This document shows, in pieces, positions 1 to 64,000 of a stretch of DNA of 64,000 bases (its first letter is position 1; each line of letters opens with the position of its first letter). The notes beneath the pieces are model-generated. The model saw only the letters and a program-made list of their open reading frames with translations. It made no database searches and had not been told where the DNA came from. The position numbers were made by a program, and so were the translations under genes. The stretch comes from Leptasterias polaris (taxonomy: Eukaryota > Echinodermata > Asteroidea > Forcipulatida > Asteriidae): positions 2,232,001-2,296,000 of the forward strand of contig JAZGTN010000011.1 in NCBI GenBank assembly GCA_037783415.1, in the 5' to 3' direction.

Positions 1-115
1 TCAAAGATCCAAAAAGTATGTTGATTATGATTCAGGCTTTCACTTAAAGTATGACATGCAGATAACTGTGTACATTTTCATACAGCTGCTATATCATGTA
101 TATAGCTAAATTTTT

Positions 116-2598
116 AGGTGTTCGGAGCGGAGCGTAGCTCCGAACACCTCTTGTTATTGTTCGTTTTTTTTTGTTTTTTTTACTTCGTCTTCTTCTTCTG
201 GCCGTCGATTGTCCGGTAACAAAAGCACACTTCCCAAGCTCATATAAACTTGAAACTTTACATGTAGATAGATAACCATTAGGAGACGAAACCGTTTCAG
301 TTACGTCATGATGACGTCATCAGGTGTCAAATTACAAGGTTTTTAGAAAAAAATTAATTAATCTTTGAAATTCTGTAACAAATCACACTTAAGAGACCGT
401 CGGTTGTTTTATGCGGGATCATACTTAGGTCATATAGGTCTTTATTTTTTGTCGTGTGCGTGACCTCACATGACCTCTACTTCCGGTCGAAACAGGAAGA
501 AACAGGAAGTGCCTTGTAATTTAAAAGTGGCACACTTTTTGAAGTTTTTTTTAACGGTGTTATAGTCGAGCAAGAGTCTGGTTTAACAAAATAAGATAAG
601 TGACGTCATAAAAGTCAAGAGCGCCCTCTAGCGGCAGGTTGAAAACTGTTAAAAATACACTTTTACTAGATGTCTGTGGCGAAGTTTATGATAATCGTTT
701 CAAAATTGGTATATATAATGACCTTTATGCAGACAACATATGTGTGAAGTTTTATATTGATGACGTCATCATGTGTCACGTGGTATCGCCTTAAAGGTTT
801 ACTTTTTGAAGCCGTGTATCTACAAAACCACAAATTCGACTGAGTTGAAACTTGGCATGTTGAAAGACAGTGATAGTGACAACGTAAATCTAAAGAAACA
901 ACATGATGACGTCATTCCTTTTTTTAATACAAATATTTGAAATATTGACCAATTATTACGTGTATTTATTGACCCGCTGTCAAACCACGGGCTACACACA
1001 CACTACGCGAACTAAACCAGTTTACTGTTCATTTTATCACGTAGTGTGTGTGTATACGTTGAGCAAATCATCCGCAAGGTTCAAAGTCCATCAAACATGC
1101 TTGTGGTCTAGTCTCTGTTCAAGGTTCGCGCAACCTGCTTTTGACAATACGCTTTGTTAGTCTCTAAAACAGCCGTCCATGCAAACCCCATTAACAAACA
1201 AATGCTCGGCTTTTGATCGTGTGCTTTTTAACCAAAAGTTGAACATTTCATGAATTCATATCTCGTCGTCTTCTTTTCCCTCAAGATTGTCCAATAAAAA
1301 AAGACACTTCCTAAGCTCGCATAAACTTTAATCTTCACACATAGTTAGATATGCATAGGTAGATGACACCGCTGTGATATCATCATGACTTCATCGGATG
1401 TCAAATTACAAGGTTTTTAAATATTAATTTTGTAATGTTTGAACTTCCATATCAAATCACGGACATGAGACCGTAGGTTGCTTTTTGCGGGATTATACCA
1501 AATTAATTTAGGTCTTATTTTTGTATTGTGTGTGTGACATTACGTTACCTCTACTTCCGGTCGAAACAAGAAGTGCCTTGTTATACTTCAGTTTTTGACC
1601 GATTAATATTGTTCTCTCCCGTGCAAATGAGACTGAGAAAAGAAGGGAAATACTCAGGTCCAATTTTGTCGATAAATAACGACTTTTTAATTGTTGCATT
1701 CGTATACACAGGAAGTGTGGCGGCTTTATTTATTATTTTGAATAACATCTTTAGGATTGTAATCAAGTGGATAATCATTCAAAAATAATGGGTTTTGATT
1801 CCAAAGCGACTACCATGGAAACTAGCATGCAGATCGATGCCCTCACGCCCGTCAAACACTTGATTCTTATGTTCTATCATTCTAAACATGTAAGCATTGT
1901 TGTGAAAAAAATCGTACACGATTATTTCATAATTGTTATGTGATCATTATAAAAACAAGTAAAGGGAACCAGCCGATCATATCAAGAAACATTATACTTC
2001 CATCCAATGGCCGTCCAAACACCATTTAAGTAAATAAACTCGCAATTCAAAAGTCAACTCTAGCGGGCGCTACAAACATTTTGGGATTAGTGGATTAATG
2101 TAAACTCGGGACATAGTGAGGTCATTGTGCTGCTTCAGTTCTATGCGTGATATGAGTAGGTACTTCAGTATGTAATACATAAAGTCCAAATTGCACGGGA
2201 AAAGTTATAACTTTATTGGGTTTAAACAATGGAAGGAAGAAACTCTTGTTTCATTCACTAACTTTTGATAAAAACTTATCGTACAAATTTCTAACAGAGT
2301 CATGTTTACCAATTTTTTCAATTAAATTTGAGCCACTGCAAGTTCTTACAAGATTTATAAGTACAGAACGACTTGGGTAATCAAGCTGAAACTTTGCATG
2401 TATCCAAGTTGTGATATGTTACATCCAACAAATTTGTTCACATCACGATGACGTCATCGAGTGTGACATGACGTCACCTTAAAGGTGCAGGTTCAAGAGC
2501 TATATACTGAGTAGTATGCTTGGTCAAGCTGAAATGTAGCTTACATGTATTCAAACTGGGATGTGTTACTACCAAATTGAACGTCATTCCGAACACCT
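116..2598. mobile_element. 2.5-kb insertion with 11-bp hairpin-type inverted ends
   Basis: The homologous segment at about 6610 lacks this block, so it reads as an insertion. It starts with aggtgttcgga and ends with tccgaacacct (2588-2598). The left end is itself a hairpin (116-149), because the complement of the terminus recurs just inside it. Internally there are diverged direct copies of a roughly 1.1-kb unit (compare 190-345 with 1270-1420, and 2390-2480) containing repeated tgacgtca palindromes. There is no recognisable transposase, so it is probably non-autonomous. About 40 bp of extra sequence follows the right end compared with copy 2, so the right boundary is less certain. Confidence 0.6.
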
Positions 2599-3322
2599 TC
2601 TTTTTGTTATACAACAAAAAGTTAAGTCTAGTTATTTATTTTTCTTTATTTTTCCAAAACAGAAAAGATTGTGTACATTGTAAAGTATGGAACAATAACA
2701 TATACTAGTTAAGACCAGGGGCAAAAAGCTTGCTTATTATACTCGTGTCACTGGCCAAAATCCTTGGGATGTACATTGATTGTGACTTGTATTTAGCTGT
2801 TGTTTTAGTTAGCATACCAATCGAGTGGAGTGATGGCCGGTAATCTGGTTTTACTATAAGACATCTCTCATCACACAAACACATACATTGACGTGTTGTT
2901 AGACCGGTGATCATGATGTCCAAAATAATTTTTGGGCTTCGTCATGGATCGCTGTTTGAAGGCCTATTAAGGAATTTAAAGTTTAACAATAGCATATTTA
3001 TCTACATCTATGTTATTTATACTCACTTCCTGTTCTATGCCGTTATTCTCTAAAATTAGGCATTGTTCTTCTGTAGTTTTAGTCTGCAGTTCCTCAAAAG
3101 TCGCCATGGCTGTTTCTGTTCTAATGAAATACGTTTTGCGCACGCGCGGAGTGACCTGCTCACATTAACTGCGGAGGCGCACAGGTAAAATATTTGAACT
3201 TAACTGTTTTGTTTTAATACTAAAATATAAATAAGTTTTTATTGTTAAGCCTCAGTACAAATGAACATCGTCCTTTTTAAAAACGTTTTTGCAAATAAAT
3301 TTACCATATGCATAGGCCTAAG

Positions 3323-3819
3323 GCTGATTCAATAATATCACGTGACAACTTTAGGCGGGAATATAACCAAGACATGCACATCAGCTGCTTAGGCCTAATG
3401 CCGAGTTAAGCTCAAGTGTTGTTAACCTGCACGTACTGTGACTGAGGGCTGACTAATAGTATCACGTGACAATTTTAGGCGGGAATATAACCAAGACATG
3501 CACGTCAGCTGCATAGACCTAATGCCGAATTAAGCTCAAGTGTTGTTAACCTGCACGTACTGTGACTGAAGGCTGTCTCATAGTATCACGTGACAACTTT
3601 AGTCAGGAGTGTAACCAAGACATGCACGTCAGCTGCATAGACCTAATGCCGAATTAAGCTCAAGTGTTGTTAACCTGCACGTACTGTGACTGAAGGCTGT
3701 CTCATAGTATCACGTGACAACTTTAGGCAGGAGTGTAACCAAGACATGCACATCAGCTGCATAGGCCCAATTCCCTGTTAAGCTCAAGTGTTTCTAACCT
3801 ACACGTACTGTGACTGAAG
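3323..3819 (+). repeat. 124-bp satellite array, 4 units
   Basis: Units begin near 3323, 3448, 3572 and 3696 and share a core with a cacgtg palindrome, 'aagacatgcac' and 'gttaacctgcacg'. The last unit is the most diverged. The sister array in the second segmental copy has 6 units. Confidence 0.9.
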
Positions 3820-4432
3820 GCCACCTCACCGGCTAGTGACACGCTCGTCAAGCACCTCACGCCAAAGCACACAAACACACCTCATGTACCACACGTGCAT
3901 GAAATGAGCTTTCCCTTTTCTTTGAGATGCCTCGTGTGCTTGACCATAAACATTCACATTATTTACCACCACGTGCTGCACTTCAAGCAGTGCAAATTCT
4001 ACTTCATGCACATGAAGCAAAAGGTTTACTAGACTGAAAACACATTAAGTGCGTATAATTTAACACATAAATAGCTGATGTGCAGTAAGTGCGTAGTGAC
4101 ATGCGCACGTAGGTGCTTGAAGTGCGACAGAGTATACTTGTACAATAGGCCCTACCAGTTTAAATTGTGGACACAATGCTGTCACTATATAATTATGCGA
4201 GATAATGCTCTCTCAAAACTCAGTTTATATTTCGATGAAGCAATTTGAACTTGATTACATAAATGAGCCAAAAAAACACGACTGAAAATACCCACCTGCT
4301 GGAGTGTTAGACACTGTTTGCTTTAAAAAAATGTGACCACCCAATTAGCTGAAACTTTCCAAAGCAGTCTGATGTATTTCTTGAAGGATATAGACGAATG
4401 CATCTACTCTTTAAAATATAGACCGGTTGGGG

Positions 4433-5037
4433 ATCACTCGATAGCCTTTTCCTTGCAAGTTGACAAAGGGAATCATTTTTCATGATTGTTATTACGTGGA
4501 ATGAGGATCATGTGCGCAGCAGGATCATGGTATTAGGATGAAAAGTACTGAGGTTTTTAACAAACATAAACGAAATGAGTTTGTAGAATCAGCCAGTGGC
4601 GTTGGGGGCGCTGTGGCCAGACTTTTTTGAAGACCAGACGAGAGTTTGCCCCATTAAATAGTCCTTTAATGACACAAAAACTTAATTTGTTTGATAAACT
4701 TTATTGTGGTTGTCCGTAGCATCCCTGCATAAAATAAGCGCTCATTTTCAATCTAGGAAAAAGGACCCTATGTAAACACTCTTGCGATGATAGACCGAAT
4801 TGTCGAGAATTTCACGCGTTTGCACACAATAACAAACAACTGGAAATTATGCAGGCGCACCCAAGCCAACAAAGCTATAATCTCGATAGGCCTACATGAC
4901 GAATGTTTTCTCCGTCATTGCTCCAGTACATTGGCAGATTTGATATCCTTTGACATTTTATGTGTGAGAAAAAACATATATACGGGTTTCGCACCCAGAT
5001 GTGGGCTTGTTTTCCCAATCGAGGGTTTCGTGTGGAA
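4433..5037. other. Stretch unique to copy 1, no gene seen
   Basis: Copy 2 goes directly from 'gaccggttgg' to 'taggtttttgtacc', so the 4433-5540 block is either an insertion here or a deletion there. The first 600 bases show no protein similarity I recognise and no internal repeat. A small palindromic element and a G run follow. Confidence 0.5.
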
Positions 5038-5390
5038 TTAAAGGGAAACTTTGCCTTGGATTGGGCGCTTTGGGCTATGAAAACTTTTCTTGTGAAATGA
5101 ATTGCTGGCTGGACAATTGTTGTAAAAGTAGAATATAATGATCGACTCAAATGTGCATCGAAAAAGTTGTGTCGTTTTTATTTCGTGAACTAACACGGTC
5201 TGCCACTTTTGACTCCACAAAATGGCGGACCGTGATAGTTTAGAAATGGAAAGAAAAGCAACACAATTTTATGTCGTATTTGTGTGGATCATTATTCTAC
5301 TTTTAAAACTTATTTCGAACCATTATTAATTTCATGACAAATGCTTTTTATAGCCCGAAGCGCTTAATCCAAGGCAACGTGTGCCATTAA
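5038..5390. mobile_element. TTAA-flanked palindromic MITE
   Basis: Long imperfect inverted arms: the left arm contains 'ttgccttggattggg' and 'gggctat', and the right arm contains 'atagccc' and 'ttaatccaaggcaa'. TTAA lies at both outer edges (5038-5041, 5387-5390), which fits piggyBac- or Kolobok-type mobilisation. It has no coding capacity. Confidence 0.6.
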
Positions 5391-5497
5391 GTTACGATTA
5401 TCCAGACGTTTCAAATAATCAGTTTCTATCAACATTAATATCGACGGCTTATATAACAATAGCTACATCTTGGTTTGTTGGTGCATGGCGGGGCGGT

Positions 5498-5527
<30 letters not shown>
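5498..5527 (+). repeat. Homopolymer G run (30 G)
   Basis: An uninterrupted run of 30 G. Its length may be unreliable, and it could form G-quadruplexes. Confidence 0.95.
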
Positions 5528-5528
<1 letters not shown>

Positions 5529-5715
5529 GTCTTGATTGGTGACGCTATGGTAGTTTTTGTACCAGTCAACAGTAGAGGACGCATTATTGAATGGCTCTGA
5601 GGGACTGGGCAAGTTTACCTATCTGTTATACAGATATATTTTGGTCGATCTTTAGTAATTCATTTTTCTATATCGGTGGCTATACTTTAACAAAATGGAC
5701 GTCGCCAATCAAGAC
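5529..5715. mobile_element. Small MITE ending gtcttgattgg
   Basis: Inverted ends gtcttgattggtgacg / cgtcgccaatcaagac enclose about 150 bp including 'gggactgggcaag'. A second family member sits at 24039-24255. In the second segmental copy (from about 10560) the left end is missing. Confidence 0.65.
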
Positions 5716-5889
5716 TATAGTGGCGGGGATGTATTTAAGACACACAACAACTTAATTTTAAGCTGCATTTTCCCCACACACTGATTGAGAGTCCTGGAAA
5801 AAGCATCCACAAAACTGTTGCTGCTTCAAATCCTATTGGCTATCTAAAAATTGTCTGCGCCTCACGCACGTCTGTGAGAGCACATATTT

Positions 5890-6440
5890 GTCCCACAATC
5901 ATGAACACTTCAGGCACATGTGAGATGCTATGTCATGTACCTCTTGCACCTCTAGTGCCAGTTGAACCCAACACGAAATGACTAGCACATAAAGACTAGC
6001 ACTTATCGACTAGCACTACTTTTGTCCCAAAATCATGAACACCTCATGTATACGATGCACCAAACGGTCTAAATGAGTGTCACTTGAGGTGACTAAATCA
6101 CTAGCACATAAAGACTAGCACTTATCGACTAGCACTGCTTTTGTCCCAAAATCATGAACACCTCATGTACACGATGCACCAAACGGTCTAAATGAGTGTC
6201 ACTTGAGGTGACGACATGACTAGCACATAAAGACTAGCACTTATCGACTAGCACTGCTTTTGTCCCAAAAATCCTTAACGCCTCATGTACACGATGCACC
6301 AAACGCTCTAAATGAGTGTCACTTGAGGTGAATGATGAGTTCTGCATCTTTGTCTCAAAATCATGAACATCTCAGGTACACGCTGCACTTATGGTCTAAA
6401 TGGGTGTCACTTGAAGTTGAGGTGATTGTGCCTGGGAGGG
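5890..6440 (+). repeat. Tandem array, about 119-bp units, 4-5 copies
   Basis: The units repeat 'atcatgaacacctcatg', 'ggtctaaatgagtgtcac' and 'gactagcacttatcgac'. Phase markers recur near 6031, 6150 and 6269. The outer units are more diverged. This array fills the junction between the two large segmental copies. Confidence 0.85.
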
Positions 6441-6942
6441 GAGTTCATTGACTGTTGCAAGCATGGATGAGCTCTGCACTTGTTGTGAAATAGCTGTGGA
6501 AATCAAAGATCCAAAAAGTATGTTGATTATGATTCAGGATTCCACTTAAAGTATGACATGCAGATAACTCTGTACATTTTCATACAGCTGCTATATCATG
6601 TATATAGCTCAATTTTTCTTTATTTTTCTTTATTTTTCCAAAACAGAAAAGATTGTGTACATTGTAAAGTATGGAACAATAACATATACTAGTCAAGACC
6701 AGGGGCAAAAAGCTTGCTTATTATACTCGTGTCACTGGCCAAAATCCTTGGGATGTACATTGATTGTGACTTGTATTTAGCTGTTGTTTTAGTTAGCATA
6801 CGAATCGAGTGGAGTGATGGCCGGTAATCTGGTTTTACTATAAGACATCTCTCATCACACAAACACATACATTGACGTGTTGTTAGACCGGTGATCATGA
6901 TGTCCAAAATAATTGTTGGGCTTCGTCATGGATCGCTGTTTG

Positions 6943-8308
6943 GATCACTTTTGTGCATTCATAATTAAAACAATCTCTAAACTGATTCTTCATCCATTAT
7001 CGAACATTTTTAATTTGTCACTAGCAACTGGAGTAGTGCCAGACGACTTAAAACTAGCTAAAGTCATACCTATTTTTAAAAGTGGTGACTCAGGCAAGTT
7101 CATTAATTATAGACCTATTTCATTATTACCTTGCTTTTCAAAAATCCTTGAAAGATTAGTGGCTAACCGCTTAAATAAATTTATAAGTAAACACAATATT
7201 CTTTGCGATTCTCAGTACGGTTTTCGTGCAAACTATTCCACACAAATGGCTCTTCTTGATCTTGTAGATAAACGTAGTACATCATTGGATAAATCAAACC
7301 ATGCCATAGGTATCTTTTTAGATTTATCAAAGGCCTTTGATACAATTGATCACGGGGTTTTGATTTCTAAACTATACAGATATGGAATACGTGGTATAGC
7401 CTTAGAATGGTTTAAAAATTACCTCACAAATAGAAGACAATTTGTCATCTGGAAAAATGAAAAGTCTATCTCCCTACCTATAACATGTGGCGTTCCTCAA
7501 GGTTCTATTTTAGGACCTATACTATTTCTTCTTTATATCAACGATGTTTGTTGTTCTTCAAAGCTGCTTTCATTTATTCTATTTGCCGACGATACAAGTT
7601 TATTGTATAGTAATCCAAATCTATCTCAAGCTATTGCAGTAGTAAATGAGGAACTAATTAAAGTATCATCTTGGTTTAATTGTAACAGATTGTCCGTAAA
7701 TTTAAAGAAAACATATTCGATGCTTTATACTAACAAGAGTGTAAAATAATGTAAATTTTGCTATTTATTTTAATAATACTTTAATCAACCGAGCCGATTC
7801 CATTAAATTTCTTGGAGTAATTATTGACAAAAATATTACTTGGAAAAATCATTGTGAAAAAGTGCACACAGCTACTTCAAGAATTCTTGGAATTCTTCGC
7901 AAACTCAAGCATATTTTACCCGAAAAGACGCTTTTTTCAATATATAATACTCTATCCTTACCTCATCTTCAATACGGAATTTTGGCATGGGGCAACACAT
8001 ACCAAACTTACTTAAATAACCTCTTAATCGTACAAAAGAAGTCACTCAGAGTAATTAATAATACTCCTTACAGAGCTCACGCAGCACCGCTCTTTGCTAA
8101 ACATAACACTCTAACCGTTTTTGATTTGTACAAATATCATTTAGGTGTTCTCATGTACAAATTCGACAAAAATACGTTGCCTCCTCCCTTAGCTACATTC
8201 TTCACAAGGAATGCTGATGTTCACAAGTATAATACTAAATCGTCAAGTAAGCTCCATGTAAACTTAGCTAGAACAAACACAAGTAAATCAATAATCCGAA
8301 ATCAATGA
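6943..8308 (+). pseudogene. LINE reverse transcriptase, frameshifted
   Basis: The first open part (to 7749) carries classical reverse-transcriptase blocks: NYRPISLL, LDLSKAFDTIDH, GVPQGSILGP and the catalytic FADDTS. After a break, the C-terminal thumb/connection part continues in another frame (7862-8308) with the LPHLQYGILAWGN-type motif. The upstream ATG at 6913 is host sequence, so the apparent start is not native. The family looks CR1/Jockey-like, but the exact clade cannot be fixed by eye. It shares motifs with the element at 37835-39340. Confidence 0.88.
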
Positions 8309-8826
8309 CCCATCCATTGGAACAAGTTATCACCACTTCCCCCCCTACGAACACTACATAGCTTTAAAAAGTATACGAAAAAGTTGTTGCTTTCTAGTAG
8401 CTATTATTTATAAATTCTTTATTTTCAGTCCACTCTTAGCACATTTATCATGTTATATTGTACGATCTTCACGTGTAATTCAATAGGACATAATGATTGT
8501 GTACTACTTTATCTGTTTATTGTATTTTCATTTATAAATTATTTATGTTCAGTAAAACCCCACATTTATTACATTTATCACATTCATTGTGTTATATTGT
8601 ACGATTCCCTTCAGTAATCCAACAAGACGCAAGGTACATGTTTCTGTTATAATTATTGTTTAATTGTAGCATTTATTGCATTGCATTACCCAGGTGCCTG
8701 GTCTCGTATAAGCCTCGGCTTTCTATCAGACACCTCCATACTTCTACTTCTTTAAAACTCTATACCCTATGTAAACATTGTATTTTGATTGATGTATGGA
8801 AATAAACCAAACTAAACTAAACTAAA
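6943..8826 (+). mobile_element. 5'-truncated non-LTR retrotransposon (LINE)
   Basis: The empty site is at about 2949-2955 of the sister segment. Here the host sequence is interrupted, with ctgtttg duplicated at 6936-6942 and 8827-8833 (a 7-bp target duplication). The element ends with an aataaa-like signal and a short (aaact)n tail, typical of non-LTR elements. The 5' endonuclease region is missing and the reverse-transcriptase frame is broken near 7750-7860, so this copy is dead. Confidence 0.9.
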
Positions 8827-9197
8827 CTGTTTGAAGGCCTATTAAGGAATTTAAAGTTTAACAATAGCATATTTATCTACATCTATGTTATTTATACTCA
8901 CTTCCTGTTCTATGCCGTTATTCTCTAAAATTAGGCATTGTTCTTCTGTAGTTTTAGTCTGCAGTTCCTCAAAAGTCGCCATGGCTGTTTCTGTTCTAAT
9001 GAAATACGTTTTGCGCACGCGCGGAGTGACCTGCTCACATTAACTGCGGAGGCGCACAGGTAAAATATTTGAACTTAACTGTTTTGTTTTAATACTAAAA
9101 TATAAATAAGTTTTTATTGTTAAGCCTCAGTACAAATGAACATCGTCCTTTTTAAAAACGTTTTTGCAAATAAATTTACCATATGCATAGGCCTAAG

Positions 9198-9943
9198 GCT
9201 GATTCAATAATATCACGTGACAACTTTAGGCGGGAATATAACCAAGACATGCACATCAGCTGCATAGGCCTAATGCCGAGTTAAGCTCAAGTGTTGTTAA
9301 CCTGCACGTACTGTGACTGAAGGCTGATTCAATAATATCACGTGACAACTTTAGGCGGGAATATAACCAAGACATGCACATCAGCTGCTTAGGCCTAATG
9401 CCGAGTTAAGCTCAAGTGTTGTTAACCTGCACGTACTGTGACTGAGGGCTGACTAATAGTATCACGTGACAATTTTAGGCGGGAATATAACCAAGACATG
9501 CACGTCAGCTGCATAGACCTAATGCCGAATTAAGCTCAAGTGTAGTTAACCTGCACGTACTGTGACTGAAGGCTGTCTCATAGTATCACGTGACAACTTT
9601 AGGCAGGAGTGTAACCAAGACATGCACGTCAGCTGCATAGGCCTAATGCCGAGTTAAGCTCAAGTGTTGTTAACCTGCACGTACTGTGACTGAGGGCTGA
9701 CTAATAGTATCACGTGACAATTTTAGGCGGGAATATAACCAAGACATGCACGTCAGCTGCATAGACCTAATGCCGAATTAAGCTCAAGTGTTGTTAACCT
9801 GCACGTACTGTGACTGAAGGCTGTCTCATAGTATCACGTGACAACTTTAGGCAGGAGTGTAACCAAGACATGCACATCAGCTGCATAGGCCCAATTCCCT
9901 GTTAAGCTCAAGTGTTTCTAACCTACACGTACTGTGACTGAAG
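9198..9943 (+). repeat. 124-bp satellite array, 6 units
   Basis: Units begin near 9198, 9323, 9448, 9572, 9696 and 9820, with a period of 124-125 bp. Same unit as the array at 3323-3819, with two extra units whose variants look like a duplicated pair. Confidence 0.9.
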
Positions 9944-10852
9944 GCCACCTCACCGGCTAGTGACGCGCTCGTCAAGCACCTCACGCCAAAGCACACAAAC
10001 ACACCTCATGTACCACACGTGCATGAAATGAGCTTTCCCTTTTCTTTGAGATGCCTCGTGTGCTTGACCATAAACATTCACATTATTTACCACCACGTGC
10101 TGCACTTCAAGCAGTGCAAATTCTACTTCATGCACATGAAGCAAAAGGTTTACTAGACTGAAAACACATTAAGTGCGTATAATTTAACACATAAATAGCT
10201 GATGTGCAGTAAGTGCGTAGTGACATGCGCACGTAGGTGCTTGAAGTGCGACAGAGTATACTTGTACAATAGGCCCTACCAGTTTAAATTGTGGACACAA
10301 TGCTGTCACTATATAATTATGCGAGATAATGCTCTCTCAAAACTCAGTTTATATTTCGATGAAGCAATTTGAACTTGATTACATAAATTAATGAGCCCCC
10401 AAAAAACCGACTGAAAATACCCACCTGCTGGAGTGTTAGACACTGTTTGCTTAAAAAAAATGTGACCACCCAATTAGCTGAAACTTTCCAAAGCAGTCTG
10501 ATGTATTTCTTGAAGGATATAGACGAATGCATCTACTCTTTAAAATATAGACCGGTTGGTAGGTTTTTGTACCAGTCAACAGTAGAGGACGCATTATTGA
10601 ATGGCTCTGAGGGACTGGGCAAGTTTACCTATCTGTTATACAGATATATTTTGGTCGATCTTTAGTAATTCATTTTTCTATATCGGTGGCTATACTTTAA
10701 CAAAATGGACGTCGCCAATCAAGACTATAGTGGCGGGGATGTATTTAAGACACACAACAACTTAATTTTAAGCTGCATTTTCCCCACACACTGATTGAGA
10801 GTCCTGGAAAAAGCATCCACAAAACTGTTGCTGCTTCAAATCCTATTGGCTA

Positions 10853-11654
10853 GTGGAATTGGGGTGGGGCGGGGGAGGGTTCTGAAAAAAATAAGTAAAA
10901 ATCTAAATTGTTCCAATACATTTTCTGGTCACTTTAAAGACATATTGCATGGTTTTAAAAAAAAATTAAAAGATTTTCCCCAATCTTTAAACCCTGTTAA
11001 TCCATTTTCTTGCCTTATTTATTAATTTGTGGGGCGAAAAAGAAGTAATTTGCTGACTCGTCGTCAGCTGAGTTTGCGAGACACGGTGTTTTGGGCGACT
11101 TTTGGACTGTGTTCACGCATTATGCATCGGTGAGTTCAGGGGAAAGACATTGCAGATAAACAATAATGAAAAAAGGTTCAGTCTATCTGTATGCGGGGCT
11201 GGGTGGGGATTGGGGGTGGGGTAGACGGTCACATCGTGGTAGGATTGCGTGCCGGATTGCGGTCACTGAGTCAGGGTCCACCTATTAATTATTCGGCACC
11301 AATAAAATTGATGCATTTTCTACTCAGAAATAAACAAAAAATGACAATTGACAACTTTACATAATGACAGTATTTAATTCAAAGCACCACAATTTCCATG
11401 AAATAGTCAGTGTCAAAGATTTAGTGTGGGTGTGTGTGTATGGGGTAACACAATATCATTGTCACTGAGAAGTAGCGAGACATTGCAAGGTTTTAAAGCT
11501 ATAGTCTTTGTTCATATTTTATTTTATTTTTTTGGATAAGGAATACAGCGGTTTCGAAGCGAAACTAGGTGAATATTTTAAGGGGTGTGGCTCAAGGGGG
11601 TGCACCATTTTTTCTAGGGGGCACTTCTGCAAGGTGTTCTTTAATGGATATTTA
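10853..11654. other. Non-coding interval
   Basis: Contains G-rich and GT-rich patches (for example near 10860 and 11200-11220), but no gene, RNA or element that I can support. Confidence 0.5.
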
Positions 11655-11674
11655 TACACGGCGACATGACTTTG

Positions 11675-12360
11675 GTTTGTAAGTGGCTACTTTTTACGCT
11701 TTTACTTTTTTTTATTATAAGCGGCGAATGTTTTTTGCGGCAACTTCTTTTTTTACACAGCAACTTTTTTTGGCGGGGTCTTTATTTTGGGTCGGCGGCT
11801 ATTTATTTTTGGCGGCGCCTTTTTTTTTATATGCAGCTACCTTTTTTTAAAGCGGCGCCTCTACTTTTTGGCGGCAACTTTTTTTGGGGCAGCAACTTTT
11901 TGGGGGGCGGCGGCTTCTTTTTTGGACGGCGCCTTTTTTTACGCGTCGCCTTCCGGATTGTGTGTTTGTGTGTCTTGGGGGGGGGGGGGGGAGATTCATG
12001 TACAGATTAGTCACTCACAAGCGCATAACTGATCTACTAACAAATAATTGTGCAGCAAGACGTTTCTTAACCAGAATGACATTGAAAGTTACGTTACTCA
12101 AGGGCTCCTGGACTAACGTAACTTACCATATCCTTCTGGTTAAGAACCATCCTGCTGCACAGTTATGCGCATATGTGCGACTAAAACACAGAAACATAAC
12201 CCGGAAGGCAACGCGTAAAAAAAAAACCGCGCCGTCCAAAAATGAAGCCGCTGCCCCCTAAAAAGTCGGCTGCCAAAAAGAAAAAGGTGACGCCAAAAAA
12301 AATAGAGGCGCAGCTTTTAAAAAAAAGTCGCCGCGTAAAAAATAAGTCACTGCTTATGGC
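11675..12360. mobile_element. Foldback element with T-rich / A-rich arms
   Basis: The left arm (about 11675-11990) is a degenerate repeat of 'gcggcaactttttt' type units. The right arm (about 12180-12358) carries the complement ('aaaaaagtcgccgcg'). The centre holds a separate hairpin: 'cttaaccagaa' and 'gttacgtta' on the left (about 12065-12105) match 'taacgtaac' and 'ttctggttaag' on the right (about 12113-12148). The ORFs here are low-complexity (Phe/Gly/Ala-rich) and are not genes. Confidence 0.7.
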
Positions 12361-13278
12361 CAATTTAAATGTAGTTTTCGTTTAATGCATCTTTTCTAAA
12401 CAAGCCCATTGTTAGCGCTCTTGTTATACCGTAGCCTACCGTTCACAAATGTTGTTATAAGACAATATTACGCGGTAAAAGCAGCTAATTATCTGCGTGT
12501 ATATAGAAAAATAGCTTCAAAACTTTGAAACTACTAGAACGCTTATACATTTTAAAATTCTGGTAGTCCTTATATACTAAAAACTCGAGATTTCAAGGGG
12601 GGGCATGGATTATTAAATAATTTCCGGGGGGGACACTACGTGCCCCACTCCGTGCACCCACCCTTAGTTACGCCACTAGATCATCGCTATGGACAGACAA
12701 TTTCTAATACGCAGAGACAGAATGCAAAGAGTGAAGATTTGTGGGTTCTTATCATAGCAAATCTTTGACTGCCAAATTTTGTTTTGAAGTGCTTTTGCTG
12801 CGAGATGAACAAGACGGTTCCTGCACCTTATTTCCAAAAGGATATTAAACAATGCAGACTCTATAATTATAATGCAAACTATGGAGTTCTGGAAATGCCA
12901 TCTACTTTACTACGATCCCGAGATAATGCCTTTCGGGATGTCGTCATCCCAAGATATGTTCCTCAGGATTCCGCAGGTCGAATGGCTCCATCAGAGCGCC
13001 GTAGAACCTTAGTTTATAATTTTTTTAATGTATAACAGATATAGACTAATATCAAAACATTTTTCGATTTCCCCCCATTTCTTTCACGTAAATATTTAGA
13101 GACTAGGTTTGCTATGGATCTCTATTTACCTGCCCACTTTTTAATTAGTACAATTCACATTAAAAGTTCGTTGACTTGGAGAAATACAGTTATAACACCA
13201 TCCTGGATGAGACCGGTACAACATTGGCGTGTCAGCCTGCTAAAGTCTATCAGCTTTCGGTTGACTACCCTCTGTCGT
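12361..13278. other. Interval downstream of dynein light chain A
   Basis: No confident gene. An 83-codon frame at 12784-13035 has no recognisable domain. The part next to 13278 is probably the 3' UTR of the minus-strand dynein light chain gene. Confidence 0.4.
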
Positions 13279-13554
13279 CTATCCTGATTTAAACAGCAAG
13301 ATTGCAAGTTGTCCCAAATAGAAATAGATGAAACTTTTGGTCTCGTGGGTGACGTAGCTGCCAAAGTTCTTTCCTACAATGCAGTGCCACGATGGTGAGT
13401 AGGTCTTATCGAAGTCTTTCTTGAGGAACGCAGCGATGTCTTTCTCTACGTTGAACTTTTCTAAGGCTTTGGAAGCCGCGTTGACGGCGTATTCTTGCTG
13501 GTCTTCTTCCATGTCGGTGTTTTTGATGACCGGCTTTGTATCCGTTTGACTCAT
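13279..13554 (-). CDS. DYNLL: Dynein light chain, LC8 type (copy A)
   Basis: Encodes a 91-residue protein, the usual LC8 size. LC8 is a homodimeric hub that binds short linear motifs and serves as a light chain of cytoplasmic and axonemal dynein and myosin V. The family signature is complete: an N-terminal VIKNTDM, the helix [20 protein letters not shown], then [16 protein letters not shown] and [16 protein letters not shown] (the edge strand that forms the ligand groove, ending with the conserved SG). On the minus strand an AG acceptor (tttgtag) lies about 11 nt upstream of the ATG, so an untranslated upstream exon is likely. Copy B has the same architecture. Substitutions such as Ser for Asn before PxWHC set it apart from copy B. 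Confidence 0.95.
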
Positions 13555-14728
13555 CTTGAATTGATCTACAAAGTAACAGAAGACATTCGTTTACAATACA
13601 AAATTATTTAATTCTCCACAATTATTGTTAATCATAATATTGTCTCAAAAAAAGAGAACCACTAATATTTTCCCAAACGCTCTTGTGCCAAACAACGCGG
13701 GAACAAGACCCCGTTTTTGTCAGAACGAATTCAATTTAGCGAGACACTTCTCTTACGATCCTCCACATTAGTTAGTGAGTGGTGAGTGAAAAATATCGTC
13801 CTCCTAACGATTCACTAGAACCAGGGCGATGAAATTGAGAGTACCAGCAACGTTTAGTGGTCTAAGGGAAACCCGAAACATTTAAGAAAAGACGACCGTA
13901 GGTAAAACTAAGACTTATCTTCTTCCGGGAAAAAAGTTTCCTTCATTGAACTATCGTGTAAAATTTATTAAATTAGCTAAATTAGCTAATTTATTAAATT
14001 AGTGAATAGACCGTGTGAGTCTCGCGACGATAATGTCACCATTGAGCTTCAGGGCACCTCTGAGATTTAAGTGATTACACATTAAAGTGATTTAAGTGAT
14101 TACACATTAAAACTAACAATTGTGCCGCATGGATTTTACGTGATGTTGCATGGCGTCGCCGAGACAACTAACGTCTTAGTTTCGCACGGTTTGGGAACCA
14201 GGATAGGCAAGATTTGCGAAATTGTTTACAATTTACATTTTCTAAATTTAGCATTTTTTTTTATTCAAACCATATATTCAATGGGTGACATTTTTATAAA
14301 AATATCGCATTAAAAATTCTTTTCAAAAACACTGCCACGCTTATAGCTGCTATATTCCAGGTACCCGGAAGTCCAGATTCTCGCGAAAACTCGTACCCTC
14401 TCGAGGTCGACTTACAAAATAAGTCTATTGGAAAAAAATGCTAACTCGGTGTATTTATCCTTGAAACGGTCACGGACAAACCATGGTCAATGAAGATCAT
14501 CATTGCAGGACAGGGTGCAATAATTGAAGATTCAGTATAAATGATTTAGTTAATACTGTCGAATGTGACTCATAAAAGTCCAACCTACCACCAGTTAATT
14601 CGCTGAAAAAACTTAAAGGCATAAGAGTCATACTTTGGTAATGACCCCGGAAAAAGATGCTACCCGGATACTTACTTGTTTTAAAGGTAAGCATCATGGG
14701 ACATTATTTCGTCTGAAATGCCACGTTG
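13555..14728. other. Upstream region of dynein light chain A
   Basis: Probably holds 5' UTR exon(s) and promoter of copy A, but no exon can be fixed. AT-rich short repeats (ttaaattagctaa, 13970-14000) and a tandem duplication of 'aagtgattacacatt' (about 14069-14112) are visible. Confidence 0.4.
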
Positions 14729-14790
14729 ATTAGAAATGAATTTGAGAAACGATTCATGCATGAATCGTTTCTCATAATTATTTCTAAGGG
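14729..14790. repeat. Short inverted repeat with perfect 32-bp core
   Basis: The core at 14743-14774 is a perfect palindrome (16-bp arms starting tgagaaacgattcatg). Flanking bases extend the stem to about 29 bp per arm with a few mismatches. It could be a tiny MITE; no clear target duplication was seen. Confidence 0.75.
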
Positions 14791-15219
14791 TGAGTGACCA
14801 TTCGCAAATTCTTCGTCCAGAGATACGGTTGGTTATAATATTAGCAACTGTCAGCTTGCTAAACGTGGATGGATGCTACGTTCTTGAGAAAATACCGTGA
14901 CAGTCTTTTTAGCTGTTTTCTCAACAAGAAGACGCTATTCAGTTGAAACTTTCACATGTGACTTTTATCTTTAACAATAATTTTGCCAATAACTCAGCAT
15001 TACGTTGACAAAAACTAATCTTTGATCCTACCTTTAGTCTCTTGGTTGGGTCACCACAGCCTTTATCTGCACAAGACCACTCGATACAACAAATTAATCT
15101 TGCCGCTGAAGATTCAAGCAGAGAAGTTTGGGACAGCCGGGAGTATGTCTTGCCCTTAAGTACTCTGAATCAAAAGCTGCAGTGTAATCGCCATTAGTAT
15201 CACAAAACATTCCCTCGGC

Positions 15220-15480
15220 CCGTGATTGGCTCAAACATCTCAACTCTGTCTGATGATTGGCTGCTAACGCAGCATTGGTTTTTTGGCAGCCTGATGGTCT
15301 GATGGACATTGGCTAGAGGACCATCCCCAAAATCCATGCTTTTTTCATTCGATTCCCAGAGGTGTGCTCGGATAACGGATTGAAGTGTCATCTTACGAAG
15401 CGACCACAATAACGCCTACATTCTAATGGGAAATGGTCAGTGATTGGTCCTCATGGGGAGAAAGTGACTTATGATTGGCT
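15220..15480. promoter_or_regulatory. Cluster of CCAAT boxes (ATTGG)
   Basis: Four gattgg(c/t) motifs lie near 15225, 15256, 15443 and 15474 in the region between the two divergent LC8 genes, all in the same orientation. Such clusters suit NF-Y-type promoters and could serve copy A (minus strand). This is inference only; no TATA box or start site was identified. Confidence 0.3.
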
Positions 15481-17177
15481 GTCAACGTGTAAACCCTTAA
15501 CCCGGTACCTTGTTTCGTTTGCCAAGGCCGTAAACTCTCTTTGTAAAAACATCTCTCTTGAGAACGGTAGTTTAAAACAACAAAAAAGGAGGTGAAAATA
15601 AATTCAAGGTAAGAATGTGTTGAGGGCATTTTTTTCTCTCGTTGTATCAAAGTTAGAGACGGGTTGAACACCTTCCATAGTAAATGGAGAAAAGCCATCA
15701 TCTGTCTTCTCTAAAGATATTTTCATGGTAAATGGGCCATCAGTGTGCCCTGCAATCTAAACTGCTTTAAGATGAATAACAATTCCTACCTTCGGCTCCC
15801 CTGAGTTATTTTCATCTTGAATGTTTCTTCTTGTAGGCTCTTTATATACCAAGAGTGACTTTTAGCCTTGTTTGGGGAAAACTTGCAAACAAAACCAACA
15901 TAACAGATTAACATAAATAAATAAGGCCAAACGCTTCAGGGTAACACTGTTCTAAACTGGTATAATTATAAAAAACGAACAAGAATCACAAATATTAGTA
16001 GTTAGCTTCAATCCGATAATTCACCCATGATAAAGTTTATTATTATCAGTACCTATCCCCATACAACTGCACTCTCAAAACTTGCGGGTCAGAATTGGCC
16101 AATTCCTGGGACGGGTTGACCCCCGAAAACATTGATTGGTTAAAAAAAAAATATATTGCCCCGAATCTGCGTTAATTTGAACTATTTCTGGTTCATTTTT
16201 ACACAAAATCAAAGCCATAGGCCTACTGACCCATAAATGAGGGCAAGTGGGGATGAAAACATAATTTGGCGGATAGTTCATGTATCTAATCGTTCATGAT
16301 TGTGTGCATTTAAAAAAATCTCTATACCACCTCCTCTCACTGGTTACGCCACCGTGCTCCCCGAGCACATCCTTCATCCTTCGCATGTTCACTATATCCT
16401 CTCGAAGCAACGGCAATTATTAGAAGTTTGAAACAAAAGGCAGTTTTTTCGGGAGTGGTGGGGATCATGGGGAAGGGTGAATTACACCGTGCAGCAGGCC
16501 TTAGCCTCCCTCCCCTAAGGGTCTCCATGAGTGTAGACAGTCCACAACCACCCCTACTTCTCTTCGTAACGTCTGGGCTATCGGTAGAACTCCCTACAGA
16601 TTCACGAATATTCCCACGCCTACGTTGGACTTCAATGACAACAGTACTTCACTTGACTCCTTTGTCTTTTGATACGAGGTGTTGAAATAATTCTATTCAC
16701 GAAAGCGAACAAGTTACCGAGGACTGACACGGCACATTGCAGCCGGCCAGCTACTCAGAGAACAATGGCAACTGTTTGAGTACATTATAAACAAGCTTGG
16801 ACCAATTAAATTGTGACCGTTTATCACGGAAATTCACGCTGTTGAAGGTGAGGTCTCTACTCTCGACTGGATTCACGCCCCTTCAGCCTTCAGCATGGGT
16901 ATTTAATGGAAGAATAGTGAGTAAGTTGAACACAAAACAACACAGCTTCTCAATAAAGTCTGCCTAGATCGATTCTATATCGTTCTACATCCGAGCCCAA
17001 AGCGAAAGAGAGGAGAGTCAAAAAGCCGAGTGAGTGGATACTACAGACTACAGGTATTGTAAAGAATTAAAAAATGTATAATTATTGTAATAATTCTAAT
17101 AAGTATAGTTCCTATAAAAACCTAATTTGAAGGGAATGTATACGTTTGGTAATCACTATTAAATTAATAAAAACTTA
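15481..17177. other. Interval without identified gene
   Basis: Short frames occur (for example 16428-16685), but none has recognisable domains or splice context. I see no RNA gene and no clear element. Confidence 0.4.
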
Positions 17178-17807
17178 TTGGTTAGAAGCCTAGAGCAGCT
17201 TATGATTGATAGTATAAAGCATTTTAAGGAACATTTAATTTCAAAGAAATATGGTTGTAAACATATTTTATGCAACAAATTTGAATCTGAAAAACGTTTT
17301 TGTCAGAAACGCTTCTCAGATTGTGTCGTCTGCGTGGACGAATTCGCTCCGGATTTTCGGCAATATCTCAAGAACGCAACCAAATTTATTGTTTATAGAC
17401 CGTTCTTTTGCAACGTCACAGCCCGAGTTTTTGCCAACCCAGGTTGGAAAAGTATGGAAATTAAAGCCATAACTGCAAATCAAAAACAGATTGCCATAGT
17501 TTGTAGCAGTGTTACACAAATATTCAAAAAAGTGTTGAATTTGTTGGAAACAAATCAACCAATCATGGAAGGTATTTCCGTTCATGAATCTTTACAGAAA
17601 ATGTTGAATTTGGTCACAACATCTTTTAACACGATTGAATGTTTTGCTAACATTCGGCCGTCCATGCCAACCGGCGCACTTTGTTTATCAACAATGGAAA
17701 GGTCTTATCTATACATTTATATGGGATTGAAACAATCGAACGATTCCAAAAACCAAAGGTATACTTTGCCTTTATCTGAAGTCGATCAAGACGGCAAGTC
17801 TATGTAA
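17178..17807 (+). CDS. Unrecognised 209-codon frame, part of a repeated sequence
   Basis: An open frame of 209 codons with a non-ATG first codon and no domain I recognise. It has several Cys residues in its first third (about residues 27-52). Part of it (17398-17625) recurs at about 28033-28256 inside a TTAA-flanked element with indels and an interrupted frame. It is therefore more likely a fragment of transposon-borne sequence than a host gene. It could also be a chance frame. Confidence 0.25.
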   Translation: MVRSLEQLMIDSIKHFKEHLISKKYGCKHILCNKFESEKRFCQKRFSDCVVCVDEFAPDFRQYLKNATKFIVYRPFFCNVTARVFANPGWKSMEIKAITANQKQIAIVCSSVTQIFKKVLNLLETNQPIMEGISVHESLQKMLNLVTTSFNTIECFANIRPSMPTGALCLSTMERSYLYIYMGLKQSNDSKNQRYTLPLSEVDQDGKSM

Positions 17808-17851
17808 TGAATCATTTGGATCAGTTAAAAGTGTGGAGGATTCTTGGTTTA

Positions 17852-18234
17852 TTAAAGGCACTGAACACGTTTTGTAATTGTCAAAGACCAGTATTCTCAC
17901 TTGGTGTATCCCAACATATGCATGAAATAACAAGCCTGTGAAAATTTGGGCTCAATTGGTCATTGAAGTTGCAAGAAAATGATGAAAGAAAAAACACCCT
18001 TGTTGTACAAATTAGTGTGCTTTCAAGTTTCAGATAGGAATAAAAGGCTTCTGGCCAGAAGTCTTTTATTATTTTAGTGAGAAATTACCTCTTTCTCAAA
18101 AACTACGTTACTTCAGAGGGAGTCGTTTCTCACAATGTTTTATACTATCAACAGCTCTCCGTTGCTCGTTACCAAGTAAGTTTTTATGCTAATATATATT
18201 TTGAGTAATTACCAAACGTGTACAGTGCCTTTAA
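17852..18234. mobile_element. TTAA-flanked MITE ending aggcactg / cagtgcct
   Basis: TTAA occurs at both edges (17852-17855, 18231-18234), with inverted ends aggcactg and cagtgcct and AT-rich inverted sub-ends ('gtaatt' / 'aattac'). The body has phrases such as 'catatgcatgaaataacaag' and 'gagaaattacctcttt' that match, from memory, an abundant echinoderm repeat. It is non-coding and probably mobilised by a TTAA-specific transposase. Confidence 0.7.
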
Positions 18235-18459
18235 AGAGATCAACTATACAAGTTAGCAATTAAAATATTTGTAGCGGCATATCAAGTTTTCAAATGCTTC
18301 AAACTACCCATTTTCCAAATGTGATGATCATTAAACAATTGTGTAATATATAGTATAATGTTTTGACACATGGTTCAATTTGAATACATCACTAAATGGT
18401 AACTTAAACCCCAAAAGAACTTAACACTGCGTTGTGATTAGTATTAACATATTAGACCC

Positions 18460-18620
18460 CCTCCCCATAAAATAAAATAAAATAAATATAAACAAATTAA
18501 TATAAATAAATAATTATACCTATTAATAATATAATATAAAAAAATATATAAAAAAATAAAACTAAACTAAATTAAATTTAAAACAATAAAATAAATAAAT
18601 ACATAACTAAAATGTAAAAA
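18460..18620. repeat. AT-rich low-complexity block (ataaata)n
   Basis: Nearly pure A/T with irregular aaataaa / aatataa units and no coding potential. Confidence 0.85.
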
Positions 18621-19249
18621 ATACTAACAAATAGTTATAGGTAATTTCCCGGCCAATTTCAGCAAAAATTCAGTCAATTTCATTGACACGCATTCAAATT
18701 CATGCAATTTACCCTAATCCACTCAAACTGTAGGGTTTCTTTTTAGCTATTAATTAATGCATGCAATTTCGTTTTCGTGCACACGTGCCACACGTGATTT
18801 CGTTTTTCTCATTCAGATTCGTTTCAGTCATTCTGTTACATTTACAGGCACTCAAGACTATAGGCTACACTTTGACCATTCTTAAGTTGAATTTTTACTA
18901 CATATTTAAACTTGATGAAATTGAATAGTTGACCAGCTCTTGCTGATGGGCTGATGGCTTTTGCAAAATTGAATGAGTCTTACGGCCTCATGAAATTGAA
19001 TGATCTAATTGACCAGTGAATGCTAAACTAGTGAAATTTAATTACTCCTTTTGCCTGTTGAATGCTGATTCAACGGATCATTAATTTTCAAACAAAATTG
19101 GATGAGCCGAAAAGCAGAGTAAACGGATGTATACAATAATGAATTCATTCATTAAAATTTTGTAATAAAATAGGGCAGTGATTACCAATCAACGGCTGTT
19201 TAATTAAAGTCATTTTAAACAATTTGTATTTTACTCATCATCAACAGAT
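18621..19249. promoter_or_regulatory. Region immediately upstream of dynein light chain B
   Basis: Non-coding, AT-rich. Ends with a good 3' splice site (catcaacag) 2 nt before the ATG at 19250, so an upstream untranslated exon is expected but cannot be placed. No core promoter was identified. Confidence 0.4.
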
Positions 19250-19618
19250 ATGTCGATGAACCGCATTTCGATGAACCGCAGTTCTACGAACCGCACGACG
19301 ACGAGTACGAGCAGCCGGAGGCAAGCTGGCTCCACCGAAGGTTCCCAGCATGCACAGAAAGAGGTGGTCATCAAGAGTGCCGACATGGACCAAGACGTAC
19401 AAAACCACGCCACAGAACTCTCAGAACAGGCCCTTGAGAAGTTCAACGTGGAGAAGGACATAGCAGCCTACATCAAGAAGGAGTTTGACAAGGCTTACAA
19501 CCCGACTTGGCACTGCATCGTGGGCAGGAATTTTGGAAGCTACGTCACGCATGAAACCAAGAACTTCATTTATTTTTACATTGGCCAGACTGCGATCCTG
19601 CTCTTCAAATCTGGTTAA
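19250..19618 (+). CDS. DYNLL: Dynein light chain, LC8 type, with N-terminal extension (copy B)
   Basis: A 122-residue protein whose C-terminal ~88 residues form a complete LC8 domain: [47 protein letters not shown] and [16 protein letters not shown]. Preceding it are about 33 residues rich in Ser, Thr, Asn and Arg that ordinary LC8 lacks. They are encoded by a short imperfect tandem repeat (tcgatgaaccgca and variants, 19250-19300). An AG acceptor directly before the ATG mirrors copy A. The extension could be a real isoform feature, or translation may start internally at MDQD; conservation in a relative would decide. It probably acts as a dynein or hub light chain. Confidence 0.92.
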
Positions 19619-19816
19619 AACTTGGACAGATGGACAAAGATTTCATGTTGGTCTGACTTTAACATAATAATGTAGTCAGGATTGAAAGCTTCAATGTCAG
19701 AGGAAAGACAGTCAAGCAATAAGGATCAAAACGTCCTAAATGTAGGGTCATATATACTTTGGTATAATGACCCCGAAAAAACAATGTAACTTCTACCCAA
19801 AAGTTTGCACCGAAAA

Positions 19817-19977
19817 ACTGGGGGTGTTAGAATTGAAACCATTGGTGATTTCACGCAAAACAAGAATCGAAATTTAAATCATAGGGTGTTAAAATAACAC
19901 TAATTTCTACCAGCATAATGGTGTTATTTAAGGTGTGAAGGTTGATTCTCCCATGGTGTCAATTCTAACACCCCAGT
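19817..19977. mobile_element. Hairpin MITE ending actggggtgttag
   Basis: The left end actgggggtgttagaattga is complementary to the right end caattctaacaccccagt, and an inner 'aataacac' / 'gtgttatt' pair is present. 161 bp, non-coding, in the 3' flank of the LC8 copy B gene. Confidence 0.75.
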
Positions 19978-21131
19978 GTATTTGTTATAAGTATGGTAGT
20001 AATCCTGCAAAAATGTTTCGTCTAAAGTGCCCCAATTGATTATAAAATCATTTTATACAAATTTGAATCTTCAAGGCGCGTTTTTGGTTGTGTCCGTCTG
20101 CGAATGCTGCGGCCAGAGATGCGGTTGGTACCCGCTGTCACCTCAATAAACTTTGTAGTGTTCGGCATTCTTTATGAAAATACCGTGACAAGTACAGGCA
20201 CTGTTCAGACCATTATTTTTCTGACCTTTACTGAGTCTTTATTGACAATTTGGCCTAAAAAACAGCAAATGATGAAAAACCTAAACAAGCAAACAAACCA
20301 ATAACCTATATGACCCTACCTTAGCATGCAAATAATTACACGTCCATCGGCCTATATATCGCAAATGAAGACTATAGTTAATTAATGCAGGATAAAAAAA
20401 AACATCTGCAAAAATTACAGCGAATTTAATTTGTATATTTTAACACGTCCTTTAGAGTATAGAGAAGCCATTTCTGTTTCTTCTACCGGCAAAACTATCA
20501 ACAAATGTCAAATAATGGACCGTAATTTGACTCCATGCATATGACGTCACATGCCCAAAACGGCCCCCTCACTGCAGAGTCGTGCCTGAGAGTCGTGTGC
20601 AGCGCGCACATGCGTGCACGTTTCCATCCTTTGGCATCAAAGATTGCCAATACCAATGTCGTACTTTGGTGTGGTCGCTGTAGATAGACAAGACGTATCT
20701 TGAACCTGGTAGTTCTATACTATCGCTTGAAAACAGGGAACCTCTCTCATTATATATATATTTTTTTTGGCCTAGTTATTTAACCAAAAATGTAAATCTT
20801 TTTTCTTTCGCTCCCCTATTTCCATGTCAAGGATTCCGTTCACCTCACCATATTTTCCCCGTACATATATTGACCAATCTAAGGTTCTCATTTGGAACGC
20901 GGGAAATTATAGCAGTTACCCTCTTCAAGATTAAAAGAACCTCTGTTAAAAATTTGAAAATAAATAGAATAATCTTCTTGTAAATGTTTAAATTGTAATT
21001 ATAAAGGAGCTAAAAAATGAATCACACAAAGATTAAAATAAAAATTAAGAGCACGCTCGGCTATTGAACACATGAATTTGTGCTTGAGAGATTGCATTTG
21101 TATCTGCATGTATTGCTGTATTTTCCCTTTA
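19978..21131. other. Interval downstream of dynein light chain B
   Basis: An aataaa at about 20145 could serve as the LC8-B polyadenylation signal if the 3' UTR is long. A tgacgtca motif occurs near 20543. No further gene was found. Confidence 0.4.
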
Positions 21132-21575
21132 GCTGATGCACTTCAACCATAATCACAGGCATTTTATTTTTACACTAGACAACACATCCAGTGCGTTGGG
21201 GTTGTTTTTCGTATGGTTTAGGTAACACCCGGTTTAGACAGGCACTCTAGAGTCGCGCCGAACCAAATTGTTGAATTAAGTACATGGAAAGTTCGACTTC
21301 TGAAACAGTTAATAGCAACTGGACGCACTGGAAGTCGAGATCGACTGTTGCAGTCGTTCTGAACTACTCTAAAGCGTCTTGTTAGTTTCAGACTTCGATC
21401 TTGTCATGAGCTGAACCTAATGTAAATGTGAGGTTCAGTTCGCCTGTCTGAAACACAAATTTATTTGGGTTGACCTAGAGTTGCTCCTTATCTATTTGGT
21501 TCGGCACAACTCTGGAGCACCTGTCTGAACCGGGTGTTATTGTCGGTGCCTTTTTTAGCATCTGGCTTTTAGCGA
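21132..21575 (+). repeat. Repeat unit with empty insertion sites (paralogue of 39358-46882)
   Basis: Contains 'aacacccggtttagacaggc' and its near complement 'cctgtctgaaccgggtgtt', so the unit is itself an inverted-end element of about 0.35 kb (21220-21540). The homologous unit at 39358-46882 is broken by three insertions. This intact copy gives their empty sites (about 21312, 21493 and 21580). Confidence 0.8.
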
Positions 21576-23021
21576 AGCTATATGCATTTGGAGCGTTGGC
21601 ACATCTTGTGATTAGAAGCAATTTTCAGTAAAACAAAAACAAAAAACACCCGCATGTGGGCACATAGGGTACCAGACTACACGGCACATTAGGCTGTTCT
21701 ACATCGGATCAACAATGGCGTTGGGCAACCACGTGACCAAAGAAAGCTGGTCCCACTCTCTCAATACAGCATAGAGGTGCATTACACTAAATAGGCAAAA
21801 ATTCATGCACAAAACTGATTATCATAATTATTGTTATGCTCGCAAATTAATTTGAATAATAACGTTTTGGGGTCATGCAATGACCCCAATTACATTGTGT
21901 AATTATGGCAATTTATCACAACCTGGGGCTCTGTGCACACAGCTGTGCTTTTGAGGAGATTTGATAAATTTAGGCTTTAAAGTTGGTCCTATTTGGCTTG
22001 GGAACTGGAGGGGTGCCTCATGAAAACTGGCAGCAAGTCGGCTTGGGAAAAAGTACATTCCCGGGGCGTTTTTTCTGGGGAATTAGCAAAAGATCCAACC
22101 GGCCGACCTGCCACAAATTGAAAGGAATTCTGAAGTTTAGTTTGAATGGTTTTCAAGAGGCTGTCGAGAGGCCTCAAACCTATAGTTTTAGTATTTTTGA
22201 ATATTTAGTATTAGCATTGGTTGCTATTGGAGTTTATTTAGTGTGGTGCACCCATAGTTCTGGCCTGTGTTGAACTGCGCCCTCTGTCGACTTAAAAAAA
22301 AATTTAATCAATTACTGATGAAAAAGATTTCACGTGAAAAAAAAAATTGCTTTCATACTTTTTACAATTTAAATTCAACTAAAAACGGTGCAGGGGTGTT
22401 TTATTTGGAGGGGAATAACTCGACGGGCCCAGGGACTCCCCATATCAAATTGAGCAGAGGATAACAGTTCAAGAGTCAATGGATAATTTTCCCTTTACAG
22501 CAGAAGCTGTGAGACTTCTAAGTATTGTTTATGTATTTGTGAATATTTAGCATTTTGCATTATATGCTATGGGGAGTTTGTTTAGTGGGGTGCATCCCTA
22601 GGTTCTTAGTAGTTGGTGGTCGCACCCATCCAAGTCCACACACGGACGATACACCCATTCGATTCGAACACAGTCCACGCACGGAGTCCATCATGACGAG
22701 TTGTCGCTCACCTGTATACTCTACGAACAAACAATGTAGGGAAGGAAAATCAAAATTTACTAAGCTTCTCCATGCATGTACATGTATGATCATAGAGAAA
22801 GCACAGTGGTCCGTTCTCTATGGTATGATGCACATCAGACATGAGTACGTGATAAACCGTGTACGTATCCACGCAGTGGGAGTGGGGTTGTGCTAAGAGT
22901 TTGTAGTGGGCATACTAAGTTGGGAAAAGTGCGACGAAACCGTTCTGTCCAGTCGGCGTGCCCTGATCGAGGCTAATGTCATCACTGATATTCCGAAAGC
23001 TCTGCGAGAAGATCGGACAAA
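21576..23021. other. Upstream flank of MCT gene A, repeated elsewhere
   Basis: 21770-22140 resembles the window's last 350 bases. 22387-23021 matches 58020-58606 closely, upstream of MCT gene B. The duplication therefore includes the putative promoter and 5' UTR (22900-23021). No other gene was recognised. Confidence 0.55.
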
Positions 23022-23235
23022 ATGAAGGCGGATAGTTCACGTAAATCGTCTGCACATGTGGATAGAGGTTGGGCTTGGGTTGTTTGCATTGCCGGCCATT
23101 TATGTACTGCATTAACCATCGGGTATTTTACATCTCTTGGTGTCTTCTTCATCGAATGGAAAGAACACTTTGACGTATCTGCTACAACTGCAAGTTGGGT
23201 GGTCGGTATGCCGCAATTGGTTGGAAGTTCCGGGA
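23022..23235 (+). CDS. MCT gene A, exon 1
   Basis: Starts at ATG (MKADSSRKSS...), carries DRGWAWVV and TM1, and ends one base into a codon before the donor gtgagt. The start is supported by conservation of the same ATG, with the preceding sequence, in gene B. Confidence 0.9.
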
Positions 23236-26200
23236 GTGAGTATATACTTGCAGCTGTCGCTTTTTACACGCTCTTTCATTTTTAACGTCGTAATAATGAC
23301 ATTTTCATGAGTACACCCGGTACTCATGAGGGATTACACCCGGGGCCCAAGCCAATCCAGCCGACTGAGGTATTATTATGGAGGTAGACTACCTCCATGG
23401 TATTATACAGAGCAGAAACGGCACACCAGAATGACGTGGTCTGTTTTATGCATAAAATTACACGTTTTTAATGGTCAGAGTGAAAGTTACCAGTACCACT
23501 CTTTCGGAGAATCATTTCCCGGCCAAGTTACGAAATTAGCACTGTGAAGAACCTCTCCCTAATTAAGTCACCGATGCTCTTTGTTTTGATTGCTGTAACC
23601 AAAATAAACACGACGAACGTCCACAAAATCACCGACAAAACATAAACCGTGAACATTTTGAAATATTCCAAACAAAAAACAGAAGAAGAAGAAGAAGAAG
23701 AAGAAGAAAAAAGTCACGTATTAAATCTTTGAAAAGTTATTCGCAATTTTCATACGCCATGCAACATCTCAATAATTTATACAACAGTCGTAGGAAACAT
23801 TCCAACGGTTGTCATGTTTTATAAAATTGTGTGCACTTTGTACGAGTTCAATTTGATTCAACGAAACCGAGTTGGCCCACTTAGTTTTTGTTGCCAATCG
23901 TTTCACACACTGTCGCGACGGGACCATTGATTATAAGAAAAACCGAATGGGGAGCTTGCTCTATGCAACCATTCATATCAACAAATTGAAAGAAAACCCC
24001 AAAATCATCGATGCATAAAAGCTTAAACTCCAAGCTAGTCTTGATTGGCGACGCTGTTTTTTGTATTAGTAGTAGAGGGCGCTACATTGACTGTTTGGGA
24101 GGCTGACTCAGAAGGACTGGGCAAGTCTATAAATCTGGATCGTTGATCCAGATGTTCGTGTGATACAGATATCTCTTCTCCAGTAATTCGTGTTGCGGAC
24201 AATTCGTGTTGCGATATCGCACCACGTTAAACAAAATGAACGTCGCCAATCAAGAGCATGCCTAGAATCCGCATAAGCCCATTTTGCATTTCTACGTGCA
24301 GCTTTTCAAGGGACCTTTGTAGTATACGTGCCTAACTGAATAAAAGTCGACCTTGATGCCAACTTATGAAGATTTTTACACCGGTCCTTTGGCTTATCGG
24401 ATGCCATTATGGCACGTCCTTTTTGTTTGGTTGAATCTAGAATGTGAACAACTATTGAACTTTTGGCTGATGAAGTCTAAATCTCAGGACCCTTCTTTGC
24501 AGAAACTATCGTGAGTGGTATAGCAATAACAAAAGTTGAAGAGTGGCCCTTGATGTTCTTAATATTAACTATTATCTTTATATTGCAGAATAGACATCGT
24601 AGATACCGGTTAATAATTATTTTACACTTAAAATTTGCATTTAGTGATAAAGCATTCATTAGTAAAAAATGCACCTGATCTCCGCACGGTTTTCAGCCGA
24701 AAGTCAAAAACTACTTATCTCTGATAATGATATGCATTGACCCCTTGACGGAAAACAAAACAAAATCAAGAACAATACAAACTTACAGTTACTAATCTTG
24801 CCGTCATCCAGGGTATCCTAAATTGTGTCATTGTGGTAAAATGAAGCCTACAGAACGTTGGGTAGTTTCGTAAACCGTGTGCGTGCGGAACAGCGACGAC
24901 ATTGCTGTATACGGTTTTAATACGGCACCAGCGATGTTTATTACAATGTCATCAGGGGAAACCGTTTTCCCGAGTAAGCGCAGTGATGTTAAGACTTTAG
25001 TCAAGGCGTTTGTAACTGGTGTTGTGTGCTATCACAAAAATAGATGGCGCTTACTCTCGTGCTGTCATTCTCTTCAAACAACTTTAGCATGCAAAGTAAC
25101 GAGATAACAAAGACTACAAACCTGTAAATTGGAAATGATGTGTCTCAAGGATTGTGCGTTATTTACACCATGGTCGCAATATGGTGGACGTCACGATCAG
25201 TCCTTTGTCACGTGGTTTGAATGACCTCGCGTTTTTCAGATTTTTTGCTGGGAGTTTTCGGAGAAAATACAATTTTACCTTGTTTTGTTGTAAGGTAAGG
25301 GACCCATAATAATTTGTTCTATTTCCTGTGGTCTCCATTTACTGGAGACAAGCAACAACTAAATAATTATTTCAGAACATCTTAGAGCTGCTCTTTAATG
25401 TGACTGGATTTTTTCTTATAGGCCAAAAATGATACAATTTGTCTCCTCGAAATTATAAAAAATAGTAAAGTAGGGGCCTACATGTATTAAAAATACTATT
25501 TGAAGGAATAATCCAAGAAACGCATGGATTGTGCATTAAACATCATCCATGTAATGTTGAAGTTATACTCTTATAGCCCAGAAATATTATGTGGAGCTGC
25601 TGTGTACAAACCCCGGCTGAGTCAATCGTTTTATTGTAATGCATCAACATTGTGTTTGACAGGTTTGTTCATGGGTGCCATAGCTCCGCGGCTCGGTATT
25701 CGTCGTGTCACAATGTTTGGGTCTGTGGTGTGTGGACTCTCTACCATACTGGGATCATTTTCTACGAATGTCTGGCATCTCTGTCTCAGTGGTGCAATGT
25801 CGGGTAAGCTGGTTGTTACTTTTAGTTAAGTTTAGCTCGACCGCTTGAGGGCGGGCATGCGGCAGGAGAAGCTAGAATCAAAGCTTGTTCGGAAAACTTG
25901 AATTTCATTTCAAAACAGAGACTTGTTTGTGTGCAAACTTGCTTGGATTTCTAGGAAAGGGACAGAGAAGACCCCTAATGCTTGTGGAGTAAATCTTCGG
26001 TGGAATTAACTGTGTAAGAGCCATTTTGGTTTAATATTATATTGTACAGCTCATGCTTTCGCAGCCCTAGTATACTACTCTGAGAACTGAACATTGAGAT
26101 TGACACGAACTACACGTTCAGAAATATATTTTGGTGCATACATGGATTGTGTATTGTGATGCACTGGAGATGCGATAAGCAAAGAGTATTAAATGTACAT

Positions 26201-29200
26201 ATTGAGCAAAGGAATCGTCAAAATAGTCACAAGCAGTGGTTATTGTGTTTAATGTGTGACACTGAGAAAATGTGACACGACAAAATGGTGTACATAAATG
26301 TCTCTGGTTCTTTTATTATATGATGTTCGCAAAAACCTGAAAAGATACAATAAACAAATTCCATATAAATACTAAGCTTTGAAAAATACCAACTGAGCAA
26401 AGAAATTCATACGAGGAATAGTAATGATAGAAAATAAGCAAAGAAGATCAGAATGAATAAATGTGACTATTGTGAGCTCAAACTCTGATTTGCACAATTT
26501 ACTTTAACTAGAAAGTTAAGTCAAAGTTCAATCTGAAAATACAAGGCACACATGTGCTTTAACTTGCACAGTCTAAAGAAGAACAAATAACTAAATATGC
26601 AAATGACCTCTATCACTATATATATGCTCAGTAAACCATGAACTCAAATTAGTCCAATCATCCTTATGTTATGACCAAAATGCTAATAAAGAACTTTAAC
26701 CAGAAAACGTCAAGTTAATATTGATCAAAGAATAATAAAGAATGTACAAGGCAAGTGATTGCTTTGACTTGAGACTCTTAATTAATGAAAATGAGTCAAG
26801 TTGCATAGAAATGGTTCTACAGTAAACCTAAGAAAGTAATAAAACCAGTAACAGCCTATAATACTGTAGCTAGCTGTTCCAAAGACTTGGATAAAGGAAA
26901 ACATAAAATCAAGGCAGCACTTGTGGGAGTGAATACATAATGCAGGGGCGGATCCAGGATTTTCCAAACGGGGGGGGGGGGGGGGGGGGGGGGCGTGAAA
27001 ATTTACCAAGCAGCAAATGGTGAATGCAATTTGTGGCGCCTACGAGCGCATAATGCGAACCCCTAACGAGTAACGGCATGGGCCGGTTCCGGGGCCCACT
27101 TAAGTTAAATGCTACAAAACAGAATTTTAGATGCTCTGTGGTACGATCTCATGCAATATCTGACCACTTAAACCAATTTTGTTTTTGCAAGATCATTATT
27201 AAAATATTATTTTCGAGTTGAGAGTCATCGATTTGAATCGGCCATCCTGAGTTATAAAATCAAAATGCAGGCTACAACTTATACTTATTCATGGGGCAAA
27301 ACTGTTGGCGAGTTAAACGATAGTGCAATTTTTAATATAAATAACCAAATAGGGTCTCTTTGTCATTTAGTTTTCACATACTTGAGGATTAAAATGTGAC
27401 ACAAAATATGTTACTACTGATATTGATAAGAACAAGTTGTGCTTGTCTTCAGTGACAGCGCGATCGAGCAACAATAACATTAATGTACGACAAGGTGAGG
27501 GTAGGCCTACTAGAGGCCTAGCCCCCTCCCCCAGCCCTACATCGTTGTACTATCTGCACAATTGATAATGACTAGTTTGAAAGAAACACAACGGATATTT
27601 ACCCTCTTTCTTGAATACGAAACAAATCTGTGATTTTCTAAACAGAGTGAGACACCATGATTATACGATGCTATATCTTCACTAGCCCCATGAGTAGGGC
27701 CAATCCACTTCGTTCGTATCCTTGCCAATTGGGCCTAGCACCATTGCAATCCTATTGTTGTGCCCGATGTAGTTTTTAATCCGGGTTATGAAACTTACCG
27801 ATCGAATGCTACTGTAGGCCTACTTACAGAAAGCCCAAATGCCCAAAAAAAATTAAAAACATCACAGATTTTGAGGGAAAATTTATTGACTTTCTAGTCG
27901 CGAGAGTGAATTTTTTGATAACACGTATTAACAACTTGTGCGAGAACCTAGTTGGGTTCCATTAAAAATGTCACAACATTTAAACTATCTATGGGGACCA
28001 GCCTGATTTACATAACGCGCTGAGCATAGTATAGACCTTTCTTTTGCAACGTCACAGCCCGAGTTTTTGCCAGCCCAGGTCGAAAAACTATGGAAAGCCA
28101 TAACTGCATATCAAAAACAGATTGCCACAGTTTGTAGCAGTGTTACACAAATATTCAAAAATAGTGTTGAATTTGTTGGAAATAAATCAACCAATCATGG
28201 AAGGTATTTCCGTTCATGAATCTTTACAGAAAATGTTGAATTTGGTCACAACATTACACATTACACGTATTTCACAAAACCTTGATTGCGCTCGGCGCGC
28301 TGACTAAATCAGTCTGACTAAATCAGTTGTGGATTGTTGAGGGAACCTGACAATGGTTTTCCCGCAAGTTAATAATAATGTGGGGAAAAAATCACACTCG
28401 CGACTCGAAAAGCAAACAATTTTCCCAAAAGATCTGTGATGTTTAAAAAAAACACAATTCAGCATTAGGGCCTTCTACAAGTACAGTAGCATTCGATCGG
28501 TACGTTTCATAACCCGGATTAAAATATATATATAAACAATATTGTGTGGTGCAAAACTGATTATTTGTAAATAAAGATTAAATAATGGTTAAATAATGAA
28601 TTATATATTATATAATGAATTATTTGTAAATAATTGCGTTAAATAATAAGTTTACACTTGGCGCCTCATAGTTGCCAGTCAGAAGCCATTCAACCGCAAA
28701 CTGCCGTGTAGCCAGGGATCACACCCAAGTATACGATACAACCTGGGAAGCGGCAGCCAGGGGATCACCTTAAGGGGATGCGACTTTTTATATCAGATAT
28801 CAAAATAATAATAAACCACAAGGGAAACTGACTGGGTAAATGTTTAAATGATTTTGGGTTGAACAAAGAAAAATTGACTAGAGCGGGATTTGAACCAACG
28901 ACCTCTGAACAAAGATATTGACAAAATAGGGAGACCGCCAACATAGGGCTAGATAGCTCAGTTGGTAGAGCGCCGGCACGTTAAACCGGAGGTCGTTGGT
29001 TCAAATCCCGCTCTGGTCAATTTTTCTTTGTTCAACCCAAAATCATTTAAACATTTACCCAGTCAGTTTCCCTTGTGGTTTATTATAAAATATAATTATG
29101 TCAGGGTGCTGGGTAGGCACACACAGCTGTGGGGAACAAAGGTCCCCACTCACAACCTCTTTTCTTTGAAGTTGGTCCACCACAACAGGGATATCCTCAG

Positions 29201-32200
29201 AGAAGGGAATAATAGAACAACAATGGCAAGTCCCCACAACTATAATGTGTGCAAAATGTTGCAAATGTTGCAAATGTGTTCACATTGGTGTATAGTTCAT
29301 TTTGAACATGATTTGTAACTTCACCTGCACTTCATGCTGTGCTTCAAGTGCAATTTACCAACTTCAAAATAAACATTGCACCACAGCACAACATAGCGTG
29401 AAAGGGTCTACTGTACTGTTACAATGCACAGATGGTAGTATTTTTTAAATAAAGTTTTAAGCAGTAAAATCTAACTTTTTACAAACTTTCAGTTTAAACT
29501 TTCTCATTGGAAAGTTTGAATGTATCTAAATCAATCAGTGTAGTGGTTTCCACATTGCTGTTTTAGTGTTACGGTGTTAGCCTTACCATGGCTGAGTCAA
29601 ATTTAAATCTACACAAAGCTTTGGAAACATTGAGGAAGAAACAGGAAAAGTGTTTAATCTGACCACCACTTTTCCATTGAAAATGAGAATGTTAACTTAT
29701 TCACCCAGAATAAAGAAGAAGATTATTTAACGTAAGTTTAAATTAAGTGGCAGAAATGAATGAAAAGAGTGTACAAGATACATCCTTAAGTTAAGACACT
29801 TCAGCATTATCTATAAACTAAAATATTGTAGCGGCCACCGATTGACCAGTAGGGGGAGCCATGCAGCACGACTCCCCGTCGGAGAACTGCTCCTGGCCGC
29901 CCCCTGCATGCAGGCCAATCGGTGAAACCCGCCCGCCAGAGAGGGCGTCCTCTGGCTTCGGCCTTCTTCCTCGTGTAAAGTCAGGACTTGTTGAGTGTAA
30001 ATAAAGCTCCGGAACAAGGGACAGAAAAGCCAGTTAATTTGTACATTCTTGTGTCATTAAGCTGTGTGCATCGCAACCCCAGGTCGACGCTACAATATAA
30101 ATCTTTTGACCATGTACATGTTCATCTTTACATGTCCATCTTTACAAACACGGTTAATCTCGGTGAAGACTACGCATAAAAACAACAGAGCACCGGTTAA
30201 AATACATTCTAGTTGACGGGACCGCAATCTTTTCACTGCATCATTCCAATAACGTAGGCGCCGCCATCTTGAATACATTTATTAAATGAGTGACGTAGGT
30301 TCACGCCTCGTCACGTGATCAAAATATAAGAAACTACTAACCAGTAAAAATGACGTACCGATAAACTTGTTCCAAGTCTTTCAATTTTTGTTAATACCGT
30401 CGGACTTTTGCCCTTTTGAATACTGTTTACATACCCTTCAATGAACTAATCAGAGCTTCTCCCGAGAATCAAGAGAAAATTGTGTACATCAGACGAAATA
30501 CAGATAACTTCCTCTCTCTAGCAATACACTTTTCTGTCTTGTTTGCAGTACATTTCGCAATTATTTAATTTATTTGGTACGGAAGTAAGTGAAACTGAAT
30601 TCCAAATCCACCAAGTTACACTTGAGAAGAATAGGTTTGTTTACGATTAATAGAGTGACATTGTAAATGCAAGGGTTTGCAGTTTATTACGGAGCCCCTA
30701 AAGGGACAGGTAAAAAAAAATTGAAAAGGTAAAAACAAAACTGAAATTATTTCGTTCCCTCGAAATATTATTTCGTTCCCTCGAAATAACGAGGGAACGC
30801 CTTTCGAGGTAATGAAATGATTTCGGGGAACGAAATATTATTTCGAGGGAACGAAATAAGTTTTTTTGTGGTAACGAAATATTAATTCGAGGGAACGAAA
30901 TATCATTTCGAGGGAACGAAATAATATGTTATTTCGAGGGAACGAATTAATATTTCGAGGGAACGAAATAATTTGGAGATTTTGTTTTACCTTTTCACAT
31001 TTTTGTTTACCTGTCCCTTTAGGGGCTCCGTAGTTTATTGACCAGACTTTGTCTTTTAAAAATTATCAGCTGAACAAGTTTTCGGATGTGCTTCCTTTCT
31101 TTACATTAAAAGTTGACATCCGCACAGCATATTGTATAAAACATTAGTGTTGTATGTTTCTCTCTATAGGCCTAGAGCTGTAGACAAATCGTATCTTCGG
31201 GAAGTATCCAGGCTGTGTCTCTTTAGTAAATCTTAGTGCGGCAAGGGTGACTCATTGCTGCGTTGAGGGCGCTATATCAACCGATCGAAAGTTGAGGTGA
31301 TCGAATTCATCAAGTGCTACTGTAGTTGTCCGATCAATTAATTACAATTAGAGAAGAACTACATGACTCTTTGCTACTGTGGTATAGCATGCTATTTCCT
31401 TCCGAAAAGTGGGTTTATTCCAACTCTACAACCTCTCTAGATAACAAAAAAAAATATTATAATAATTATGGAAGAACTTTCGAGGAGAGATGGGACGGTT
31501 TCGCCGGGGTCACGTTCAGTTGCCAATGATTTTCTGTAAGTTTTTTGTATGTGCTTAATTTAATTTCATTAAAGAAAATCAAAGGAACCAAGATTTGGTG
31601 GACTAGAATTTGTTTTCTCACAAAGCAGTGTTTTAGAAGCGAGTATTTTAAGGTCACCCAGGCAGCAGTAAAAGGCTCGCCAGTTTCTACGAGTTTTCAG
31701 CTGATTAAAATGCAGTTTAAAAAAACTTTCAGTGTTAAACGTTGTAATTTACCCCCAATGGCTGTCAAATCTATGAAGTTCATTTTGTCACATTGTTATA
31801 AGAAACTTCATAATATCCATGATATGAAATGACGACTGGGCGTCTTGTGAGGGCGCCGTGACAGTTTAACAGTCTTCATTGGGTCGAGTTGAACTGGGAG
31901 GATTGATTCCTAGTCATAATAGACAATTTGACCTTTGTTTACAAAAGGAGTGACCTTGTACAATCCCAGAGCATTTCCTGGCAAGATACTACACTGGTTA
32001 TGGGGAAGTTTGCACTATTTGTGTCATAACTTCCACATACATTCAAAAGTCATAAAAATAACAGTGGAACAAGTTTTTCATAGCTGCAATAGTTGATACA
32101 AAAATCAGGCAGTGCGACCTCCATAAAATAGGATTTAATGTTTTCTTCCATAGGCTGTGCAAATCGTACCTGGAGGAAGTCTAGGCCTTGTGGCTCTTTT

Positions 32201-33119
32201 GTAAATATGTGACGTCACAGTTTACAAGAATTATAGCAACGTACACTCATTCCACCCAAACTAACACTAACCCCTGTGCTGTCCACTGACCGGCACCGTA
32301 ACGCCTCGCTTAAAACAAAATGGACATTTGCTATATACACAATTTCTATAGTAAAACAATTAGATATTAGAAGGATTATGTCAGTGTATGTTCTAACATC
32401 TGTGGATCTTTGAATATTGATTGTTGATCTGTCATGAAGAAGTTTAATCGCTTCAGAAAAGGGCCGGTGTGGCAGGAGATTCTGTGTGCCCCCCGCCCTC
32501 CCTACCCCGGAGATTCATTCCCTCCCCCCGGAGATTCATTCCCTTCCCCCGGAGATTCATTCCCTCATACGGCGAACTGTGTAAACACTTTTTCTGATAG
32601 CGCCCTCTTTTTAACCACCCTCCTTCAGCACATGTTAATTTCCCAATGGGGGACAGAATCTCCGGGGGACAGATTTCCCTACGACACACTATGCGGTAGG
32701 TTTTCTTTTTTTAATGGACTGTCTTAAAGGTGGTCGGGCAGGCCTAGGACAGGATATGAACTGGACCCAGTAATCCTGATATCCACGTATGGAATAAATA
32801 ACACAGTTTATCGTGTAACCCGTTTAAATCAATATAAAGCCATTTTTGATACACTGTCGAGACCTGGGCTTGATTTCACAAAGCACTAAGATTATGTCGC
32901 CATACTGATTTTTGTGACATCAGAGTTAGATTAACAATTGGAATTGATACGTTTCTGGAGATTAATTTAACTTTGAGAAACCCAAGCCCCGAACTGCTAG
33001 TTATGGGGCTTTGTCCTCCGGAGATTCTGTACCCCGTAAGAGAAATTAACATGGGCGGAAGGAGGATGATTCAAAAGAGGGCGCCATTAGAAGAAGTCTG
33101 TACACAGTTCGCCGTATGT

Positions 33120-33153
<34 letters not shown>

Positions 33154-41248: not shown

Positions 41249-43790
41249 TTATATTGCGCAAATTCCATAAAAGAAATTATGTTCAAATGCGCATAACAAG
41301 GCAATGTAATTAAACTACAACTAAAGAATTGGTAAAAATAAAAAAGATACTAATTAATAATAAACACATACACAGTACGATAACATAAATCAATCGATTA
41401 CCCTGTAAATCAATCATTTATACATATGCGCTGAGGAACAAGTGTGTTTTTAACTTACGCTTAAAATCTACAAGAGTCGGAGCTGAGCGGACATTTTGGG
41501 GCAATCGGTTCCATAAAGTGGGTGCAGATACAACAAATGCTCTGTCACCGAGTGTTTTTAACATCTTTCCACTAGGTAGACTTAGCAGATTAGAAGTTTG
41601 AGATCGTAAGGAATAACTGGAATTCACCCTTTTTGTTAATAAATCACAAAGATATTTGGGAGCCTGGTTATGAAATGCTTTAAATGTCAGTAACAACACT
41701 TTAAATTGAATACGAGCCGGAATAGGAAGCCAGTGTAGTTTCTGTAACATGGGGGTGACGTGAGCGCTTCTAGAAGCACCATATACAAGTCTTGCCGCTG
41801 TATTTTGCACACGTTGTAGTTTATCCAAGTATAATTTTGGTAAGCCAGAATAAAGACTGTTGCAGTAATCAAGTCGGGAAGTTATTAAAGCATGGACCAA
41901 AATGTTAAGGGTGTCTCTAGATAACAATTTACGGATATGTCTAATATTGTGAATATGAAAAAAGCTTACTGAACAAACACTGCTAATTTGTTTAGCCATA
42001 CTAAACTTTGAATCAAACCAAAGACCAAGATTACAAGCCGTCAGTACCGGCGAGATGTTGACATCGCCCACTTTGACATTAGAAATATTCACTTTGGATA
42101 GTTGTTGCCTAGTCCCAATAACAATAAATTCAGTTTTCGAATCATTTATTATTAACCTGTTCTGTGACATCCATTGGCGAATGGCGTGTATACAACTCTC
42201 CATACTACTAACAGCTTGCTGCTGGTCAGTAATATTACCTGGTTTGAATGACATATACAATTGAGTATCGTCAGCATAACAATGGACACTAGGTAAATGT
42301 TTTTCAATAATGTCAAACAACTCAGAAGCATATATGGTGAACAGTAATGGTCCTAGACAGGACCCCTGTGGGACACCACAATCCACATCAAACCGGTCAG
42401 AGACTGCTCCCTGAAACAAAACCCGCTGACCCCTGCCTGTCAAATACGACTTAAACCAGTCCAATGCTATACCGGTTATCCCGATCCTGGAATAAAGACG
42501 GTCTAAAAGAATTGTATGATCGACCGTGTCGAAAGCAGCACTAAGATCTAAAAGTACAAGTAATGTGATACATTGTGAATTCATTTTCATTAAAATGTCA
42601 TTATGTACCTTCAATAATGCTGTCTCAGTACTATGATTCTTTCTATATGCCGATTGGAGCAATGGATACAATGAATGGGTGGTCATGTGACTATGGATCT
42701 GATTAAACACTACTCTTTCTGTCAGTTTGGAAATGTACTGTAGATTACTAATAGGACGGTAGTTTTGAAAATCCGCGGAACTTAAATTTTCTTTTTTCAA
42801 TAATGGAATAACCATCGACTCTTTCCAAACTGAGGGAAATGTACCAGACGCCAAAGACAGATTAATGATGTTGGTAATTGTTGGCAATAAAACATCTAAA
42901 CAGTCCACCACAAGATTAGTTGGCATAGGATCTAAGGAACAAGATTTCTTAGAACCCGAGTTTACAAAAATCTTAACATCATAATCTGTGACTGGTAAAA
43001 AACGATCAAACTGTGCACAAGTACTTGTCCTTATTTGATGAGAAACGCCTAAATTACCAATAGTCATTTCATTGAGTTTAGCATGTATATTTTCCACTTT
43101 CCGTACAAAAAATTTACCCATTTCATTGGCAAAAATACGATTGTCCACACCAAGAATCAAAGTCTGTCTTTTAGGTTTTAAGAGTGTGCTAATGGAACTA
43201 AAAAGTTTCCGTTGGTTACAACTATTTTCCCTAATAAAACTAGTATAAAAATGCTGTCTAGCCTTATTCATAAGAAAATTAGTACAATTTCTTTGTCTAC
43301 GAAAATGTTCAAGATCATCCTCATTTTTAGTGAGTCGCCATTTTCTCTCAGCTTTACGACGTAGTTTTTTGGATGTTTTGATCTCTTCGCTAAGCCAAGG
43401 TACAGCCGGTCGTATATTAACGGTTTTATTTATTACCGGTGCATGAGCATCTAAATTAGCTCTCAGTGTCTCATTGTAACAGCACACCAGATCATTCAAT
43501 TCACCAGGTGGATTTAGTAATAACCGATTACTGACCAAGTCATTCATAAGAACAGAACGATCAATGGCTTTAATTTTCCTGAATGCAAGCTGTTTCAAGG
43601 GCAAGTCTGGTTTACGGTGATGCAATTTACACAAAATTGAAAAATGATCTGAAAACAAATAATCAGTGACAGGTTTTTCATCAAGAATGTCATCACATAG
43701 ACGTGTAATAACCAAATCTAAAATATGACCTCTTTCATGTGTCGGTGCATCAACATGTTGTTTTAAACCCATTGATGTTAAAATGTCCAA
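41220..43790 (-). mobile_element. Non-LTR retrotransposon nested in piggyBac transposase
   Basis: Antisense to its host. The 3' end is a (taa)n / (tta)n microsatellite at 41218-41249, and the 5' end falls within the last part of the endonuclease domain near 43787-43797, so it is 5'-truncated. The boundary is set by the resumption of piggyBac coding at 43791. No convincing target duplication. The reverse-transcriptase frame is intact, which suggests a recent insertion. Confidence 0.9.
41418..43790 (-). CDS. LINE ORF2 protein fragment: endonuclease end plus reverse transcriptase
   Basis: Open for about 790 codons. Order of parts, numbering from the upstream non-ATG codon at 43814: end of the apurinic-type endonuclease (LLDILTSMGLKQHV, THERGHILDLVI), linker, then NYRPISN (351), LDLSAAFDTVDH (422-433), GVPQGSCLGP (480-489), the catalytic YADDTQL (513), and a C-terminal region with DYCNSLYSGLP and HWLPIPARIQFK, typical of CR1/L2/Rex1-group elements. 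The first seven or so codons are piggyBac sequence read antisense. Stop at 41418. Confidence 0.92.
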   Translation of the reverse strand: MDILTSMGLKQHVDAPTHERGHILDLVITRLCDDILDEKPVTDYLFSDHFSILCKLHHRKPDLPLKQLAFRKIKAIDRSVLMNDLVSNRLLLNPPGELNDLVCCYNETLRANLDAHAPVINKTVNIRPAVPWLSEEIKTSKKLRRKAERKWRLTKNEDDLEHFRRQRNCTNFLMNKARQHFYTSFIRENSCNQRKLFSSISTLLKPKRQTLILGVDNRIFANEMGKFFVRKVENIHAKLNEMTIGNLGVSHQIRTSTCAQFDRFLPVTDYDVKIFVNSGSKKSCSLDPMPTNLVVDCLDVLLPTITNIINLSLASGTFPSVWKESMVIPLLKKENLSSADFQNYRPISNLQYISKLTERVVFNQIHSHMTTHSLYPLLQSAYRKNHSTETALLKVHNDILMKMNSQCITLLVLLDLSAAFDTVDHTILLDRLYSRIGITGIALDWFKSYLTGRGQRVLFQGAVSDRFDVDCGVPQGSCLGPLLFTIYASELFDIIEKHLPSVHCYADDTQLYMSFKPGNITDQQQAVSSMESCIHAIRQWMSQNRLIINDSKTEFIVIGTRQQLSKVNISNVKVGDVNISPVLTACNLGLWFDSKFSMAKQISSVCSVSFFHIHNIRHIRKLLSRDTLNILVHALITSRLDYCNSLYSGLPKLYLDKLQRVQNTAARLVYGASRSAHVTPMLQKLHWLPIPARIQFKVLLLTFKAFHNQAPKYLCDLLTKRVNSSYSLRSQTSNLLSLPSGKMLKTLGDRAFVVSAPTLWNRLPQNVRSAPTLVDFKRKLKTHLFLSAYV

Positions 43791-45173
43791 GAGACTAATC
43801 GTTATGCTAAACAAATATTGGGAGCGGGGGCCGAAAATAAGTGTGCATGGAGACCAACTGATGTACCTGAAATGATGGCATTCGTGGCCCTACTTCTTTG
43901 CATGGGCATCAACAAAAGGCCTCGTTACTCCATGCATTGGTCCAGGTCTGAAATTCTACGAAGTCCCCTGTACTCAGCAACCATGGCTCGTAACCGATTT
44001 ACTGCAATTCTAAAAAAAATTCACCTCGCCAATAACCGAGATGTCGAGGGCGACTCTCCCCGTGACAAACTTGCTAAATTACGGCCACTTTTAAACATTG
44101 TACTACCATCATTCCTCCGGGTGTACCAGCCGGGACGAAGCCTTTCACCGGACGAGACGATGGTCAAATTCAAAGGACGGGTGAGCTTCAAGCAATACAT
44201 GCCAAGAAAAGCCGCAAAATGGGGATTGAAATCTTTCTCATTGAACGAATCCGACACAGGGTACACATGTGCCTGGGAGTTGTTCACAGGATCGCAGCCC
44301 AGGTGCCCACAAGGACAGTCCTCTGTAAGTGATCCCGAGACGAACCATCCATCCGAAATAGGGGCAGCAGGCAACGTAGTATTGAACCTTTTGCAGGGAC
44401 TCGAAAATAAAGGACATTGCATCTTCATGGACAATTGGTATACTAGCCCGGCTCTGTTCTCCAAGTTGTCTGAGCTAGGATTCGGAGCTTGTGGAACTGT
44501 GCGCTATACCACCCTAGGGATACCCGACGTAGCAAACTCCAAAAAATTTCCTATGAAAAGCGGTGCAGATCCAAAAAAATTTCAGAAAGCAGGCCAACTA
44601 TGCGTTATGTGGCAGGACACAAAACGTGTCACTCTCCTCTCAAACTATGGCGATTGCAGTGTCACTAGTAAAAAGATTCGGAGCCGGAAAACTTCAACAG
44701 GATTTCGTCATATCAAAAAACCGTGCATAGTCGAGGATTACAATAAATACATGGGGGGCACGGATCTGGCTGCACAGTTATGCACGTACTATACTCATAC
44801 CCACAAAACATTCAAATGGTGGAAACGTGTTTTTATTACAATCCTAGACATATGTTTGCTCAATGCTAATGTCGTCTACAACAGCATCCATACAAACAAG
44901 AGCTTGTCTACTTTGGATTTTCGGGTCAAGGTGATAGAGGCACTTATTTCAAACTTTGAGAACAACCCAGTTCACCAGGCCCGTAAAGTGTCGAGTGCTT
45001 CAAACGCCCTTTCAACTCAGCACTTTCCAGGTCCGACTGTTGACGGGAAGAAACGTGACTGTGTTGTATGCAGTTCCACCTCTAATCGGAAACAAACTCG
45101 CACGATTTGTAAGCAGTGTATCAAGCCAATGTGTGTTATACCATGCTTTGAAAAATTCCACACCAAGCGATAA
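43791..45173 (+). pseudogene. piggyBac-like transposase, catalytic and C-terminal part
   Basis: Resumes with ETNRYAKQ, then WRPTDVPEMMAFVALLLCMG and MARNRF, all classic piggyBac. The catalytic Asp triad is visible: SPDETMVKFKGR, FMDNWYTS and YMGGTDLAAQ (residues 112, 205 and 316 counting from the Met at 43818). The C-terminus has a cross-brace Cys-rich finger (CVVCS...ICKQC...MCVIPCF). No stop or frameshift interrupts it. With the N-terminal part the protein would be about 577-580 residues, normal for the family. Only the LINE insertion inactivates it. Confidence 0.9.
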
Positions 45174-46780
45174 ATTAGGTCAACAATTCAACTCTTAAGT
45201 TAATTATGTTATAAATTGGTAAAGCGGTTATACCATTATTGGAGATTTTCCACACCAAACTAATAATTTTCTAAACTTTCTGAATACTTCCCCCCCCCCT
45301 ACAATGTTGAATCCCACAATCGCATGCCTGCCAACAATCAACATTGAGGCGGGGGGGGGGGGGGGGGGGGGGAGATGGTACTTAGAAAAAACAAGTATAG
45401 CACTTTGGCAAAATGTAATGTTAGTTCCTTCTTTACATATTGGTTCATGATAGGTGTTATTTTTATTTTAGGAGTAATTTTTGTCCAGTTCCTCTCTTCT
45501 GTTTATTGAATGTGCAATCCTATGAGCGGGTTTGGGGGGTGCTTCAAAAGGAATTTATTAAAACATGTTTATTTGAGGTTTCAGAAACTAATTTTAAAAT
45601 ACTCAAAATGGCCGACTTAAGCAACTGTACCACATTGTTTTTATTTGGTCTCATTGGGTTCCAGCATCCTGAAAACCTGGCAATATTTTATGTTACGGGC
45701 CAAAACAAAAATGTTTGGCGGCCATTTTTATTATTAAAATGGCTGCCTTAACCGACTGATGCAATTATTTTATTGTGCGTCTTGTTGGGTTCCTGGATCC
45801 TTAATACATTCAAGTTTCGAACATTGGGGCGGGGCGGGGGGGGGGGGGAGGATGGTACTTAGAAAATACAAGTATAGCACTTTTGAAATATTTTATGTTT
45901 TTTTCTTCTTTACATATTGGTGAATGATAGGTAAAACATATATTTTATGAGTTATTTTGCCACCATGGCAATTATAATGTTTGTATGTGAGGCTCATAGA
46001 CGGAAATACGTACCAAAACCTAACTTATTGGCGGACATTTATAAATGGGCAATATTTAATTTTCTTTTATGTCAGTTCCTTCTTTGTCATTAAATGTAGA
46101 AAAAAATTAAACTTTTGATTTTACCAGTCATTTGTTTATAAGTCATATTGTGCGTAATCCAAACTCTATTGTTTTTATTTAATGTCTTTTCCTATGAGCG
46201 GTTTTTTGGGGGGGGGGGGGGGTTGCTTCCTAAATAAATTATTATAACCTTTTGTTTTTTGGAGGATTCATAATTTGCCAACAATCTAAATGGCAGCCTT
46301 AACCTATTGATCAACATGGGTATAGTCACCAACTCCCAGTATCGGTGAGGCTCAACCAATATTTTTTTATATTTTTGGGTTGGTTTGGGGGGGGGGAAGA
46401 TGCTGTATGAAAAGTAATATCTTAACACCTTATGTTTATTTAACGTCTCAAAAATATGTCTCATGCAGATTGGTATGAACAGCTACTTGACAAATGTTTA
46501 GCTTAAACATTTAAACTACTCAATTGTGTATTTAGTGGTAATAATTCCATACCTCAAATATATGTTTAGGGCAATGATTTAGTCCAAGGCAATATGACAA
46601 AGGAAACAGTAATTTAATTGGTTGCTCAACTGGCATTATATGACTAGGACCTGAGACTAACCCAAATCTGCCTTGTGAGGGCGCTGTAACCTCAAATTTT
46701 CCTAAAATAGTGTTGGTCACCAGTTAGCCATGTCAAGGAAATGTGTCTGGTCACCATGGCATAAGTAGCCAATATGTGTT
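45174..46780. other. 3' non-coding part of the piggyBac-like element
   Basis: G runs (about 45351-45372, 45835-45848, 46208-46222) and diverged repeats of 'gatggtacttagaaaa' plus 'aagtatagcac' (45374, 45851) and 'aaatggc(t/a)gccttaacc' (45737, 46289). No additional gene. Confidence 0.65.
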
Positions 46781-46893
46781 GGTACTGAAAGGGTTATCTA
46801 GTTGGTTCGGCACGACTCTGGAGCACCATGTCTGAACCGGGTGTCGGTGCTTTTACTTTTTTAGCATCTGGCTTTTAGCGGCACTGTGCATTG

Positions 46894-47628
46894 TATGGTG
46901 GCCCTGAAGGGACATCGCACATCGCAAATATCTTTGCAAATATTTGCGATGTCGCAAATATCTTTGCAAATATCTTTGCAAATATTTGCGATGTCGCAAA
47001 TATCTTTGCAAATATCTTTGCAAATATTTGCGATGTCGTAAATATCTTTGCAAATATTTGCGATGTCGCAAATATTATTGCAAATATCTTTGCAAATATT
47101 TGCGACGTCGCAAATATCTTTGCAAATATCTTTGCAAATATTTGCGACGTCGCAAATATTATCGCAAATATCTTTGCAAATATTTGCGACGTCGCAAATA
47201 TTATCGCAAATATCTTTGCAAATATTTGCGACGTCGCAAATATTATCGCAAATATCTTTGCAAATATTTGCGACGTCGCAAATATTATCGCATACTTTAT
47301 CGCATACTTCGTCGCATAGTTTGCATATTTGTGGTGGATATTTTTTCAAGAGCCTAGATGGTCTTAAGGTTGTTTGGGTTCCAGCCTTCATTCCTTTAAC
47401 GTGTACACGCGGGTGGATAGTCGGATACAGTCTGCTCTGTGCGCGCGTGTGTTTTTTAGCTTGCACTATAGCCTATAGGTACACATGAGATGAGACGACG
47501 AAGAGAGGTTGACATCCGTGGTCTGTCCAACAAAGGCATGCAAGTCAACATTATGCCGCCTTCAAAAGGATCAGTGGTGAGGATTGTTAATTTTGTGTAG
47601 TTACGATAATCGGTTGTCCAGAGCAGAG
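46894..47628 (+). repeat. Left terminal inverted repeat of the 10.4-kb element
   Basis: Outer part (46912-47318): an array of about 42-bp units built from gcaaatatt, its complement and gacgtc. Inner part: 'catatttgtggtggatattt', 'ccagccttcattcc', 'gataatcggttgtcc'. Long open frames cross the array because 42 is divisible by three; they are not genes. Several segments in the 47460-47570 part differ from the right copy. Confidence 0.92.
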
Positions 47629-47819
47629 GGCTAGTTTAGGAACATTAAATACTAGTTTAGGCCTACTACTATACATCCTCCCCTGTCCGGTTTTCGATGT
47701 AGTATGCCTTTTTCTTTGAATTGAAAAAAAAATAAAATATTCCATAATCAACTGATGCCCTAATTACCTTCCTTTGTTTATAAGAAATATGCAAACATAT
47801 ATTAAAACGTGATGGACAT
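47629..47819. other. Interior of the 10.4-kb element, left part
   Basis: No gene recognised. Ends with gatggacat, the target duplicated by the nested element. Confidence 0.4.
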
Positions 47820-48328
47820 TAGACTTGTGGACAAGTCGTTAAATGTCTGTCGCGGTGATAGCGGAACGGCTTTCTCGCAATATCCCGCGAGAGGGCTGCT
47901 CTGTGCGAGATTATTGCTCTCACGACTGGTCGCATTTACCGACTTGTGAAACCCGCTGGCGGTTTGTGCACGGCCTATGGCCACTTCAGCCGAATTCGTA
48001 CGGACGCATCTGATTGGTCAATTTCGTTATATCTATGAATATTCAAACTGTAGATGAATATTAAACATCAAATCCTGTACTGGATGGAGTTTTATGTTGC
48101 TTTCCTTCCTCCATGCTTTGATCATGCACGATCAAAACCAAACACTGAGTGGTGAGAGTGATTGTGTTCATGAATATTTTGACACAAGAAAATACGTATT
48201 CAAATTATGGGTACAACTTGTAAATAATTACAAAAAATCGAACGTAAGATTTTATTTCAGTGTTTGACAGTGCACAGCGTGTGGGGACATGACGTAAAAC
48301 ACACGGGCAAATCGTGTAGCTGCATGCC

Positions 48329-48482
48329 ATGGCGCGCAGAGTTTCTCTCGGTGGGGCTCAGCATGACGGAAACCCCTACCCTAGCATGCCAAGAGATAGC
48401 TGTACCTGGAAGCTCATGAACATGTGGGAGGGGTTAGGGAGCCAGACCACCAACTACCTTGTCATTGCGGGTTTGTTAGTCG
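48329..48482 (+). CDS. Possible first exon, unrecognised
   Basis: The ATG sits in a strong context (gccATGG). The frame reads MARRVSLGGAQHDGNPYPSM and continues to LVIAGLLV, with a possible donor gtaaac after 48482; unspliced it stops at 48496. No known domain. It lies inside the nested MULE-like element, so it may be a captured host exon or chance. Confidence 0.3.
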
Positions 48483-48689
48483 GTAAACCTCGCTGATCGA
48501 ATCCGCTGTTTTAAAATCGTTACGTTTCAATGTTCGGTGTACGTTCCTTTCCCCCGATTTGGAAATTAAATAAGATTTATGTCAATAAATAGGAAAACCA
48601 CTCTTATATTGACGGTGCAATTAAGTTAAACAATTTGTGAGACAAAAACGAGCCCCCCCCAAAAAAAAAACAACACACAAAACCAGAGC

Positions 48690-49465
48690 CCCTGAAGGAA
48701 CAGGTGAAAAATAAATTACAAATTAAAATGTGGAAAAAAAATTCTCACTCTGAATTTCTTTTTCCACTCTCGACACACAAAATTCCAACAAAGTCATTTC
48801 GTTTCCTCAAAATATTATATAATTCAATCAAAATATAATTTTGTCACATAAAATTATATTTTTTTAAATTTGTAAACAAAGTTGTGTTTTTCTAGGTAGC
48901 AAAATAGATTTTTCCTAGAAAATACGTTTTTGTTCCCTCGAACACGCCTTCTCCACCCGAAATACGATTTTGTTACCCAGAAATACGCGTTTGTTCCCTG
49001 AAAGATACGCATTCGTTTCCTCGAAATATGATTTTGTTCGCACAAAATATAATTTTGTTCGCTCTAAAATATGCTTTCGTTCAATAAAAATAATTTTTTC
49101 CACCGAAAGGAGATTTCTTTCCCTGAAAACAAGCTTTCGATTCATCAAAATACGACTTTGAATTAGTTGCCCGAAACATACTTTCATTCGTATGAAATAT
49201 GCTTTCGTTCTATAAAAATATGAATTTTTTCCACCGAAAGGAGATTTCTTTCCCTAAAAACAAGCGTTTGTTTCATCAAAATACGACTTTGAATTAGTTG
49301 CCAGAAATATACGTTCATTCGTCCGAAATATGCTTTCGTTCCCTTAATATACGCTCTCGTTCCTTCGCAATGAGATTTTGTTCCCCAAAATTCCTCTTTC
49401 GTTCCCTTAAGATAGCTAGCTTTTGTTCCCTTAAGATAGCTTTCGAAGCCCTGTAGTCCAATCAC
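48690..49465. repeat. CGTTCC/CGAAAT degenerate repeat tract
   Basis: Begins 'agagcccctgaaggaacagg' and ends 'cgaagccctgtagtcc', echoing the ends of the 30689-31031 MITE. The interior is about 25 degenerate units of 'cgttcc...gaaatacg' type, with one block (49080-49165) repeated at 49200-49290. Open frames on the minus strand here are repeat artefacts. Confidence 0.7.
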
Positions 49466-49489
49466 ACAAATTTGTTAAATTCCCTTGTG

Positions 49490-49627
49490 AGGGGCGACTA
49501 TGAGAGGGGACGAGTTTGTTGTCAGGGGGCGACTTTGCTAGGGGCGACTTTGTAGTTGGTGACTTTGTACATGTGTTTTTTGAAATTGGCGACTTTGCTA
49601 GGGGGGCGAGTTGACTGGTTTCCGTGT
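49490..49627. repeat. Partial 'ggcgactttg' MITE
   Basis: Several 'ggggcgactttg' units ending in gttgactggtttccg, matching one end of the complete element at 51237-51538. Confidence 0.65.
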
Positions 49628-50183
49628 CTGTTGTTTATACACACTTAATACACACAATCACTGTAGAACACATCGGGTTAAATGATTGGAGCGATCAGTA
49701 ACTATTCACGGAAGGCATTATTTATTTTTATGAGGCAAAACACACATCTTAAACAATTATTATAATAATGAATTTTAAGATAAGTTTACTTTATTTCTTT
49801 AGTTACTAAATTAATGAAGGAGTTAACACCCACAAAACACACCCACAGATGTCTCAAGCGCAAGCATTCAGTACATTTACAGTAACTAAAATTACTACTA
49901 CCCTTAGATAAAATGGACTCGTCTTCATGATCGTTCCTACAGCAACCGTAATGTACACTGCGTCTGTACATGAATAAATGAATATGAACCGCCGGCGGGT
50001 TTCACAAGTCGTTAATGACGAAGAAGAGTTGGCAGCCAGCAACTTCGCGCGAGAGCAGTGATCTCGCGAGAGCATTCTTTTACGCGACAGCACCAGATGC
50101 GACTCGACTCACCGCGACCATCATTAACGACTTGTCAACAAGTCTAGATGGACATTGAAACTTTCACACCACGCACCGATCTT

Positions 50184-50266
50184 CGTACACTCCTCTAGCA
50201 GTGGTTTCCGCGCGCCACCAGTTTTAAACTGGTGGCGCGCGGAAACCACTGCTAGAGGAGTGTACG
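50184..50266. mobile_element. 83-bp perfect palindrome with 8-bp flanking repeat
   Basis: Two 41-bp arms around a single central T, without a mismatch. gatcttcg occurs at 50178-50185 and 50266-50273, so it reads as an 80-bp micro-MITE with an 8-bp target duplication. Confidence 0.85.
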
Positions 50267-50273
50267 ATCTTCG

Positions 50274-50411
50274 ATGACTTCAATAGCGTCCCATTTGTTT
50301 TGAGTTTGACCTGTTTTCGATGCAAACAAGAAAGTATGGTGTCCGGGTGAAGCCATACGTGGAAGAAACATCTGCAGTGACTGCAAGTGTTCTGTGAGAC
50401 TTAGTGTATGA
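50274..50411 (+). pseudogene. Possible zinc-finger fragment (two CxxC pairs), frame broken
   Basis: One frame reads 'SVPFVLSLTCFRCKQESMVSG' (in part) and then stops. About 10 nt on, another frame reads AIRGRNICSDCKCSVRLS. Together they have the spacing of a CxxC...CxxC finger such as those ending many transposases. One frameshift near 50345 would explain it. Weak, by eye only. Confidence 0.25.
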
Positions 50412-50890
50412 CTCTATAGCCAGCAGTTTTCTTCATTTTATTCAACATTTTTTATTTAGTTTTAAAAATAACCATGGTATTTTTCAAAACTTATTTTTAT
50501 TTTTATTTTTTTTTAAATGTAAATAATTCTTGGCTTTCAAATCTTATTTTTATTTAGTTTTGTGTCTTTTTATGTTTCTTAATATTTATAATAAAGCATA
50601 TAAATAAACAGTGATAATCGAATCACAAAGCTGATGTTTAAATTTTAATATTAATAATAAAAATGATAGAATGTTACAAAAAAAAATTATCCAGACTATT
50701 GGAAAATGATATAAGGCACGTGGCTTCTTTAAGCCTCTGTATTTTTTCCCCCAGAATGCTCAGCAGAATATTCAGTCACATGATTTGATTATCGTGAATT
50801 GTGAATTGAAAAAGTGTTTGATGAAACTTTTTCGGTGGGGAAATTTTTTTTTATGGCCCTGACAGTATGACATATTTTTGTACCTTGCAG

Positions 50891-51049
50891 AAATGCCTTA
50901 AATACCACAACTTTTTACATTTGCAAGTGCAACTAACCAGTGGAGCCTTACATGTTTCTAAGTTTTGGTCAAATGAGAGGAGACTCTTTGCTTGGCAAGT
51001 CAAACCACAAAAATTGTATCTAGGGACTGTTTACATCGCGCGCAGAGAG
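50891..51049 (+). CDS. Possible internal exon 1 of an unrecognised gene in the 10.4-kb element
   Basis: Between an acceptor (accttgcag) and a donor (gtaaaa) is a 53-codon phase-0 frame, KCLKYHNFLHLQVQL to YIARRE. The other two frames are closed. No domain recognised. The phase fits the exon at 52153. Confidence 0.35.
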
Positions 51050-51236
51050 GTAAAAGATTTGCCTCGACTGTAGTATTTAATGTATAACTCCTGAACTTGA
51101 TTGATATTTGATAAATTATAATTAAAAAGGCCACCACCAGGACTTGGGTCAATCGGGTGAATACATAACATATGGATGGCTCTTTTGCTGTTACCTATAA
51201 ATAAAATAGTTAGGTAGTTGTTGCGATAATCGTAAC

Positions 51237-51538
51237 GGAAACCAGTCAAGTCGCCCTTCCATCAAAGTCGCCCATAGTACTACAAAAGTCGCCCCTCTCA
51301 AGTCAAAGTCGCCCCTCACAAAGTCGCCCCCTGTCACCCGGTGTATAAAAGGTTGAGCCATTTCACAGAGTGAGGGCGCTGTTGAGAATTTTGAAACAAC
51401 TTATTCAGGCAGCAGAAGGAGATCCACTCTGTATGTTGGCGTAACAATGTGAGGGGGGCGACTTTGCCAGGGGGGCAACTTTGTAGTGGGCGACTTTGTA
51501 GTGGGCGACTTAGCTGGGGGGCAACTTGACTGGCATTC
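51237..51538. mobile_element. 'gcgactttg' MITE with 8-bp target duplication
   Basis: The ends ggaaaccagtcaagtcgcc and ggcaacttgactggcattc are imperfect complements. atcgtaac flanks both sides (51229-51236, 51539-51546). Inside, gtcgcccc units on the left face gggcgacttt units on the right. The target is also present uninterrupted (in inverse) at about 56104-56160. Confidence 0.82.
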
Positions 51539-51546
51539 ATCGTAAC

Positions 51547-52152
51547 CCACCATCCTCCCGACATTCAGAGAGGATGGTGGTGGGTTACAATTATTGAAAC
51601 TAAACGCTGTACCAAGTAATTAAGCCTCATTATTAATATTATGATTAGTCGCGCGCCTACGTTAGGGCCCATTTATTATTATTTTTGTTTTTATTAGGCC
51701 TACTATAATTACTGATCATACAGCAGCCTATGCTGACATAAAACTGCTTTATTTTTCCTACATTACATTGTACTGGTGGTAGTCTTTTTTAACTATTAAG
51801 TTGTTCTGGATAGATGAAACATCAGAATATTTTTGTCAAAATGTTTGCACTGAATGAGACAGTTGTTACACTGCGCCGTGGGTGTTTGACCTTGGGAGAA
51901 CCAATGGCGGCACTGCACACAAGTAATCATAGTCAGTAGCACTAACTTAGAAGTACAGTGCGTAAATCTTCATACCATGAAGAAGTACTTTATTTACATG
52001 TAGTAAAATGCCACACAGATGCCGAACCTGTATCATGACTGTAATTCTTATATTCAAATATCTGCTGTAATGTTAAATAAAATTTGAAAAAATAATTTGT
52101 CCTTGCATCTATTATTTTTCTATTAATTTCTTCCTTTTAATTCACTGTTTAG
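51547..52152. other. Interval in the 10.4-kb element
   Basis: A small hairpin (ccaccatcctccc...gaggatggtgg) lies near 51547-51585. Otherwise AT-rich intron-like sequence, ending with a pyrimidine tract before the possible exon at 52153. Confidence 0.4.
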
Positions 52153-52261
52153 TTGCTATGGGTTGTTGCGTGTCAACTTGTGTGTACGCATCGTGTTGCT
52201 GCCGTTCTACCGGACTACACTCCAGCTCTTCAAGGATTGATTCCTGAAGGAGCAGTTGATC
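52153..52261 (+). CDS. Possible internal exon 2 of an unrecognised gene
   Basis: After a pyrimidine-rich acceptor (cactgtttag) the frame reads LLWVVACQLVCTHRVAAVLP then DYTPALQGLIPEGAVD; a gtatcc donor would leave phase 1. The sequence looks protein-like (Pro, Gly, Leu pattern), but I do not recognise it. The donor is suboptimal. Confidence 0.4.
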
Positions 52262-53182
52262 GTATCCTTTTGAAAATTGTCATGTCATGTACATTTATGC
52301 AATCTGTATACAGATTCTGCTCTTTATTAATGGTTTAGTCACATGAAAAAAATAACCTGTACCATTTACTAAACCAATGGAATAAGTTAAAGCTGTCAAA
52401 TACATAATTGTATTGTGCTTCCAACTAAAATACAATTCTTTTCAGCATGCATGGTTAAAATAAGCATTATTTATTTTAGTCTTGTGTGGAACGTAGGATG
52501 TCCCATAGCGCTCATAATGCTTTTATGTAGTTTTCAATTTTACTTCCCTTTACATTTTCTACAAACTTTGTGTCTGTTCTAATAATTGCTAAAATGTAAA
52601 ATTCTTCCTGTTTATTATGTCCATAGTTATTTTCCTTGCTACTTAAATATTCAGTTCTGTACCTGTTAGTTATGTACTTCCAATGCAGGCAACACCATTC
52701 CAGCAATATGTTCGCTTTTGTTCTTCCAACACAGGGTAACACGTAGGTCAGTATTGTAGATTACTAATAATTCCCCCCCCCCCCAAAAAAAAGTTGAAAA
52801 CATAACTTCTGATATGTTTCAGAATACTTAAAACACTTCAAATTTATAGTATATTTTCAGGTGTTGTGCTAGCAGAATTCCCAGTTAAGTGAAAAAAATA
52901 AATCAATAATCATTTCCTGTGATAATGATCAGTTTTATGACAGGAGCACCATGTCCTAATCCTTTTAATCCCCATACAATTAGAACAACACTGTCTAAGC
53001 CCTGTATGGTGGTTATTGTCTGAGAACCTCAAGCCATTGAAGCTATGTTCCTTTGAGCAGCCACAAGGTTTTAATGAGCAAAGAATGACCTATAATGAAT
53101 ATTGGTTATTCAGGTTTACAAGAATCTATTCAATGAGAAATATTTCATAATTGATGTTACTTCATATTCTGAATAATTTCAG

Positions 53183-53230
53183 ATTATGCAAAGAGAGTCA
53201 TCAAGGAGACAGTGCTCCTTTATCAGCAGG
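53183..53230 (+). CDS. Possible internal exon 3 of an unrecognised gene
   Basis: A 48-nt exon between aatttcag and gtgaga. In the phase set by the previous exon it reads (H)YAKRVIKETVLLYQQ. Short, but with good splice signals and a consistent phase. Confidence 0.35.
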
Positions 53231-53261
53231 GTGAGAAGACATAAAGTCAAATTTTCTTCAG

Positions 53262-53640
53262 CTTGTTTGCAATCCTGGCCCCCTATCATTCAAGCATGGT
53301 AACAAGACCAGACAAGGACACTGCTGTGGAAAGTTTTGTGTCAAGGTTTAATTTAATAACTGAACCTGTTGGCAGACCTCAACCTAAACCTGGCATTGAA
53401 GATGTCCAAGAAACACAGAGCAGGCTGGGAAGAGCGAGACAACATCTGAAGAGAAGAAAAGTATTAACTGAAGAAGGTGATGATTCATCAATAAGAAAGA
53501 AGAGCACAACTGGGAAGAAGTCTAATAAAAGAACAAAGGCCGATGATGGTTGTTCAAAGAAGGGACAAGGGTCAACAATTCAGGAGGAGTCTGGGGAGAA
53601 GGTGGTGATTGGTGATGATGGCAAGCGGGACAGAAAGTGA
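53262..53640 (+). CDS. Possible last exon, basic C-terminal tail
   Basis: After tttcttcag a 125-codon frame runs to TGA. The first part (LFAILAPYHSSMVTRPDKD and on to SRFNLITEPVGRPQPK) looks globular. The rest is Lys/Arg/Asp/Ser-rich with nuclear-signal-like HLKRRK and KKSNKRTK. No ATG starts the frame, so it should be an exon. Its phase (needs 2) does not match the previous exon's phase 1, so an exon is missed or the gene is damaged. Confidence 0.4.
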
Positions 53641-53968
53641 CCCCAAATCAGTACTGCCCCAAATTGTGGTAAAGGGAGAATAGGAAAACAATGCGATAAT
53701 GAAAATTAAACTATCCCCCGTTTCAATGAGGTGGTTGGGTTGGTGTAGAGGTATCTTTCCTCACCTTTCACCTGTAGGACTCTAGAGACGGAGGAGACGG
53801 AGGAGACGGAGGAGTTAGAGTATTCACAGTGAGAAAACATTTCATGTGTAATGTGTTTTCATCCAGGGCAAACACAAAACATCAATTACACGTCTTTGTT
53901 TACAAGTTGCCAGAAAACCCAACTTGCTAGTGTTGACTGTAATTTGTACTTTTTGTTTACATTTTCTT

Positions 53969-54333
53969 AATAAGCCATTTGCGAGTTACATTTGAATAAT
54001 GTCTGGTACAATGACTTGTTTAGTCACAAGTTACCGCTTAAATTTGAATTCCTCAGACTATCGAGACAGTTGCTATGTCACATGATTAGGGGCAAGCTTT
54101 TGTATAGCAACCTCCAGATGAGCAAACCCTGGTACCATTATGCCATACACATCCATTCAGAATTGTGTATGGGTGTTCACCGTCTCTTACGTAACTAAGC
54201 AAAAGCTTGCCCCTAATCATGTGACATAGCAACTGTGTCGATAGTCTGAGGAATTCAAATTTAAGCGGTAACTTGTGACTAAACAAGTCATTGTACCAGA
54301 CATTATTCAAATGTAACTCGCAAATGGCTTATT
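53969..54333. mobile_element. MITE with about 135-bp near-perfect inverted arms
   Basis: The arms begin aataagccatttgcgag and end with its complement; a few mismatches occur around an 85-bp unpaired centre. The open frames in both arms are mirror images and not genes. A target duplication is not obvious. Confidence 0.88.
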
Positions 54334-56212
54334 GAGCTGATCATTTTTGATAAGGTGGTCTTTTAATGCAAGACGAGTAAGCAACGCAAAGAATTAGTTT
54401 GGCAATATTCCCTTTTTAATTTAGCCGTTTTCTATTTAATGCCTCAAATTTGAAACTACATAGGGGAGGTCAACTATGCTAATACATGGGTAGTGTTATT
54501 TAAAAAAATTCTTGACATTAAATAATACTTTTAATTTATAAAATACTGCTTTGTGTATGTAAGGTGGTTGTTTAGAATGTCTTTAATTATTCAAGAAGGG
54601 TTAGCAACATTCTCTTTTAAATAAGCTGCTTTCAATTGAAACTGAAGAGGGGTACTTTGAAATAAAATAATACTCATAAAGACTGATGTGTGTACATTAA
54701 AAGTGTTTATTGTCATTTACTCGTTGATCATCTAAAAATTTATAGTAAATGGAGGCCACCATGTTTGTATCCTCAATCCTGAAAACTATGCACCAGACTA
54801 GCTGAACATGTTTTGATCATATTCTATAGAATTTAAGTATAATTTAAACTTTGCATGGTGGAAGTGCAATCAGGTGAGGTTTGCAGTGACATCATGTGTA
54901 AAATTTCTTTTGAGCAGTGGTGGTTTGACAACTTCATGAAGACGAACAGAGCATACTGATCAAAACATCAAGTTGTGAAACCACCATTTCTTTTCAGGAC
55001 CACCACAAAGAGATCATTCACATGGTGTGTTGGTGTTACCACAAACCTCACCGGATTATAGTGATGTTCTTGTAATGACATCCATCCCATCTGAGTGAAC
55101 CAAATGTTTACAGATTTTTATCCAAGATTGTGGTTCTCAAAAAAGTTCCCCTTTTGAAGCCTCTTTACCGTAAAACTTCCATGTATGTAATATGTAGTGT
55201 GAATACAAACCAGTGAGAGACACAACAGCATGGGCTATATGTTTGACAAATTATTTGTGCGTCTAGCCGTCTAACTTTTGAATCTCATTTGGGAGCATTT
55301 ACAAACATTTCACCAACTATAGCGGCTATAAATAACACATTACCCACCCTAAATTCAGGTGAGATGAGGAACTCATACAATAAGATTGGCAATATTTTTT
55401 TTATTTTTTTAAAATTACTTTTAGTCTAGTGGTGGTGGGGGTACAAAAATCCTTTTGTCCATTGGGGTTGGGTTACATCGTTCGAATGGCATCCATTATA
55501 CATGTACATGAAGGAAGTGGCACTCTGTTGAACCTTCCGAGGTAGCCCCAACACCATCTGACAACTTGCTGGTATTCAACATTGCGATATTTTCTGCAAA
55601 CAAAGTAGTAGAAGAATAACAAATTAGGTAAGGTTAACAGTTCATGTCAATTTTTGTTAACGCAAAGTTTTCCCATTTTGAAGAAATCATGTACATAGTA
55701 AGGGTGGAAATATACTCTTCTGATTTGTCCAGTCCAACAACCCATAGGAGATCCCCCCCCCCCACACACATTTGGGTTCTGTAAGAAGTCAAAAACTGAA
55801 AAAGATGAGTCGCAACTATTTTTCTGTAACAGTCTCGACAATTGTGACAGAGATCACAATGTTTTGGAAAAATCTGTTAGTACAGCTTTTATGGTTAGTG
55901 TTGTCTTGAGTTGTATAAATGATCTAATCCAACAGTCAATTATACCCGAACCAAGGGTCAGGTAAGAGGGGTAATGTTTTTTATTTTTTTAGGGGGGGGG
56001 GGGGGGGGGGAGGTGTTTGCTCATCACATTAATTTTGCAGTTCAATTTAAAAACAAGACACTTGGGCCCTACTTCGTACTTGGTACAGCGTTTAGTTGTG
56101 ATAATCGTAACCCACCAACCTCTCCGACCGTCGGGAGGATGGTGGATTACAATTATCGCAACGACTACCTGACTATTTATCGGTACCTGCCGTATGTATT
56201 GACTCGAGTCCT
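54334..56212. other. Interior of the 10.4-kb element, right part
   Basis: Two diverged direct copies start near 54345 and 54560 ('aaggtggt...'). Inverted arms 'ggtgaggtttg' / 'caaacctcacc' (54873, 55040) and 'ggtggtttgacaac' / 'gttgtgaaaccacc' (54922, 54971) mark small palindromes. A G run lies near 55993-56010. 56104-56220 is an inverse copy of 51090-51236 and its flank. No gene identified. Confidence 0.5.
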
Positions 56213-56411
56213 GGGCCAAATTTCATAAAGCCTGTCAAAAAAAGTGTTAAGCACAAACACTTTGCTAAACAGAAACAAACAGGTTAGCTACTGCCAGTGT
56301 ATTCCATAAAGTTAACATAGTTGCGACTGGTACCCTGCTAAATTTTGCTAAGCAAATAGTACATTTTCCAAGCAGTATTTTCTGCTAAACAGCTTTATGA
56401 AATTGGGTCCT
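56213..56411. mobile_element. Palindromic MITE 'ttcataaagc'
   Basis: The ends gggccaaatttcataaagc and agctttatgaaattgggtcc are complementary; 'gctaaac' and 'ttgctaagca' recur inside. This resembles an abundant marine deuterostome repeat known to me by pattern. Confidence 0.7.
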
Positions 56412-56549
56412 GCCTGGTGGCCTAGTTTTTATACTTTCCATGGAGGTCCAGACTCCCCATGGGACTGGGAGTAGGTTGCTACCTCCATGTACCGTAGTAC
56501 GTAGTACTACTATTCTATATAGAGAAAGGACCTTGACTTGAGCCATCCA

Positions 56550-57302
56550 CTCTGCTCTGGACGGACAACCGATTATCGTAACTACACAACATTAATTAAC
56601 AATCCTCACCACTGATCCTTTTGAAGGTGGCATAATGCTGATCTTGTTGACTTGATGCCTTTTTTGGTTGAGATTCATCAAAAAAACGACCACGGATGTC
56701 AACATCTCCTCATTCTCAATCTCTCAGTGCATTTGACATACTACACACACACGGCGCAGAGCAGACTGTATCCGACTATCCACCCGGGTGTACACGTTAA
56801 AGGAATGAAGGCTGGAACCCAAACAACCTTAAGACCATCTAGGCTCTTGAAAAAATATCCACCACAAATATGCAAACTATGCGACGAAGTATGCGATAAA
56901 GTATGCGATAATATTTGCGACGTCGCAAATATTTGCAAAGATATTTGCGATAATATTTGCGACGTCGCAAATATTTGCAAAGATATTTGCGATAATATTT
57001 GCGACGTCGCAAATATTTGCAAAGATATTTGCGATAATATTTGCGACGTCGCAAATATTTGCAAAGATATTTGCAAAGATATTTGCGACGTCGCAAATAT
57101 TTGCAAAGATATTTGCAATAATATTTGCGACATCGCAAATATTTGCAAAGATATTTACGACATCGCAAATATTTGCAAAGATATTTGCAAAGATATTTGC
57201 GACATCGCAAATATTTGCAAAGATATTTGCAAAGATATTTGCGACATCGCAAATATTTGCAAAGATATTTGCGATGTGCGATGTCCCTTCAGGGCCACCA
57301 TA
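56550..57302 (-). repeat. Right terminal inverted repeat of the 10.4-kb element
   Basis: Inverted copy of 46894-47628, including the 42-bp palindromic array (56878-57272). The region 56640-56760 contains small indels and an unrelated patch relative to the left copy. Confidence 0.92.
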
Positions 57303-58606
57303 GCATTGGGAGCGTTGCCACAACCCGAGGCAATTTTTATGGGAAAAAACCCAGCAACCCGCATGTGGGTAAGTATAGGGTGCCAGACTACAAATTGTTT
57401 TCCTACTTTTCACAATTTAAATTCAACAAAAAACTATAATCCCTCAGTGGTAAGTTTTTTCAAGAAAATCACTTTTGTGAAGATTATGGAAAAACAATAA
57501 CTCAACAGATTTAAGAGCCCAATAAAAGGGGGGTACACCCCACTAAATAGGGAGAAAACAGAGCGTCGGTCTCATTAGTATTTTGTAGGCCCTCAACATG
57601 ATTTTTTTTATTAGACAGATTTGAGAGCCCAATAAAAGGGGTACAGTGTACACATTTTCCCCAATTGTGACCCTGGGGTTGTTGACTTCCAACATAAGGT
57701 ATTTTGGATGACATAGGTCCTGAAATAAATGGTCCTATAGCTATCTGCCAAAAGGGGGGTACACCCCACTAAATAGGGAGAAAACAGAGCGTCGGTCTCA
57801 TTAGTATTTTGTAGGCCCTCAAAAAAAAATTATTAGACAGATTTGAGAGCCCAATAAAAGGGTTACAGTGTACAAATGTTGTCCAATTGTGACCCGGGGG
57901 TTGTTGGCTTCCAACTTGAAGTAACTTGGATGAAATAGACCCTGAATTAAATGGTCCTTTAGGCTATTTGCTGAGAGGTGTAGGGAAATTTTCAATTGAT
58001 GCTCGGATATTTGGAAAATTACACCGGTGCAGGGGTGTTTTATTTGGAGGGGAATAACTCGACGGGCCCAGGGACTCCCCATATCAAATTGAGCAGAGGA
58101 TAACAGTTCAAGAGTCAGTGGATAATTTTTCCTTTACAGCAGAAGTTGTGAGACTTCTAAGTATTTTTGGTGTATTTGTGAATATTTAGCATTTTGCATT
58201 ATAGATTATGCTATGGGGAGTTTATTTAGTGGGGTGCATCCCTAGGTTCTTAGTAGTTGGTGGTCGCACCCATCCAAGTCCACACACGGACGATACACCC
58301 ATTCGATTCGAACACAGTCCACGCACGGAGTCCATCATGACGAGTTGTCGCTCACATACTCTACGAACAAACAATGTAGGGAAGGTAAATCCAAATTTAC
58401 TAAGCTCCTCCATGCATGTACATGTATGACGCACATCAGAAATGAGTACGTGATAAACCGTGTATGTATCCACGCGCTGGGAGTGGGATTGTGGGTACTA
58501 AGTTGGGAAAAGTGCGACGAAACCGTTCCGTCCAGTCGGCGTGCCCTGAGATCGAGGCTAATGTCATCACTGGTATTCCGAAAGTTCTGCGTAAAGATCG
58601 GACAAA
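57303..58606. other. Upstream flank of MCT gene B
   Basis: Starts with gcattg, the right target duplication. 57515-57740 and 57750-57965 are a tandem pair ('cacttaataggg'-free units sharing cccaataaaagggg, gagcgtcggtctcatt). From 58020 it matches 22387-23021, the flank of gene A, with small indels. No extra gene. Confidence 0.65.
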
Positions 58607-58820
58607 ATGAAGGCGGATAGTTCACGCAAATCGTCTGCACATGTGGATAGAGGTTGGGCTTGGGTTGTTTGCATTGCCGGCCATTTATGTATTGCATTAA
58701 CCATCGGGTATTTTACATCTCTTGGTGTCTTCTTCATCGAATGGAAAGAACACTTTGACGTGTCTGCTACAACTGCAAGTTGGGTGGTCGGTATGCCGCA
58801 ATTGGTTGGAAGTTCCGGGA
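58607..58820 (+). CDS. MCT-like gene B, exon 1
   Basis: 214 nt, same start, length, phase and donor as exon 1 of gene A. The protein differs visibly at one position (HLCIAL instead of HLCTAL). The DRGWAWVV motif is intact. The gene continues beyond the window. Confidence 0.88.
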
Positions 58821-60353
58821 GTGAGTATACTTGCAGCTGTTGTTTTACATGCTCTTTCGTTTTTAATTTCGTAATAATGAAATTTTCATGAGTACACCCG
58901 GTACTCATGAGGGATTACACCCGGGGCCCAAGCCAATCCAGCCGACTGAGGTATTATTATGGAGGTAGACTACCTCCATGAGCAGAATTATACAGAGCAG
59001 AAACGGCACACCAGAATGACGTGGTCTGTTTTATGCATAAAATTACACGTTTTTAATGGTCAGAGTGAAAGTTACCAGTACCACTCTTTCGGAGAATCAT
59101 TTCCCGGCCAAGTTACGAAATTAGCACTGTGAAGAACCTCACCCTAATTAAGTCACCGATGCTCTTTGTTTTGATTGCTGTAACCAAAATAAACACGACG
59201 AACGTCCACAAATTCCCCGACAAAACATAAACCGTGAACATTTTGAAATATTCCAAACAAAAAACAGAAGAAGAAGAAGAAAAAAGTCACGTATTATAAT
59301 ATCTTTGAAAAGTTATTCGCAATTTTCATACGCCATGCAACATCTGGGATCGGACAGCATTTTCACATACAAACGTTTCTCAATAATTTATACAACAGTC
59401 GTAGGAAACATTCCAACGGTTGTCATGTTTTATAAAATTATGTGCACTTTGTACGAGTGCAATTTGATTCAACGAAACCGAGTTGGCCCACTTAGTTTTT
59501 GTTGCCAATCGTTTCACACACTGTCGCGACAGGACCATTGATTATAAGAAACACCGAATGGGGAGCTTGCTCTATGCAACCATCCATATCAACAAATTGA
59601 AAGAAAACCCCAAAATCATCGATGCATAAAAGCTTAAAGTTTAACTCCGAGCATGCCTAATATCCGCATAAGCCAATTTTGCATTTCTACGTGCAGCTTT
59701 TCAAGGGACTTTTGTAGTATTACGTGCCTTACTCAACTGAATAAAAGTCGACCTTGATGCCAACTTCTGAAGATTTTTACACCGGTCCTTTGGCTTATCG
59801 GATGCCATTATGGCACGTCCTTTTTGTTTGGTTGAATCTAGAATGTGAACAACTCTTGAACTTTGTTGACTGATGAAGTCTAAATCTCAGGACCCTTCTT
59901 TGCAGAAACTATCGTGAGTGGTATAGCAATTACAAAAGTTAAAGAGTGGCCCTTGATGTTCTTTGCAGAGTAGACATCCTAGATACCGGTTAATAATTAT
60001 TTTACACTTAAAATTTGCATTTAGTAATAAAGCATTATTATTCATTAGTGAAAAATGCACCTCTCCGCACGGTTTTCAGCCGAAAACTATCTCTGATAAT
60101 GATATGCATTGACCCCTTGAGGGGAAAACCCCCCTCCCCCCCAAATCAAGAAGAATACAAACTTACATTACACGGTAAATTAATCCTGCTGTTCACCCGA
60201 GGTATCCTGAATTGTGTCATTGTTGTAAAATGGAGCCTACAGAACGTTGGGTAGTTTCGTAAACCGTGTGCGTGCAGAACAGCAACGACATTGCTGTATA
60301 CGATTTTAACACGGCACAAGCGATGTTTATTACAGTGTCATCAGGGGAATAAC

Positions 60354-61761
60354 TACGGAAGCCGGATAGTACGGAAGCCGGATTACGGAAGCCGGATAGT
60401 GCCAGGAGATAAGAAGTGAAATATATTTTTCATGAGCGCGAAAATTTTTTTTGGGTGCCATTTATCTGGCGGCCGCCACATATTATCTGGCGGCCGCCAC
60501 ATAATTTATCTGGCGGCCGCCACTTATTATCCGGCGGCCGCCACTTAATTATCCGGCGGCCGCCACATAATTATCTGGCAGCCGCCAATTATTATCCGGC
60601 GGCCGCCACTTATTATCCGGCGGCCGCCACATATTATGTGGCGGCCGCCACATAATTATCCGGCGGCCGCCACTTAATTATCTGTACCACACGTTCTTTA
60701 TTTTGCGGATTTTAAGAGGACAGGACGTAGGATTCGGGGGACATTAAAGAGGACATATCATAGGAACCAGGGGAGTAAAGAGGAAAGGTCATAGGTTCCA
60801 GGGGGTGGGGTAAGAGGACAGGTCATAGGATCAAGGGGGGTAAGAGAACAGGTCATAGGATCATGGGGGGTAAGAGGACAGGTCAAAGGATCCAGGGAGG
60901 TAAGAGGACAGGTCATAAATGATCATGGGGGTTAAGAGGGCAGGTCATAATGATCAAGGGGGTTAAGAGGACATGTCATAGGATCCGGGAGGGGGAGGGG
61001 GGGTTAAAGGTAAGAGGGCATGTCATAGGATCATAATACACTGATCCATTAAGCCACGCCCCTTTCTCTTTGACCAATCACAACCGCGAAATCTGATCAC
61101 CATTTGAGCCGTTTGGTGATCTTTGCACTAATGGTGATCGGGTTTCGCGGCTGTGATTGGTCAACTCGTAAGGAGGCGGGGCTTAATGGATCGGTCTATT
61201 GGGGGGTGAGAGGACATGACTTTGGTGTCTCTATATGGATCACTCCCCTTCTCTGCCATCTTGACATGTCCTCTTACCCCTCTGGATCTTATGACATGTC
61301 CTCTTAACCTCCTTGATCCTACGACCTGCCCTCTAACCCCCCCGGAACCTATGAGCTTTCCTCTTTACTCCCCTGGTTCCTATGATATGTTCTCTTAACC
61401 CCCCCCCTGAATCCTATGACCCGTCCTCTTAAAATCCGCAAAATAAAGAACGTGTGGTACAGATAATTAAGTGGCGGCCGCCAGATAATTAAGTGGCGGC
61501 CGCCGGATAATTAAGTGGCGGCCGCCGGATAATTAAGTGTCAGCCGCCGGATAATTAAGTGGCGGCCGCCGGATAATAAGTGGCGGCCGCCGGATAATTA
61601 AGTGGCGGCCGCCAGATAATTATGTGGCGGCCGCCAGATAATTATGTGGCGGCTGCCAGATAATATGTGGCGGCCGCCAGATAAATGGTACAAAAAAATA
61701 TTTTCGCGCTCATGAAAAATATATTTCACTTCTTATCTCCTGGCACTATCCGGCTTCCGTA
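60354..61761. mobile_element. NotI-site-rich foldback element (family N, copy 2)
   Basis: Starts with three stacked copies of tacggaagccgga and ends 'ccggcttccgta'. Arms carry about 17 gcggccgc motifs, then inverted gaggacaggtcata units. A separate palindrome (61043-61192) is nested at the centre. aataac precedes it (60348-60353) and aataat follows the compound insertion (62714-62719), a 6-bp target duplication with one change. The empty site is at about 24953. Confidence 0.85.
61043..61192. mobile_element. Small palindromic MITE nested in NotI-rich element
   Basis: The arms gatccattaagcc...cgaccaatca type are complementary (gaccaatcacaaccgcgaaa / ttcgcggctgtgattggtc). Absent from the corresponding centre of copy 1 (near 39965). 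Confidence 0.8.
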
Positions 61762-62713
61762 TAGAATAGTGCCAGAAAATAAGAAGTGAAATAATTTTTT
61801 ATGAACGCGAGAATATTTTTTTGAACCATTTATCTGGCGGCCGCCACTTAATTAAGTGGCGGCCGCCACTTATTTATCCGGCGGCCGGGTAAGAGGCGTG
61901 GGGTAAGAGGCGTGTCATAGGAATAGGGGGGGGGGGGGTTAAGAGGACAGGTCATAGGATCCAGGTGGGTAAGAGAACAGGTCAGTGGATCCGGGGGGGT
62001 GGGTAAGATGACATGACATAGGATCATGGGGTAAGATTACAGGTCATAGGATCAAGGGTGGTAAGAGGACATGTCAAGATGGCAGAGAAGGGGGAGTGAT
62101 CCATAGAGACACCAAAGTCATGTCCTCTCACCCCCCATTATGATCCTATGACATGCCCTCTTACCCTTAACCCCCCCCCCCCTCCCCCTCCCGGATCCTA
62201 TGACATGTCCTCTTAACCCCCTTGATCATTATGACCTGTCCTCTTACCCCCCATGATCATTTATGACCTGTCCTCTTACCTCCCTGGATCCTTTGACTTG
62301 TCCTCTTACCCCCATGATCCTATGACCTGTCCTCTTACCCCACCCTTGATCCTATGACCTGTCCTCTTACCCCCCCTGGAACCTATGACCTTTCCTCTTT
62401 ACTCCCCTGGTTCCTATGATATGTCCTCTTAACCCGCCCCCCCCCCCCGAATCCTATGTCCTGTTCTCTTAAAATCCGCAAAATAAAGAACGTGTGGTAC
62501 AGATAATTAAGTGGCGGCTGCCAGATAATTATGTGGCGGCCGCCAGATAATAATTGGCGGCCGCCGGATAATTAAGTGGCGGCCGCCGGATAATATGTGG
62601 CGGCCGCCGGATAATATGTGGCGGCCGCCAGATAAATGGTACAACAAAAATATTCTCGCGCTCATGAAAAATATATTCCACTTCTTATCTCCTGGCACTA
62701 TCCGGCTTCCGTA
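61762..62713. mobile_element. NotI-site-rich foldback element (family N, copy 3)
   Basis: Abuts copy 2. Its left terminus is clipped (tagaatagtgcc instead of tacggaagccggatagtgcc), and its left arm resembles the right arm of copy 1 in inverse. The right end is complete (ccggcttccgta). Fewer gcggccgc motifs on the left, consistent with an internal deletion. Confidence 0.82.
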
Positions 62714-63422
62714 AATAATCGTTTTCCCGAGCAAGCGCAGAGATACTAAGACTTTAGTCGAGGCGTTTGTAACTGGTTTTGTGTGCTATCACAAAAATAG
62801 AGGGCGCTTTTTACTCTCGTGCTTTCATTCTCTTCAACAAAATTTAGCATGCAAAGTAACGAGATAACAAAAACTACAAACCTGTAAATTGGAAATGATG
62901 TGTCTCAAGGATTGTGCGTTATTTACACCATGGTCGCAATATGGTGGACGTCACGATCAGTCCTTTGTCACGTGGTTTGAATGACCTCGCGTTTTTCAGA
63001 TTTTTTGCTGGGAGTTTTCGGAGAAAATACAATTTTACCTTGTTTTGTTGTAAGGTAAGGGACCCATAATAATTTGTTCTATTTCCTGTGGTCTCCATTT
63101 ACTGGAGACAAGCAACAACTAAATAATTATTTCAGAACATCTTAGAGCTGCTCTTTAATGTGACTGGATTTTTTCTTATAGGCCAAAAATGATACAATTT
63201 GTCTCCTCGAAATTATAAAAAATAGTAAAGTAGGGGCCTACATGTATTAAAAATACTATTTGAAGGAATAATCCAAGAAACGCATGGATTGTGCATTAAA
63301 CATCATCCATGTAATGTTGAAGTTATACTCTTATAGCCCAGAAATATTATGTGGAGCTGCTGTGTACAAACCCCGGCTGAGTCAATCGTTTTATTGTAAT
63401 GCATCAACATTGTGTTTGACAG

Positions 63423-63563
63423 GTTTGTTCATGGGTGCCATAGCTATGCGGCTCGGTATTCGTCGTGTCACAATGTTCGGGTCTGTGGTGTGTGGACTCT
63501 CTACCATACTGGGATCATTTTCTACGAATGTCTGGCATCTCTATCTCAGTGGTGCAATGTCGG
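63423..63563 (+). CDS. MCT-like gene B, exon 2
   Basis: 141 nt with the same acceptor and donor as gene A exon 2. Replacements: Pro to Met after AIA, and Cys to Tyr in WHL(C/Y)LSG. The frame is open and in phase with exon 1, so gene B is plausibly functional; its exons 3 and 4 lie beyond 64000. Confidence 0.88.
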
Positions 63564-64000
63564 GTAAGCTGGTTGTTACTGTTAGTTAAGTTTAGCTCGA
63601 CCGCTTGAGGGCGGGCATGCGGCAGGAGGAGAAGCTAGGGGTGCACCACACTAAATAAGCCAGAATTAATGCGCCAAGCTACTTATCATAATTTGTAAAC
63701 CCACAACTTATTTTTAATTATAACGTTTTGGGGGTCATGCAATTAATAGATTGTGTAAATATAAAAATCTATCACAACCTGGGGGTTCTGTGCTTCAACT
63801 TTTGAGGAGACTTGATAAATTTAGGCGTTAAAGTTGGCCCTATTTGACCGGGGAAGTGGAGAAGTGCTTCACGAAAACTGGCAGCAAGTCGGTTTTGGAA
63901 AAAAATAAAAAATCGTGTTTTTTTCTTCTGGGGTAGTTAGCAAAAATTCCAAACGGCTGACCTGCCAAAAATTGAAAAGAATTCTGAAGTTTAGTTGTCC
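63564..64000 (+). other. Start of intron 2 of MCT gene B
   Basis: Follows gene A intron 2 only to about 63640. It then switches to a sequence similar to 21770-22140, an element present upstream of gene A but not in its intron, so a repeat inserted here or the duplication ends here. Confidence 0.6.

What the first reader, a model, noticed from the sequence alone, without database searches (positions are those of the whole stretch)
46894..57302. 10.4-kb inverted-repeat element with 6-bp target duplication and satellite-bearing termini
Seen: exact complementary ends starting TATGGTGGCC, gcattg on both sides, terminal repeats of 735 and 753 bp, and an empty homologous site near 21580. Inference: a mobile DNA element of unusual size and terminal design. 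No transposase is recognised, so it may be a new family, or a large non-autonomous or composite member of a known one.
Basis: partly seen in the sequence, partly recalled or inferred. Interest (0 to 1): 0.8.

Follow-up and report, generated by a model that had tools for sequence, protein, structure and literature searches.

The report
Foldback transposon with satellite-filled ends
This is a real jumping piece of DNA that seems unable to make its own mobilising enzyme: one of many copies in this genome that share the same ends, with arms made of short tandem repeats and a middle that resembles parts of another jumping element.

Summary
The element (46894-57302) has exact TATGG..CCATA ends, GCATTG on both sides, inverted arms of 735/753 bp (outermost 508 bp identical) and a related uninterrupted site at 21488-21680. 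It is not a local inverted duplication: the exact 25-bp end occurs 602+592 times in the host genome (reversed control 0), and 15 of 24 distinct copies examined have perfect 6-bp target duplications, including 5 of 5 long ones. The usual long form is about 7.2 kb; this copy is 10.4 kb because of a 3.4-kb insert and a 0.36-kb MITE. It is a non-autonomous foldback transposon. Its ends and duplication match the published IS3EU signature (TAYGG..CCRTA, 6 bp), but no copy with a transposase was found, so that placement is likely, not proven. The core carries leftover last exons of two convergent genes resembling another transposon type: a THAP/DDE-like transposase and a P2RX7_C-domain protein. Short copies with the same end carry a different, at most distantly related 42-bp satellite and another core, so the end stays constant while arms and cargo change. 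In one copy the left inner arm carries right-arm sequence, best explained by arm-to-arm conversion.

The parts
46888..46893 (.). left target-site duplication GCATTG
57303..57308 (.). right target-site duplication GCATTG
46894..47671 (+). left outer arm (inverted repeat): 25-bp terminus TATGGTGGCCCTGAAGGGACATCGC, 42-bp satellite array 46922-47292, degenerate 12-bp array 47285-47322, unique inner part
56550..57302 (-). right outer arm, reverse complement of the left; satellite array 56904-57275
47672..51070 (.). 3.4-kb insertion of this copy, absent from the five other long copies compared
47820..50146 (.). nested inverted-repeat element (TAGACTTGT..ACAAGTCTA) inside the 3.4-kb insertion, flanked by 9-bp repeats GATGGACAT
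   Evidence: 9-bp flanks read by eye
51071..51618 (+). left inner arm, interrupted by a nested GACTTG-type repeat about 51240-51535
   Evidence: nested repeat limits read by eye
56077..56549 (-). right inner arm, interrupted by an AATTTCATAAAG-type MITE about 56208-56410
   Evidence: MITE read by eye
51619..56076 (.). core shared by the long copies; CpG o/e 0.26-0.38 in the pieces measured (52100-56070) against 0.80 for the window
53182..53640 (+). remnant last exon of a transposase-like gene; ORF of 131 aa from 53245; 53% aa identity over 67 aa to the last exon of the gene in L085
55455..55616 (-). remnant last exon of a convergent gene; 70% aa identity (54 aa) to the P2RX7_C exon of L085; the window piece itself gives no Pfam match
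53972..54330 (.). 142-bp inverted-repeat MITE, absent from the five other long copies compared
53783..53802 (.). point where this copy lacks about 550 bp present in the five other long copies
21488..21680 (+). paralogous uninterrupted target site with one copy of the 6-mer

Best explanation
A non-autonomous foldback DNA transposon. Shown: constant ~25-33-bp ends TATGG..CCATA, 6-bp target duplication, long inverted arms made of a 42-bp satellite, high copy number, different arms and cores behind the same end, one copy whose left inner arm has right-arm sequence, no transposase recognised in the copies examined. Inferred: a transposase supplied in trans, most likely of the IS3EU (integrase-like DDE) superfamily, recognises the terminal ~25 bp, cuts the element out and pastes it in with staggered cuts 6 bp apart. 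The satellite units (imperfect palindromes) would be extra binding sites or by-products of slippage and fold-back repair. Repair of broken or single-stranded arms would copy one arm onto the other and occasionally trap foreign DNA. That is how I explain the 4.5-kb core, which holds the 3' ends of two convergent genes resembling those of a THAP/DDE-type transposon.
For: Exact 25-mer end 602 forward + 592 reverse, reversed-pattern control 0. 15 of 24 distinct exact-ended copies have a perfect 6-bp TSD and two more differ by one base. Empty site. Long copies share core and arms. Of the 17 long end pairs (6-18 kb) among the 100 places listed, 16 contain the core ORF and none contains any of the 77 rva_4 or 57 transposase-core places. 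Copies of 742-1243 bp share the end but have another 42-bp satellite and no match to the long core (6 of them tested); copies of 84 and 186 bp are little more than ends. L033 left inner arm is 93-99% identical to right inner arms and 71-77% to other left arms. IS3EU: TA..TA ends, 6-bp TSD (PMC10045372, passages); TIR over 30 bp, TAYGG..CCRTA (PMC12730594, passages). Core ORF: dN exceeds dS in 7 of 15 copy pairs and is below it in 8, with only 1-6 differences per pair, so the test has little power and shows no clear selection.
Against: No autonomous partner was found: none of the first 30 of 77 rva_4 loci has the exact end (best: one 3-mismatch match in L058 that lies in ordinary-looking sequence), four wider regions have no end with up to 4 mismatches and no long inverted repeats, and no rva_4 or core-transposase place lies within 12 kb of the 71 (of 100 listed) ends compared. 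That rva_4 proteins are IS3EU transposases is my recollection, not a result. 9 of 24 copies lack a perfect TSD, and the 24 come from the first-listed contigs only. The core resembles a transposase gene of another type, so the ancestor could instead have been of that type.
Confidence: 0.72

Rival explanations
1. The family's autonomous ancestor itself encoded the THAP/DDE-like transposase and the P2RX7_C gene; the window element is a deletion derivative that lost the 5' parts of both genes, and the 6-bp duplication is a property of an undescribed branch of the Kolobok/P/MULE/Dada-like transposases.
For: The core keeps the last exons of both convergent genes in the same order as L085 and at similar spacing. 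ORF copies lie in 16 of 17 long end pairs.
Against: Deletion derivatives normally keep the ends and lose the middle; here the middle is kept. L085-type elements seem to have other ends: two copies diverge right after ..GTACTTCTTTAAA, which suggests a TTAA target (right end only), and no end with up to 4 mismatches lies in the L085 stretches fetched. Copies with the same ends carry other cores. No transposase-core place lies in the 17 long pairs or within 12 kb of the ends compared.
Confidence: 0.2
2. Composite element: two separate foldback elements inserted on either side of a 4.5-kb piece of another transposon and the whole now moves as one.
For: Arms on both sides, core resembling another transposon.
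Against: No inner copies of the terminus. Arms are one collinear inverted duplication down to the core. Long copies have the same structure and their own TSDs.
Confidence: 0.06
3. Local inverted duplication with a chance 6-bp match.
For: Only the presence of inverted arms.
Against: Genome-wide exact ends, 15 of 24 TSDs, empty site.
Confidence: 0.01

Closest known systems
Foldback elements (FB, Galileo, Tetris; sea-urchin TU elements, details recalled)
   Same: Long inverted arms with internal tandem repeats, variable arm length, variable middle, no transposase seen; extreme ends shared with short copies, as reported for Tetris and DAIBAM (PMC4079207, passages).
   Different: 6-bp duplication instead of 8-10 (Tetris); ends of IS3EU type, whereas that paper says most foldbacks seem to belong to Mutator and cites Galileo as P.
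IS3EU / GingerRoot superfamily
   Same: 6-bp TSD, TAYGG..CCRTA ends, TIR over 30 bp.
   Different: No transposase seen; arms are satellite-bearing foldback arms; core holds remnants of a gene pair of another kind.
L085-type THAP/DDE transposon with P2RX7_C gene (Kolobok-like by recollection)
   Same: Last exons of both of its genes are homologous to parts of the core (53% and 70% aa in the window copy).
   Different: No tandem arrays and no TATGGTGGCC ends in the stretches fetched; probable TTAA target, one end only. The THAP match is in another locus, L088, not in L085.
Rehavkus / Phantom MULEs
   Same: Minisatellite before the 3' TIR (Rehavkus) or after the transposase ORF (aphid Phantom) (PMC6446971, passages).
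   Different: TSD 8-11 bp in MULEs (9 in Rehavkus).

Membership tests
Foldback elements | long inverted arms with internal tandem repeats and a variable middle | tested here: met
IS3EU | 6-bp target duplication | tested here: met
   15 of 24 distinct copies perfect
IS3EU | ends TAYGG..CCRTA, inverted repeats over 30 bp | tested here: met
   criterion from PMC12730594, given there for a set of fungal families
IS3EU | integrase-like DDE transposase in an autonomous member with the same ends | tested here: inconclusive
   0 of 17 long pairs contain a listed rva_4 place; only 100 of 253 type-A end places were listed; rva_4 as the IS3EU domain is recalled
Mutator-like (MULE) | 8-11-bp target duplication | tested here: not met
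   6 bp; criterion from PMC6446971
Kolobok | TTAA target duplication (recalled) | tested here: not met
   duplications such as GCATTG, AATATA, GTTTTG
Dada | insertion in specific small RNA genes; no terminal inverted repeats (stated for the U6 and U1 families) | tested here: not met
   long inverted repeats, varied target hexamers; criteria from PMC3706591, passages
Polinton/Maverick | polymerase and integrase genes, AG..CT ends (recalled) | tested here: inconclusive
   ends are TA..TA, which does not fit; Pfam was run on a few translated pieces only

The most novel reading that the evidence does not exclude
An IS3EU-type foldback family in which a constant ~25-bp end is combined with turnover of the satellite arms (at least two 42-bp satellites that are barely alignable) and with capture of a 4.5-kb piece of a THAP/P2RX7_C-type transposon, kept uniform by arm-to-arm conversion: a transposon that turns over satellites and shuttles parts of other transposons.
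Probability: 0.45. Interest if true: 0.6.

Novelty: new variant of a known kind. Interest (0 to 1): 0.5.

Why it matters
[quoted passage not shown] A foldback with integrase-type (IS3EU) ends would show that the foldback form arises independently in yet another transposase lineage. The families with the same end but different satellites and cores, and the converted arm in L033, give a natural series for testing how satellite arms are born, spread and homogenised, and how transposons pick up foreign sequence. Many near-identical copies of the core ORF (25 rows with one identical score) suggest recent activity, so insertion polymorphism could be tested.

Tried and rejected
Host-gene capture: I first took the core ORF for a host gene (CpG-poor, exon-like). 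It has at least 150 matches in the genome and is homologous to the last exon of a transposase-like gene, so this was dropped. Direct hunt for an integrase-type transposase with these ends: the rva_4 family search gave 77 places, none linked to these ends as far as compared. Variant ends (base 19 not A): only 22 places, nothing useful. An 8.2-kb pair on C27 without the ORF, checked as a possible autonomous copy, held sequence that looks like a LINE first ORF in the 1 kb fetched (my reading). Viral contigs: no match to the end or the satellite (near relatives of the window's genome may be left out there). Pfam, PDB and protein-database searches of the core ORF gave nothing significant. Literature searches on foldback elements with sea urchin or echinoderm, TU elements, IS3EU and IS3EU with satellite listed no paper that I recognised as describing this family; I saw the listings, and passages of a few papers only. 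A count for the second satellite type and for satellite outside elements did not complete.

In one search I compared 119 of the 150 ORF matches (weak or fragmentary rows left out) and 71 of the 100 listed ends (mostly one per pair). In one search a smaller typed subset of the ORF places (40) was used. In one search, 11 of 12 arms could be extracted.
Full report
What was checked. The element at 46894-57302 has identical inverted ends TATGGTGGCC.., GCATTG on both sides and outer arms of 735 and 753 bp. The outer 508 bp of the two arms have no difference; the next 162/172 bp are about 70% identical. Each arm is a 25-bp end, a 371-bp array of 42-bp units, a short 12-bp array and unique sequence. 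The target is itself a repeat: the joined flanks align through the junction with 21488-21680, which holds one copy of the hexamer (GCATTT for GCATTG). The 21-bp end, with up to 3 mismatches, occurs nowhere else in the window.

It is one of a large family. In the window's own genome (629.7 Mb, unnamed) the exact 25-bp end occurs 602 times forward and 592 reverse; the reversed pattern occurs 0 times. From 50 fetched loci, all on the first-listed contigs, I extracted 24 distinct exact-ended elements: 15 have a perfect 6-bp duplication, two more differ by one base, seven do not match. The five long ones (6.1-7.6 kb) all match. The seven failures include two neighbouring elements whose flanks look swapped (GATTTG/GAAATG and CAAATC/CATTTC), as expected if two copies recombined and inverted the DNA between them.

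Canonical form and this copy. Aligned with the five long copies, the window copy shares 46894-47671, 51071-53783, 53802-53971 and 54331-57302 with most of them (L035 lacks 55435-56652, and L032 and L034 have rearranged arms); 47672-51070 and 53972-54330 are extra here, and about 550 bp are missing at 53783/53802. The canonical length is therefore about 7.2 kb. The 3.4-kb extra piece holds a nested inverted-repeat element, 47820-50146, with 9-bp flanking repeats; L082 holds what looks like a relative, with the same inverted-repeat ends and the same 131-bp tandem unit. The inverted arms continue inward (51204-51235 with 56147-56178; 51539-51618 with 56077-56153), so the original arms were over 1 kb and were interrupted by smaller repeats.

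The core. The 131-aa ORF at 53245-53640 has at least 150 matches in the genome (200 candidates, 150 scored): about 65 at 97-100%, a group at about 75-81% with shared stops, and 10 near-identical places at 42%. Locus L085, from the last group, holds a multi-exon gene whose last exon matches the core ORF (53% aa over 67 aa in the window copy, 54% in others), and on the opposite strand a gene whose last exon carries a P2RX7_C domain (Pfam E 7e-11, above cut-off; P2X7 structures E 8e-7). That second exon matches window 55455-55616(-) at 70% over 54 aa, although the window piece itself has no Pfam match. The L085 main gene has weak, below-cut-off Mutator/MULE Pfam matches in consistent order and a DVWH motif that I recall as the DxxH signature of the MULE/P/hAT/Kolobok group. 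A locus of the 75-81% group (L088) has the two halves of a THAP domain in neighbouring frames about 1.2 kb upstream of its ORF match (below cut-off each); its DNA shows no similarity to the left part of the core. The right end of two L085 copies stops at ..CTTTAAA, suggesting TTAA; the left end was not fetched. So the core looks like the middle of another kind of transposon, with both genes cut off at their 5' sides. Between six copies the ORF shows no clear selection: dN exceeds dS in 7 of 15 pairs and is below it in 8, with 1-6 differences per pair.

Same end, other arms. Sixteen of the 24 copies, 742-1243 bp long, share the first ~33 bp (TATGGTGGCCCTGAAGGGACATCGCATATCGCA, with small variants) and then carry a different 42-bp satellite. 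The two satellite units are at most distantly related: best rotation 66% identity against a mean of 55% and a maximum of 64% for 60 shuffled units; beyond the first 40 bp the arms still give short matches at 65-76%, and together with the end they align at about 70% over 100-170 bp. Cores of 6 of these copies have no match to the long core. An 84-bp and a 186-bp copy are little more than the ends and have perfect duplications. The 38-bp start typical of the window type occurs 127+126 times; among the first 100 places listed, 17 pairs are 6-18 kb, 14 are 84-536 bp and 4 are too far apart to be one element. 16 of the 17 long pairs contain a core ORF; none contains a listed rva_4 or core-transposase match.

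Arm conversion. Left inner arms of different copies resemble each other (85-97%) and right inner arms resemble each other (92-99%), while left and right of one copy are 70-73% alike, except L033, whose left arm is 93-99% identical to right arms and 71-77% to other left arms (11 of 12 arms could be extracted). That is best read as conversion of one arm by the other. The outer satellite arms are identical within the window copy and within L033, but in the other four copies they differ by array length or mismatches, and some between-copy comparisons are as close as within-copy ones, so homogenisation is not universal.

Classification. PMC10045372 (passages) says complete IS3EU families always have TA..TA ends and usually 6-bp duplications; PMC12730594 (passages) gives TIRs over 30 bp ending TAYGG..CCRTA for a set of fungal IS3EU families. 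The window element meets these. MULE (8-11 bp), Kolobok (TTAA, recalled) and Dada (no TIRs in the U6 and U1 families, RNA-gene targets) are not met. I did not find the transposase. My estimate: non-autonomous foldback transposon 0.95; IS3EU-type mobiliser about 0.6; capture of the core from another transposon about 0.7.

Limits. The host group (echinoderm) was not verified. No other species' genome was searched for the family, apart from two viral-contig scans.

Noticed in passing
window 47820-50146: Nested element with ~150-bp inverted ends TAGACTTGT..ACAAGTCTA and 9-bp flanking repeats GATGGACAT; what looks like a relative lies in L082 at about 302-2334, beside a rva_4 gene.
   Followed up: partly
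window 50174-50276: Near-perfect palindrome: 51-bp arms, 92% complementary, 1-bp loop.
   Followed up: no
L015-L018 (C2:4724416-4727516 and C2:4752642-4755739): Two foldback copies about 50 bp apart whose flanks look swapped and inverted, as after recombination between copies; the arrangement is present at two places 28 kb apart.
   Followed up: partly
L085 5867-6393 (-): P2RX7_C (P2X7 intracellular) domain gene convergent to a transposase-like gene in a multi-copy element: a possible transposon accessory protein.
   Followed up: partly
own genome: 77 matches to Pfam rva_4, in several distinct lineages, many with open frames; in L081 and L082 tandem arrays (21-bp and 20-bp units) lie within about 1-2 kb of the match.
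   Followed up: partly
window 43782-45173: 463-aa open frame that looks like a piggyBac transposase (recalled resemblance, not searched).
   Followed up: no
window 39622-40310 and 60462-62635: GGCGGCCGCC-type 21-22-bp and TAAGAGGACAGGTCATAGGATCC-type ~30-bp tandem arrays in opposite orientations, perhaps another foldback-type element.
   Followed up: no
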